In this document: positions 1 to 64,000 of the stretch, one piece after another
Position numbering within the stretch: the stretch's first letter is position 1
Layout: the number at the start of each line of letters is the position of its first letter
NCBI GenBank assembly: GCA_949358305.1
Contig: OX442319.1
Coordinates: 12,090,001 to 12,154,000, forward strand
Direction of reading: 5' to 3'
Origin: Strigamia acuminata
Lineage: Eukaryota; Arthropoda; Chilopoda; Geophilomorpha; Linotaeniidae
Length of the DNA stretch: 64,000 bases
The notes under the pieces: model-generated
What the model was told of the DNA's origin: nothing
Database searches by the model: none
The model's input: the letters and a program-made list of their open reading frames with translations, nothing else
Made by a program: the position numbers and the translations under genes

Positions 1-106
1 ATTAATTTTATTTTCAAAACTTGATTATTTTAACTTGAAAATTGATTTCTGGCAACCCTGGGTCTTGAAATTGAAGCTAAGTAATTTTGTGTGCTTAATG
101 TCGTAG

Positions 107-960
107 ATACTTCTCGTACTCTCGGTTGCTGTTTTCGTTGCTTGCCACCAGTTTATGACGTACATGGCACGCGCAACTTTTGGAACTACGGGTCAATTAC
201 TTGATGGCGGCCTCGATTTGAATATGGAGACAGGCGTAGCGGAGTAACCAAACTTAAAAAAAAAATTATATATAGAAGAAATGATTAATTTTTTCTTTTT
301 TTAAATTTCTTGTTCTAGACATGTCAAAGATTTAATTATTTTAACAAGTGCTTGTCAAGTTTTATCACTATTATCGAATTACTTTTGGCTGCTCTGGTTG
401 TTGGTTAGTATTTTTGACCTAAGAAAGGCGATTTTTGCACGAAAAATGCACATTTTGCACAAAAAATGCAGATTTTTGCACGAAAAATGCATTAAATAAA
501 ACAAAAATGTATTAAGTAGGACATTTTTGCATTAAAAGGTGCACTTTTGTTTTAAATTATGTGCATTTTTACTCTAAAAAGTGCATTTTTACTCCAAAAA
601 AGTGCATTTTTACTTCTAAAAAGTGCATTTTTACTCCAAAAAAATGCATTTTTACTCTAAGTAGTGCATTTTACTCAAAAAGGTGCAGCATTTTACTCTA
701 AACAGTGCATTTTTACTATAAAAATTGAAAAGAAAAACCTTTTTTGCATGATGAGCAATATTTGCATGAAAAAAGCTAAATTGTTGTCCGGCCAATGAAT
801 TTGTGATGTATTTATATATCATATTATTTTTCAGGGCCCTATCCGTGCGTTTTACTTACTTTGGGTGAATATTTTAGCGCCTTGGATATTCCAACCCGCA
901 CCGGAGGTTGATGATAAGAAACAAAAGAAAATGGAAAGGAAAGCACAAAGGCGACATTGA
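107..960 (+). CDS. TMEM208: TMEM208 (SND2-type ER targeting protein), 3' part
   Basis: Three exons, 107-243, 319-403 and 835-960, join in phase with GT-AG introns and give the last 115 residues, ending at TGA 958-960; the 5' exon(s) lie left of the window. The conserved C-terminal half is clear: a segment with LLDGGLDLNME, then AEHVKDLIILTSACQVLS, a membrane segment rich in L and W, FYLLWVNILAPW, and a basic tail (KKQKKMERKAQRRH). TMEM208 is the animal counterpart of yeast SND2, an ER membrane protein of the SRP-independent targeting route; this role comes from the family. The second intron (404-834) holds a 20-21-bp A/T-tract array. Tail-to-tail with the SLC38 gene on the other strand. Identification is firm from motif order and length; only the start is missing. 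Confidence 0.9.
540..720. repeat. A/T-tract minisatellite, 20-21 bp unit (TMEM208 intron)
   Basis: About nine diverged copies of a unit like GTGCATTTTTACTCTAAAAA, each with one T-tract and one A-tract about ten bases apart. It lies inside the second TMEM208 intron seen here. Confidence 0.85.
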
Positions 961-979
961 TACATTTTGCTCTATTCGA

Positions 980-985
980 AATAAA
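980..985 (+). terminator. TMEM208 polyadenylation signal
   Basis: AATAAA lies 20 bases after the TMEM208 stop codon, the first such signal downstream. The very short 3' UTR would end before the 20-bp array that starts near 1140. Confidence 0.55.
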
Positions 986-1140
986 ATTGATATTAAGCAG
1001 AATGTCTATTCATACAATACAAATAAATTCAACATTCCAACTACGTGGTCTTTATGGTCCAGATTTATAGTAAAAAAAAATCCAAAATTTACTGTAAATA
1101 TACAAATTTTTACTGTAAAATCTGGATTTATTTTGTAAAA

Positions 1141-1380
1141 AGTCATATTTTACCGCAAAAATTCCTATTTTACCGTAAAAATTCTTATTTTACCGTAAAA
1201 ATTGATATTTTACCGTAAAAATTGATATTTTACCGTAAAAATTGATATTTTACCGTAAAAATTGATATTTTACCGTAAAAATTGATATTTTACCGTAAAA
1301 ATTGATATTTTACCGTAAAAATTGATATTTTACCGTAAAAATTGATATTTTACCGTAAAAATTGATATTTTACCATAAAA
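1141..1380. repeat. A/T-tract minisatellite, exact 20 bp unit
   Basis: Twelve copies of ATTGATATTTTACCGTAAAA, nearly identical for nine or more units in a row. It lies between the convergent ends of TMEM208 and the SLC38 gene. The near identity suggests recent expansion. Confidence 0.95.
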
Positions 1381-1524
1381 TTCAACTTTTCATCAGAAAA
1401 AAAAATATTTTTCACAAATAAACTCACATTTCCTTTAAAACTTAATCTGAGCAACAAAAAACTCAATCTCAAACTCCACATTCACCAATTACACTGCACA
1501 CCCAACAAAACTTATAGCAAATAA

Positions 1525-1530
1525 TTTATT
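1525..1530 (-). terminator. SLC38 gene polyadenylation signal
   Basis: AATAAA on the minus strand (TTTATT on plus), about 70 bases beyond the stop codon of the transporter gene. Confidence 0.5.
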
Positions 1531-1598
1531 ATCAAATTGTAAGAACATCATTACATATAAATTAACGAAAAATAAATATATAACCTAAAATATTACAG

Positions 1599-4500
1599 TC
1601 ATATACACAAATCAATTGGTTTCTCTGCCCCATTCACAATTCCTATCACCGACTGACTCAAAACAACGCCGAACAGAAACATTCCCACAACTATAAAAAC
1701 ACAACTGGACACAACGATCAACCGATCTTTACGCAAAACTAAATTCTCGTCTTTCGTCAAAGTTGCCTTCATCCAACAGAAACCTACAAATCAAAATTGT
1801 TATTGATATTTTATAATTTGTATTATCTCGTAGGCGACTGACCGGGGAATACAAAAATAAAGATGGCGGCTAAGCTGCCGAGAATGTCGATGACTGATGA
1901 AATGTTGGGCACGAAAGCCGTTATTACGAGCGTCGTGGAAAACCAGACCAGGCAGATTGCGATTCTTCGCTTTTTCTCGCCGCGGGTTGCCGAATTGGAC
2001 GAAATGCAACCCACGATTAGTCCGTCGACGGCGACTCTTTGGTGGAAATTCAAAATGGAGGATTAGTTGATTTGGTTGTGGGTTTAAAGTTTCGGTGGTT
2101 TAACTACAACTTGGAGCTCCTGAGCAACGTAAATATGGGATTTTACATAATTTTTAATGAAAATTGGGATTTTTGGTGAAAATTAGGGGATTTCTAATGA
2201 AAATTAGGGGATTTTTAATGAACATTAGGGGATTTTTAATGAAAATCATGGGATTTTAATGAAAATCATGGGATTTTAATGAAAATTAGGGGATTTTTTA
2301 TGAAAATTTGGGGATTTTTAATGAAAATTTGGGGATTTCTAATGAAAATTTGGGGATTTTTAATGAAAATTTGGGGATTTCTAATGAAAATTAGAGGATT
2401 TTTAATGAAATTTAGGGGATTTTAATGAAAATTAGAGGATTTTTAATGAAAATTAGGGAATTTCTAATGAAAATTAGGGGATTTTTATTGAAAATTTGAT
2501 TTTGCATAAATTCAGGAGACTTTCCTTGAATAATTAGTGGATTTTTCATGACAATTAGTGGTTTTTCCATAACAATTAGTGGTTTTTCCATAACAATTAG
2601 TGGTTTTTCCGCGACAATTAATGTATTTTCCACGACAATTAGTAGTTTTTCCATGAAAAATATCAATTTCATATGACAGAATTCTTTTTCCACTAACTGT
2701 TTGGGACCACATTGAATCACGAGGTTGTTAAACCACACCAAAGATTACATACCTCCCACAGAATAACAAAATTGGATATGTTGTAATTGTCTTTACGGTG
2801 AGCATTAATATTCCGATCAACACTAACGGCTTCTTCGCATTATACCTCTCCAAAACATCGCTGGGCACTGTTGAGCCGAACGTTAAATAGCCGTACGCAC
2901 CGGCCAACGAATAGACGAGCATGCATATCACAATGGCGGCGAACACGGTTTTGGAAAAATTGCCAACCGTGCGCTTGGCCAGACACGAATATATGGGTAT
3001 GGCACTCACGTGACACTGATAACCAAAACAAATGGTGGGCACAACGTTGAATACATCCATCCATTGCTTAGGCCTAGAAATATTTAATGCTTTAAAGTCA
3101 AACGGCGAAAAGAATTAATTTGGTTGTTACCTTGTTTTGATGTCAGTGGGATGATCAGTTTGCTCGTAATATTGATATACTATTAGGAAAACTACGTAGA
3201 AAATGGCAATGACGCCCACTGAACTGAAATATACGTAGAAATTGTAAAATTATAGTGATATAGAGATTCTCTCTGGAATGGGTGCGGTGTTAAGGAAAGT
3301 TAGAATTGAATTTTTTAATTTTTTACAGTGAAAAATTTATTTTTTTAATTGTTTTAACAGAAAAAAATGAATTTTGTAAATTGTTTTAACAGTAAAAAAT
3401 GAATTTTTTAATTGTTTTAACAGAAAAAAATGAATTTTTTAATTGTTTTAACAGTAAAAAATGAATTTTTTAATTGTTTTAACGGTAAAAAATGAATTTT
3501 TTAATTGTTTTAACAGTAAAAAATGAATTTTTTAATTGTTTTAACATTAAAAAATGAATTTTTTAATTGTTTTAACAGTAAAAAATGAATTTTTTAATTG
3601 TTTTAACAGTAAAAAATCAATTTTTTAATTGTTTTAACAGTAAAAAATCAATTTTTTAATTGTTTTAACAGTAAAAAATCAATTTTTTAATTGTTTTAAC
3701 AGTAAAAAATCAATTTTTTGAATGATTTTCATAGTAAAAATTGAATTTCTATATCTTTTTTAAAGCAAAAATTAAACTATTGAATTTTTTTTGCAGTAAA
3801 AATTAAATTTTAATAGGAAAAATTTCAATTTTCATAGAAAAAATTGAATTTTATTAAGAAAATATTAAATTTTAAAAGGAAAAATCGAATTTTAAAAGCC
3901 AAAAAACCAAACTCCGGCAACCCCACTACGTCAAACTACAAAATACCTCACATATTTCAGGAAGTCAATGCGCCGAGAAAAACAAATAGGCAGGATAAAT
4001 ACAATGGAAGTCACAGTTATAGTAAAATTCCTATTCATGTACCAATAATGGCAGAAAGTTTGGCCGAAAAGTGACGCTAGAACTGAACAACAAACAAAAT
4101 AAATTAAAATAAATAAATCAAGCGGTCGGGAGCCAAAAACCAATACTGTACTTCTATCAAACTGATCTCCGATGATAACGAGAAAAGTAATACAAGTTCC
4201 GTAGCAATAAAGCGTTATTGCTACGGCGCAAATCGTTTGGTATTTGATTCCGCACGTGCCCAGCACGACGTCCTGGTAACTTGTGCTTTCGTTAAGATTC
4301 GCACAACTCGCCATTATTAGGAGCGCCGCTACAACGAACGACACAAGCACCTGCAAGGAAATTGTCAAGTACGGTAACTAATATTTGCAGTTAAATGATT
4401 ATATGCAGATTTAAATTAAGTAAAAAATGGAAATGCAGAAAGAAAAAATAGAAAGTGCAAATTTGGAATGAAAATTCAAATTTTTAGACTTGAAATTCAG

Positions 4501-5419
4501 TATTTGGGCATAAAATTGCAGTTTTCGTCTAGAGAGGTCTTATGTGAGCGTAAAAAATTGGATTTTGTGTCTAAAAATTGGATTTTGTGTCTAAAAATTG
4601 GATTTTGTGTCTAAAAATTGGATTTTGTGTCTAAAAATTGGATTTTGTGTCTAAAAATTGGATTTTGTGTCTAAAAATTGGATTTTGTGTCTAAAAATTG
4701 GATTTTGTGTCTAAAAATTGGATTTTGTGTCTAAAAATTGGATTTTGTGTCTAAAAATTGGATTTTGTGTCTAAAAATTGGATTTTGTGTCTAAATATTG
4801 GATTTTGTGCCAATGAAGTTAATTTTTGTGCCTAAAAAGTCAATTTTTGTGCGTAACAAGTCAATTTTTACGCCAAATAAATCCATTTTTATGAAAAAAA
4901 TTGTTTCTTTGTTAATTTTGAGCGTAAAAAATGATTTATTGTGCATAGAAATTGCATTCTATAGTCTAAAACTGCACTTTTCCTCATAAAAAATCCATTT
5001 TAGTAGCAAAAGATCAATTTTTGGTCTAAAAAATTCCATTTTTGTGTTTAAAAATCCATTTTCTTCGTCCCTGAACATCAATTTTAAATTAATTTTCAAT
5101 CTGCATTTAATTTGGCAAAATTCCTACAGCTTGAACTGCAAGTGCAGCGGCCAGTCCTCCAGCTAGATCGTAAGCTTCTGGAAAATTTAATAATCCTGCA
5201 CCCAACGCTGCGTTCACAACCAGAAATATTGCCCCGTACCATGTGGTACCTATTACAAAAAAAATATAATAATTATTATTATTTTTATTGATTTATTTCT
5301 TAAAAAATAAAAATGCAACCACCTTTCTTGTCATTAAGTTCCGTCCTGTCGCGATGAATGAGAGGTTCCAGAACGTCATTATCTGCCTCGATATTTTCCT
5401 CTCCGTACTGCGCTGACAT
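1599..5419 (-). CDS. SLC38A7: SLC38A7-type sodium-coupled amino acid transporter
   Basis: Seven exons on the minus strand join in phase: 5419-5323, 5249-5128, 4350-3947, 3223-3131, 3073-2753, 2036-1843 and 1783-1599, giving 471 residues (family about 460). The start ATG at 5419 is the first in frame after an upstream stop. The protein has a short hydrophilic N-terminus, then [18 protein letters not shown] and NFPEAY (the first transmembrane helix signature of SLC38), [20 protein letters not shown]-like [11 protein letters not shown], and about eleven hydrophobic segments. SLC38A7 is a lysosomal glutamine/asparagine exporter in vertebrates; SLC38A8 and A11 are alternatives. Introns 2, 3 and 5 are filled with 20- or 31-bp A/T-tract arrays. 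The gene is complete with no lesion. Confidence 0.9.
2155..2660. repeat. A/T-tract minisatellite, about 20 bp unit (SLC38 intron)
   Basis: About 25 units of 19-21 bp. The first part reads like GGGGATTTTTAATGAAAATT; from about 2515 the unit shifts to one like AATTAGTGGTTTTTCCATAAC. The array fills the intron between the exons at 2753 and 2036. Confidence 0.9.
3300..3725. repeat. A/T-tract minisatellite, exact 31 bp unit (SLC38 intron)
   Basis: About 13 copies of a 31-base unit that begins ACAGTAAAAAATGAATTTTT and ends TAATTGTTTTA. Several neighbouring copies are identical. Three A/T tracts per unit, about ten bases apart. Confidence 0.95.
4541..4800. repeat. A/T-tract minisatellite, exact 20 bp unit (SLC38 intron)
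   Basis: Thirteen copies of CTAAAAATTGGATTTTGTGT, twelve of them identical. The array is followed by degenerate units to about 5050. It lies in the intron between exons 2 and 3 of the transporter. Confidence 0.97.
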
Positions 5420-5869
5420 TTCTTCCGTGCTAAACGTCCATTTGGCAACGACAGCGCAATCAAACAAAGGATCCCATCTGATTTGGGGAGGATGGGCTGA
5501 TCATGTGTTTTGTCATTTTTAAAAATGTGATCAACTTCCGTTCCATGTGATCTCTGTCGTCGGATGGCGGCAGCACGACTCCTCCTGTTAAATTTTTAGT
5601 TTTCTTTCCTGGCCTGGGTAATGCATAAAACTGCCGATATTGATTTCGAGGTGTTTTTGGTAAATCAGAAAATCTTGATTGAGTATGATTGTGATTTGCA
5701 GAGATTTGCTGAGAGATTTTAGTCAAGTCTTGAGCAATTTGCAATTGATTTTGGCGATTTACAATTGATTTTTGTGATTTACAATTGATTTCAGTAATTT
5801 GTAATTAATTTGTTTTTTTTATCATTCTCAGTATTCTTTCTTTTACTTTCACTGATTTTGCAACATTTC

Positions 5870-6140
5870 CAGTGATTTTGTGATATTTCCAGTGATTTTA
5901 CATCATTTACAGTGATTTTACATCATTTACAGTGATTTTACATCATTTACAGTGATTTTACATCATTTACAGTGATTTTACATCATTTACAGTGATTTTA
6001 CATCATTTACAGTGATTTTACATCATTTACAGTGATTTTACATCATTTACAGTGATTTTACATCATTTACAGTGATTTTACATCATTTACAGTGATTTTA
6101 CATCATTTACAGTGATTTTACATCACTTACAGTAATTTTA
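5870..6140. repeat. A/T-tract minisatellite, exact 20 bp unit
   Basis: About thirteen copies of CATCATTTACAGTGATTTTA, most identical. It lies in the 1.1-kb head-to-head interval between the SLC38 gene (start 5419, minus) and the ZNRF gene (start 6525, plus). Confidence 0.97.
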
Positions 6141-6524
6141 CGTCATATTCAGTGCCATTATTATCAAATCCTGTGATTTTTGCATGATTGAGGTGGATTT
6201 CACTTAATTTTTGTGATTTTTACTGATTTCTATTTGTTTTCCAAAATCAGCTGATCAAATCAAACTGATGCACTAACCACTCCAATACAGAGAGCCGCGC
6301 AGCCGCCAGCAAACCAATCCACCTGATCCCTGACGTCAACAGTGTGTTGATGATGCAAGCACACGCAGAGGAGAAATAACATGGCTGCCGAGGAATTTGA
6401 AAAGCAAGGCCTGTTGATTGTAGCGCAAAAATGAGACGTAGAGCCGCGATTGTCTCGATCGAGGACAAACCAATACGAAATCGGCCTTTCCCGCTGCACT
6501 AGCCAACCGGAAAGAAGCAAGAAA

Positions 6525-9500
6525 ATGGGTGCCAAACAAAGTACGACAGGCGGCAGCCCTCGCGTACGGACTAATTTTTCCAGCAGTGTTTCCAACCCGA
6601 TCCCGAGTACGACCGCCAGTTCGGCCGGCCTAAGCCTGCTGCGCCAGGCAGGCACTAGCGCGGACTCGCGGCAGCGAGCGCGCAGTCTGTCGAGCGTGCC
6701 GAACGGCCACGGAGTCGGACAACCGATAAGCATCCCGCCCGTGTCGAGCGGAGCATTTGGTGGGTCGGGATCGCCCGAGTCGGACACGAGCACGCCCGAA
6801 GATGCGACGTTTGGGCGGGTGTTTGTTGCTCAGTCGCTGCCCGCTCAGTTGTGGTCGTTTAATGGTGAGTTTGTGAGAGTTGGTTTGGTTTGGTTTGGGT
6901 TGGTTTGGGTTGGTTTGTGTGGGGTTTGTCAGTTGGTGGTTTGACATGTGCTGCGTGGTTTGGATAGGGGGAGGATTGTGCTGGTGTTAGATTAGATGTT
7001 GGTTTCTGGTTTGGTTGGTGGTGTTCGGGGTGTTTGGTCAAGTGTGACGGCCATTTAATGTGGTTGGTGGCCTAGTTTTTGGTGGGAAGGTTTTTTTGGT
7101 TGGTTAGTTGTGTTGATTGTGTTTTTTAGGTTTTTTTTTATCGGGATTGGTTTTTTTTGGGTGTGGATTTAATTTTTTGGGGATGGATTTGATTTTTTGG
7201 AGAGAGATTTGATTTTGATTTTTTTATGGATAGATTTGATGTTTTAAGGACAGATTCAGTTTTTTGGGGTTAGATTCAATTTTTGGGGTTAGATTTAATT
7301 TTTTCGGGATAGATTCAATTTTTTGGGGATAGATTCAATTTTTTGGGGATAGATTCAATTTTTTGGGGATATATTCAATTTTATATTGGATTGATTCATT
7401 TCTTGGTGGATAAATTTAATTTTTCTGAAGAAATTCAGTTTTTTTGTCGAAAGGTAGAATTTTTTCTGTAAAAAGTTGAATTTTTCCGACATACTTTTGA
7501 TAATTCTCGTGAAATTCAATTTTTTTCGAAAATTTAATATTTTTCCCATTTTTCCCTCAAAAAAATCAATTTTTCTTCAAAAAAAAACAATTTTTTCTCA
7601 AAAAAACAATTTTTCCTCAAAAAAAAATCAGTTTCCACAAAAAAATTTAATTTTTCCTCAAAAAAATTCAATTTTCCTAAAAAAAAATTCAATTTTTTCT
7701 CAAAAAAATTCAATTTTTCCTCCAAAAAATTCAATTTTTCCTCCAAAAAATTCAATTTTTCCTCCAAAAAATTCAATTTTTTCTCCAAAAAATTCAATTT
7801 TTCCTCCAAAAAATTCAATTTTTCCTCAAAAAAATCAATTAATCTTCAAAAAAAAACAATTTTTCCTCAAAAAATTCAATTTTTCCTCAAAAAATTCAAT
7901 TTTTCCTTAAAAAAATCAATTTTTCCTCAAAAAAATTCAATTTTTCCTCCAAAAACTAAATTTTTCCTCCGAAAATTCCAACTTTTTCTTCCTAATCACC
8001 TGTATAAATATTTGAATGTATTTCCTAGGTATCAAATGCCCAGTGTGTTCGAAATTCGTTCTACCGGACGATGTAGAATGCCATCTAGTAATGTGCCTCA
8101 CAAAACCCCGCATTAGTTACAATGGTATAGTATTGTCATCATTTCCAATGTGCAATGAGATGATGATCTGCAAATTTGTTTTATTTGTTTAGAGGATGTT
8201 CTCTCGGAAGATAAAGGTGAATGCGTTATATGTTTGGATGATTTAAAGCAAGGAGATACCATCGCCAGATTGCCTTGTCTTTGCATTTACCACAAAAGGT
8301 TTTATTTGCTTATCAATTTGAATATTTTCGCCAATTTCGCCGACGCCCTTGCTGGGCGGAGATCGAGGGTGTTGCTTTGGTTGGGAATTTAAATCGATTA
8401 GAGTTTGCCAGATTTGAGTTTTTGTTGTGCATGATTAAATGAAGTTTTGACTTTAAATTAATATTGATGCAATAATGGCAATGATCCGAGCAAAGAGTTG
8501 AAACTTGACCTAAATTAAGTCAAATTTTGATAAACTAAGTCGAATTTTATGCAAAAAAAAGTCGAATTTTGTTACAAAAAAACCGAACTGTTACAAAAAA
8601 ATCGAATTTTGTACATAAAAATCGAATTTTGTACATAAAAATCGAATTTTGTACATAAAAATCGAATTTTGTACATAAAAATCGAATTTTGTACATAAAG
8701 GTCGAATTTTGTTCATAAAAATCGAATTTTGTACATAAAAATCGAATTTTGTTCATAAAAATCGAGTTTTGTACATAAAAATCGAGTTTTGTTCATAAAA
8801 ATCGAATTTTGTGCCAAAACAAGAGAGTCGAATTTTCATGCAAAACATTCAAATTTTTCTTGGCCAATATCGATATTTTGGTAACGTTGACATCTGTTGG
8901 AAATTGTTAATACAGTGTAATCTGTATGGATCGGACGTTGCACCAACCAGACAGCTGTGTAGTCAGGACAGGTTTGCGGGACCCAGCCATGCTAAATTTC
9001 CCCACCCTGTCTGGTCAGCCTTTCTGGGACTCGTCTTATGTCCGAGCTACACAGATTACACTGTAATTGGTATCGGCTAAAATTCAGTCGAATTAACTCG
9101 AATGTTTGAAGAATTTTTTTGCATTTCGTCAAATTTGTGAAGAATTTCTTTGCATTTCGTCAAATTTGTGAAGAATTTCTTTGCATTTCGTCAAATTTGT
9201 GAAGAATTTCTTTGCATTTCGTCAAATTTGTGAAGAATTTCTTTGCATTTCGTCAAATTTGTGAAGAATTTCTTTGCATTTCGTCAAATTTGTGAAGAAT
9301 TTCTTCGATTTTAGTCAAATTTTTGAAGAATTAAGACGAAATTAGTCAAATTTTTGAAGAATTTGGACAAAATGAGTCCAATTTTTGAAGAATTCGGACA
9401 AAATTAGTCAAATTTTTGAAGAATTTGGACAAAATTAGTCCAATTTTTGAAGAATTTGGACAAAATTAGTCCAATTTTTGAAGAATTCGGACAAAATTAG

Positions 9501-10030
9501 TCAAATTTTTGAAGAATTTGGACAAAATTAGTCAAATTTTTGAAGAATTTGGACAAAATTAGTCAAATTTTTGAAAATTTTTGTCTAAATTGGATTTAAC
9601 GCCTAAATATTGGATTTTATGCCTAAAAATTGGATTTTATGCCTAAAAATTGGATTTACCGGTATGCCTCAAAATTGGGTTCTATGCCTAAAAATTAGAT
9701 TTTATGCCTAAATATTGGATTTTATGCCTAAAAAATTGGATTTTGTGCATAAAAATGGGATTTTATGCCTAAAAAGTCAATTTCTGTGCATAAAAAGTCC
9801 ATTTTTGTGCTAAATTTTTTTTCTTAATTTTGAGCATTAAAATGAATTGTGCATAAAATTGAATCATTGTGCCTAAAATCGTCGAACACTTTAAAGACTA
9901 ATGTCAATGCATATCGGTCAACCTTTAAAAATCTGCCTCCTTCAAATGAGTAATATGTCTTTTAAATTGCAGTTGCATAGACTCTTGGTTCGAAGTGAAT
10001 CGCTCGTGCCCAGAGCATCCCCTCGACTGA
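6525..10030 (+). CDS. ZNRF2: ZNRF1/2-type E3 ubiquitin ligase
   Basis: Four exons (6525-6864, 8029-8124, 8193-8298, 9973-10030) join in phase to give 199 residues. The start MGAKQS is an N-myristoylation signal, as in vertebrate ZNRF1/2, so the protein should sit on endosomal or lysosomal membranes. A Ser/Gly-rich linker follows, then a zinc-finger unit (CPVCSKFVLPDDVECHLVMC) and a C-terminal RING of the C-x2-C type: CVICLDDL, CLCIYHKSCIDSWF, CPEHPLD at the very end. All zinc ligands are present. It should pass ubiquitin from an E2 to membrane substrates; paralogue choice (ZNRF1 versus ZNRF2) is not settled. Exon 1 is far more GC-rich than its surroundings. Introns 1 and 3 are stuffed with minisatellites, and intron 3 also holds a MITE. 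Confidence 0.9.
7240..7980. repeat. Two A/T-tract minisatellites, 20 and 21 bp units (ZNRF intron 1)
   Basis: From 7240 to 7380 the unit is like TTTTGGGGATAGATTCAATT (20 bp). From about 7540 to 7980 it is a 21-base unit like TTCAATTTTTCCTCCAAAAAA. Long apparent ORFs on both strands here come from the repeat. Confidence 0.9.
8525..8815. repeat. A/T-tract minisatellite, exact 20 bp unit (ZNRF intron 3)
   Basis: About 14 copies of ATCGAATTTTGTACATAAAA, with small variants at both edges. Confidence 0.95.
8913..9063. mobile_element. MITE with CAGTG ends and TA target duplication
   Basis: The ends CAGTGTAATCTGT and ACAGATTACACTG form a 13-bp perfect inverted repeat. The match resumes as TCGGAC after a few mismatches, giving about 24 bp. 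TA flanks both sides (8911-8912 and 9064-9065). The 151-bp body has no coding capacity and is GC-rich compared with the intron around it. CAGTG ends with a TA duplication point to the pogo/Tigger branch of Tc1/mariner. Confidence 0.85.
9090..9580. repeat. Two adjoining A/T-tract minisatellites, exact 31 bp units (ZNRF intron 3)
   Basis: Seven copies of a 31-base unit that starts GAAGAATTTCTTTGCATTTC and ends GTCAAATTTGT run to about 9310. About nine copies of a related 31-base unit (starts TTGAAGAATTTGGACAAAAT) follow. The second looks derived from the first with the same length kept. Confidence 0.95.
9590..9790. repeat. A/T-tract minisatellite, 20 bp unit (ZNRF intron 3)
   Basis: About ten copies of GCCTAAAAATTGGATTTTAT. 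The core is close to the unit of the 4541-4800 array in the SLC38 gene (AAAAATTGGATTTT shared), so the same sequence has expanded in two different genes. Confidence 0.9.
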
Positions 10031-12240
10031 CAGACGTGGAAAAATTGTATCAAAGTGTGGATGAATCGTGTGACACTAGACTGGATAAATCTAATCTGCA
10101 ATTCTCTGACATCATCCTTTTTCTGGATGTTTTTGGTTACTCATTTGAGGACAAAATGTTATACATACATAGATTATTCACTTCTGGATCCCAATTGTAA
10201 ATGGATAAGACAACAAATGGTTTTTTTCTTCTTTTGTGTACTGCCAAATTTAAATTTAATTTGAGTGGTAAAAAAAGGGATAAAAATTGTGTGTATGTGA
10301 ATGTCACCTTTTCATTTGATTTATTTTCAATTATTTTCAATTATTTTGAACTTTTTATTTTTATTTTGTTTTAAAAAAGGAGATAAATAGTTATGATTGA
10401 CACTCCTGGAAAGACTGATGAATCTAGTCTCTATAGCAACTTTTTTTTTTTTAATTAATTTTATTTCAATTTTTTTTTATATATTGGAATGTTGAATTGA
10501 TATTTTTTAAAAAGTATATAATTAGGTAAATATCGCATAGATAAAAGACTTATACAAATTAAAATCTTTTTAGTCTTTGTAGATGTTTTTGTTTGGAATG
10601 TATTATTGTTTCTTGTGTTGGTGGCGAAACATGAGAAGTTGTTAAGGTTGTGGTTGGAATTTGTGTTTGGTGGGGAATTTTGCATTGATGGGTTTTGATG
10701 GGGTGGGATGGGATGGAATGGAAGGTGGTGAAAGACATTTTTTTTTTTTTGTTTTTAAAATTCCATTTTGTTTGTTTGTTTTTGTTTTTTTTGGTATTGT
10801 TTTGGTAGGATTTATTTTTGGAGATAAAGTAATTTTTTTAAATTACGTTTTTTAATGTTACGTCTGGGTTTTTTTTTTTTTCTGGAAAAGGTCAGTTATT
10901 TTTTGGAAGTCAGTTTTTTTTATATCATTTTTTTTAGTCAGTTTTTTAAAAAGTCAGTTTTTTTAAAAATAGCCAGTTTTTTTTAAGAAAGTTAGATTTT
11001 TTTAAAAAAAGTCAGATTTTTTTTAAAAAGTCGGATTTTTTCTGGATAAAATCAATTTTTTCCGGATAAAATCAATTTTTTCTGGACAAAATCAATTTTT
11101 TCTGGACAAAATCAAAATTTTCTGGACAAAATTAATTTCTTCTGGATAAAATCAATTTTTTCTGGATAAAATCAATTTTTTCTGGATAAAATCAATTTTT
11201 TCTGGATAAAATCAATTTTTTCTGGATAAAATCATTTTTTTCTGGATAAAATCAATTTTTTCTGGACAGAACCAATTTAAAAGAAAATTAATTAATTAAT
11301 TATGTCTACCATTTAGAACATTCACTTTGCATTTAATTTACATAAAAAATTGTAAATATTTATTTATTTTTTTAAAAAAAAATTTAAATTTCAAAAATTT
11401 TAACTCATGATTTTCACTCCAACTTCCTCAATTTTACTTCAATTTCACTTCAAATCCCCACCCACATCAACCAATGCAAAATCCTACCACCAAACAACAA
11501 AAAATCATTTTTTATTTTGCCTATTCAATGCTAAAAGAAAATAATAACAATATTTTGTTTTTCCCTGCAAAAGACACAAAAATTGAAAAAGTGCACTCCT
11601 GCGTTTGTATCATAGGGTAAACAAAAAGATTTCAAGTGTAAATAGATATCCAACATGGAAGAAAACAACAACAACAACAACAAAAGTGCAAATTCTAGGA
11701 CACAGGAAACTTTCCACAAAAAAAAAATAACACGTTTTGCACAACATTTCGGAAATAAAAAGACAAATAACTGCTGTTTGTGATTGATGTGTTTCTGCAT
11801 CCGCTTGTCTTGGCTCACAAGGAAACTGCACTCCGCCAACTACCGGCTCAATGTGTAAAACTAGTCATTGGGCTTCAAACATGGCGTCAATTCAAGATGG
11901 ACTCAGATCATCGAGTGAATTTTTGTTTTTCTGTGCCTCACAGGAACAATTATTTTAACTTTTTATGGGCAGAAGTTTGTTATGCCTGTGTGAATTATTT
12001 TGGATTTTTTTATTATTATTTTTTCGGTATTTGTGACGAAAAACAATTTATTTTATGTATAGACTGGAAAAGAAAAACGGAAAAGAAAAAAATGAGTTGC
12101 CGATGCTGACATAAAATTTTATCGAAACTACAATGTTGCTAATGTTGTCGAGTAATTTGGTAATAAACCATACTATTCGTACGATTTATGGTTTTTAAAT
12201 TTAGAAAATCAATTTCGAATTGTACATGTATCTGGTTTTC
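10031..12240. other. ZNRF 3' flank, no further gene seen
   Basis: AT-rich sequence with homopolymer runs and the 20-bp array noted separately. No convincing coding segment on either strand. The ZNRF 3' UTR may extend through part of it; an AATAAA occurs near 12162, but no end can be assigned from sequence alone. Confidence 0.5.
10870..11275. repeat. A/T-tract minisatellite, 20 bp unit, downstream of ZNRF
   Basis: Degenerate AGTCAGTTTTTTTAAAA units lead into about twelve good copies of TCTGGATAAAATCAATTTTT at 11035-11275. Confidence 0.9.
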
Positions 12241-12267
12241 GAGAAATTCTGGCAAAGCATCGTGGGA

Positions 12268-12290
12268 TGACGTCATTTATATTGACGTAA
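12268..12290 (+). promoter_or_regulatory. Paired CRE-like sites
   Basis: TGACGTCA at 12268-12275 and TGACGTAA at 12283-12290 start 15 bases apart, just ahead of the ATG at 12320. TGACGTCA is the binding site of CREB/ATF-type bZIP factors. This suggests a promoter for the small candidate gene that follows. Confidence 0.4.
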
Positions 12291-12319
12291 CATGACTGAA
12301 GTTTCGTCATTTCTTTTAG

Positions 12320-12932
12320 ATGGTGGAGGAGAACGGTGAGGAAGCTCGTTGTCGGCTGTTCGTAATTCCTTTGAATCTCTCTGTGTTTTTAGCCATCCAT
12401 TATTTTTGTGGTCAGAATCGTGATTTTAGGGGTGTTATTAACTGGTTTGGTAAAGAAAATGACATGAGTTCTCGACGTTTTGGTTTGATTTTTCATTTTT
12501 AAAAAGTTGCATACTTTTTTCAATGGCGCCATATTTGCTTCCATTTTAAATTTGACGGGTCTCTCTCAAAATATCGCTCTAAAAACTGCAACCCAATTTG
12601 AAATTGGTGCTAATTAATGCTTTTGAGTATCATGCTTACATTATTTTATAGTTTGGTGATATTTTTTATTGCCATAGTTATTTTGTAGGTAAATTTGTCT
12701 TGGATTTTGTATTGTAAGACCATGTGACTGAATTCATGTGGCGTTTACAAAATATAACAGGCAAAATTTTTCTTGTTTTTTTTTCTTATAAGATTTTAAA
12801 TATTCTTGTTTGCTACTTTGTAATTCACACTTATTTGTATTTTGCTGCAGATATTGCAATATTGTGTGAACTGCATTTCCTTGCATCACTTGGCCTTGCC
12901 TTTCGGAAGCAACCTTTAGAAATATTTAGTTG
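12320..12932 (+). CDS. Possible small two-exon gene, unrecognised
   Basis: ATG 12320 follows two CRE-like sites. After five codons (MVEEN) the sequence reads G|GTGAGG, a strong 5' splice site at 12336. A good acceptor (TTTGCTGCAG) ends at 12850. Joining 12320-12335 to 12851-12932 keeps the frame and gives a 32-residue product ending FRKQPLEIFS. No family is recognised and other downstream exons are possible. Without splicing, the frame from 12320 runs 60 codons. Weak call, made because donor, acceptor and promoter-like sites coincide in otherwise empty DNA. Confidence 0.2.
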
Positions 12933-14860
12933 AGTAAATTTGTTATTCCATTAGTGTAGAGTGTTGGGAAGATTAAACTTGTAGGTCCTTGTTTTATCCC
13001 GGTTTCTTGTGAACACGATAGTTTCTTCTATCCTGCTGCTGTTGCAGTACTTGAAACTTTTCTTTCTTGATTCTGAGATGACCTCTCTCATTTGTTCCTC
13101 CTGGACCTGGATGGCATACCATATGTTTCTACTCTCATTGCATGGACGGTTTGGGTAGATCTGACCAATGGGGTCGGATTGACAACTAGTTACAAAGACA
13201 AGATGGCGGGAATGTTAGATATTCCAACAGGTGATATGGACCCGATAAAGTCACTAATGGAATGAGTGTTATGCATTGACATCGCATTTGATTTTGGTTT
13301 CTCCAAGGTGGCCGCTTTTTTGGTAGTGGGCATTCCCATCTTTGCATCAAAATGCCACTGCTGCAATTTGTCCCAATTTCTCCTGGTAATCGGTATTTGT
13401 GACGGGATAACAATTATCATAACAATAATACATACTAATAAATAAATTAGTCCCAATGGTTAGATCAATTGTGTTCTATGACGTTGGTCACCTATGAAAA
13501 TAAAGCCACAGAAAATTATAATTTTTATGATCTTATGGGAAAAGGTTATGTGTAAAGACGTAGTCCCATTAAATAATTGTCTTTTTCTGAAAATAAAAGT
13601 AGTGGTGAAACAAAATTTATTGTTTACAAAGAAAAATAGTGTAAGAAATGTTGGAACAGCGACAAACGCTTTTTCTCATCCAAAATAGAAAATCTGACAT
13701 TAGGGTTGATTATTACAGTTATTTCACCATTGATGGGTTCTGTTATGTGTAAAAAAAAATTGTGCTCGGATAACAATTACCACAACAATAACACATATCG
13801 TCCTGATTCGAATTTATGCCGGGTTCCAATACTTTAAATTCCAATTTATTCAACTTAACTTTCATATAATTTAGGCATATTCCACTCGCACCGAGGACTC
13901 CTTTATGAAAAAATCAACATACAAATATTACAATTGCTTACTGCATGACCCAAAAAAAAAACAATTACACTCACCACATTCAGTACCTTCGGTTCGCCCG
14001 TCGGGGCCGGGACCCGTTTAAGCACCAGGGGTCCCCAAAAATCACAGTCGTCGACAAAACGACAGTGAGTTAATACCAAAATAACAAATGGATGGAGTTA
14101 TCTTTGTGGAAGAATCCCATGTTGTCACAATTAACTCTGCTTAAAGGAATTAATATGATTAATAATTGCGATAAATGGTGGTCCAGGTCCGTGAAGTTAC
14201 TCTGGTGTAGTCGCCGTTCAATATGGACGTCGGGCGATTAATAACCTTGGCTCGCTGGGGAAACAACACTATTTCTATATTTACAAAATTGCTGCTAACG
14301 TAGGTTTGCTAAAATAATGTAGAATACCAAATGCCATTGCTTAAAACCAGGGAAGAGAATGACACCAGGCAAGGTGGTAAAAGTAGTGGCTTTTAGAGGC
14401 GCGATATGGTTAGGTGAGAAATGAGTGAAAAGACAAGGGTCTTAGCTCTTATCCTTCATAGAAGTGAACACGACAGTTGTGGTACACAGGCCCCATTGAT
14501 TCTGATATGATTCTCTAGCTAAGAGTTTACCGACCTTGGTTGTCGGCACAAAATCTGTTGTATTCGGAGTTTAGAACAAACTGACTTGTGTGTAAGCACA
14601 AGGCATCGTCATGTTAACTGTCTGGTTATCCATTCATCATGGAATAGAACTCCCAGCAAGAATAAAAGAAAAAATAAAACCTGTTTCTTGGTTATTCAGA
14701 ATTTAACTCGAATGAAACCATTGACTCACAATCCAAGCTCCAGTTGGTTATCGATGAAATTCGAGAAAAATTCTTAGTTGCGCGAGAGAACAAACGACGG
14801 CTGAAAACAGTTCGTAGTTGTTTTGGCGAATGTATGATCAAAAATGGATGATATTTCTTT
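12933..14860. other. Gene-poor stretch with short dispersed repeats
   Basis: No supported gene. A motif like GATAACAATTACCACAACAA with its flank occurs twice (about 13403-13440 and 13769-13805), so at least one dispersed repeat is present. A minus-strand frame at 13456-13190 has 88 codons but overlaps one of these repeats and matches nothing known to me. A short GC-rich patch lies at 13990-14040. Confidence 0.45.
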
Positions 14861-14869
14861 AACTTATTT

Positions 14870-15035
14870 TAGTTCTATCACAGATTATACAGGTGGCAAA
14901 ATAAAATTGTTAAAGTGAAGTTTCTGTGCAAAATTACATAAATAATTTGATTGGTGTTCGAAAAAAAGTTGAAAATAGTTTAATGGCTACATAAATTATT
15001 TTGAGGGTAGCTTGGCGATGGGGATGGCAAGGAGT
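14870..15035 (-). pseudogene. Detached copy of a TFIIB 3' end
   Basis: This segment matches the 3' end and 3' flank of the intact TFIIB frame (18090-18235) almost base for base. On the minus strand it ends LAIPIAKLPSK-stop, against FAIPIAKLPAK-stop in the intact gene, followed by the same 3' flanking sequence. Homology stops a few codons upstream of this tail, where an AG that could act as an acceptor occurs. It is either the last exon of a lost intron-bearing TFIIB gene or a 5'-truncated duplicate. Confidence 0.7.
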
Positions 15036-15059
15036 GCACTAATCTTCAAAAAATTTTCG

Positions 15060-15535
15060 AGAAATCAAAGTGTCTCTAGGTAGAGCCTAGGAAACGTCTT
15101 AAAATAGTCCTGAACTTCTTTATTAGCACGAATAGTCTGGCCTGACATGCTGTCTGGTCCAGTCCAGAAAACCTAAATAAATAAAATTAATACTTTATTC
15201 AAATACATTAGGAAAATTCATATTTATACCCAACCAAGTTTTATAAACTAAAACCTAACCCAACCATATAAGTCTGATTGTCCACACCTAAATCATCATT
15301 TTCGAGTTTTTGGACTAATTTAAACAGTCCAACGTTCCCACAGACTGAGCAGAGCGCAATTAACTCAGGCTCGGATTCTCCTTCTATCATCTAAAACATA
15401 AATAATAAAGGTGAAGTCCTGCTTTGTGCCCTCCTCAGATCTCCATATTGTAAGGATGTCCTCGGCGCTCAACTGAGCGACATATTTTCCCGAAGGGGAA
15501 AAGATTGTTGCCATCGCGGTTGCCAATCTGGGAAA
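15060..15535 (-). pseudogene. Coding-like fragments, WD40-like piece
   Basis: Reading on the minus strand, a strong acceptor (T-run then CCCAG, near 15530) leads to a frame with MATIFSPSGKYVAQLSAED then ILTIW, which looks like the first blade of a WD40 propeller (WDR43/UTP5-like at best). Two more open pieces follow: one starting MIEGESEPELIALCSVCG at about 15390 and one with FWTGPDSMSGQTI at about 15170. Clean donors are missing, so this looks like gene remains. Function is not assigned. Confidence 0.3.
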
Positions 15536-15661
15536 AAAAATAACGTAGTGACGTACCGTATTTCTTCAATTACAGTCAGTCCAAAAAGTTTGGAATAATC
15601 CAAATCGTTATTTATGACTTTAAACAGTCCAGTAAACATATAAATTTAAAAAAAAATACTC

Positions 15662-15705
15662 CGTAATAATTTATTCAAATACATTAGGAAAATTCATATT
15701 TATAT
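15662..15705. repeat. Local direct repeat
   Basis: A block of about 38 bases (TTTATTCAAATACATTAGGA and onward) is repeated at 15193-15232 with one or two changes, marking a local duplication within the fragment region. Confidence 0.7.
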
Positions 15706-15876
15706 CCAGTGGTCAGCCCAAATGTCCACAACCACAGCCTGGGCCAATGAGGGCGCAGGATTCATGCTGCATCCAGTATAAAAAACAAATAAAAAAATAT
15801 TGGCAGATAAAGTGATAAGATTTTGAGTGCAGGGAATACACCTTCTTTACAGGTAACTGTTCTAGCGGCTTTAAAC

Positions 15877-16128
15877 TTAGATGTGGTTGGATTTTCCAGT
15901 CTCAATTCTATAAAAAGAAATCACCAATCTATACAGTCTGTACACACTGGCTGCAGTTGACAAAATTACGTACATCAAAGTAAATGTTGAGTATTCATTA
16001 ATGAGCACTGGGCTGTTGGGAGGGACAGGATTACTTTGGTAGTTCCAATAAACAATTATTATTATTATAAAACCCATCCGGAAAAGATTCGAGAAAATAG
16101 TAATGTTTGGGAAATTACTCAGTACCAA
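15877..16128 (-). CDS. Hypothetical small membrane protein
   Basis: An 83-codon minus-strand frame starting MVLSNFPNITIFSNLFRMGF. It has one clear hydrophobic segment (a run of six I/V followed by YWNY) and a second near STFTLMYVILSTA. It could be an exon or a chance frame in AT-rich DNA. No family recognised. Its neighbours are gene fragments and a MITE, which lowers confidence. Confidence 0.2.
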   Translation of the reverse strand: MVLSNFPNITIFSNLFRMGFIIIIIVYWNYQSNPVPPNSPVLINEYSTFTLMYVILSTAASVYRLYRLVISFYRIETGKSNHI

Positions 16129-16183
16129 AGAATGTAAAGCGCGCTCTCTGAAAAAATAATAATTGTTTCTGGTTCTTCATTGT

Positions 16184-16407
16184 TATACTCAAAACCACCA
16201 CAAGGTTGATGTATTTCCCGAGCCGTATCACTGGTGTAGTGGCACAAAAAGTAGCTCATAACACCATATTTGGAAAGACCTTCAGACATTGTGATCGATT
16301 ACCAACATTGTCAAAGGCACAGAACTACTTTTCCGCGTAGTAGAACACAGTACACAGTTTGGCGTAAACAGGCTAAATACATCAACCTTGTGGTGGTTTT
16401 GAGTATA
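16184..16407. mobile_element. MITE E1 with perfect 31-bp inverted ends
   Basis: Positions 16184-16214 and 16377-16407 are perfect reverse complements (start TATACTCAAAACCACC). The body contains ATCACTGGTGTAGTGG, AGACATTGTGATCGATTACC and GAACTACTTTTCC, all shared with the second copy E2 at 44161-44540. TGGTGTAGTGG fits the pol III box A pattern and GATCGATTACC lies near where a box B would be. No ORF. Confidence 0.85.
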
Positions 16408-16409
16408 GG

Positions 16410-17246
16410 AAGCGACATCTGAATCATCCCTTCTACTCGTTCGGCCAGTCGATCTTCTACCGGCAATTTCAATATATAAACAATAGCTGGTTATTCTCTA
16501 TCATTTCAATAGAACCCAACAATGGTGAAACCTCTATAACTATGTAAAATCATACTGCCGGACACGGAAGAATATGTAAGTAAGTTTTAGGTTTCAAAAT
16601 CAGACAAAACAGCAACCTACTCCCTGTTGTCAGAAAATATATACCGGTACTGTTACGTGGTTAAATGGGGATGTAACCATCAGCTAACCAACATAACAAA
16701 AAAAGGAAAAGATAACTCAGTTTGAAGTTAAATGCAATCAAATACTGTTTATTCAAAACGGGCAATCCATTACTGAAATGTCTGTAGTTATTTACCTAAA
16801 CTCTACAGAACTCTAAATCATATTATTCATTATCCAGGCAGTGTCAAACAATTAAATAATAAATGTATCAAATACAACTCAGTAAAAATCTTAATACTAA
16901 ACACTTAAATAATAATCCTAAACATTAATCAATGAGTGACGTAATACCTTGTAAGGTTTAAGGTTTCAATAGAAAGAAGGTACTTAGAGGTACTCTCTGA
17001 CTGAGGTCCCTGCCAAGTCCAGCTCTAAGAGAGAACTGACCCTTTTCAGTCTCTTAGCTCAAGAAGTAACCTTCTGTCTCACTTCAAGGTCATTATTCAT
17101 TTTGTACTTTTCAAACCGTGTAAGATACAGCAAAATTTCCAATCACAAAGTTATAGAATTAGTACTATGCAACTTATTTTAGCCATCTTTTTTAAAAAAA
17201 GAAAAAGAAATCAGAAAATTGACGATTCCGGTGTCTAATCTTAACC
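16410..17246. other. No gene seen
   Basis: AT-rich, non-repetitive at this scale, with no frame or splice pattern I can support on either strand. Confidence 0.5.
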
Positions 17247-17607
17247 TTATACCTTGTTCGCACCAGAAAGTTTGGGCTAGCCTAAAGTTTAAATCTAGTT
17301 CTGGCCTGATATTAGCTTAAAAAGTTCAGGCTAGAGTGTTCGCACCAAAAAGTGAAAAGCCACATGTCTAGGCTAGCATGCAGCCAATAGGCAATCAACT
17401 GACCATGTTACGCACAGAATTGTGGGAAGTGACCTTGGCAGTTATCTAGTTCTTTAGCAATTATCTAGTTCACACAACTGGATTAGAATTATCTAGTTTA
17501 AACATTTTTAAACTAGATAATTTTGGGCTAGATGCGTTTGCACCAACAACCAGAACTAGATTTAAACTTTGGGCTAGCCCAAACTTTCTGGTGCGAACAA
17601 GGTATAA
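17247..17607. mobile_element. Foldback MITE with 58-bp inverted ends
   Basis: The arms 17247-17304 and 17550-17607 are inverted copies with a single mismatch; they begin TTATACCTTGTTCGCACC. TA can be read as the target duplication, with CCTTG...CAAGG ends. The core repeats part of the arm (GTTCGCACCA again at about 17339), so the element has a nested structure. No coding capacity. Confidence 0.85.
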
Positions 17608-18198
17608 CTTATTAATTCAAATTTACCGCTAAAATGTACAACAGCGCCTCTTAGTGGTAAATCATTATTTATTTCACGTCTCACTTCTTTTCTCCCCCGA
17701 AGCTTGGCACGCCAAAAATAATAGCCAAAAAACCGGCTATTTCTTTGGATCCTTAAAATTTAATCTAAAATTCATCATTTTCATATTTTGGCACTGCAGC
17801 ATTTTTAGATTTTACATGAGGTGTTTAGATGTGATTTCTTGAGTTCCTTTGTTAGTTTGGAGTTATTTTGGCAAATACTTTGGTATTGTAAGACTGCGTT
17901 CGAACGAATGAGTGCAGCATTTACCTTTGATCAAAAATGGGTGATATTTTTTTTATGTATAATTTATTGCCTGGTGACTTCATACACACACATTTCCGTG
18001 AATTGTGTTGATTCTTGTGAATTAATATAATATAACACTACTCTGTATATCATAATAGCAACTGCTTTAAAAATGCGATTACGGTAATTCTATCACAGGC
18101 AAAATAAAATTGTTAAAGTCAAGTTACTGTGCAAAATTACTTAAATAATTTGGTTGGTGTTTGAAAAAAAGATGAAAATAGTTTAATGGTTACATAAA

Positions 18199-19149
18199 TT
18201 ATTTGGCGGGTAGCTTAGCGATCGGGATGGCGAACACGAAACTATCGGGAAACATTTGCGCTGCTTTGGGGTAGATGAGCTTATAAACTTTCGCGATGGT
18301 CCCTTCACTTACCCCGACCACTTCCCCGATCTCCCTCCCGCTCTTTATCTCCCCCGAAGCCAGACACGCCAAATAAAGAGCTGCCCCCGCGATCGAAAGC
18401 GGACTTCTCCCGCCTACACCGTCCAAAGCAGCCGCTCTTTCCGCAATGCAGATGGCTGCTCGTCGCACCGTCATGTCCAGACCCAATTTGCCGCAAAACC
18501 TGGCCATAAAATCCGCGCCCTTTGCCGCTTCACTGCCAACATCCTCGACGGTCGTCTCAAGCGACCTCACGATCGACTTGAAACACCGTCCAATGATTTT
18601 GACAGAAACATTGGAAACGGCGCAGATTTCCTTCAGGGTCCTCGGGCCTTTTTCCTGTTTGCACGCGAGGTACAGACAGGCACTAGCAATGGCTTCGTGG
18701 GTCCCTTTCACCTTTTTCGTTTCCAGGACCTTTTTGAACAGATTGTTCGCCCTGTCCACGATGGTCTGCGGCAAGTGGATCCGTTCGGCCATCGTGCTTA
18801 TATCTCGAAATGCAGTGGTCAGCACGCGGTCGGCGCTCCTCACCACCGGTCTCTTGTAGCGGTATTTGGCACCGCCTTTCTCGTCCACGCCCGCAGCTCC
18901 GGTCGCTGGACCAATTCCGGTCGACAGATCGACGCCGGCAAGCAGCGCATTCTCTGCGGCGCCGACGCGACACGGGTCGGCGGAGAATGTTTCGTGGCCG
19001 ACGCTTAAGAACGATCGCCATTCGTTGGCGACGTCTATGACCCTGTCTCCGACGACCAGACCACACTCGCTGCAGATGATATCCCCAGCGTGATAATCTT
19101 CGATCAAAAGAGCGTCCGGGTGATATCTGCAACTATTTCTATCGTTCAT
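18199..19149 (-). CDS. GTF2B: Transcription factor TFIIB, intronless
   Basis: An unbroken 316-codon frame, the same length as vertebrate TFIIB. The N-terminal zinc ribbon has CRYHPDALLIEDYHAGD and IICSECGLVVGDRVID, so C-x2-H...C-x2-C ligands are all present, followed by the B-finger region (NEWRSF). Two cyclin-type repeats follow: one with DRANNLFKKV and ACLYLACKQEKGPRTLKEI, the second with AALYLACLASGEI and VSEGTIAKVYKLIYP. TFIIB bridges TBP-DNA and RNA polymerase II at promoters. The gene has no introns and is much more GC-rich than the flanks, which suggests a retrocopy that stayed functional, or a housekeeping gene that lost introns. A second 3' end lies at 14870-15035. No lesion seen. 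Confidence 0.92.
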   Translation of the reverse strand: MNDRNSCRYHPDALLIEDYHAGDIICSECGLVVGDRVIDVANEWRSFLSVGHETFSADPCRVGAAENALLAGVDLSTGIGPATGAAGVDEKGGAKYRYKRPVVRSADRVLTTAFRDISTMAERIHLPQTIVDRANNLFKKVLETKKVKGTHEAIASACLYLACKQEKGPRTLKEICAVSNVSVKIIGRCFKSIVRSLETTVEDVGSEAAKGADFMARFCGKLGLDMTVRRAAICIAERAAALDGVGGRSPLSIAGAALYLACLASGEIKSGREIGEVVGVSEGTIAKVYKLIYPKAAQMFPDSFVFAIPIAKLPAK

Positions 19150-19235
19150 TTTCTGATTTAATTAAGTGTGCAGTGGAAGTGTTTGTTCGAAGTTGCTACT
19201 ACACAAGGTTAATGATGAGATGAGAAGTGCGATGC

Positions 19236-19242
19236 TTATATA
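19236..19242 (-). promoter_or_regulatory. TATA box of the TFIIB gene
   Basis: TATATAAG-type element on the minus strand, about 90 bases upstream of the TFIIB ATG, leaving room for a 5' UTR of some 60 bases. Confidence 0.5.
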
Positions 19243-19249
19243 GTTCTTT

Positions 19250-19470
19250 CATGGATGAGGACGTTGGTGCGACGTGGTCATTGTATCGTAACGTGCGCGC
19301 GACGTGTAGTATGAGATTGCTACGCATGCGGAATGCGTTATTTCGGACAGAATCTCAGATTGAATTGGTATTATTATTGTCTGGCGTGTTTTTAAGATGT
19401 TTTTGTTACAATTTACAAAGGAAAAACAATATTTTTATTCAACTTGATCAGAAATTAGGGAATTGAACTA
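19250..19470. repeat. Dispersed repeat, copy 1
   Basis: The block from TTGTATCGTAACG through GACAGAATCTCAGATT to TTCAGAAATT-like sequence recurs in diverged form at 23520-23660 in the same orientation. It begins directly upstream of TFIIB, so it may be part of a duplicated promoter region. Confidence 0.6.
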
Positions 19471-19579
19471 GGTTAAAGTATTTGTGTCGTTTTTCCAAAC
19501 AGATTTTGTAAATGAAATATAAAAAGCTTATTTTTCCAGTCTGTTAAATTTTTTTTTAATTTCTTGTGTTGTGACTGGA

Positions 19580-20336
19580 GGACTGTGGCGTTAATGTTTC
19601 TATGGCAACCGATGTTTGTTTATCTTTTTGACTTTTGTTGATGTGTCGCACTTCTTGGTTCGTGCTCGGTGAAATGCATTTTTATTTCTTTTGAAAGGTT
19701 TTTAAGTGTCTAAACATCACCGAAAGAAGACTAGTGACAATACTTGAACTAAACACAATACAACAAACGCACAAACACTACAAATTGAAAGCACGTTGCA
19801 AATGCTTTAATTTAATTGAAAAAAAGATAAAAACATAAAATAAAAAAAATCACTGTTTAAACAATTTTTATTTCATGAATCAAATGTCATTAATTTTCAC
19901 GTTTGTTTATTCGTGAACATAAAATTGAAATTTCTAGTTTTTGAACGAGCAAATATTTCGAAGCATTGCAGTGAAACAAGGATTATTTTTATTAGCTTTG
20001 AAATAAAGTTTAAAATATTAACTTGAAGCTGGTAAAACGAGCAATTTCCAACGTTTAAGATAAACCACTTGACAACAGGTAGTGTCGTCCGAAATCGCTA
20101 ATTCTTGTGGTTTCTTCTAGCCAACTCAGTGGAGCGTTACAGCATCCGGCACCGGCATTCAATTTGTTGTGTTCGTGCCTTTGTTGTATTGTGTTTAGTT
20201 GAATTATTGTCAACAGTCGGCGCTAATATGCACTTAGTTTCTATGGCAACGGCCGTTTGCTTTATCTTATTGTATTCTGATGTATCGCACTTTTTCGTTC
20301 ATCCTCGATTAAGTGCATGTTTATTACGTTTGAAAG
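19580..20336. repeat. Internally duplicated, gene-free segment
   Basis: The block at 19590-19710 (TTTCTATGGCAACCGATG, then ATGTGTCGCACTT, then TTTGAAAGGTT) recurs diverged at 20235-20340. No coding region is supported in the segment. Confidence 0.6.
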
Positions 20337-21180
20337 GTTCGACAGTGTAAGCAGATGGTATAATTTTACTTTACTGGCCACCTCTCAGATCATCCCCAAA
20401 ATATGGATTTAGGGGTATTGAAGGGTGAAAAAACAAATGGCGTTGACGGTTTTTGGGGCAAACGAAAGCGGAAGCGAAAATCAAGAGTTTATTAGTAGTT
20501 TGTTTATACTGGTGAGGTTAGGTTAAGCATTGGAATTATATGGCCCATTGTTGTTGTTGTCCTTTATGTTGTTGTTGTGTCGTGGGTTAGGTTAGGTTAG
20601 GTGAGGTTAGGTTAGGTTAGGTTAGGTTAGGTGAGGTTAGGTTAGGTGAGGTGAGGTTAGGTTAGGTGAGGTGAGGTGAGGTTAGGTTAGGTGAGGTTAG
20701 GTTAGGTGAGGTTAGGTTAGGTGAGGTTAGGTTAGGTGAGGTGAGGTTAAAACTAGGGGCGTGGTTTCTAGTAGATTAGGTGACCCCAAAACGAAGGTAG
20801 AAAAACGAGGGTACAAACCTGGGATAAAATGGAAACCTCTTTTAAGTGTATGGATGATGAAACTGAACAAATCGTGTAAAATCAGGTGGAAAACTGGTAT
20901 AAAAATAAAGATGGCTGACAATAAGAGCGCACGTGCGTAACAATGCTGGGGAGAGATTGACTGACAGCTAACAATGAAATTAGGGTTATAAAAATGAGAA
21001 AGTAAACATTTGATGGCCATCACTGGTCGTTAATCTGCTGTTTTCCGCTTCCGCTTCCGTTTGCCCCAAAAACCGTCAACGCCATTCGTTTTTTCACCCT
21101 AGAATACCCCTATATCCAAATTTTGGAGATGATCTGAGAGGTGGCCAGTAAAGTAAAATTGTTCGACAGTGTAAGCAGAT
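20337..21180. mobile_element. Foldback element flanked by a 20-bp direct repeat
   Basis: GTTCGACAGTGTAAGCAGAT occurs at 20337-20356 and again at 21161-21180. Between them the ends form long inverted repeats: 20362-20480 pairs with 21037-21160 (start AATTTTACTTTACTGGCCAC), about 120 bp with roughly ten mismatches. The left side carries five extra bases (GGTAT) before the arm. The core holds GTT-rich sequence and the GGTTA/GGTGA array. No coding region. If the 20-bp repeat is a target-site duplication, it is far longer than for known cut-and-paste DNA transposons. Confidence 0.8.
20583..20748 (+). repeat. Interstitial TTAGG/TGAGG array
   Basis: About 33 tandem five-base units, a mix of GGTTA and GGTGA. 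TTAGG is the arthropod telomere repeat, but here the array lies inside a foldback element with unique sequence on both sides, so it is interstitial. Confidence 0.95.
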
Positions 21181-21473
21181 TAAGCTAACCTAGGAGAATA
21201 GATAAATCACATTTTTTTTGGTGTTATTGGATTTTTTTCGGGTTTATAAAGCTCGGCGCAATCGTGCATCGAACGTTAGGCCTAACACCCCTAACTGAAT
21301 TCGAACCATTAGCGGCGAAGCTGCGCTTTTTCTGTTCAGAGTATACACCCTACATACAAATATTATTTAAAATGTGTCCAATTAAGTTAATCGTTTTCGA
21401 ACTTAATTATTATTATTTTTTTTTATTTCAGATTACGTTCATTTCAGTGTCATTGTTGTTGAAGTAAAAAAAA

Positions 21474-22256
21474 ATGAAGAGAACACGAGAGGATTTCAAT
21501 TGCAATCTGTGTGATTATTCGTGTTCGTACATTTATCTAATGAACTATCACATGCTTAAACACACTGGTGAAAAGCCGTTCAAATGTCAGATGTGTTCAC
21601 TTTCATTTCGACTTAAAACTTACATGACTGTCCACATGCGAGTTCACACTGGAGAAAAACCATTCAAGTGCCATTTGTGCGCTTATTCTTGCAATCATAA
21701 TAGAGATTTAAGAAGACATCTATTAATTCATTCAGGAGATAAACCATTCACGTGCCATTTGTGTGATTATTCTTGCAATCAAAGTGGGAATTTAAAAATT
21801 CATCTATTAACCCACACAGGAGAAAAACCATTCAAGTGCAATTTGTTTGATTATTCTAGCAATAAAAGTGGGAATTTACAAACTCATCTATTAACCCACA
21901 CCGGAGAAAAACCATTTCAATGTCATTTGTGTGATTATTCCAGCAGTGAAAGAGGACATTTAAAGTGTCATTTATTAACCCACACTGGAGAAAAACCATT
22001 CAAGTGTCATTTGTGTGCATATGCTTGCAATCATAGTGGGAATTTAAGAAGACATCTACTAACCCACACTGGAGAAAAACCGTTCAAGTGTCATTTATGC
22101 GCTTATTCTTGCAGTCACAGTCAGAATTTAAGAACACATTTATTAATCCATACTAGAGAAAAACCATTCAAGTGTCATTTGTGTGCTTATTCTTGCAATC
22201 AAAGTGGGAATTTAAGAAGACATCTTTTAACCCATACAGGAGAAAAAGCATTTTAA
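21474..22256 (+). CDS. C2H2 zinc-finger protein, nine fingers
   Basis: A 260-residue protein made almost wholly of nine C2H2 fingers joined by TGEKPF linkers, with only eight residues before the first finger. Fingers 3-9 share the CHLCxYSCxxxxxLxxHLLxH pattern and look like recent internal duplications. Finger 5 has lost its second cysteine (CNLFDYSS), and the linker after finger 8 is TREKPF. The last linker ends TGEKAF-stop, so the frame may be truncated inside an array. The family binds DNA; no target can be read off. A possible 5' UTR exon boundary (TTTATTTCAG) ends at 21431. It sits just right of the foldback element. Confidence 0.8.
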   Translation: MKRTREDFNCNLCDYSCSYIYLMNYHMLKHTGEKPFKCQMCSLSFRLKTYMTVHMRVHTGEKPFKCHLCAYSCNHNRDLRRHLLIHSGDKPFTCHLCDYSCNQSGNLKIHLLTHTGEKPFKCNLFDYSSNKSGNLQTHLLTHTGEKPFQCHLCDYSSSERGHLKCHLLTHTGEKPFKCHLCAYACNHSGNLRRHLLTHTGEKPFKCHLCAYSCSHSQNLRTHLLIHTREKPFKCHLCAYSCNQSGNLRRHLLTHTGEKAF

Positions 22257-24129
22257 GCAGTAATAGAAATTTAAAAACATTCGCTTTGTTCATTCTGTTT
22301 ATAATTCTTAAATTCAAACGCTGATTTTTGGTTTTGTTAATGCATTTAACTTTTTAAAAATACTAGTAACATATGGTATAGATATTTATTACTTTGAATT
22401 CTTGACAAGTGGAACTGTATATTTTTCTCTGTTCATTTCCAATTTTAAAACATTTTCACCTTTACAGTACGTACGTCACGTTCTTGCGTTGTAAATGAAA
22501 TATAAAAATTTCTTTCACTTATGTATTTTATGTATTTTTTTCTATTTCTGATTAAAATTTTTAAAGTTGAAAAACAATCATTTTCCATAGTTCAATAAGA
22601 ATTCTAAGCATTCAAATGATTACATTTTGCTGTATGTGCTCAATGTAATGCACGGCCAGTGCCTTCTGGGCCGTGTTACTTATTAAGGGAATATAATTCA
22701 AAACAATTCATTTCTCTTATCAAATAGCAATTAAAACAAGGTTTATTTAAGTAAAATAGGAGTTAATAATGTTCATAACAATTATCAAGAAAACACTTTT
22801 CACGAATAGTTTCTACTTATGGTTTGCGTTCCTGTGGTCTCTGTAAACGGCGTAGACACTTCAACTGATGACTTCAGAATTTGCAAGAAAGTTTTTTAGC
22901 TGTCTCACTTTTTCATGTAGTTCATCATGTGGCACAACACTGCATAATTGTTCAATCTTCAAAGCAAAACATGAAAACACGTCTGTCACTACGCGAGTCG
23001 TCGCGAGAAGTGTCCCGTTTTACATTGACACCAGTTCTCTTTTTCAACTTGAACTTGCTCTGGCATGACTCACTTGCACACTCATTCTCAAACAATACAA
23101 TATTCTAATTACATTCTTTCTATTACACTCATCTCAAATTGGTCTGATCATATTAAGAATTACTTATAATACACTGCGAATATAAATATATTGTATATAA
23201 ACCTGCAACCATGTCACATCAAATTGATTAATATGCAAAATCGAGTTTTAATGTTTAGGGAAGACAAAAGTTTAATTTGTAGACAATAAATGCTACTTTG
23301 GGCAAAAAATTGAGCATTTGATTTGAGGAAACGATCATTGTAGCAAATATTATTTAGAAAAACACTGATGCGATTTTCTTGTCCAAGAATTCTAGTTATA
23401 TGAATACTACGGTGTTCTCCAGTTTACTACTAAAAAGCCCACAATTAAATTTTTGCTACAAAAAGTGAATTTCTCTAAAAATGCAAGGTAAACGCTAAAA
23501 TTCATCCAATATAAGCTTAATTGTATCATAACGTTGGCGCGACGTGTATTATGGAATTGCTACGCTGACAGAATCTCAGATTTCATCGGTATTATTATCT
23601 GGTTTTTATTACAATTTAGAAAGGAAAAAAACCATTTTTATTCAATTTGTTCAGAAATTCATTTTTATTTTTATTTTTTTTATTTTTAGATGTCAAAAAA
23701 ATATTTATAAGCAAATTTCAGTCGAAAATTTTCAAATAAAATTAAACTTTTTCTTATTGCATAATAAATTGTTCGAGATGCAAAAGGCAAAATGAGTGAT
23801 GGCTTTACCGCCCACATGTCCACATTCATCTTTGTCACCGGCGAATGAATATAAAACACTTGCCACTCTCGCTGCAACGTCCTTTAGGAAATGAAATACA
23901 ATTAAGATTAACATAAAATGGGATTACAGAGGAATAAATAATTCGAATATGAAATGTTAGTCGTTTGTTCCTTAATCAAATCAATCCTGTTACGTTTCAA
24001 CCTTACTAAAACGTTTTGTAAGGAAGCCGAACCAAAAACATTTGGAATTTCTCCGGCGATCAATTTTTGAGAAAATTTGCGCGGTTTTCTGCAACAAAAT
24101 GACGTGTATGAAACTGAAACAGAATCGAA
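22257..24129. other. No supported gene; one dispersed repeat
   Basis: AT-rich sequence. 23520-23660 is a second, diverged copy of the repeat at 19250-19470. A minus-strand piece at 23900-23790 (FLKDVAARVASVLYSF, then AGDKDECGHVGGKA) looks mildly coding and follows a TTGCAG-type acceptor, so it might be a 3' exon of the small frame at 24333-24130. This is not established. Confidence 0.4.
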
Positions 24130-24333
24130 TTACAGAGTGGAAATTGTGAATTTATTAGTCACAACTTGCATTCTGTGATTTGATTCCGTTTTCGTTTCAA
24201 TCACGCCGTTTTGGTGCAGAAAATCGCGCAACTTTTGACGGATCGCCGCCATGTCGGTGAAAAATTGATCGCTGCAGATATTCCGAACGATTTTAGTTCG
24301 GCTTCCATTCACAGTCACAATTGACGATTCCAC
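24130..24333 (-). CDS. Hypothetical small protein, 67 aa
   Basis: Frame starts MESSIVTVNGSRTKIVRNIC and continues with FFTDMAAIRQKLRDFLHQNG. The pattern, a beta-strand-like N-terminus then an amphipathic helix of the form IRQKLRDFL, resembles small complex subunits such as GON7 of KEOPS, but the likeness is too weak for assignment. GC content is higher than the flanks, in favour of coding. It may continue into an exon near 23900 on the same strand. Confidence 0.35.
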   Translation of the reverse strand: MESSIVTVNGSRTKIVRNICSDQFFTDMAAIRQKLRDFLHQNGVIETKTESNHRMQVVTNKFTISTL

Positions 24334-25054
24334 CTCGCAACACGAATGATTTGATTAGGAAGCAAAGACGGGTTAAATAGGGGATGTGAAAGAACGTACT
24401 GATGACGTGAAAGAACATGTCAGGGAAACATTCCCCAGCACGTTAAAGAAATGTGACCACAAGGGGAATGACATTTTTTTTTTTTGCATAATAAGTAAAT
24501 AAGTAAAAGGTTTGAACAATTGTGAACTCTTTATTTTTGGTTTTTGTTCAATCATCTTTTAAGTTATGTCATCTTTTTGTGTTAAAATTTGTTTGTTTTT
24601 TCCGGTTTTGTCATTTTGTCATTTCATTTAGCTGGCTATTGTAATAACCAATCGTTTGTAACTGTGAAAAATTATACGGAGTAAATTTTTAATTAATAAG
24701 AAATGTCGATTGTTTGCTGATTCATGGCGACGTTATTGTTGTAGAATCGAATACCGTCTGGTAATTGGTTTTCCTGCACTGCTGATGCTTCACTGCCAAG
24801 CACCTTTGAGTTTCTTTCCCTTTTATGAATACACACAATTCTGTTTTTACACTGTAGTCACGATTAAGCCGCTTCAGATGAAAACTAAGTCATTTCTGTG
24901 CTCGTAAATTCAACTCTGTACTCTGAGTTAGTACAAGAGGGTCCTAACTCCCATTGGTCGAGCAGGTTTTCCACCCCCGTCGTAAACACGTGCGTATTGC
25001 CATTTTCAAAAACAGGACAGAGATACACAGTTAACTGTCTTTGCTTCTCTGCCA
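24334..25054. other. No gene seen
   Basis: AT-rich. A short piece (TTCCTGCACTGCTGATGC, then CACTGCCAAGCAC) at 24769-24803 recurs at 52020-52052, so a dispersed repeat is present. Confidence 0.45.
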
Positions 25055-26346
25055 CTTGACAACGAAAATTGATAAGACTGACGTGCAAATGCAAGTGCGC
25101 AGTAGAGATAACATTTCAGGTGACAATTGCACCATCGAAAGGAAACACCCATTTCCCATTTCCCGTCAGCAGACCGTTGAATTTTGCTGCAAAATTTAAC
25201 TTCTGAAAACTAGGTAAGTAGCATTAGAAATAAGTAACACGGCTAAAAACTGTCCAATCTATACTTGGGAATATCTGTGTAAACCTCTTCAATTTTTACT
25301 ATTTTGATAATGCAGAAAGATTTAAACCTGAAAAGCCAAATAAAACTCTGCTTTGTGCATTTGTCATGGATTGTATTCACAAATTTGTGATTTGTGATTT
25401 CACTTCTCAAATGCCCTATGTATGGCTAATTATTCTCTCTTTGACTCACCTTGTTGTAACCAGGTCTGATCCGCTGTTTAAACCAACTCCAGTTACAACT
25501 GGTTGCACTTACAAGTTAATGAGTTGAAATTTAATTGAAATGAGGATTCAGTATTTCTCAAAGGGTTGCATTCATTGAAAAACTAGTTTTCTTTCCTTTT
25601 TCACTAAATCTGCACCAACAGTGCCTTTTTGGCCTTAGGTGGCCACATGTAGTGCCTAAGATTTCCATTTACAGTTTAATTGTGTTGTTGGAAGACACCA
25701 TTTCATTAATTGCGCAAGGGAACCGAGGCAACGGCCAACACGCGATTCAACAAAACGATTCAGTTTAAATAGTGTGGAAATAAAGTGTGGAATTAAATGT
25801 ATTTTAGTGAAAAGGTGTGCAAATAATTTATGGCATATCTCAAAGCAAACATCAATGGTGACTACATGATACTTGACAGAAAGTTAGATCAGATAAATAA
25901 GCACAAAGGGCGTTGGTAACATGTTATCAAAAGAAAACTCCCATTTTCCATTAGTGCACAAGCAAATTTTCTGAAAATATTATTAAAATATTCTAATTAT
26001 CCTTTGCAACTGGAAACTATTCTGCTTAAATTTTGTCCACTTTATTGCACATTTTGACTAAAATAAATCTACGAGAAATTTGAAACGTTCAATTACATTA
26101 AATAAAAATTTAATTTCTCCAAATTCTAAATTCTCTAATTTAGAGTATTGACTCGATGTTATACATCAATGTGAGATTGAATTTTTGTATTTTATTCTGG
26201 GCACTCACATAAAAGACTCTACAATTCAAAAACACCTTGATAAGATGGAGGTGGATACTGTAAACGAGCAGATACAATAAGTTTGAATACACCACAATTC
26301 TCTTTAAAACTCAATGAATCCATAAAAACTTGTATTCTATAATAAT

Positions 26347-27165
26347 TGTGGTGAGCAAAGTGGATAAATATTCCCCTCAAGCGAATATTTGCCCTTTGAC
26401 TCACTGCAATAGACGGGTCGTTCCCCTCGTGTTGGCTCCGCCTCTCCCTGAGCAGGTGTGTGCCTCGAGGGGAGTGAGGTGACGGGTAGCAAGCCCCCAT
26501 TGGCTGTGCCTGCCCTTCACACTGACCCATAAAAGGGAGAAATTCCCGCCAAAAGACAGAACTTACACAAACGACACCAAGAACACAGCAACTACCTCAC
26601 CGTCAGGCCAACTTCAACTACAAGTTAGGATTGATCGAGGATCGCTGAGTAAAGTGCAAACTGTAACTCTCACGAAGTCACTTGAGAGCTATTCCGGCGA
26701 AAGCAAGCGAATAGCCCTTGTGAAATCACCCAGAATAATCGCCCAGTCGATTATTCGCCGAAGTAAGTGTCCGAGTGCTTTGTAGGGAACCCCAAAGTTC
26801 CTAGACGAGGCCTCTGCGACGCTAAACCAAAACCCTAGACAACAGGCACGGATAGAAGACTCGAAAGAGCATTCCACCGCGTCCGTGAAGACGAATCCGT
26901 GATGAATTAACGACAACTCGAGACGCCGCCTTTGTTCCGTCGACCACGCGGAACCGACGACGCCATCTTGAGAAATCCTTTGTTCGACGCTGACCACGTC
27001 GACTTTAGTTGTATACTGAGTGTATTTTAAAGGCATAAAGCCTGGTGAATAAATTACCTGTTTATTTACATACATTTAGTATTCATTTGGGTATTTACAT
27101 AATTGATCACAGGTAAAGTATTACACGTTAGCGCTATTTAAACCTATACCAAGTAGGACGCGACA
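26347..27165 (+). mobile_element. Solo LTR, 819 bp
   Basis: Starts TGTGGTGAGC, ends CGCGACA, and is flanked by TAAT on both sides (26343-26346 and 27166-27169). The other NLR copy has the empty site with a single TAAT at the same place (near 45680), which proves an insertion after the duplication. It contains a promoter-like CATAAAAGG at 26528 and a GTGAATAAATT polyadenylation signal near 27048. The 3' edge lies about 40 bases before the NLR start codon, so it may now drive or disturb that gene. A 4-bp duplication fits Ty3/gypsy. Confidence 0.9.
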
Positions 27166-27203
27166 TAATGAATTGAACATTCACAGACATTATTTCGTAA
27201 ACA

Positions 27204-30200
27204 ATGGACACCAGTCCGACTGCTAACATCGCAAATGAAAGCCAAGACGAGCACGGTGGCAGTGGATTTGCGAAGCTACACATCGAAGGTGCTAAACAAG
27301 TTAATGCACCGGTAGCAATTTATAATACAAAGATTTATCCAACTCGTGACCCCGAAGGTTAGCATTACTATTTTACATATTCAAAACGAAAATACATCCT
27401 TTGTAACAAATACATGTAACTAAATTAATTCTTTTACTGTATGTACAGTTGGTGCTAACAAACGGAAACATGAAGTCAGATCCTGCTGCGAAACAACTGA
27501 TGGTGATGGCAACAAACGGTGCGATGTTTTTCAAACAAATCTGAAAACGTTTCACAGCAAATTAGCTTTACCAAAAGTTGCTTGGATGAAGGAAGGGAAA
27601 AAGTTGATGATTGACGAACATTTTATCCAATTGGAACTAAACGAATCGAAGAGACAAATCAAAATACAAGACGTTTTCAGTTGCGTGAAGAACAAACGAC
27701 CGCTCCGAATCCTCATTGAAGGACAGCCGGGCTTCGGCAAAACAACACTGGCGATCAAACTAGCCCACGACTGGGCTATGACTGCGAAATACAGCAACTT
27801 CAAATTTGCTTTTCTGGTGCCTTTGCGAGACCTAGGACGACGCAGCTTCGAAGAAGTGATTGAAGAAATAGGAAAACGGTGCGACTCATACAACATCGTG
27901 TCCATTATAAACAACCACAGAAGAGAAACGCTTTTTCTACTCGACGGCTTAGATGAATTGACGTCAGAAGAACGAGGAGAAATCACGAAAATTTTATACC
28001 GCCAAATGTACAGCGAAGTAACGGTGGTTGCATTCTGTCGAACGGGTCTGTTCAGATTAAGTGGCGATGAAAGGTCGGGATTGTTCGGATCTCACGAAAT
28101 GCTAGACGACTTTTCCGACAAGAGAATTTACACAATGGGCATTACGAGCACGGATAAGAAAAGGGAATTTTTGGAGAAATTATTAGTACCAAAAAATACT
28201 ATCGAAGTCGTAATGAAAACTTTATCGTCACAATTGGAATTATTCAATTCGCCGTTACTTCTCATGCTCCTGTCAATTATAATTCGCGGAGGTGAAGCCG
28301 TTCACGTTGGGACCATGAAAACTGATTTGTTCAAAAAAATATTCAACCTCATTTTAAAGCAAAGTTTCACCAAACGTGGAGAGAAATTGGGTGATAATTT
28401 TGACCTATTTCGATTAGACTCACCGTTGAACAGTATTCAAGAAGAAATAAAAGAGTTTGGAAATTTAGCAGTGCAGAAAATAGTTCAAAACGACTTTAAG
28501 TTTGAGAGAAATGATGTAACAGATGCCATTTATCAACTTGGCTTTCTTTCTAATCGTGAAGAGATTACGTTTGATGGTAGAAAAAATCATTACGAAGTTT
28601 TCCATCTATCTATTATCGAATTCGCAGCTGCGTTTGCTTTGTGGATTGAAATTATTACTAACAAATCTGCATTGATGGAAAACAATTTGAAATTGGTTAT
28701 GAATCATTTCTTCAAAACTGGTGGAACGTCACTGATATTGCCTGTGCTCGCGAGTCTAATGGAGAGTGAATTAGATTCCTTGTTGTCCGTCTTCGATTCT
28801 TACAATGTGTGGTTCACTTACTATTGCAATTTTCTTCCCATGCTTCTGTCAGAATGCTCGCCAAGCAATATTCAAAACTCTAAACTTCTGAAAAATTTTA
28901 TTCCTGATTCTATATTAGCCTCCGTTCAAAAAAATGAAAAGATATGCAGAGAAATGTTAAAATACGGCATTAATTGCGGGAAAATTAAATTAATTAAAGT
29001 TGACAAAGAAACAATATTAGAAATGTTTGCAGATGAAATTAGAACTCGTCTGCGAATTACGTTCGAATTGAATCCCGATACAAAATTCACAGTTTGCTCA
29101 AAAGCCAGTAAAGCTAGAGAAGTGTTTTCATCCCGAATTCCGTTTGAAGGACCGTTGGAGGAATGTTTACGCTTTACCGCATCACCAAATTGTGAATCGT
29201 GTCACCTGGAATTCAGTTCATACGAAGCTAGTTCAGAATTTCTACAATTAATAAGGAAGCACGAAGTATTCAGCAAAATCAAATATCATCGATTAACAAT
29301 TACAATATCAACCGAATTCGAGAAACAACTTGTCATAAATCTCCTACGAAATAATCAAGTGGAATACCTTGAGTTAATACTTTTAAAGAGTCTTCGTCTA
29401 GAAGAATTAGATATGACGGACTTGTCGATCTGTGCTGCTAAATCCGAACGTTTGCAATACCTAAGGTTGGTTGACTGTACCGCTGATTTGTATGATCTTA
29501 CTAATGGTGGGAATAAGAAATATCTCTTACTGGCTCTTAGTGGAGGTACTTTAACTTGCAGAAAACCTTTATTGCCCCGTAACTGTTGCCATCACGTGGA
29601 AATGTCCAGTCTTGAAGCAATGGTTGAGATGGAGCCCACAGTGGTTGATTGGTCTTCTCTCACTGGGATTCATAATATGAAGCAAAAATATTCCTCATGG
29701 ACTGGGTTTAAGACTGTGAAAACGTTGCTAATTCCACATCCTGATCTCGCATTTCTAAATCCATTTACTAACCTACAAACATTACAACTTGTAGTTTCTG
29801 AGGGTACAGACGTGGAGAAGTTGGCTGATTGGATCAAAACGCTCCCAATTATCAATCTGATAATTAACAATAAGATTTCACCAGGGATCACAAAATTATT
29901 CAGACGCATGAATAATTTATGGGCCAACAAAGGGAAATCACAATTAAAAACAATCACTTTATTTGATTATGCTGGGACCCGTTATAAATACTCAGATGCA
30001 CATGATTTGCTCTTAGGACTCCGCAGCTCCTATTGGGACACTGTCAATTTCTTTGGAGGAGTACATACAGATGTCGATAAATTGGTGCAATTTATCTCTA
30101 ATTTAAATTTGTTTGTAAAAATTTCCCCGGCTGAATCGATGTATTTTGAACTTGAACCACATTTCAATCATTTCAACACTTATTATAATTTTAATTGTTT

Positions 30201-30252
30201 ACGTATAGTAAGGAAATCAGATGACAAAAGCTGGCCTTGTAATTTAATATGA
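27204..30252 (+). CDS. NACHT-domain NLR-like protein, copy 1
   Basis: Two exons, 27204-27357 and 27449-30252, join in phase to 985 residues. Exon 1 encodes 51 residues that include KLHIEGAKQVNAPVAIYNTK. The NACHT ATPase follows: Walker A GQPGFGKTT at about residues 143-151 and Walker B LFLLDGLDE at 213-221. Then come a helical region (LLLMLLSIIIRGGE; EVFHLSIIEFAAAFALW) and a C-terminal leucine-rich part (YLELILLKSLRLEELDM; NLQTLQLVV) that should form irregular LRRs. No CARD, PYD or death domain is seen. Proteins of this layout act as intracellular immune sensors that oligomerise on binding ligands; that role is by family. NLRs are uncommon in well-studied arthropods. The ATG is shared in position with copy 2. 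A solo LTR lies directly upstream. Confidence 0.88.
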
Positions 30253-30667
30253 AAATCAGGATTATTGAAACGCAATATACAAGAAATGGAACAGTTTTTG
30301 CTCGTTATACTTTATTTGATGTTGTCTAACTTGTAATGGTCAGTGTTTTGTATAGCATTTTCCAAAACAAAGAGAAAAAAATGCAAACTTAGATCGAAAA
30401 ATGCAATTTTAAACAAAAAAAAACAAAAACAATTTTAGACCGAAATAAATGCAATTTCAATTATATGACAATATTAACAATTTTGAAAAAAAAAATTAAA
30501 CCGAAATAAAATTTTCTTTTTCTTCCGCTTGGTGTTAACCAATGATCGTTTAGCATCCATAATAATGTCAATGTATAACTTACTTGATCACACCATCCGC
30601 CATTTCATTTTCTACAGCCAAAACGCGTCGACAAACTTCTTATCCAAACTTAACTCGAAAACCAACA

Positions 30668-31623
30668 ATGTCCGTCCACTACAAGTTCAAAAACAGCCTC
30701 CAAAACGAAGTCATCACTTTCTCCGGCCTCCACGTATCGCTCGGCGAACTAAAACAATACATCATCCGACAAAACAAAATCTGCACAAACGCCAACTTCG
30801 ATCTACAAATCACCAACTCGTACACGAACGAAACGTACCAACACGACAACCATTTAATCCCCAAGAATTCCTCCGTCTTCGTTGCCCGAATTCCCATTTT
30901 CAACGCTAAAAAAACACAAACTGACCGCTTCCGCCGCACACCCTACACCCAACCCGCCTCCACGCCTCCCCAATCGACGTCAACGCCTCGGAAGACGACA
31001 AAATCAACGCCATGATGACCCAATCTTCGTACTACTACCACCCATCCAAATTCATACGAACCCGCGACATGTTCGGTCCAGTACCCCCGAATTTCGTGTG
31101 CCACAAGTGCCGCAGAATTGGCAACCACTGGATAAACGATTGTCCGTCCGTGACCAGGGTCAAACACAGCAGCAGCATCCCACGAAGCTTCATGGTCGCC
31201 TTTGACGGTCCCGAAGTTCCCGGTGCTTTACTGACAAACTCCGGACATTACGCGGTGCCACTGATAAACCAGAGTTTTTATTGCGAGGAAAAGAGGAAAA
31301 TAAAAGCCAAAGTTGAGGAGGTGCCGGGAAATAGCGAGGAAGAAATTGTTGACGATTAACTCTGCACAATTTTCGGAGAAATTTTACGCAACGCCGTGGC
31401 GACTCTGTCTTGTGCAAATTCCTATTGCGACGAGTGTATTAGGCAGGCGTTGCTGTGTTCGGATGGACACGTCTGTCCGAAGTGTGGGACAGCAGGAATA
31501 TCGCCCGATACGCTTGTTCCCAATAGATTTCTGAGGGGACAAGTGGGGAAGCGTTTGAAAGCCCCTGCGCAAAATGAACGTGTTTCTACAGTAGTGACAC
31601 GGTCACGTTACCATCCATATTAG
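30668..31623 (+). pseudogene. RBBP6: Processed RBBP6 pseudogene
   Basis: Starts MSVHYKFKNSLQNEVITF and continues with a DWNN domain (LIPKNSSVFVARIPI), a zinc knuckle (FVCHKCRRIGNHWINDC), SSIPRSFM, and a RING-like end (SYCDECIRQALL; VCPKCGTAGISPDTL; PNRFLRGQV). No introns. It is broken twice: a frame change between about 30920 and 30990, and an in-frame TAA at 31357-31359 before the RING. One RING cysteine is also replaced (CTIF). A polyadenylation signal (31666) remains, 43 bases past the last stop. RBBP6 is an E3 ligase and part of the mRNA 3'-end-processing machine; this copy covers only the N-terminal domains. The intact DWNN part could still be translated. It starts about 60 bases after the NLR duplication ends. 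Confidence 0.88.
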
Positions 31624-32816
31624 GATTTTAGAGTATAAAAAGTAAAATTTATTTTTAAAAAGAGAAATAAAAGATAAAATCTTCAGCTTATTTTAGTTTT
31701 GTTTTCCGTTTTGAGGTCTCCGGTGTTACGTTTTAGAGATGTAATACATTGCAAACATTACGTTTCTGACCTATATATAAATCAATTCATTCATTCATTC
31801 ATTCATTCATTCATTGTTTCGGCCACCAATACACCGCCAGAGGGCGGTTGTTAGGAATGTCAATCGACATTTGACGGGCGCGAAAGCCGAAAACGTCCGG
31901 TCGAGAATCGACAGCTAACGCCCGACAATCAACGGCTGACGCCCGACAATCGACAGTAGGGCGTCAGGCGTAGGGCGTCGGGCGTAGGGCCCTACGCTTA
32001 TCAATTGATCATTTCTGGCCGGCACACGCGGATTAACCCCTCCTGGCAACCGAGGCCCTACGCCCTAGGCCCTACGATCAAGGCCCTACGATCAGTCGGA
32101 CCCAAGATATAATTGCCCGACTACAAAAAGGAGAAAATAAAAATAAAAAAATAAAATGCAGGTAGTTCTTAGCTTTAATTTAATTTATTACTTTTATGTA
32201 CTGAATTATAAGTATTTTATTCGTTCAATTTTACAATTGTTCGTTTACATGTTAGCTTGTTTTTCGTTGTAATTACAAGCGGTTTGTTGGTTCTCAGATG
32301 AGGGGATGCTGGAGTGTATGTTCTCAATGTGTTAATTTATGACGCATACGTAGTGTATTTATGCAAATAAACACACTTATGTAAATTTGCACTACATTCA
32401 GATGCTAAAGTTTGAAGAAAAAATATTAAAACCAGTTGCTGTACACCACATACCAGTAATAAGTTATGCTAAAGATCACAGCTTGCCAATTGACATGTCG
32501 TGATATGTTGTCTATAAGAAGCTGCAAACATGAGAAAATTTTGAATAATTTGAATTAATTTGTAAAGAAAATACTCACATAGCAATAAAAAGAAGACTAA
32601 AATAGTAGAAAATGATGATAAAATTAGAAATGCAAGAAGTAAATACATAATTTTAATTATTTTTGTTTAAATTGATAAAATTGTACGTATTTTGTATTTA
32701 CACAAATTTCAATCTTTTGACCCGATCAGGTCACGGTAGTTTTACTGGTGCAGCAAAGTTTGACTGCTTTAAGTGCTGATCATGACTTTGAAAGCATGTT
32801 AGTATAGTAAATAATT
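31624..32816. other. Intergenic: (CATT)n and a GC-rich inverted-repeat patch
   Basis: 31783-31814 is a CATT microsatellite. 31870-32110 is unusually GC-rich, with many copies of GGCGTAGGG/CCCTACGCC in both orientations, including the palindrome GGGCGTAGGGCCCTACGCT. The rest (32110-32816) is AT-rich with no gene seen. Confidence 0.6.
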
Positions 32817-33629
32817 TTAACAATTTGTGCATTTTTCTTTTAGTGGTGACTGTTCAGCGTCGGTTGTTGAGGCAGGTTCAGGTTCCATTAACGATTCAGG
32901 TTTTATTAACCATTCCATTGCCGCTTGTATTTTCGGTTCAGGTTTTATTAATCGTTCCATTGCCTCTTCTATTAACAGTGCAGCTTCTACAATCTTGCTA
33001 CAGCATCTAGCCCTAGCCACTCTGGTTTTTGTACCTATCTTGTGAGATAACGCATCGAGTTTAGCGTTTTGCTCAGAAACTCGATGCCGATGAAATTCCT
33101 TCCAGGTTTCCTCCTGTTGTGGCGCCTCGCTTTTGAAATCGCGGCTGCAAATATCCTTCCAGAACTCATCAGTTTTGCCAAGTAGATAGGGATTAATCTT
33201 CTCCACTTGGCTCAACTATGGAGCCGTCCACTTGCTCATGTAAGGGCTCAACTCTTCAAAACTCAGCCCCTTAATTGTTCCAGCTAAGTTCGTGCAGCGT
33301 TGTAGTTTTACATTTGTCAACGAATTTGCTACGACTCTGTTTTTTTTCCCTGACATTCGACAAGACCAGTTCTTTCTGCTGGAGAGCATTGCTTCCATGA
33401 ATTGATTTTCGTCGGAATTCAATTGCTCTCGTGTCAAGTAAATCCCACGGCGGAATTTATTCGGTGTGCATGTGGGTTCGGTTTCGATGCGCTTTCGCTT
33501 TCTCGGGTTCTCTTCTAAATAACGCCGACATCCCTCCGCTTCTTCCTTTTCTTCCTTTTCTTCTTCGAGAACCTTTCTTTGCCTTTCGCTTTTCAATTGC
33601 TCAACTTCTTTCTTTCTATCACTCGCCAT
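32817..33629 (-). pseudogene. Elongin-A-like frame with one in-frame stop
   Basis: A single minus-strand frame from ATG 33629 to 32817 is interrupted only by TAG at 33216-33218. The N-terminal part is charged coiled-coil (KKEVEQLKSERQRKVLEEEK) with a basic patch RKRKR. The region spanning the stop resembles the Elongin A BC-box domain: CTNLAGTIKGLSFEEL, then VEKINPYLLGKTDEFWKD, then ICSRDFKSEAPQQEETWKEF. Elongin A stimulates Pol II elongation and forms a ubiquitin ligase with Elongins B and C. The rest is acidic repeats (KPEPKIQAAMEWLIKPE). No introns, so probably a retrocopy. Stop readthrough would give about 270 residues. Identification rests on this one domain. Confidence 0.6.
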
Positions 33630-33701
33630 CTCTAATTTCGATTCCGTTGAGTAGTTTGCTGTTGAAGATCCAAGACAGAAATGTGTTATTCATTTGAATA
33701 T

Positions 33702-34245
33702 TGTTACGAGCGCAGACCTCGCTGTACGACAGCGGGCCTAAACGCTCTGTTTAGAGAATTAATTCTGAAAGCTCTCACTAGGCACACTGGAGTTTCCAAA
33801 TCCGCTCACCAGTTGTCACTGTGTTAATTATGCACAGGGCAACTGGACTAATCAATCAAGTAGAGCGGGGGTGGACCCAGAGTTTACCTGGTGAGCTAAG
33901 TGGGTTTGAGAGAGCAGAAATGTTCTGAGCCTCAAACAGTTAACATGGTAAGTAAAGGCTTCTGTGGACCAGCGCACACAGCGCTTGGTCCCACCCCGCC
34001 TTTCCAAATTCATAGAGATATAATTTGATTATCATTCTTGCTTTCTTGCTTTATGTTTATGTAAAATAAAGGATTATGTTTATCATTTGATTTTGTTAAG
34101 TTTGTAATAAGTCCCATAGAATAAAAGAGATTTATTTAAATGATAAATCAGTTCTCTCAATCATTTCACCTAAAGGATTTCAAGGTCTTTGCTAAATTAA
34201 TTAGCATTTGTTATGTGTGTGGATCACCCCAACCCACACGTAACA
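33702..34245 (+). repeat. 5' LTR
   Basis: Begins TGTTACGAGCG and ends CACGTAACA (TG...CA). Contains AATAAA-type signals near 34065 and 34115 and a consensus splice donor CATG|GTAAGT at 33947-33953. Confidence 0.95.
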
Positions 34246-34248
34246 AAG

Positions 34249-34264
34249 TGGTGGAGATGCGGAT
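34249..34264 (+). promoter_or_regulatory. Primer binding site
   Basis: TGGTGGAGATGCGGAT begins three bases after the 5' LTR. Its first TGG is complementary to a tRNA CCA end, so it should anneal to a tRNA whose 3' end reads CCGCATCTCCACCA. I did not assign the tRNA. Confidence 0.7.
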
Positions 34265-35026
34265 TTAAAAGACCCTGTATAATTGCTTTATTTAAGAGCT
34301 AAAATGTTAGTAAAAATCTGGAATTTTGTGTAAAATAGTTTGAAATTTGGCCCTGAAAATGAGTAAGGTTGAAAATACAAATTGGCTATAATATTATCAG
34401 ATTTGAAAGCAAATAAAGAGACTTCTGAAAATCAATTTGGGTGTGAAAAATTGAGATTGGGAATGAATATTTAATTGTCTTGTGAAAAAAGTGTTGAATA
34501 TTTAATTATCTTGTGTAAAAGTGTTGAATATTTAAGTGTTTTGAGTTGAAACTGAGCATGAATGTTAAATGAGTTTGCATGTTACTGAATATTTAATTAG
34601 TTGAAAACAATTAAACAGTATTTTAGAATTAAAGCCTAGTTTTAGTGATGAATCATTTTAAGGTTATACATATTTTGAATAATTTTAAGAATTGTAAATA
34701 GTTTTAAAACAATTTTAACTCATGCACAGTTATAAGTAATAATATTATGAATTATTTTCTTTTCTCCTTAGCATGGTGAAAGTGTTTTAGTGATTAGTGT
34801 TTCACAGGTGAGGTGAATTTGTGTTTTGTGAGTGTGTGCCTTCTATGGTTGGAGTGGATCCATATTGAAGCTGGATCCTTCAAATATAACATTTCGCAAG
34901 AAATCATCAAGTATAATTGCGGAAGACAGAGAGCGACACTACACATTAACAACAGAATTCAAGTCTGATGAACATTTGGATAGTGAGATAGAACCAGAGG
35001 ATAGTGAACCTCTAGAAGAAGTCAAG

Positions 35027-36094
35027 ATGGCGACTAGCTCAACTGCAACGTTGGAAACCCTATTAAAAGGACTAGTAGTGCAAAAGCGCAATCCAGTCAA
35101 TTATGATACCAGAACGGGGAACATTGACGAATGGATTGTTGGTTATGAAGCGATTGTTGCTACGGATACGGAACGTGCCAAGCATCTGCCGATTGTAATG
35201 AAGGAAGATGCGCTCTCCTGGTACGTCGAGCAGCTACAAGCTAACCCTAGCTGGGCTTGGGACGAATGGAAAGCAGCATTGCAGAAAAAATTCCGCCGTA
35301 GGCCCGAGCACGTCCTCAATACCCTACACGCCCTTAAGCATGAAGAAGGGACAGCCATTGACTTTATTAAGAAAGTTCTCCACTTGTGTTCATTTGCCAG
35401 ACCAGCCCTCAGTGAAACCCAGAAAATCAACTATGTCTATCAGGCTATGAAACAGCCGATAAAAGACAGGTTGATGACAGTTTTTCCTACAGCTATGGAT
35501 GATTTGATGGAAAGAGTTCAGCTTTATGAAGCCCATGGAGTGAAGGAAGATCCGTCGACAGCTTTACTGACCCTTGTACAGAAACTTGTGGCTGACAAGG
35601 CGACCGTCGCACCGTCAACTTATTTGACTGGAGTGGCAGAAGCCCCAAAGTCGCTCGCAGAACTTGTAGCAGAAAACAACTTTCTAAAAGAACAGAATAT
35701 GTTTTTGCAGAATGGCGTATTGCAAGAGACGATCTCTCCAATTTTCCATCAAGGGACTTGGTTTACCCCAGTCAACAATCAGCGTCAAGGAGGAAAATTT
35801 TTCCAAGGAACCCAGCAGAAGCAGCAGCAATTCCAGCAAAGTTCTCCGCAGAACTGGCAGAATTTTCAGCAGCAGCAAACTGGACCCGGATGTTTCCATC
35901 AGCCCAACTGCACCTGCTGTGCGTCACAAAACAGAGGTGGCGGTGGGAAGAGGCGTGATACTTGGCGTTATAATAATAAGAATAATGAAGAAAATAACAG
36001 TAACCAAGGAAATGGTCCTGCTAACAATAACAGCGGTAATAACCAAGCAAGAAATCCACCTGGGAATCAAAAACAACAGAACCGGGGAAACTAG
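35027..36094 (+). CDS. gag: Retrotransposon Gag
   Basis: ATG 35027 is the first ATG in frame and has a good context (AAGATGG); the frame is open upstream to 34832 but without an ATG. The 355-residue product has a retrotransposon gag core (GNIDEWIVGYEAIVATD; DALSWYVEQL; WDEWKAALQKKFR) and a long Q/N-rich C-terminus. A Cys/His cluster (CFHQPNCTCC) replaces a standard CCHC knuckle. It forms the particle that packages the element RNA. The stop TAG 36092-36094 directly follows the slippery heptamer. Confidence 0.88.
   Translation: MATSSTATLETLLKGLVVQKRNPVNYDTRTGNIDEWIVGYEAIVATDTERAKHLPIVMKEDALSWYVEQLQANPSWAWDEWKAALQKKFRRRPEHVLNTLHALKHEEGTAIDFIKKVLHLCSFARPALSETQKINYVYQAMKQPIKDRLMTVFPTAMDDLMERVQLYEAHGVKEDPSTALLTLVQKLVADKATVAPSTYLTGVAEAPKSLAELVAENNFLKEQNMFLQNGVLQETISPIFHQGTWFTPVNNQRQGGKFFQGTQQKQQQFQQSSPQNWQNFQQQQTGPGCFHQPNCTCCASQNRGGGGKRRDTWRYNNKNNEENNSNQGNGPANNNSGNNQARNPPGNQKQQNRGN
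36085..36091 (+). promoter_or_regulatory. -1 ribosomal frameshift slippery site
   Basis: G GGA AAC lies in gag phase and is followed at once by the gag TAG. The pol frame is -1 relative to gag and is open across the site. This is a canonical X XXY YYZ heptamer. A downstream stimulatory structure was not assessed. Confidence 0.85.
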
Positions 36095-36096
36095 TA

Positions 36097-39000
36097 GTGC
36101 CACAAAGACAGTTAAAAAGTAGGCGTAGGAGAAGAAGAATGAGAAGGAAGTTGGAAATAGTTGACATTAACACCACTGAAGAAATGCTGACAATACCTGT
36201 CGTAGTGAACAATTTAGAAGTCAAAGGTGTATTGGATTCAGGTGGATATAGAAATATTATAAGTGAGGAACTGGCTGATAGATTGCAACTGTCACGTCGG
36301 CTTTGCCCTTATATCAAATTGAGGGTAATTGATAACTCCTTAATATCTCCTGAAGGAATTGGGAAAATTACAGTCACTATTGGAAGATTGGACTACAGCA
36401 TGGAGGTATTAGTAGTGCGGGGATTTGGTCATGAGCTCTTACTAGGTGATCCTTTCCTCAAACAAGCAGGGTGTGTGTTGGACTATGACCGACGGAAGGT
36501 CTTTGTGGGGCGAAAAAGTGAAGGATTTAAACCGGAAGTTTTTCCAATGTCAAGAAATTATCTGGAACAAACATTTATTGGCAGACTTACTAAATCAATA
36601 AAAATTCCAGCAATGCACGAATGCATGCTTTTCATTGGAGTGAACAATAATAAAACTAATGAAGATTTGTTTGCAGAGCCATTATCCAATTTGACTGATA
36701 GATTGGGAGTAATTGGCTGTAAAACTCTAACTACATTTAAGGATGGATCAGGCATAATGCGAGTTGCGAATCCGACGAAGAAGGCGGTTTATCTGCAGAA
36801 AGGAACAGCGATTGCCAAGGCATACCACGTCATTGACATTGGTAGTTTTGAGGAGCAGCCACCTAATGGCTTGAACTTTGATTCCGCCGTGTCAAGTGAT
36901 CTACTGGATACGAACCAAAAGGAGCAGCTGAAGAGCCTACTGCGTAAGAATGAAGATAGATTTGCCACTTCAGATCAGGATTTAGGCAGAGTAAAGGTCT
37001 ACAAGCATAAAATAGACACAGGTGATGCACAGCCAATTCACCTGCAGCCATATCGCCGATCCATGAAAGAGAAAGAAGTCGAAGCAGAGGAAACCCAGAA
37101 ACTGCTTGAAATGGATGTAATCAGAGAGTCCGAGAGTCCATGGAGTGCGCCAGTGCTTTTAATTAAGAGACGTGATGGCAAATGGCGGTTTTGTGTTGAT
37201 TGGAGGCGGCTGAATGCAGTGACTAAGAAGATGGTTTACCCACTCCCCCGAATCGACGACACCTTAGACCAACTGTCAGGTGCGAAGTATTTTTCCATGA
37301 TGGATTTAATCCAGGGATATTTCCAAGTCGAGATTGATGAGGAGGATAAGGAAAAGACTGCGTTCACAACGTCTTCCGGTCATTACGAATTTAATGTACT
37401 GGGCCAGGGCTTGTGTAATAGTCCTGCGGCATTCCAAAAGCTCATGAACAAAGTGCTTGGTAACCTCCTAGGAAAAGTGTGTATAGCCTACTTGGACGAT
37501 CTGATCATCTTTTCAAAGACATTCGACCAGCATTTGGTTGATTTAGACAACGTCTTTTCGAAATTGCGCACGGCGAATTTAAAGGTCAAATTAAGTAAAT
37601 GCACTTTTGGAACGGATACCATTAAGTATTTGGGACACGTCATCAATGCAAAAGGAGTTTCACCGGATCCACGTAATTTGGAGTCCGTGGCGAAGTTCCC
37701 AAAACCAACAACAGTAAAGCAGTTGCAAGGATTTCTTGGATTATGTTCTTATTATCGCAAATTTATTCGTGGTTTTTCAGACGTGTCCAAGTGCCTTGTA
37801 AATCTGACAAAGAAAGAAGAAAAGTATGATTGGGGACCGCCACACGATGAAGCGTTCCAGAAGCTGAAGACGGCCCTAACGACAGTTCCAGTGCTGGCTC
37901 ATCCAAATTTCAGCGAGCCCTTTATGATCTCTACTGACGCCAGTGCATATGGATTAGGAGTTGTGCTGAAACAAAAGATAAATAAACAAGAACATGTCGT
38001 AGCCTACGCTAGCCGACTGCTTAGCAAAGCAGAGCAGAATTATGATACGACAGAACGTGAGTGCCTTGCGATCATCTTTGGCATACAAAAGTTCCGACCT
38101 TACTTGTATGGCCAAAAATTCTACGTTATTACGGACCATTCAGCGTTGCAGTGGCTCAAAACTGTGAGAAATCCCAACGGACGACTCACCAGATGGTCAC
38201 TCCAATTGGTGGACTATGACTATGAGGTCATTCACAAGAGTGGTAAAAAACATCAAGATGCAGATGCGTTAAGTCGTATTCCTGAGGCAGTGGGCGAAGA
38301 AGAAATAATTGATTTACCTTTGTTGCTACTGGAAAATCTGGACCTACCTGCCGAGCAGCGAAAGGATCAGAAGCTGAAGGAATACGTTGATGCACTTCGA
38401 GATATTGAGCGCCTTTCGAAAAAGAAGAGACGATCTTTACAACAGTTCGTGCTCCAGGATGAAGTTTTGTTCAGAAGGAAGAATTTCCTGGGCAACGAAA
38501 GGTTACTGCTGGTTGTGCCAAAACACTTACAGCAAGATGTTCTGCACGAGATGCATGATGGCCTTCCAGGAGCTCATCTGGGCCTGTCGAAAACTTGGAA
38601 AAGAATAAGCACCAGATTCCATTGGCCCAGAATTTATGCAGAGGTCAGAGACTACGTCTTGTCCTGCAAGAAGTGCGCTGCAGCAAAAACAGATACCACA
38701 CCACCAAAAGGATTATTGCAGCCCTGGACAACCGTGACCAGACCATTCCAAAGAGTAGGAATGGACACTTTAGGAAAATTCCCGACTTCAAAGAAAGGGA
38801 ATAATTATGTGTTTGTTATGACGGACTATCTATCTAGAGCGGTCTGTGCGAGAGCGTCACCAACTTGCACGGCCATTGCAGCAGCGGATGCTTTAGTTTA
38901 TGAGATAATGGTGAAAGAAGGATCTCCAAGGGAAATTCTGACTGACCGTGGTACAGAATACAGAAATGAATTGATGGAGGAGGTCTCGAGACTCTATAAA

Positions 39001-39996
39001 TCAAAACATAAAACAACTAGCGGATATCATGCCAGGACAAACGGTTTAACGGAGCGTTTTAACGCAACACTTGCGAAAATGCTTCTGAACTACGTAAATG
39101 AAGATCATACGGACTGGGATGATTTCCTGCCACACCTGTTATTCTCGTACAACACGTCGGTTCACGAGACAACTGGATATACCCCATACTTTTTATTAAG
39201 GGGGTATGAAGCAGATGTTAACGTCGATGTGAATCTGAATCTCCCGAAGAAGGAATTCACTTTGAGAACTGCCAAATTCATCGAGGCAGCAAGGAGAATC
39301 TCAAACCAGAGACTGGAGCAGATGTCAGCTAAAAGCAAAGAAAGATTTGATAAGAACAGAAAGGTTGTGGAGTTCGAGCCTGGAGAATACGTTTATTTGA
39401 AAAAACCGAACAGAAAGGTTGGACTCAGTGAGAAATTACTGCCACAATATTCTGGTCCTTACGAAATAGTGCGCCGAACTGCACCAAACGATTACCAAAT
39501 AGTAGATTCAACTGGTAAAAAATCAGACATTGTAAATGTAGAAAGGTTAAAACCTTACAAGCCAAGGAAAGAAGTATCCATAATTATGGATAGGAATAGT
39601 GAAACTGAGGTGAAGGCGGAAAATTCTAACAAAACTAAGTTGATGGAAAGTAAAGGAATTGAAGAAGTTAGAATTAACACTAAAAAATCACTAAAACAAT
39701 CAAAAAAACCATGCACAGAAAGATTCATAAGTGATGAAGATCAGATTTCTTTAAAGTCGTTGTTCGAACCGGAGGAGACGACGGGAAAACGGTTGAAAGA
39801 ATTGCCGCTGGTCGGCGATAAAGACGAAACGTCGGAGAAACGTTTGACGAAATTGCCACTAGATGGCGATAAAAGAAAAACGTCAGGACAGCGTTCGCGG
39901 AAATTGCCACCAGAGGGCGTCGTCGACGAAACACGTGACTTCCGTTTTAAGCATTTAAGACCGCGAGCACGGACGAATTATCGTCAGTTCTACTGA
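36097..39996 (+). CDS. pol: Retrotransposon Pol (PR-RT-RNaseH-IN)
   Basis: Entered by -1 frameshift from gag; no ATG is needed. Counting from 36097: aspartic protease motif VLDSGG near residue 47; reverse transcriptase with YLDD at 465-468; RNase H with DAS near 614; integrase with an HHCC zinc part (GAHLGLS; FHWPRI; CKKC), catalytic D890, D950 and E986 (35 residues between the last two), and a GPY/F module (YSGPYEIV) near 1118. No stop interrupts 1299 codons. The tail after the integrase carries three imperfect copies of a unit like KRLxKLPLxGDKxxTS (residues about 1225-1280), which is not usual for Pol. Products copy the RNA to DNA and insert it. Confidence 0.95.
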   Translation: MPQRQLKSRRRRRRMRRKLEIVDINTTEEMLTIPVVVNNLEVKGVLDSGGYRNIISEELADRLQLSRRLCPYIKLRVIDNSLISPEGIGKITVTIGRLDYSMEVLVVRGFGHELLLGDPFLKQAGCVLDYDRRKVFVGRKSEGFKPEVFPMSRNYLEQTFIGRLTKSIKIPAMHECMLFIGVNNNKTNEDLFAEPLSNLTDRLGVIGCKTLTTFKDGSGIMRVANPTKKAVYLQKGTAIAKAYHVIDIGSFEEQPPNGLNFDSAVSSDLLDTNQKEQLKSLLRKNEDRFATSDQDLGRVKVYKHKIDTGDAQPIHLQPYRRSMKEKEVEAEETQKLLEMDVIRESESPWSAPVLLIKRRDGKWRFCVDWRRLNAVTKKMVYPLPRIDDTLDQLSGAKYFSMMDLIQGYFQVEIDEEDKEKTAFTTSSGHYEFNVLGQGLCNSPAAFQKLMNKVLGNLLGKVCIAYLDDLIIFSKTFDQHLVDLDNVFSKLRTANLKVKLSKCTFGTDTIKYLGHVINAKGVSPDPRNLESVAKFPKPTTVKQLQGFLGLCSYYRKFIRGFSDVSKCLVNLTKKEEKYDWGPPHDEAFQKLKTALTTVPVLAHPNFSEPFMISTDASAYGLGVVLKQKINKQEHVVAYASRLLSKAEQNYDTTERECLAIIFGIQKFRPYLYGQKFYVITDHSALQWLKTVRNPNGRLTRWSLQLVDYDYEVIHKSGKKHQDADALSRIPEAVGEEEIIDLPLLLLENLDLPAEQRKDQKLKEYVDALRDIERLSKKKRRSLQQFVLQDEVLFRRKNFLGNERLLLVVPKHLQQDVLHEMHDGLPGAHLGLSKTWKRISTRFHWPRIYAEVRDYVLSCKKCAAAKTDTTPPKGLLQPWTTVTRPFQRVGMDTLGKFPTSKKGNNYVFVMTDYLSRAVCARASPTCTAIAAADALVYEIMVKEGSPREILTDRGTEYRNELMEEVSRLYKSKHKTTSGYHARTNGLTERFNATLAKMLLNYVNEDHTDWDDFLPHLLFSYNTSVHETTGYTPYFLLRGYEADVNVDVNLNLPKKEFTLRTAKFIEAARRISNQRLEQMSAKSKERFDKNRKVVEFEPGEYVYLKKPNRKVGLSEKLLPQYSGPYEIVRRTAPNDYQIVDSTGKKSDIVNVERLKPYKPRKEVSIIMDRNSETEVKAENSNKTKLMESKGIEEVRINTKKSLKQSKKPCTERFISDEDQISLKSLFEPEETTGKRLKELPLVGDKDETSEKRLTKLPLDGDKRKTSGQRSRKLPPEGVVDETRDFRFKHLRPRARTNYRQFY

Positions 39997-40130
39997 ACCC
40001 GTCTTACCGTAAACTCGACCTGATCGAGTGATAAAGTGAGATAGGTGAATTAAACTGTTGAATTTTGGATTGAATTTGGACTTAGAAATTGTTTGAATTT
40101 TGAGTTGGATTTTAACTTAGAAAATTTTTC

Positions 40131-40132
40131 AG
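40131..40132 (+). promoter_or_regulatory. Candidate splice acceptor for ORF3
   Basis: AAAATTTTTCAG ends at 40132, two bases before ATG 40135. With the strong donor in the 5' LTR (33947/33948) or GGTGAGG at about 34807 this would give a spliced ORF3 mRNA, as in retroelements that express a third ORF. Confidence 0.5.
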
Positions 40133-40134
40133 CA

Positions 40135-41481
40135 ATGGAAAATTTGAAGATTGCGCGTGACTCGGACGAGGATTCAAATGCGTCGCACGAATCGAAGATA
40201 TTTCATACAGTGTATACCCGACGAGAGAACGAATTTCCCTTGCGTGACGAAGAAATTGAGCAGTTGCCGAGGATTAGGGAAATTGATGATTTAATTGTGT
40301 GTGAGCGACCATTTACAGATCGAAACAAAGTTCCGGTTGGTACAGTGGATAAGCGAACAATGATGACGCCACGCCAATTAAAGAAGTACGAACATAAACG
40401 AAATTCACGTCATCGACGGCAAGCTTCGAAACGATTGGATGCAAGGACGGAGATCGCTCTTGAGTCGGAGAAGGGATTAAAATTCATGAGAAAAAGGCAA
40501 GTCCGAGCGAAACAACAGCAGGAACGCCGATTAGGAGAAGTTCGACAGGAACGAAAAAACATCATGGCGGCAACTAAGGAAAAGAACTTGACCGGAACTC
40601 CGGGATGGAGCGGCTACACGGCGTGGTTGCGTGTGGAGACGGATTTGGCGCTGAAGGAGGCAGAAATTCGAAAGAAAAAGCAGCGAGCGGAGGCGCTGAT
40701 GAGGCGAAAATTCAGGAACGATCCCGATGTTGACTTACCGTCGGCTTTGCGAACTTATCGCGTAGGCTTGACGGTGAGCCAGCAAACGGAAATTCAAGAA
40801 TGGAGCGCGACATTTGCGGATGTGAATTCGGGGATGGAATGCTTCACGACGCCAAACCGGGAAATCGTGGTGACAGCAGGTGAAATGGCGTCATTGCTGC
40901 GATTGATGCCGGGCCGGGATTCATGGGTTTTCGACTCGGTTGTCGATTATTACCTAAACATCGTGACTTCGGATCCGGCCTATCGACGTGTTTTCGCGTT
41001 TCCAACTGCTGCCGTGCAGTACATGATCAGACGGCAATATAATGAAGCAAGAGCTGTAATGAACGGATTTTATCCAAGACCGACTCACAAGGTTTGGGTA
41101 ATCCCGATGGGAATACCCGAACATTGGCAGCTGGCCATCGTCGATTTTACGCGCCCAAGGACGGAGGTGGCCCTGTTCGACCCAAGCGGCCCATTAACGA
41201 TGAAGGATATAAGATGGCAGGCTGTGTTAAATGGTTTGGCGAGTTTTAACATCCAGCTCAACCAACTCCACCCATTTGAAGCGCCGGCGATTGGCCAACT
41301 GGACGGGGACAGTTGTGGCCCAACCATCTTATATTTCGTGCGCCGATATCTAGTTGACCGCGACCTAATGCTTCCAGCGCTCCCTTACGATTTAAGAAGC
41401 CGAATTGCGTTGGAGATCATTAAAGATCAACTAATACCTTTCGAGGAGGACGTGACAATTGAAGAAATCGAAGAAGATTAA
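40135..41481 (+). CDS. Third ORF: Ulp1/C48-type cysteine protease
   Basis: 448 residues from ATG 40135 (the frame opens 14 codons earlier at 40093). The first 200 residues are charged and basic, with coiled-coil-like runs (KQQQERRLGEVRQERK; KEAEIRKKKQRAEALMRR). The C-terminal half matches the Ulp1/SENP fold: WVFDSVVDYYLNIV (entry motif), VWVIPMGIPEHWQLAIVDF with His330, LFDPSG with Asp349, and GQLDGDSCGPTILYFVRRYL with Gln388 and Cys394. So the His-Asp-Gln-Cys set is complete and in the right order. Ulp1 enzymes cut SUMO or related modifiers from proteins; substrate here is unknown. It lies between pol and the 3' LTR, where an env gene would be. It is not related to the usual retroelement aspartic protease. 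Confidence 0.85.
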   Translation: MENLKIARDSDEDSNASHESKIFHTVYTRRENEFPLRDEEIEQLPRIREIDDLIVCERPFTDRNKVPVGTVDKRTMMTPRQLKKYEHKRNSRHRRQASKRLDARTEIALESEKGLKFMRKRQVRAKQQQERRLGEVRQERKNIMAATKEKNLTGTPGWSGYTAWLRVETDLALKEAEIRKKKQRAEALMRRKFRNDPDVDLPSALRTYRVGLTVSQQTEIQEWSATFADVNSGMECFTTPNREIVVTAGEMASLLRLMPGRDSWVFDSVVDYYLNIVTSDPAYRRVFAFPTAAVQYMIRRQYNEARAVMNGFYPRPTHKVWVIPMGIPEHWQLAIVDFTRPRTEVALFDPSGPLTMKDIRWQAVLNGLASFNIQLNQLHPFEAPAIGQLDGDSCGPTILYFVRRYLVDRDLMLPALPYDLRSRIALEIIKDQLIPFEEDVTIEEIEED

Positions 41482-41782
41482 AAATCGAAATTACAATTGT
41501 TATCGGTATAATTTTGTGTAAAATTTTGTTTTAGATTTTCTCTTGTGTATAAATAAACACGAAGAGTTTAATTTTATGTAATTGGCTTTTCCAAGAAAAG
41601 TATTGTTAAACTAAGAATTGAGGGATATAAAGGTAATAGAACAATTCTCGTAAATTCTGTTAATAATTTTGTGAAAAGCAAGAATGATGTTGAAAGTTAG
41701 AAGTGAAAATGATAATCTCGAAGTAGAAATTTGGGGGTATTTTCATTTGAAATAATTTGAATTTTGGAGACCAAAATTTTTC

Positions 41783-41794
41783 AAAGGGGGGGGC
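41783..41794 (+). promoter_or_regulatory. Polypurine tract
   Basis: AAAGGGGGGGGC directly precedes the 3' LTR, the expected plus-strand primer position. Confidence 0.75.
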
Positions 41795-42338
41795 TGTTAC
41801 GAGCGCAGACCTCGCTGTACGACAGCGGGCCTAAACGCTCTGTTTAGAGAATTAATTCTGAAAGCTCTCACTAGGCACACTGGAGTTTCCAAATCCGCTC
41901 ACCAGTTGTCACTGTGTTAATTATGCACAGGGCAACTGGACTAATCAATCAAGTAGAGCGGGGGTGGACCCAGAGTTTACCTGGTGAGCTAAGTGGGTTT
42001 GAGAGAGCAGAAATGTTCTGAGCCTCAAACAGTTAACATGGTAAGTAAAGGCTTCTGTGGACCAGCGCACACAGCGCTTGGTCCCACCCCGCCTTTCCAA
42101 ATTCATAGAGATATAATTTGATTATCATTCTTGCTTTCTTGCTTTATGTTTATGTAAAATAAAGGATTATGTTTATCATTTGATTTTGTTAAGTTTGTAA
42201 TAAGTCCCATAGAATAAAAGAGATTTATTTAAATGATAAATCAGTTCTCTCAATCATTTCACCTAAAGGATTTCAAGGTCTTTGCTAAATTAATTAGCAT
42301 TTGTTATGTGTGTGGATCACCCCAACCCACACGTAACA
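41795..42338 (+). repeat. 3' LTR
   Basis: 544 bp, same length as the 5' LTR and identical to it by eye. Confidence 0.95.
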
Positions 42339-42342
42339 ATAT

Positions 42343-43192
42343 GTTGCCTTTTATGTGGATGCAAAGCTTGAACGTTTACTCGACGTGTATCGCAATAGAA
42401 GAGAACGTTCACTATACGTTACGTACCACCACACGTTTTCTAAGGGTGCGGTAACGTTCCACTCACGTTCCACCTGGTGCGTTCACAAATTGCGATAATT
42501 TGTAAAGGGAAAAAATAAATCAGTTACTTGTTACCCAATTTTTATTTTTATTTGTGCCTTGGTTGGTAATCGAAAATAACGAATTGAAATACGAGAACAG
42601 AAATGTAGCCAGGTTCAAAAGCTCAATTACAACAGACAAGAAAACTTGTACACAAGTTTTTGCTATAAGGAAGTTTGAAAACAGTATACACAATGCGGAC
42701 ACTGGTAAATGCTACACTCACATATTCGAATACCGGCTTACAATACCCAACGTATTTACCAGTTTCCGCATTGTGTATACTGTTGGCATTTTTGATGCAA
42801 TAAAATCGAATAAAATCGAATAACCTGAAATGCAATGGAAATACAAATGAGTTATTTATTACACAGTGAAACATGCTATCAAAAAGAAGCAACAGTACAT
42901 CGGGAGTACAGTAAATAACATGTTATTAACAGTAATTATTAGTTTATGCAGAATTTTTGCAATAATAATTAATTGAATCTTCAAACATAAGTAATAAGTG
43001 TAGCTGCATTGTAGTGGAATAGTGAAAGGGGCAACATTTTCACATCTGATTACCAGTACCTCGTAAGTTTAATTTTACAATTATAATAATGGTGTCTATT
43101 GGCAATTTTCTAGTTGAATTTACCGCTAAATACTAAAAGCGCCATCTATTGGCGAAATTAGGCATTTAATGCAGTCAAAACAGCTTGATTGT
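42343..43192. other. No gene seen; one small foldback
   Basis: AT-rich spacer between the retrotransposon and NLR duplication copy 2. Short repeated ACGTT-rich motifs lie at 42370-42480. The foldback at 42680-42784 is listed separately. Confidence 0.5.
42680..42784. mobile_element. Small foldback element, 105 bp
   Basis: Arms 42680-42710 and 42754-42784 are inverted copies with one mismatch (start AACAGTATACACAATGCGG). The loop is about 43 bases. No clear target duplication. Confidence 0.7.
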
Positions 43193-43812
43193 CAGACACT
43201 TGACAACGAAAATTGATAAGACTGACGGGCAAATGCAAGTGCGTATTAGAGATATTATTATTTCAGTTGCACAATCTAAAGGAAAAACCCATTCCTCATT
43301 TCCCGTCAGCAGACCGTTGTTTACGGAAAATGAGAAATGGGTGTTTCCTTTTGATAGTGCAACTTAAAGTTATCTCTACTGGAAACGCCCATTTCGCATT
43401 TGCCGTCAGCAGACCGTTGAATTTTGCTGCACAATCTAACTCCTGAAAACTAGGTAAGTATCATTAGAAATAAGCAACACGGCTAAAAACTGTCCAATCT
43501 ATCTGGGAATATCTCTGTAAACTTCCTCAACTTTAACTATTTTGATAATGCAGAAAGATTTAAACCTGAACTGCCAAATAAAACTCTGCTTTGTGCATTT
43601 GTTATGGATTTTATTCACAAATTTGTGATTTGTGATTTCACTTCTCAAATGCTCTATGTATGGCTAATTATTCTCTCTTTGACTCACCTTGTTGTAACCA
43701 GGTCTGATCCGCTGTTTAAACCAACTCCAGTTACAACTGGTTGCACTTAATGAGGTGAAATTTAATTGAAATGAGGATTCAGTATTTCTCAAAGGGTTGC
43801 TTTTTTCAACTA

Positions 43813-44071
43813 CCGTATTTTACCAAATAAGAGCCGCGGCTCTTATTGAAAACTGCCACTTTTATCTGCGGCTTTAATTCGGGGGCGGCTCCAATTCGGG
43901 GGCGGCTCTTATTTTAAATAGTGGCCAATACTGTACTAGTACGTTCATTGAACGTATATAGCCGCGGCTACTATTCGAGGGCGGCTCTTATATCAAGTCG
44001 CCTATCTCGGCCAAGGCTACTATTCGAGGGCGGCTACAATTCGAGGGCGACTCTTATTCGGTAAAATACGG
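43813..44071. mobile_element. MITE with CCGTATTTTACC ends, TA duplication
   Basis: Ends CCGTATTTTACC and GGTAAAATACGG, flanked by TA (43811-43812, 44072-44073). The empty site is preserved in copy 1 as AACTAGTTTTC near 25585, so the insertion is certain. The body repeats GCCGCGGCT and TTCGAGGGCGGCT blocks. Tc1/mariner type by target site. Confidence 0.9.
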
Positions 44072-44160
44072 TACGTTTTCTTCCTTTTTCAATAAAAATA
44101 ATTTAAATCTGCACTACTTTTTCCCACACTCATTTCATTTTTTTCCACAGTAAAAATTAC

Positions 44161-44540
44161 TATACTCTAAACCGATACAACGTTGACATAACTCCAGCCA
44201 TATATCACTGGTGTAGTGGCACAAAAAAGTAGCCCATATCAGCACAATTGTAATCGAACTCTAGACATTGTGATCGATTACCAACACTTGTTTCATTGTC
44301 AAAAGTAAACTATGCAACATTTTTTAATTGAATAAAAACAAGCAAAACTGCAGGATTAGCAAAGTAAATAAACATTTTGTTACCAATTAAATAAAATCCA
44401 TCATTCTAATCACTTTTTATACTGAAATTCATTGAAAATAAAAAGAACTACTTTCCCACATAGTAGAGCACAGTTCATACTTAGTCGTAATCCGGCTCAA
44501 CCAATTGGAAAAAATTAACGTTGTATCGGTTTAGTGTATA
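44161..44540. mobile_element. MITE E2, same family as 16184-16407
   Basis: Ends TATACTCTAAACCGATACAA and its inverse at 44515-44540, with one mismatch in about 24. Shares the internal ATCACTGGTGTAGTGGCAC, AGACATTGTGATCGATTACC and GAACTACTTTCC blocks with E1, and has about 130 extra internal bases. The end sequences differ from E1 at 8 of 31 positions but still pair within the element. Confidence 0.85.
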
Positions 44541-45253
44541 AATTCTGCACTAATGTTTAAAACTGTGCCAACACTACAACAGTGCCTTTTTGGCTTTAGG
44601 TGGCCACATGTAGTGCCTAAGATTTGCATTTACTAGTACAGTTTAATTGTGTTGATGGAAGACTATTTCACTATTTGCGCGAGGGAACCAAGGCAAAGGC
44701 CCACACGCCACTCAACAAAACGATTCAGTTTAAATAGTGTGGGAAAAAAGTGTGGAATTAAATGTATTTTAGTGAAAAAGTTGGAATAACTAGTGTGCAA
44801 ATAATTTATGGCATTTCTCAAAACAAACATTAATGGTGACTACCCGATACTTGACAGAAAGTTCGATAAGATAAATGAGCACAAAAGGCGTTGGTAACAT
44901 GTTATCAAAAAAAAACTCCCCTTTTCCATTTGTGCACAAGCAAATTTTTTGAAAATATTATTAAATATTCTAATTATCCTTTGCAACTGCAAACTGTTCT
45001 GCTTAAATTGTGCCCATTTTATTCCACATTTTGACTAAAATAAATCCACGAGAAATTAAAAACGTTCAATTTTATTTGAAAAATTATTTAATTTTCCTAA
45101 ATTCTAAATTCTCTAATTTAGGGTATTGACTCAATAATATACAACAGTCTGAAATTCCATTTTTGTATTTTATTTTGGGCACTCACATAAAAGACTTGCA
45201 CAATTCCTTATCAACAATTCAAAAACACCTTGATAAGATGGAGATGGATAGTA

Positions 45254-45588
45254 CAGTAGCTGCATTCAAAAACTAAAATATTTTGTGTTTTACTTCAATT
45301 TTAAAACAAAAACGACGTCATTTCCTGTTTAAATCCATGTTAAAACTTAAAATACACTTAAACTAAAATTCTTATTTGTTGGTGATATTGTTTGGTGCGT
45401 CACCGCCAGGTGGCGTACATGTTTATTTGAATACTTATATGTAAACTAACCACAGAATAAATCCACTTCCTGTTTTAACATGCAAATTGCAAATGTAATA
45501 CACGTGCCTAATTTTGTCTCCTATTCCATCAGCTGCAAATAACATACATTCACAATAACATTATTTTTATTTTTGAATGCAGCTACTG
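45254..45588. mobile_element. MITE with CAGTAGCTGCATTC ends
   Basis: Inverted ends CAGTAGCTGCATTCAAAAA and TTTTTGAATGCAGCTACTG bound 335 bp. NLR copy 1 lacks it at the same site. CAGT ends resemble the pogo-type MITE at 8913. A partial relative (CTGCATTCAAAAATAAAAAC) lies at 55798 in a PDI intron. Confidence 0.85.
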
Positions 45589-45719
45589 TTAATGAGCAGA
45601 TACAATAAGTTTGAATATACCACAATTCTCTTATTAAACTGAATGAATATAGGCATAGTCATATAAACTTGTATTCTATAATAATGAATTGAACATTCAC
45701 AGACATTATTTCGCAAACA

Positions 45720-48700
45720 ATGGGCAACAGTCCGACTGCTAACATCACAAATGGAAGCCAAGACGAGCACGGTGGCAGTGGAAGTGCGACGCTAAACATC
45801 GAAGCTAGAAATGTTACTGCACCGGTAACAATTCACAATACAAAGACTTATCTAACTCCTGTCCCCGAAGGTTAGTATTACCATTTTAAATATTTAAATA
45901 ACAAATACGTGCAACTAAATTAATTATTTTCTTGCATTTACATGAAGTGAGATCCTGCTGCGAAACAACTGATGGTGATGGCAACAAACGGTGCGATGTT
46001 TTTCAAAAAAATCTGAAAACGTTTCACAGCAAATTAGCTTTACCAAAGGCTGCTTGGATGAAGGAAGGGAAACAGTTGTTGATTGACGAACATTTCATCC
46101 AACTGGAACTAAATGAATCGAAGAAACAAATCAAAATACAAGACGTTTTCAGTTGCGTGAAGAAGAAACGACCGCTCCGAATCCTCATTGAAGGACAGCC
46201 GGGGTTTGGAAAAACAACGCTGGCGATCAAACTCGGCCACGACTGGGCTACGACTCGGAAATACATCAACTTCAAATTTGCTTTTCTGGTGCCTTTACGA
46301 GACCTAGGACAACGCTGCTTCGAAGAAGTAATTGAAGAAATAGGAGAACGGTGCGACTCACACGACATCGTGTCCATTATAAACAACCACAGAAAAGAAA
46401 CGCTTTTTCTACTCGACGGCTTAGACGAATTGAAGGAAGAAGAACGAGGAGAAATCATGAAAATTTTATACCGCCATCGGTACAGCCAAGTAACGGTGGT
46501 TGCATTCTGTCGAACGGGTCTGTTCAGATTGAGTGGCGATGAAAGGTCGGAATTGTTCGGATCTCACGAAATGCTAGAAGACTTTTCCGACAAGAGAATT
46601 TACACAATGGGCATTACGACCACGGATAAGAAAAAGAAATTTTTGGAGAAATTATCTGTACCAAAAAATACTATCGAAATCGTAATGAAAACTTTATCGT
46701 CACAATTGGAATTATTCAATTCGCCGTTACTTCTCATGCTCCTGTCAATTATAATTCGCGGAGGTGAAACCGTTCACGTTGGAACCACGAAAACTGATTT
46801 ATTCAAAAAAATATTCAACCTTATTTTGAAGCAAAGTTTTACCAAACGTGGAGAAAAATTCTATGATGATTTTGACCTATTTCAATTAGGCTCATCGCTG
46901 AACAGTATTCAAGAAAAAATGAATGCGTTTGGAAATTTAGCGGCCCGGAAAATAATTGAAAACGACGTTAAATTTGAAAGATATTATCTGACTGATGCCA
47001 TTTATGAATATGGCTTTCTTTCTAATTGTGAAGAGATTACGTTTGATGGTACAGAAAATCATTACGAAGTTTTCCATCTATCTATTATCGAATTCGCAGC
47101 TGCGTTTGCTTTGTGGATTGAAATCAGAACTAAGAAATCTGCATTGATGGAAAATAATTTGAAATTGGTTACGAATCATTTCTTCAAAACTGCTGGAACG
47201 TCACTGATATTGCCTGTGCTCGCGAGTCTAATGGAGAGTGAATTAGACTCCTTGTTGTCCGTCATCGATTCTTACAATGTGTGGTTCATTCAAGATCAGA
47301 ATTTGCTTGTCACGCTTCTATCAGAATGCTCGCCAATCAATATTCAAAACTCTAAACTTCTGAAAAATTTTATTTCTATTCGTGTACCAGCCTCCGTTCA
47401 AAGAAATGAAAAGATATGCAGAGAAATGTTAAAATACGGCATTAATTGCGGGAAAATTAAATCAATTGAAGTTGACGAAGAAACGAAATTAGAAATGTTT
47501 GCGGATGAAATTAGGACTCGTCTGCTAATTGTGTTCAAATTAAATCCCGATACAAAATTCCTAGTTTTCTCAAAAGTCTGTAAAGCTAGAGAAGTATTTT
47601 CATCCCGAATTCCGTTTCAAGGACCGTTGGAGGAATGTTTACGCTTTGCCGCATCACCAAATTGTGAATCGTGTAAACTGGAATTGAATACACACAAAGC
47701 TAGTTCAGAATTTCTACAATTAATAAGTAAGCACGAGGTATTCAGCAAAATCAAATATCATCAATTAACAATTACAACATTAACTGAATTCGAGAAACAA
47801 CTTATTACAAAACTCCTAAGAAATAATCAAGTGGAATACCTTGAGTTAAAACTTGTGAAGTTTAACAAAGAAACGTTTACTCATAAAGACACCGCTTTGC
47901 TATGTTGTTTTCTACCCTTTATTCTATCAAATTTTCAATTCCATTCCCAATCATCTTTCCAATCCATTTATCAATCCGTTTTCCTATCATCAATTTTTCA
48001 ATCCTCTCGTCACCACACACTTCAATCGAGTGTTGAACCCTCCTTTTTCCAAAGTTATTCTGATTTTATTCATGCACAATTTCATGCATCTTTTTATCTT
48101 TTTATCTTTTTATCTTTTTATCACCTTTTATATCAATACTTTTCTCGATCACATTCTCAATCATTTTTACTATTCCTTAGTCGATCATTTTCACTATTCC
48201 TTAATCAATCATTTACAGCATTTCTTAGTCATTCCATTCTTCGTTCCATTCGTCGAATCTTTTTTCGTCCAGAAGAATTAGACATGACGGACTTCTCGAT
48301 CTCTGCTGCTAAATCCGAACGTTTGCAATACCTAAGGTTGATTGGCTGTACCGCTGATCTGTATGATCTTACTAATGGTGGGAGAAGGAAATACCTCCTA
48401 CTGTCTCTTTGTAGCGGTACTTTAACTTGCAGGAAACCTTTATTGTTCCCTAACTGTTGTCATCACGTTGAAATGTCCAATCTTGAAGCAATGGTTGAGA
48501 CGGAGCCTACAGTGCTTAATTGTTCTTCTCTCACTGAGATTCATAACATGATGCAAAAATATCCCTCATGGACTGGGTTTAAGACTGTGAAAACGTTGGA
48601 TGTGGCACATCCTGATCTCTTATTTCTAAATCCATTTACTAACCTACAAACACTACGACTTGTAGTTTCCGAGGGTACAGACGTGGAGAAGTTAGCCGAT

Positions 48701-49102
48701 TGGATCCAAACGCTCCCAATTATCAATCTGATAATTAACAATGAGATTTCATCTGGGATCCCAAAATTATTCAGACGCATGAATAATTTATGGGCCAACA
48801 AAGGGAAATCACAATTAAAAACAATCACTTTATATGAGTATGCTGGGACCCGTTATAAATACTCAGATGCATATGATTTGCTCCTAGGACTCCGCGACTC
48901 CTATTGGGACACTGTCAATTTCATTGGAGGAATCCGCACAGACGTTGATAAATTGGTGCAATTTGTCTCTGATTTAAAATTGTTTGTAAAAATTTCTCCG
49001 GCTAAGTCGATGTATTTTGAACATGAACCATATTACAATCATATCAACAGTTATTATTATAGTACTTGTATATGTATAGTAAGAAAATCAGATGACGAAT
49101 AA
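45720..49102 (+). CDS. NACHT-domain NLR-like protein, copy 2
   Basis: Exons 45720-45870 and 45948-49102 join in phase to 1101 residues. Exon 1 starts MGNSPTAN, a possible N-myristoylation signal that copy 1 (MDTSPTAN) lacks, and holds TLNIEARNVTAPVTIHNTK. NACHT: Walker A GQPGFGKTT at about 133-141 and LFLLDGLDEL. The rest parallels copy 1, except for an in-frame insertion of about 133 residues (roughly 691-826) rich in S, F, Q, L and H within the leucine-rich part, coded by pyrimidine-rich tandem DNA. The exon 2 acceptor moved: sequence for about eight residues present in copy 1 (VGANKRKH) is deleted. The C-terminus is slightly shorter. Many substitutions are replacement changes in an intact frame, so both copies look functional. 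Confidence 0.85.
47868..48272 (+). repeat. Pyrimidine-rich in-frame insertion in NLR copy 2
   Basis: About 400 bases absent from NLR copy 1 (junction near 29388). It is T/C-rich with imperfect units like TCAATCATTTTCACTATTCC and is open in at least two frames, because stop codons need purines. It ends TTTTTTCGTCCAG, a good acceptor-like sequence, but no donor was found that would remove it and keep the frame. Confidence 0.8.
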
Positions 49103-49515
49103 AGAAGTAAAAGCTGGCCTTGTATTCTAATATAAAAATAGGATTATGGGAACAATGTCAGTGAACTAGGAAGAATACACACAGACATGGTTGAATTGCT
49201 CGAATTTCAATATGTTTTCCATTCGGAATCGATTTGTTTGAACCTGATTTTATCCGATCCATTTCTCATTCAATGCAAACTTAGATAGAAAGATCAAATT
49301 TTAAACAAAAAAAATTCAATTTTAGACCGAAATAAATACGAACAATTTTGAAACTTTTTTTTAGAAAAAGAAAAATTAAACCGAAATAAAATTGTTTTTT
49401 TCTTCAGCTCGGTGTTAACCAATGATAATTTAGCATTTGGTAGGACTCCGCCGCCGCATCCATAATAAAGTCAACGTATAACTTACTTGATCACACACAT
49501 CCGCACCGACGCTAT

Positions 49516-50773
49516 TCTAGTCCCAAAGCATAATTTAATCACCATCAAGAGGGATTTTAACTCCCGATTCATTACTACTTAGAAACATAGATGGCGCCAC
49601 CGTTTCTAATAACAAACTGCCTCTGGTCGCTGTTGCCATCTAGACACGACCGAATGAAACAATACCGTATTCAATACCGCCCATATCGTGTCATCATCTA
49701 ATGCGGGCGATGTAAGACTAACTTGTACGTATCCATATTTCCATCATCAAAAATTTTAAATTAATTAAAACAAATATTCCAATAAATATGCTTTATTAAA
49801 AACCCAATTTCAATCTTTGTAATATTTACTCTTTCATCCTGATCATTATATGGAAAGTGAAAATTTGGATCTGACATTGAATTTGGAGTCATTTGTATGG
49901 ATTTAGGCTTCCATATAAAAACCATATAAAAACACGAGCCTATTCGAATGCAACGTTGTGTCCAAATTTCAGAGCAATCGGTGAAGAACTTTCGGAGATA
50001 TAAGATTACCGGTAGTAACAAACGGACATTACATTTTTATTTATAAAGATAGAAGATAGAAGATTACACATATATAGTACATTGTTATTGTCTCCGTCAG
50101 TAAACACTTAGTTTTAGTTCGAGAGATACTTTTTGAAAAGTGGTTGCAAGTTGCAACCACTTTTCTAAAAATTTAGCGTTTTATTTCTTGTTTTTTGTTT
50201 CAAATCACCAATTTTTCGTCCATTTGGTTTTCGTCGGAAAATCCGGCAAAATGTCGTTTATTCGATTAAGAGAGAGACGCCCTCTCGATAGTCTCGAATA
50301 ATAGCCGCGGCTATTATATCATCCGGGTAGCCAGTAACGCCTCACATTTATTTTTGAAGAGGTTTTGGTGGCCAGAAGACATCGCAAATAAACTGAGTTA
50401 AAAGTGCGGTTAGTTCGCAACACGCGACCGCCATCTTTTATTCCAATTAAAGTAGTAAAGGAACACTTGGGTTGAAGCTATTTGGTCTCAACTCATACAA
50501 AAATATGATAGCAGAATAAATCAACCACTATGGGTGTTGATTCATTCTTTACAATAGAATAAACTTTAAAACAAGGCATAAACAACCGATAAACAACACG
50601 GAAATAACACAATGATTATCGCTCTTTCGACAGACGCACGTTATCCAAATGAAACAACCAATTGGGGTACCGTAACAAGCAAAGTGTAAAAACAAGATCA
50701 ATTGGCTGACCATTAGTGACAGTAAAGATAACGCGCAGGTTGCACCTATCCGGAAAAAGTGCAACAAATAAAT
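49516..50773. other. Intergenic with a non-LTR retroelement tail
   Basis: Besides the element at 49905-50066, the stretch has palindromes (GGTTGCAAGTTGCAACC at 50143; AATAGCCGCGGCTATT near 50300) but no gene I can support. Confidence 0.5.
49905..50066 (+). mobile_element. 3' end of an RTE-like non-LTR retrotransposon
   Basis: CCAAATTTCAGAGCAATCGG, then GAAGAACTTTCGGAGATATA, then AACAAACGGACATTACATTT, and a terminal AGATAGAAGATAGAAG repeat. This order is typical of the 3' tail of RTE-type elements in invertebrates. The element is heavily 5'-truncated. The exact 5' limit is not visible. Confidence 0.6.
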
Positions 50774-51646
50774 TCAGGACGAAACAGCAATCTCGGGAAT
50801 AACAAAACACAATAGTTTCAAGTGATGCACAATAATTTTGGTGAATTTAATTTTCCACAATTCAGGTTGCAACAGATCTGTTACCAAGCGAAAGGTTTGT
50901 TCAAACACTCCAATGAACGTAGTTCGGTAATAAACTCTTCCAGTAACAACTATCTCGACTAAACCAGGTGCATCTTGTTTCGTTTTTACGCCGAATTCAG
51001 GGTTGGGTTCAAAAAGTATGTCTCGAACTGAAACTAAGTGTACTAAATGTATACAGCAGTCGTTTGCATTTAGAAATGACAACGTCGACATCATGGATCC
51101 GTCCGGTCCGAATTCAGTAAGAATTAATTCGCAATCGGGAGAAAAATGAGATGAGCTGAACGAATCCACACTCGGCGGTGGACGGAGTTGTCTATATAAT
51201 GAATTAACGCTATTTAGAAGATGATAGAACCACTTACTAAAATCTTCTCCCATTTTTCGTAAGATGGTATTGACAACTTCTTCAGTTTGTTGTCTGTTCC
51301 AAAAATCAATGGCCTTGTCCATAAATGCTTCCTTATTACTATTTGGATCAACATAAATTTTTTTTTGGTGTAAGTAGTTAAAGATGGACTGTTTGTGTAT
51401 TTTCTGCCGGCATAATACATCGCGAGCACTCTTGGCATAAATGAGGATGGCATCATTGGCATCTGCAATGTCAAAAAGTATGAGCGTAAATTATTTAGTT
51501 TTATTTCCGGTTGTGGATATCTTACCCTGGATCGATTCCAATTTTATATAGTTTTTCGTGATAACTGCAGCCAATAAAAATACATCGTCAGGATTAAGAG
51601 TGTTAAGAAAGTCCAAGACTCCGTCTTTCTCAGCGCCGTCAATCAT
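50774..51646 (-). CDS. C3orf38: C3orf38 homologue (DUF4518, NTF2-like)
   Basis: Two minus-strand exons, 51646-51526 and 51462-50774, join in phase (G|AT) to 269 residues. Start MIDGAEKDGVLDFLNTLN. Diagnostic runs are NDAILIYAKSARDVL, KIHKQSIFNYL, GEDFSKWFYHLLNS and ELWKIKF, which follow vertebrate C3orf38 in order. The C-terminal half has the strand pattern of an NTF2-like domain (LVEIVVTGRVYY; VFEQTFRLV). The human protein has been linked to cell death, but its molecular role is unknown. The family is usually longer (about 330 residues); the human linker and C-terminal extension are missing here. The ATG is the first in frame in exon 1. Confidence 0.8.
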
Positions 51647-53236
51647 ATTAGAACACAGATAGCCTGAGAGTCAGCCGTATGATAAGTAATAAGTTTGCCA
51701 AGACAGTTTAGGCAAGGATCAAGGTATTTTGAGTTGCACAGGACGATCAACTAAAAACCACTAAAAACTAACTGGCTTTCCAACCGCCATTTTTTTTTAA
51801 ATCTAAGCTGTCCCGCACAAATGCGAAGGAGGAGCCATCAGTCGTCACAATGAGGTCGTTATAGCGTAGTTCAATTTCATTTAACGTTCGAGTTAAAAAT
51901 AATATCTAAAAATATAATGCATAATTTTCAGACATTATTTTTAACTTCAATATAAAATAAATGTACCACTTTATAATGTCCTCTAAAATGTGAATGCGGG
52001 ATGTCAGTTGACGGCCATTTTCCTGCACTGCTGATGCGACACTGCCGAGCACTAAGTTCGTGTAAAAAAAGCCAAAAATGTTGGGGACTTCCCTACTTTG
52101 TAGAAAATTACAGGAGGAAAATTACAATGGAAATATTTTTCTTTAAAATTTAAATCCAGTTTAAAAAAAACGATTTTTTTGTAATTAACTCTGTTAAATC
52201 AAAAGAAATAAAAACCCATTGATAAAATTTACGGTAATACCCAATCGCAAGCTCACAGCTGGCAAACCCATTTTGCACGAACCATCATTTCCTTGTGTGT
52301 TCTATTTTCCTTTACAAAATGCTTTTATTTTGACACAAAACTGCATATTTATAAGAAAAATAATTTTAGTGCTGAAAAATAAACATCTGCGGGGATAAAT
52401 GGCACTTTAAGCGAAAAACTGCATTTTTTAAAATGCAAAACGTGCGTTTTTAAAATAATAAACTGCAGTTACCTTACGTCTTCCAATTGTCTGCGGGCCT
52501 CCAATTGCACGTAAAAAATAATTTTTTTTTATTTATCTGTTTTTTTAAAACCCATTGGGGATCGACCACACAATATAAATTTAACAATTTGAAATTGGCG
52601 CCAAAAATGAGATGAAAAAAGCCATTTTTTGGTGTTAATTGACGGAATAATCGGCGACGAAATGATCCGAGTTCGGAAGTGCACCACCAGGTGATCAGTA
52701 AACACATGAACACAATAAAGAATTAATGATCCAACAAATGGATTTATTATTATTCTTTTTTTTCGTTTCCACATTTCCTTACACGAAAAATACCATCTAC
52801 AAATCTGAAAAATTGCAACCCACACGAAGAGAAGAAAAAATCGACAACAAACCACATAAAAATATCAAAATTAAATCAAATATCATAGGCAGCAACTTGT
52901 CTTTTCGTCCCTTCGTATAAAAACATTTTTATGTCAAAATTTAGAAACATGTTTTGTGAAATCATTACAATACTATAAAAAAAAAAGATTTAAATTAAAA
53001 TTTCAATTTAAAAAAACAAAAAAAAAAAATAGTAAAATGGAATGGATAATGAAACACCAAATGAAACCGCATTACCAAATATAATAATAATAATAATAAT
53101 AAACTTATTTCCTACATAAATTAAAGCTAGCCTGAGATCTGAACCAAAGCGCACATTACCCAGGCTTTTTCTATTTTGGTTCAAAACTGTTACCATTTTT
53201 TTTTGTCTTTTTATTTTTAAATTTTATTTCTTGGGT
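51647..53236. other. Intergenic, no supported gene
   Basis: AT-rich with homopolymer runs and an (AAT)n stretch near 53080-53100. A piece at 52020-52052 matches 24769-24803 (CTGCACTGCTGATGC), a dispersed repeat. Confidence 0.5.
53223..53228 (-). terminator. PDI polyadenylation signal
   Basis: AATAAA on the minus strand nine bases beyond the PDI stop codon; very close, so a second signal further on may be used as well. Confidence 0.4.
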
Positions 53237-56200
53237 TTATAATTCGTCCTTCTTTCTATCGTCTTCGTCTTCTCCTTCGTCTTCCTCTTCGATTTCCTAG
53301 CGAATAAAATAGCAAAGATTAGTGAGTGAGTGGTCACAGTTGAGTGTGTAACATGCAAAATGGATACGAGTAGTTGGTTTTCAGTGATTTCGACATTTTT
53401 AACAAATGTTTCGATAATTTTCCGATTTATTTTCAGCCATTGTATCCGAGTAACTTCTATGAGATTTATGTAAGATTATCGTTAGTTTTAATTGATTATC
53501 ACCGATTTCCAGTGATTAAAGGGTTTCATAAATGACACGCTGAAGTGATTATTACGATTGTGACGATTAATGCGCTGAAGTGATTGTTAGGGTTTCGGTA
53601 CCGGGAAACCGGGGTACCGATTTTAACGAAAAATGGCTAAAAAATGACCATTTTTAACGAAAAATGGCTAAAAAATGGCCATTTTTAACGAAAAATGCCT
53701 ATTTTTGACGAAAAACGGCCATTCTTGACGAAAAACGGCCACTTTTGATGGAAAACAGCCATTTTTACCATAAAAAATGGCTCAAAATTGCTAAAAATGG
53801 CTATTTTTGACAAAAAACAGCCATTTTTGACAAAAAACGGCCAGGTTTTGTCATTTTTCGTCGCCTCTCGCCTGACCTCTTTTGGTCCCGGGAGTACCGA
53901 TTTCCCGGGAGTTCCGGCCATTTTGGTACTGGGAGCCGGGAATTTTAAAAAGGTGGGAAAACAGAAACCCTAGTGATTATCACGTGACCTATGCGGACCA
54001 ATCACATGAATAATCGCTTCAGTGCTTATTTATAATCGTCTGAAAAGGAGTTTTTAGTGCTTAAACTAAGGAAAAGAGAGTCGGTTGTTTAAAACCAATT
54101 TTTTAAGTCGAAATCCCAAAAACCAACCAATAAACTCTACAAAGAAACTACAATTCTCACTAATGGACAAAACTTTTAACCCAAACGATAACGAACAAAC
54201 ACGTTAGTAAACACAGCGCCGACATACGACTAACCTCCTCTTTTTCTTTTTTGATCTTCCCACCCGATTCTAGAAATGTGGTTAATCCCTCCAAAGTACG
54301 TGCACCATCAAAATTGATAACCTAAGAAAATAGCGACAGTTGAAAAATCTGATCATGGATCAAGTACCTGTTCGGGCGGGGCTCTGCCGAATTCTCCTTT
54401 CGTTTCTAAAAATTTCACCAGCGCGTCCATCGTGTGCTCGCCGTTGTACTCTACAATCTAAACGAATCATCGAAACCAAAACAAAATTATCCAAAACCCG
54501 ACCGGCAAAAGCTGAAATAAACTGCGATCCTGGAACAAATGAAAACACCCGACACATCAATATACCTCATTCGTTTCCTTTTTGTACAGTTTCAAAGTGG
54601 GGAAGCTCTGGACTTTGGTATGCTCGAGTTCGTTCACCGTCGAGTCGATTTTGGCAATGAGGATCGACGAATCGTCCTTGAATTTATCGCCCAACTGGTC
54701 GTAAATGGGCGCCAGCTGCTTGCAGTGTCCGCACCATGGAGCATCTAAAACAAAAGTTTTTTTACTATCTTATTTTCATTCAAAGTTTAATTTCATCTAC
54801 GCTACATTCCTAGAGCTTGGGGATAATTAATGCTGGGGGGACACTAAGCGCAATGCGAAGCGATTTTGACGTCGTCAAAAATGACGTCAGTTCATACCTG
54901 ATTGGCTGCGATCAAAATCGCAGACCAAAAAGTATTTGGTGCATGTACCGGTGAGATCTGACGTCATTTTGATGACGTCAAAATCGCTCCTAGTGTGTCC
55001 TCAGCATGGTGACCGGTTGTTGCGATAGAAATCATGCTCAGTACGAGAGGAACCGTGGGTTCCGATAATTGTCACGTGGGAAAAGTAGGGCACCTTTGCG
55101 CGATGTATACTTACAAAATTCAACAAGGACGTCCTTCGTCTTATCGAAAACAACTTGATCAAAGTTCTTGCTGACCAAAACCTTGACAGGATTTTTATCC
55201 CAATCTTCGGGCAACACCTGGCTCAATAGATGAGGTTTGAGTTTCCCTTCGACAAACTGCTGCACGTATTTGCTCAGGTAGTCTTCGCTGATCTCATTGC
55301 TCTCCGGCTTGAACTTGGTCATGTCCTCCTCCAACTTGATCAGACGTATCGACGGCAACTCCTCTGTCGTAATGCCGAAGAACTCCAAGATCCTTCCGTT
55401 CTCCTCAACGTCGGTGTCGATCGACACGAAGAGTACTCGGCCCCTATATTTTTGAGCGACCGCCAAAAACACTTTCTGCTTGTCGGCGAAGTCGGCAGAA
55501 GATTTGCTCGAGAACAACAGAGAATGACTCTTAATTTCCCCACCGAAGACCTTCTGTGCAGTCTGCAACAAAAAACATTCATCAAATAACGTTAGGATAA
55601 AAATATGTGAGAAGAGCTAAGGTTCCAGCTGCCATTTAAAATGTCCATAAAATCAATTACAAATGCAAATAAACATAAAATACACATGAAGTCGAAGACT
55701 AAACCCATTAAAGAGGCTAGAACTGTACCCGGACAGCATTAAACGGCCAAGATTAGTTCGAAAATTAACCACCAGTGTCTATTTTCAATCAACGGCCTGC
55801 ATTCAAAAATAAAAACACTTGTTTTAAGTTTAAATTTTGAGTGTGAGAATTTTAACTATTTTATAAAACTTATTTTATCGCGCCCGAGCCAAACTCCGCA
55901 AGAAAAACTAACTCACTTCGTGACTGAACTCCGTTACGAGCGGCAAGCTGTTGATGCTGATGAACTTGGTCAGCCCCAGCGTGGTCATCTCCTCCGTGTA
56001 GTCGTTCCTGCCCTCGTCAAACTTCTTGAAGAGCACCACACTCGGCACCCCCGCTTCGACCTTCTTGGCCACCGCCTCGACCGCCGTCACCCCGAACGGA
56101 ATGTCGTCCACGTTCGAAGCCACCTCCAAAAACCTCTTGGCCCCGTCGCTCTCCACATCCGCAAAGAAGCCTATGATCACCACCGGATGCTCCGCCTTGA

Positions 56201-57572
56201 ACGCCTCGACCTCCTCCGCGCTGCCCAGCGTCTTGGCCGCCGGTCCCGTCTTCTTCTTGAGCCAACTCACGATCTCGTCCGCCGTCCGTCCGCCCCCGTA
56301 CGGCATCGGTTTGCCTTCGCGGAAGAACACGAGCGTCGGGTAGCCGCGCACCTCGTGCTTCTCGGCCAATTTAGACTCCTCGGTCGCGTCCACTTTGCCC
56401 AGCTTGATCTCGGATCCTTCCTCGTCCAACTTCTGCGCCGCCTTTGCGTATTCCGGCGCAAGGGCCTTGCAGTGGCCGCACCACGGCGCATCTGCGAAAG
56501 GGGATAGAAAAGTCGTGTTAAAAGTCGTGTTACGACCTTCCCGTAGCCATGGGGGAGGTCAAAACAATTACAGAAGTGGAAAAATAAGTGTAATTCTCTT
56601 TTTCCTGAAAATCAATTACGGAGACCAACTTTTATGACTTAAAAAAATTTTTATTTTTTATTTTTTAATGACTAAATACGGACGGACTTGAAAAAAATTT
56701 CACACTCGCACAACCCGGGATGTTTTTGATCCAGAATCAAAAAGTTTTTCAAAAAATTTATGAAAATGATTCTATTCTTTGACTCTTTCATTTGTTGTGA
56801 AGAAATTTAAGCAATTCGGAATTTGTTGAAAAAGTATGACTAAAATAATTGAGATTGGATTCAAAAGTAGTGCGTAAACAAAGGAATTTCGTAAAAATTA
56901 ACAAATTTGAATTTTTCAATCTGTTACCGTATTTCTTCGATTATAAGACTCGCCCCATTTTTAAAGATGCTTATATGGGTAAAAAAGTGCGTCTTAGAAT
57001 CGAAGAAACACCATATTTTCTTTTTATTGTACGATAATGCGATTTTTAATAAAAATACATGAAATTTCAGAAAGAAAATCCCGTTGGTTTTCGCGAAAAA
57101 AAATAAAAACACTTTTGGAGGTCAAAATTGACCTTAGATTGGTGCGGATTAAGATAATTTAATATTTGTATAAGATAAAACACTTATTTAGAGCGTTTTT
57201 CCATCTTTCCGCACTAGGTGGCGAACTAAAAATCACTTTTAAAACGTGGTCCTGCCAGGAAAAACACGATTTCACCAGGAAAAATGGGATTGTGCACATG
57301 TGCAGATGGGTTTTTAAAAAGGCGACAGAAATGACCGACTATGGCTAAAGATGTGTGGGAAACAGCAGCCATGGCTAAGTGAAGGTTAAAAGTCGTTTTG
57401 GGGCGTCCATCTGGTTGGGTTTTTACTCACAGAACTCGACGAGGATGTATTTGTTGTCGGCCGTGGCCGAATCGAAGTTGTCCACGTTGAGGACGAGGAC
57501 GCCTTCGTCCTTTTTGATTTCGGCGTGGACGTGGAGCGCGCACAGGGCGGCGATTGCTACGAGTGCGTACAT
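53237..57572 (-). CDS. P4HB: Protein disulfide isomerase (PDIA1/P4HB type)
   Basis: Seven minus-strand exons: 57572-57431, 56491-55917, 55562-55115, 54744-54566, 54457-54368, 54321-54235 and 53296-53237, all GT-AG and in phase, giving 526 residues (family about 500). The start [17 protein letters not shown] is a signal peptide. The domain order a-b-b'-a' is complete: two APWCGHCK active sites (exons 2 and 4), cis-Pro loops GYPTL and SFPTL, and a C-terminal acidic tail ending RKKDEL, an ER retention signal. The enzyme forms and reshuffles disulfides in the ER and can serve prolyl 4-hydroxylase. Introns carry a hAT MITE, a second MITE and a mariner-like fragment. The start lies head-to-head with METTL22 (475 bases apart). 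Intact. Confidence 0.95.
53588..53972. mobile_element. hAT-type MITE with an internal 20-bp array
   Basis: Ends TAGGGTTTC and GAAACCCTA, flanked by 8-bp duplications GTGATTGT (53580-53587) and GTGATTAT (53973-53980), seven of eight matching; both are the hAT signature. Inside, a 20-base unit like GACGAAAAACGGCCATTTTT is repeated about ten times. Lies in the last PDI intron. Confidence 0.9.
54831..55006. mobile_element. MITE with TGACGTCA-rich inverted ends
   Basis: Ends TGCTGGGGGGACACTA and TAGTGTGTCCTCAGCA are inverted; the arms continue through GCGATTTTGACGTC and AAATGACGTCAG, about 48 bp with several mismatches. Each arm carries CRE-like TGACGTCA/GACGTC sites. Lies in a PDI intron. Class uncertain. 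Confidence 0.75.
56931..57020. mobile_element. Mariner-like MITE fragment
   Basis: TACCGTATTTCTTCGATTATAAGACTCG-type start (split here as TACCGTATTTCTTCG, ATTATAAGAC) with its inverse GTCTTAGAATCGAAGAAA at about 56990-57007. A short match to the start (TACCGTATTTCTTC) also occurs at 15555. Lies in PDI intron 1. Confidence 0.55.
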
Positions 57573-57666
57573 GGTGTTTCTTTTCGAGTCTGGCGAGTGT
57601 TGCTCGGGATGTGCCGTCGCTGACAGAGGGAAAACGTGGCAAGGAAGATGTGGGGAGAGCACATGC

Positions 57667-57725
57667 GTATATATGGGAGATTGTCACGCGTGTGGAAATC
57701 TGATTGGGTGGGAGTGTGACACGTG
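57667..57725 (-). promoter_or_regulatory. PDI promoter: TATA, CCAAT, E-box
   Basis: On the minus strand: TATATAC at 57667-57674, about 95 bases from the ATG; CCAAT at 57703-57707 followed nine bases later by ACACG, one base from the ER-stress element CCAAT-N9-CCACG; and CACGTG at 57720-57725. This fits induction by unfolded-protein stress, as known for PDI genes, but the ERSE match is imperfect. Confidence 0.4.
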
Positions 57726-58047
57726 ATGGTTGAAGCAGGGCCGACGAGGGATGGTTGGGAATTTCGGCGCGGGGTGGCGGGAGTTGGACGCCATTTTTGT
57801 GGTGGTTTTTATTGTTTTCGGTGTTGGAAATTGGAAATTGTTTTTTTTATTTATTGTAAAATATAAATATAAGTATAAATTTTTTTATTATATATATTTT
57901 AATTCGTGTTGAGTTATTTTTGTTTATTTTAGTGGTGGGCAACATCTGCCATCTGACGGTGAATCTTGACGAATTGTGCGGTGTTTGATTCTTGTTCAGT
58001 CATGTGGTTCGCAATGGAGCAATCGGTGCAAATTAGTGTTTACTGTC

Positions 58048-60411
58048 ATGGAGATTGACGAGACGGTTTTATCGGATGTGCATTTGTATACGGATAATTG
58101 CAGCGACGATGAGTCACAGGACGACGATATTAAAAGTTTGGAGTTTTTTCTGTGTTAAAAAAAAATGTTTTTGATGTTTTATTAATCTTATCTTTTTATT
58201 CCGATCCAGTTGTTGTTTCCCGGTTGAGGTTCACGCAATGTCAGCAATTGGAGAGTGTAAATAAAATACCGGCAGTCGATGCGGACGGAGATTTCGAAGT
58301 TGTGCGGCCGGTAACGCGAGTCGTTTGCATTCACCACGCGTTGTCAACGCGGCTAGGACTTGTCGGGCTCCAAGTAAAAGAAAACGGATCTATTTTAAAG
58401 GCGTTGTGAATGTGGACAAGTTTGGCGAAAGTTTTTATCGAATTTTATGAGTTTTTATTATTATCCACCATTTTTGTTTTAAAAGTTGAAAGTTTGGGTA
58501 ATTGAGTTAATTTTGCTGAAAATTTTGAGGAGTTTTGTAGGTTTGGTGAATTTTGAGGAAGAATTTTGATGAATTTAATAATTTTTTTTTAATTTTTTTT
58601 TTTGAGGAATTTCGTAGATTTATGTAATTTATTTGCCTAATTTTGCTAAATTGTATACATTTATTTAATTTTTCTGTGTAATTTTAACAAATTTCGTAAT
58701 TATTAAACTATTTTTCAAATTTTTTGCCAAATTTCGAAATTTATTAAACTATTTTTCAAATTTTTGCCAAATTTCATAAGCTCATTACATTTTTCGCCAA
58801 ATTTTGCAAAATTTCATAAATTTATGATATTTTTTGCCAAATTTCATAAATTTATAATATTTTTTGCCAAATTTCCTAAATTGATGACATTTTTTGCCAA
58901 ATTTCATAAATTTATAATATTTTTTGCCAAATTTCTTAAATGTATAATATTTTTTGAGAATTTTCATAAATTCATGATATTTTTTGCCAAATTTCATAAA
59001 TTTATGATATTTTTTGCCAAATTTCATAAATTTATAATATTTTTTGAGAATTTTCATAAATTTTTGAAATTTTTTGCCAAATTTCTTAAATTTATAATAT
59101 TTTTTGAGAATTTTCATAAATTCATGATATTTTTTGCCAAATTTCATAAATTTATGATATTTTTTGCCAAATTTCATAAATTTATAATATTTTTTGAGAA
59201 TTTTCATAAATTTTTGAAATTTTTTGCCAAATTTCTTAAATGTATAATATTTTTTGAGAATTTTCATAAATTCATGATATTTTTTACCAAATTTCATAAG
59301 TTGATGACATTTTTCGCCAAATTTCATAAATTTATAATATTTTTAAATGTATAATATTTTTTGAGAATTTTCATAAATTTATCATATTTTTTGCCAAATT
59401 TCATAAATTGATGACATTTTTTGCCAAATTTCATAAATTTACGAAATTTTTCGCCAAATTGTACAAATTTCGCAAATCTATTCAATTTATCTAAAAAACT
59501 TTGACAGATTCCATCCACTTATTTTTATCACTCATTTAACTCAACAGGTGTGGAACGGCGCACTCCTCCTCGCCGACTTCATTCTCGCCAAATCCTCAAA
59601 ATGGACGAACCAAACAGTCCTCGAACTGGGCGCCGGGACCGGCTTATGCAGCATCCTCCTCTCCACGTCCTCCAAACGCGTTTTCTGCACCGACACCAGC
59701 GAAACAATTCTAAAAACCTGTCAGAAAAACGTCGACACAAACGCCGAATTGACCCGCGCAGATGTCACCGTTCGGGAACTCAACTGGTCCGACCGGGATC
59801 ATTTCACCGACCGCGGCCCGTGGTCCTGGCGGCCGGACGACGTGAAATCAGCCGCAGACATCTTTTACATTTTCGCCTCCGATGGTAATTGATAACCAAA
59901 AGATTTATATCGTCAATTAGTTAAACGTCTGAGGGTCCAATTAAGCGCAATTAAAAAGATAAAATATCCGGGTAATTTTTTCCGTTTTAGTGATTTATGA
60001 TGACGACTTGACGGACGCATTTTTTGATTTATTGCTCGGATGGGATAAATGTTTCTGTTTGTTCATGAGTTTGGAAAAAAGGTAGGAAAACAAGACTGGC
60101 GAATGATTATGATTTTAATTGAGTAAATTAGGTTGAATTTCACGCTTTCGTCGATGGATATTGCCGCACCTGCTTACGCACATTTCCAGCAGCGGTTAGC
60201 GGCCTTGGAGGCGGATAATTGCTACGTGGTCGAGCGAGTTAAGGGCGATTTTCCACAATATTTTAGATACGAACGGACGAAATATTTGGTTAGTGAATTT
60301 AAGTTATATTAATAAATTAAGAAGTTTTAGTTAATTTTTTTTTTTTTTTTTTGGTAGGAGTTATGGCAAATTTGCAAATGCACCTGTTCAAATTGTGTCA
60401 ATAGATTATAA
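58048..60411 (+). CDS. METTL22: METTL22-type protein methyltransferase
   Basis: Six exons (58048-58135, 58210-58373, 59548-59884, 59991-60081, 60132-60288, 60358-60411) join in phase to 296 residues. The N-terminus is acidic (CSDDESQDDDIK). The class I SAM-dependent methyltransferase core has VWNGALLLADFIL, the SAM loop VLELGAGTGLCS, FCTDTS, VRELNW, the catalytic-side motif IYDDDLTDAFF (E/D-x-x-Y position) and SLEKRLNFTLSSMD, which identify the METTL22 branch of family 16. Human METTL22 methylates lysine on Kin17. Human is longer (404) with extra N-terminal sequence. Donor of exon 1 (A|GTTTGG) is weak. Intron 2 is almost entirely a 30-bp array. Followed by CPSF1 on the same strand. Confidence 0.9.
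58690..59480. repeat. A/T-tract minisatellite, exact 30 bp unit (METTL22 intron 2)
   Basis: About 25 units of 30 bases. The type is TTTTTGCCAAATTTCATAAA followed by TTTATAATAT; variants with GAGAATTTTC in place of GCCAAATTTC alternate in a higher-order pattern. Long ORFs on both strands are products of the repeat. Confidence 0.97.
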
Positions 60412-60452
60412 AATTAATGAGGCCTTTATCCAGTAATTGACTATTGTGTATG

Positions 60453-60458
60453 AATAAA
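60453..60458 (+). terminator. METTL22 polyadenylation signal
   Basis: AATAAA 42 bases after the METTL22 stop codon. Confidence 0.55.
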
Positions 60459-60479
60459 TAAGTTTTTTTTAGCAAAATA

Positions 60480-60690
60480 CTGATTGAAAATTCATTTTTT
60501 GCCAAAAAAATGCATTTTTTTTGCAGGGAACTGCAAATTTTGTCAGGAAAAGTCACTTTTTGGTCGAAAAAAATGCATTTTTTTGCAGAGAACTGCAAAT
60601 TTTGTCAGAAAAAGTCACTTTTTGGTCGAAAAAAATGCATTTTTTTGCAGAGAACTGCAAATTTTGTCAGGAAAATGCACTTTTTGGCAA
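60480..60690. repeat. A/T-tract minisatellite, 62 bp unit
   Basis: Three and a bit copies of a 62-base unit containing AAAATGCATTTTTTTGCAG, GAACTGCAAATTTTGTCAG and CACTTTTTGGTCG. Lies between METTL22 and CPSF1. Confidence 0.9.
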
Positions 60691-60960
60691 AACTTATAGA
60701 TATTTAATAAAAAATACAATAAAAAAAACTTTAATACGACGAATATTTATTTACAAATTAAAAAACATAATTATATAATACTCAATTACGACAAATGGCA
60801 AAATCGCGGGTAACCGAGCAATTCCTGAAAGCAAACTCGGTAACCGGAAAACCCGAAATCCTACAGATCTTCGTAACGTCGTAAACTCGAAGTCCTAGAT
60901 CTCCTAGACATCGTCGTAACGTCGTACCAACGTTACCAACCGAATCAATTAAACGATCAG

Positions 60961-60969
60961 TATATAAAG
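60961..60969 (+). promoter_or_regulatory. TATA box of the CPSF1 frame
   Basis: TATATAAAG, 82 bases before the ATG at 61051. A clean TATA box ahead of a presumed retrocopy suggests it has its own promoter. Confidence 0.5.
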
Positions 60970-61050
60970 ACATCCCACTATCAATTTAAAACAAACTGTT
61001 GAATCGTGTCCACACAGAACCGTCGCAACAACATTCCAACTCGCTCAATC

Positions 61051-64000
61051 ATGTACGCAATCCACAAACAGTTGCATCCTCCGACGGGCGTTGAGCACGC
61101 CATCTATTGCCACTTTTTTAATCGCCGCGAAAAGAATTTAGTCGTGGCCGGCTCCAACCAACTCCGTGTATTCAAACTCACCCACAACACCGACAAAACC
61201 AACAATTCCCAAAGCACCAAAATGGAATGCTTACAAACCTACAGCCTTTTCGGAAACATCATGTCATTGCGCTCCTTAGCCGTATCCTCTCGGGACGCTT
61301 TGCTCTTAAGCTTCCGCGACGCCAACTTGTCGCTCGTAGAATACGACCCCGAAACGCACGACCTCAAAACCCTTTCCATACATTACTTCGAGCGAGACGA
61401 AACGAACGACGGTCGCGTTCAGATCCACCAAATCCCGGAGATTCGCGTGGACCCTGACGGCCGTTGCGCCGTCATGACGACGTACGATAAAATCCTCGTT
61501 TTGCCGCTCAGAAAAGACACCGAAGACGGGAAATCTCCGGTTCTAGCGTCCTACACGATCCGCGTGAAAGAATTGGGCGAACAGATGGAGAATATCATCG
61601 ATCTGCAATTCCTGCACGGGTATTACGAACCGACGCTTTTGTTTCTGTATGAACGCTCCAAGACGTGGACGGGACGTGTTGCCGCGCACCAAGACACGTG
61701 CGCCGTTGCGGCGATGTCGCTAAACATGCAACAACGCGTTCATCCGGTCGTTTGGTCGCTCGGGAATTTACCTTTCGATTGTTTGCGTGTTTTGGAAGTG
61801 CCGCGTCCCATTGGCGGTGTTTTGGTTGTGGCGACAAACGCGCTTTTGTATTTAAATAGCGTTTCGGCGTACGGTGTGTCGCTGAACAGCGCGACGGAAA
61901 AGAGCACGGCGTTTCCGTTGGAAATTCAGAGCGATGTGAAGTTGTCTTTGGATTGCAGTCAGGCGGCGTTTATCAGCGACGATAAATTAGTGGTGGCGTT
62001 GAAAGACGGCGAACTTTACGTCGTTAATATTTTGGTCGACAGCGGAAGAGGTGTGCGCGGTTTTCACTTCGACAAAGCCGCATCTGCCGTTCTTGCGACG
62101 TGTGTTTGCGTTTGCGGCGACGGGTACTTGTTTTTGGGTTCCCGTTTGGGGAATTCCCTCTTGTTGCGTTGTTCGGAGAAGAGTATCGATGGTGATATAG
62201 TGTCGGAAGAACCAACACGGAAGAAAAGGAAGTTAGAAAACGTCGGTGACGATGAATTGTCGGTTTACGGCAGCGAAACTCTAAATACTCGCGCGACAAG
62301 TGCGACAAGTTTGAGTTTTGACGTTTGCGACAGTTTGCTCAACATCGGACCTTGCGGACAAATGTCGCCCGGAATACCGGCGTTTTTATCCGACGAATTC
62401 GCTAATTCTAGCGACCCAGATGTCGAATTAGTCGTCACGTCCGGCTACGGCAAGAACGGCGCAATAACGGTCTTGCAGCGATCGGTCAAACCACAAGTCG
62501 TAACGTCGTTCGAATTGCCCGGTGTGGTGGATATGTGGACCGTGATTGGCCGCGAATATAAAAATCCGTTAGACGAAGCTCATTTATTTTTAATTTTGAG
62601 TAAGAACGATCGTAGTATGGTTTTGCAAACCGGGAACGAAATAACCGAATTGGATAACACCGGATTCAACACGCAAGAGGCGACGGTGTTTGCGGGGAAT
62701 ATCGGCGCGAACAAATACATCGTTCAGGTGTCGCCAATGGGAGTGCGTTTATTGGAAGGGCCGAGACAAATTCAATATATTCCTCTCGATAAAATTGTCC
62801 ACGCATCTCTGGCCGATCCTTATTTGATGGTAATGAGCGTCGAAGGGCAACTGGTTCTTCTCACCCTGCAACAAAACGAAGATGGCGCGTGTTTTACGGT
62901 TACAAAACCTCAAATATCGCACGAAAAAGCCACGATTATCGCTATGTGTATGTATCGGGACTTGAGTGGGTTATTTACTACTCAAGTTACAGCGAAATCC
63001 GAAGAAGAAGGTCGAAAATTCGACACGAATCGCATGGAAGTCGACGACGAGGAAGAATCGTTATACGGGAAGAAGTGTGACAAACCCCGCGATGACGCTT
63101 CGATCGACTCGGAGATTATTCCGACGTATTGGTTAGTGGTGGTTCGCGACAACGGGGATTTCGAAATCTATAATCTGGGTGACTTTAAATTGGTGTATCT
63201 TGTGAATAACTTTCCTACGGGCGTTCAAGTTTTGGCGGAAGGACTGGAAAGTGCTTCGAGATCGATCGAGAATACTTTTCCGGTCGTAAACGAGATTTTA
63301 TTGGTGGGATCGGGCCGTTGCGGACGACGGCCGATTCTTTTGGCGAGAGTCGACGAAGATCTGTTCATTTACGAGGCGTTTCCGTTCGCGACGACGGAAA
63401 ATTTGTTGAAATTGCGGTTTAGAAAGGTTGGACGTCAAATGGTTATTCGAGGAATTGCACGAGCGTGTCGTCGTTCGTATTTGCGTCATTTTGGGGACGT
63501 TGCGTCGTATTCTGGAGTGTTTGTGTGCGGGGATAATCCGCACTGGTTGTTTCTCACGTCGCGTGGAGAACTGCGGGTTCATCCGATGGGAATCGACGGA
63601 CCAGTCGCTTGTTTTTCGCCTTTCCACAACGTCAATTGTCCGAAAGGATTTTTGTATTTTAACCGAAAAGGAGAATTACGCGTTTGCGTTTTGCCGACTC
63701 ACGTGTCGTACGACGCTCCGTGGCCCGTGCGCAAAGTCCCGTTGCGTCGCACGGCGCATTCGGTCAGTTACCACGTGGAAAGCAAGACGTATTGCGTCGT
63801 GACGAGTACCGGCGAAGAACCGTGTCTTCGTACCGTCAAATCGAGCGGAAACGATAAAGAGTACGAAGTTGTCGACAGAGACGATCGTTTTATTTATCCC
63901 ACGATGGAGAAATTCAGCGTCGAATTGTTCTCGCCCGTCAGCTGGGAAGCGATCCCGAACACCAAGTTCGATTTTGACGAGTGGGAGCGCGTGACGTGTC
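61051..64000 (+). CDS. CPSF1: CPSF1 (CPSF160), intronless, 3' end beyond window
   Basis: One open frame from ATG 61051 to the window end, 983 codons without stop or intron. Start MYAIHKQLHPPTGVEHAIYC. Landmarks along the protein follow CPSF160: RVKELGEQMENIIDLQFLHG, LEVPRPIGGVLV, SLDCSQAAFISDD, FLGSRLGNSLLL, NIGPCGQMSPGIPAFLSDE, VTSGYGKNGAITVLQRSVKP, VDMWTV, YSGVFVCGDNPHWLFLTSRG, FSPFHNVNCPKGFLYFNR, YDAPWPVRKVPLR and FSPVSWEAIPN. These are the beta-propeller (WD-like, MMS1_N) parts; the C-terminal CPSF_A domain should follow past 64000. CPSF160 is the scaffold of the mRNA 3' cleavage and polyadenylation complex and, with WDR33, holds the AAUAAA-reading module. Codon use is GC-richer than the flanks. 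Absence of introns suggests a retrocopy or full intron loss. Confidence 0.93.
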   Translation, partial: MYAIHKQLHPPTGVEHAIYCHFFNRREKNLVVAGSNQLRVFKLTHNTDKTNNSQSTKMECLQTYSLFGNIMSLRSLAVSSRDALLLSFRDANLSLVEYDPETHDLKTLSIHYFERDETNDGRVQIHQIPEIRVDPDGRCAVMTTYDKILVLPLRKDTEDGKSPVLASYTIRVKELGEQMENIIDLQFLHGYYEPTLLFLYERSKTWTGRVAAHQDTCAVAAMSLNMQQRVHPVVWSLGNLPFDCLRVLEVPRPIGGVLVVATNALLYLNSVSAYGVSLNSATEKSTAFPLEIQSDVKLSLDCSQAAFISDDKLVVALKDGELYVVNILVDSGRGVRGFHFDKAASAVLATCVCVCGDGYLFLGSRLGNSLLLRCSEKSIDGDIVSEEPTRKKRKLENVGDDELSVYGSETLNTRATSATSLSFDVCDSLLNIGPCGQMSPGIPAFLSDEFANSSDPDVELVVTSGYGKNGAITVLQRSVKPQVVTSFELPGVVDMWTVIGREYKNPLDEAHLFLILSKNDRSMVLQTGNEITELDNTGFNTQEATVFAGNIGANKYIVQVSPMGVRLLEGPRQIQYIPLDKIVHASLADPYLMVMSVEGQLVLLTLQQNEDGACFTVTKPQISHEKATIIAMCMYRDLSGLFTTQVTAKSEEEGRKFDTNRMEVDDEEESLYGKKCDKPRDDASIDSEIIPTYWLVVVRDNGDFEIYNLGDFKLVYLVNNFPTGVQVLAEGLESASRSIENTFPVVNEILLVGSGRCGRRPILLARVDEDLFIYEAFPFATTENLLKLRFRKVGRQMVIRGIARACRRSYLRHFGDVASYSGVFVCGDNPHWLFLTSRGELRVHPMGIDGPVACFSPFHNVNCPKGFLYFNRKGELRVCVLPTHVSYDAPWPVRKVPLRRTAHSVSYHVESKTYCVVTSTGEEPCLRTVKSSGNDKEYEVVDRDDRFIYPTMEKFSVELFSPVSWEAIPNTKFDFDEWERVTC

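Follow-up and report, generated by a model that had tools for sequence, protein, structure and literature searches.

A Ulp1/SENP-type protease homologue as the third open reading frame of young Ty3/gypsy elements

We describe a Ty3/gypsy retrotransposon whose third open reading frame (ORF3) is predicted to encode a homologue of Ulp1/SENP-type cysteine proteases (MEROPS C48). What appears to be new here is a free-standing, long-conserved C48 third ORF in a recently active lineage of LTR retrotransposons. The first-pass annotation of this DNA had proposed both a C48 third ORF in a young Ty3/gypsy element and a role for its product in escaping SUMO-dependent silencing; the former holds up, while the latter stays a proposal.

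The element and its third frame

The window, by which we mean the whole 64,000-nucleotide stretch analysed (C8:12090001-12154000, in a host genome of 237.5 Mb), contains an intact-looking element on the + strand at positions 33702-42338, with LTRs, gag, pol and ORF3. Its 5' LTR (33702..34245, 544 bp, TGTTACG...CGTAACA) shows no difference from its 3' LTR (41795..42338), and the target duplication ATAT is present on both sides (33698..33701 on the left, 42339..42342 on the right). The stretch identical between the LTRs is 545 bases long, the 545th being assigned to the target duplication. LTR identity across 544 bp, together with the duplication, bears out the earlier description of the element as young. 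A primer binding site-like stretch, TGGTGGAGATGCGG, is found 3 bases downstream of the 5' LTR (34249..34262) and occurs in the same form, or one base longer, in three other ORF3 families. A polypurine tract, AAAGGGGGGGG (41783..41793), abuts the 3' LTR.

The gag frame (34832..36094, first in-frame ATG at 35027) matches Ty3_capsid of Pfam with 26.4 bits and an E value of 5e-6, short of the curated cut-off of 29.1. In pol (36097..39996), Pfam matches to reverse transcriptase (RT), RNase H and integrase exceed the curated cut-offs and those to an aspartic protease fall slightly under them, with LDSG present; a GPY module of the integrase was identified by eye, and the frame ends in a variable tail. 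The top PDB match for pol is Ty3 Gag-Pol (7q5b, E 5e-124). LTRs, target duplication, primer binding site-like stretch and the order protease-RT-RNase H-integrase all mark the element as Ty3/gypsy. Ty3 of S. cerevisiae resembles it in pol order and homology and, to our knowledge, has no third ORF. The pol frame is -1 relative to gag, and a slippery-type heptamer, GGGAAAC, lies in gag phase at 36085..36091, immediately 5' of the gag stop TAG. This is an arrangement that we take to be the classical layout for -1 frameshifting, making the heptamer a candidate frameshift site between gag and pol.

ORF3 occupies the space between the pol stop, which ends at 39996, and the start of the 3' LTR at 41795. 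As first annotated, it is an ATG-started frame of 448 residues (40135..41481, + strand, stop included). The predicted protein consists of a basic N-terminal region (K+R = 28% in residues 91-200) and a C48-like catalytic domain (residues ~240-445, 40852..41469), the latter delimited by a profile-to-SENP1 alignment and by invariant columns. In the acidic N-terminus, a SUMO-interacting motif is suggestive by eye and too weak to claim. Just 5' of the ORF3 ATG, a T-rich stretch followed by AG can be seen by eye in several families. Under a strict splice-acceptor rule, 2/9 ORF3s pass and the window copy fails, compared with 5/153 and 29/287 for background ATGs. Expression of ORF3 via a spliced RNA is a possibility.

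A C48 protease homologue

Searches with the window ORF3 alone returned no Pfam match at E<=1 and, with phmmer against the PDB, weak matches only (XopD, E 0.018; SENP1, E 0.075). We then considered alignment A1, which holds 19 ORF3s from the same genome, chosen from 30 aligned loci and 29-35% identical to the window ORF3. With the A1 profile, SENP1 is the best PDB match (E=1.1e-11, ~190 residues aligned), and every one of the 17 PDB matches with E<=1 is SENP1, 2, 3, 5, Ulp1 or XopD; the adenovirus protease (adenain, C5) is absent from these 17. Taken one by one, 12/19 A1 members match PF02902 with an E value of 1 or less, the best of them at 8.6e-4; the window ORF3 is not among the 12.

The catalytic residues were named beforehand, and a script that computed their positions placed them in the order claimed: His330, Asp349, Gln388 and Cys394. 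All four are invariant in 19/19 ORF3s, as are W264, W331 and the CGP around the catalytic cysteine. Residues 235-448 hold 21 invariant columns, and the chance that four random columns would all be invariant is ~7 in 100,000, a figure that serves as a guide only, given the relatedness of the rows and the nature of the residues. The predicted Ulp1 entry motif was likewise recovered, SWVFDSVVDYYL of ORF3 aligning with NWLNDEIINFYM of SENP1 in the profile alignment.

Among Ulp1/SENP enzymes, SENP1 is closest by profile score. ORF3 has the same His-Asp-Gln-Cys order and spacing, and shares with SENP1 the entry Trp and a C-terminal R..R..EI segment over the aligned region. It differs in its low identity, in having its own N-terminal region and in being encoded by an LTR retrotransposon. 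These comparisons support the view that ORF3 encodes a Ulp1/SENP-type (C48) protease homologue.

Distribution in the genome

Searching the genome with the window ORF3 protein gave at least 93 matches and with a distant member at least 96; when both are merged, at least 124 places match, fragments and stop-containing frames included. Of the matches to the window ORF3, eight are at 100% identity and a handful, which are older or broken, at 68-98%; the others are at 31-38%, and most of these have open frames of about 400-496 codons. The ORF3s fall into at least five lineages, between which ORF3 identity is 30-50%, and pol adjoins ORF3 in 28/30 loci with 1.5-kb flanks (L009-L038). A private capture by the window element, which would have undercut the initial reading, is ruled out by these places and lineages.

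Other ORF3-bearing families are also young. In three of the four tested, LTR pairs are identical over the 402, 512 and 506 bp compared, the 402-bp comparison being limited by the length of the fetched piece; for the fourth (L056/L058), an LTR pair was not found.

Beyond this genome, no ORF3 homologue appeared in a protein collection, either with the single sequence (6169 candidates) or with the A1 profile (8000 candidates scored), and among viral contigs 33 pattern matches yielded 0 confirmed. These collections appear to be poor in eukaryotic elements, so the null result says little about other animals.

Two loci have unusual layouts. At C9:10973368-10985742, a copy with full ORF3 has ~7 kb separating pol from ORF3, probably a nested insertion. 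At C1:48000427-48098944, five ORF3-like fragments lie within 100 kb, three of them equal-scoring and ~31 kb apart, looking like a segmental tandem duplication.

Recent copies lacking ORF3

To count copies of the window family with and without ORF3, we used two DNA queries. The first (the first 1016 bases of ORF3) was matched over its full length in eight places; its other matches are to two older relatives, at 74-77% (in three rows), and to one 84-base piece. The second (395 bases from the ORF3 end to the 3' LTR) placed the family 3' end in at least 40 places at 87-100% identity (best 40 of 41 candidates). All eight full ORF3 matches fall within these 40 listed 3' ends, so ORF3 is kept in 8/40, and in all eight its frame is open. 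For 27 of the remaining 32 places, lack of ORF3 means no full match to the first query; the other five were read directly. At 96-100% identity, pol is found in at least 34 places (best 36 of 6405 candidates), 8 of which are the ORF3-bearing copies; the listed pol places include partial ones and two that are interrupted by a stop.

The five copies read (L036, also C148, and L039, L040, L041 and L042) all have an open pol, and all retain a 3' remnant of ORF3, starting at the equivalent of window position 41384 in four and 41164 in C148. With a remnant in every copy, they look like internal deletions, which must be of two or more kinds, and not like ancestral absence. The stretch 5' of the deletion is 74-89% identical to the window in four of the five. 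LTRs were compared in four copies; in each, the pair shows no difference over 544 bp and ATAT flanks the copy left and right. Deleted copies that keep pol open have thus spread recently, and ORF3 seems dispensable in cis. Two ORF3-less copies have LTRs equal to those of the window element, yet the stretch before the LTR is only 94% identical. Such mosaic copies suggest template switching between co-packaged ORF3-bearing and ORF3-less RNAs. At L042 (C13:4124100-4126979), a Copia-type integrase frame, recognized by eye, runs on from the 3' LTR, which would fit insertion of this copy into a Copia element.

Evolution of ORF3

Where selection is measurable, ORF3 is kept under purifying selection. 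We computed NG86 dN/dS for 18 ORF3 pairs, eight of which have dS<1, the rest being saturated or nearly so. In 7/8 of the pairs with dS<1, dN/dS is 0.04-0.13. The eighth (L047/L051), one member of which differs in the N-terminal part, gives 0.39 overall; its N-terminal portion alone has 0.66, its catalytic portion 0.11. One caveat here is that 4/8 of the low-dS pairs lie within one family, and hence the pairs are not independent.

We also compared ORF3 with the integrase core in eight elements, with 120-147 integrase-core residues aligned. Identity is lower for ORF3 than for the integrase core between families F3 and F4 (0.70 versus 0.95), F3 and F7 (0.40 versus 0.85), and the window family and F7 (0.30 versus 0.69), which indicates that ORF3 evolves fast; the pol tail is variable too. 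Divergence outpacing the integrase core might be expected of a protein with changing targets, although rapid divergence at low dN/dS does not amount to positive selection.

Trees of pol and ORF3 for these eight elements concur on F2 and on an F3/F4/F6 group and disagree on where F2, F7 and the window family belong, with modest support. In the integrase core, F7 is nearer F3/F4/F6 (identity 0.82-0.85, split support 0.545), whereas in ORF3 it is F2 that is nearer (0.47-0.50, support 0.859). The window family groups with F8 in the pol tree (0.919) but not in the ORF3 tree. ORF3 may have been exchanged between families.

The phylogeny with host C48 domains, suggested at first pass as a check, sets the ORF3s apart, in an unrooted tree, from six further C48 domains found in the same genome (support 0.98). 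Long branches, and stops read as X in some stretches, make this modest evidence for a single origin. Probably, the gene was captured once by a Ty3/gypsy lineage, before its families here split. Derivation of ORF3 from the Mutator-like C48 genes of this genome is unsupported by the tree, in which branches are long. A frame of 1075 codons at L006 (C1:47588768-47592100), which has six copies of equal score, combines a zinc motif that is SWIM-like by eye with a C48 domain and a weak PHD match; it is probably a Mutator-like element with Ulp1. L003 resembles, by eye, a broken relative of L006.

Discussion

What might such a protein do for a retrotransposon? The reading that we tentatively favour is that the ORF3 product acts in trans to deconjugate SUMO or a related tag. 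In this scheme, a Ty3/gypsy lineage would have acquired a C48 cysteine protease gene once and then retained it under purifying selection. The basic N-terminal region may bring the protein to chromatin or nucleic acid, and the product would strip SUMO or a related tag off host or element proteins in trans, such that SUMO-dependent silencing or restriction of elements would be reduced. Enzymatic activity, SUMO as the substrate, the site, action in trans and an anti-silencing benefit are all things that we infer. Other ubiquitin-like tags are also cleaved by enzymes of the C48 fold.

The host genome holds Piwi-domain matches (36 rows) and MIZ-domain matches in two places, and its best PF02902 match, L001, is SENP1-like by eye. 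A Rad60-SLD search gave 23 rows, probably a mixture of ubiquitin and SUMO-like genes. In C. elegans, SUMO is required for Argonaute-directed silencing, and loss of the SUMO pathway raises transposon families (PMC8131101, from the part available). In plants, VANC proteins bring about hypomethylation of related elements, a case which shows that an additional ORF in a mobile element is able to relieve silencing in trans; some of these proteins have captured a Ulp1 domain (KIU), described as without known function in the available part of the review (PMC13317346). It is these host matches and precedents, along with a protease already present in pol, that lead us to favour a trans-acting deconjugase. 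Young copies lacking ORF3, four of them with identical LTRs, are what one would expect if the product acts in trans; they could also reflect plain present-day dispensability. A more specific version, in which a dedicated trans-acting deSUMOylase disarms SUMO-dependent (e.g. piRNA-guided) silencing and ORF3-deleted cheaters recombine in shared particles, is more speculative and somewhat unlikely in all its details.

Several other roles have to be weighed. The ORF3 product could instead deubiquitinate or deSUMOylate Gag, Pol or integrase of the element itself, favouring their stability, assembly or nuclear entry and leaving host silencing untouched. The enzymatic class would be identical, the basic N-terminal region could bind element RNA or protein, and co-packaging is suggested by the two mosaic copies; but ORF3 diverges faster than the integrase core, which mildly favours a changing partner, an argument tempered by the varying pol tail. 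We regard this role as unlikely, though less so than maturation, in which ORF3 would cut Gag or Pol. Proteases of the Ulp1 fold do cut adenovirus capsids and are thought to act likewise in Polintons, so there are precedents for service in particle maturation, and pol stands beside ORF3 in nearly all flanked loci. However, since pol already has aspartic protease matches with LDSG, such a role becomes less likely for ORF3; the PDB matches are SENP, Ulp1 or XopD to the exclusion of the adenovirus protease; and ORF3-deleted copies combine open pol with identical LTRs. Processing of the element's own proteins, also raised at first pass, is accordingly a less likely reading, even if the pol protease and the spread of ORF3-less copies would fit rescue in trans as well.

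It is also conceivable that ORF3, captured in an ancestor, has become dispensable cargo and is undergoing loss in the window family. The low proportion of listed 3' ends with a full ORF3 fits this, as does the fact that four ORF3-less copies equal the window copy in youth, judged by LTR identity. Nevertheless, other families contain dozens of open frames and dN/dS is low in the measurable pairs, both of which show long selection, and none of the eight ORF3-bearing copies of the window family has lost the open frame. We thus rank trans deconjugation ahead of stabilization of the element's own proteins, followed by maturation, an improbable role, and then by decaying cargo, which is slightly less probable again. 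By far the least credible reading is that ORF3 is an envelope-like or structural gene whose protease motifs are fortuitous. In gypsy elements, a third ORF is frequently env (PMC5408684). In ORF3, however, no transmembrane-like stretch was found (top 19-residue Kyte-Doolittle mean 0.91), and because such a stretch is lacking, we reject an errantivirus-like envelope; invariance of the catalytic quartet and the match of the A1 profile to SENP1 (E=1e-11) also speak against it.

Ulp1-like domains recur in Ginger1, Mutator-like elements and Cryptons, with functions that are unsettled in the sources as available. Ginger1 resembles the present element in bringing Ulp1 into a mobile element and in having a transposase akin to gypsy integrases. 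It is, however, a cut-and-paste DNA transposon, with the domain (Ulp1 or OTU, at the C-terminus) fused to the transposase and with no gag or RT; Mutator-like elements with Ulp1 are reported in hydra (PMC2836005, available part, for both). Plant VANDAL/KIU elements have an extra Ulp1-bearing gene, and their group has trans-acting anti-silencing proteins, but they are Mutator-like DNA transposons (PMC13317346, available part). In oomycetes, some CryptonS elements encode a C48 peptidase as an additional protein, although Cryptons are tyrosine-recombinase elements (PMC3212892, available part). The term Peptidase_C48 is used in a paper on plant CACTA elements (PMC8978399). Bdelloid LTR retrotransposons share with the elements described here an enzymatic, non-envelope third ORF, but theirs encode a GDSL esterase or a DEDDy exonuclease and no C48 protease, and the words 'sumo' and 'peptidase' are absent from the text as available (PMC5408684).

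Among the papers listed, none reports a C48 protease as third ORF of an LTR retrotransposon, judged by title and the opening of the abstract; an earlier note is possible. The range of gypsy third ORFs is widened here, from entry to possible counter-silencing. Young ORF3-bearing and ORF3-less copies within one family offer a natural pair for testing the benefit of the protease.

Other features of the window

The element is flanked by a related pair of NACHT-domain genes (27586-30252 and 45932-49102), the second of which has, by eye, a low-complexity insert. NACHT genes together with the SENP1-like gene suggest that the host is an animal. ARAGORN reports a tRNA-Arg at 27156-27233, which Rfam does not list at gathering score. 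At 58764-59354, low-complexity frames overlap on both strands, apparently derived from a tandem repeat of the KFHKFIIFFA type.
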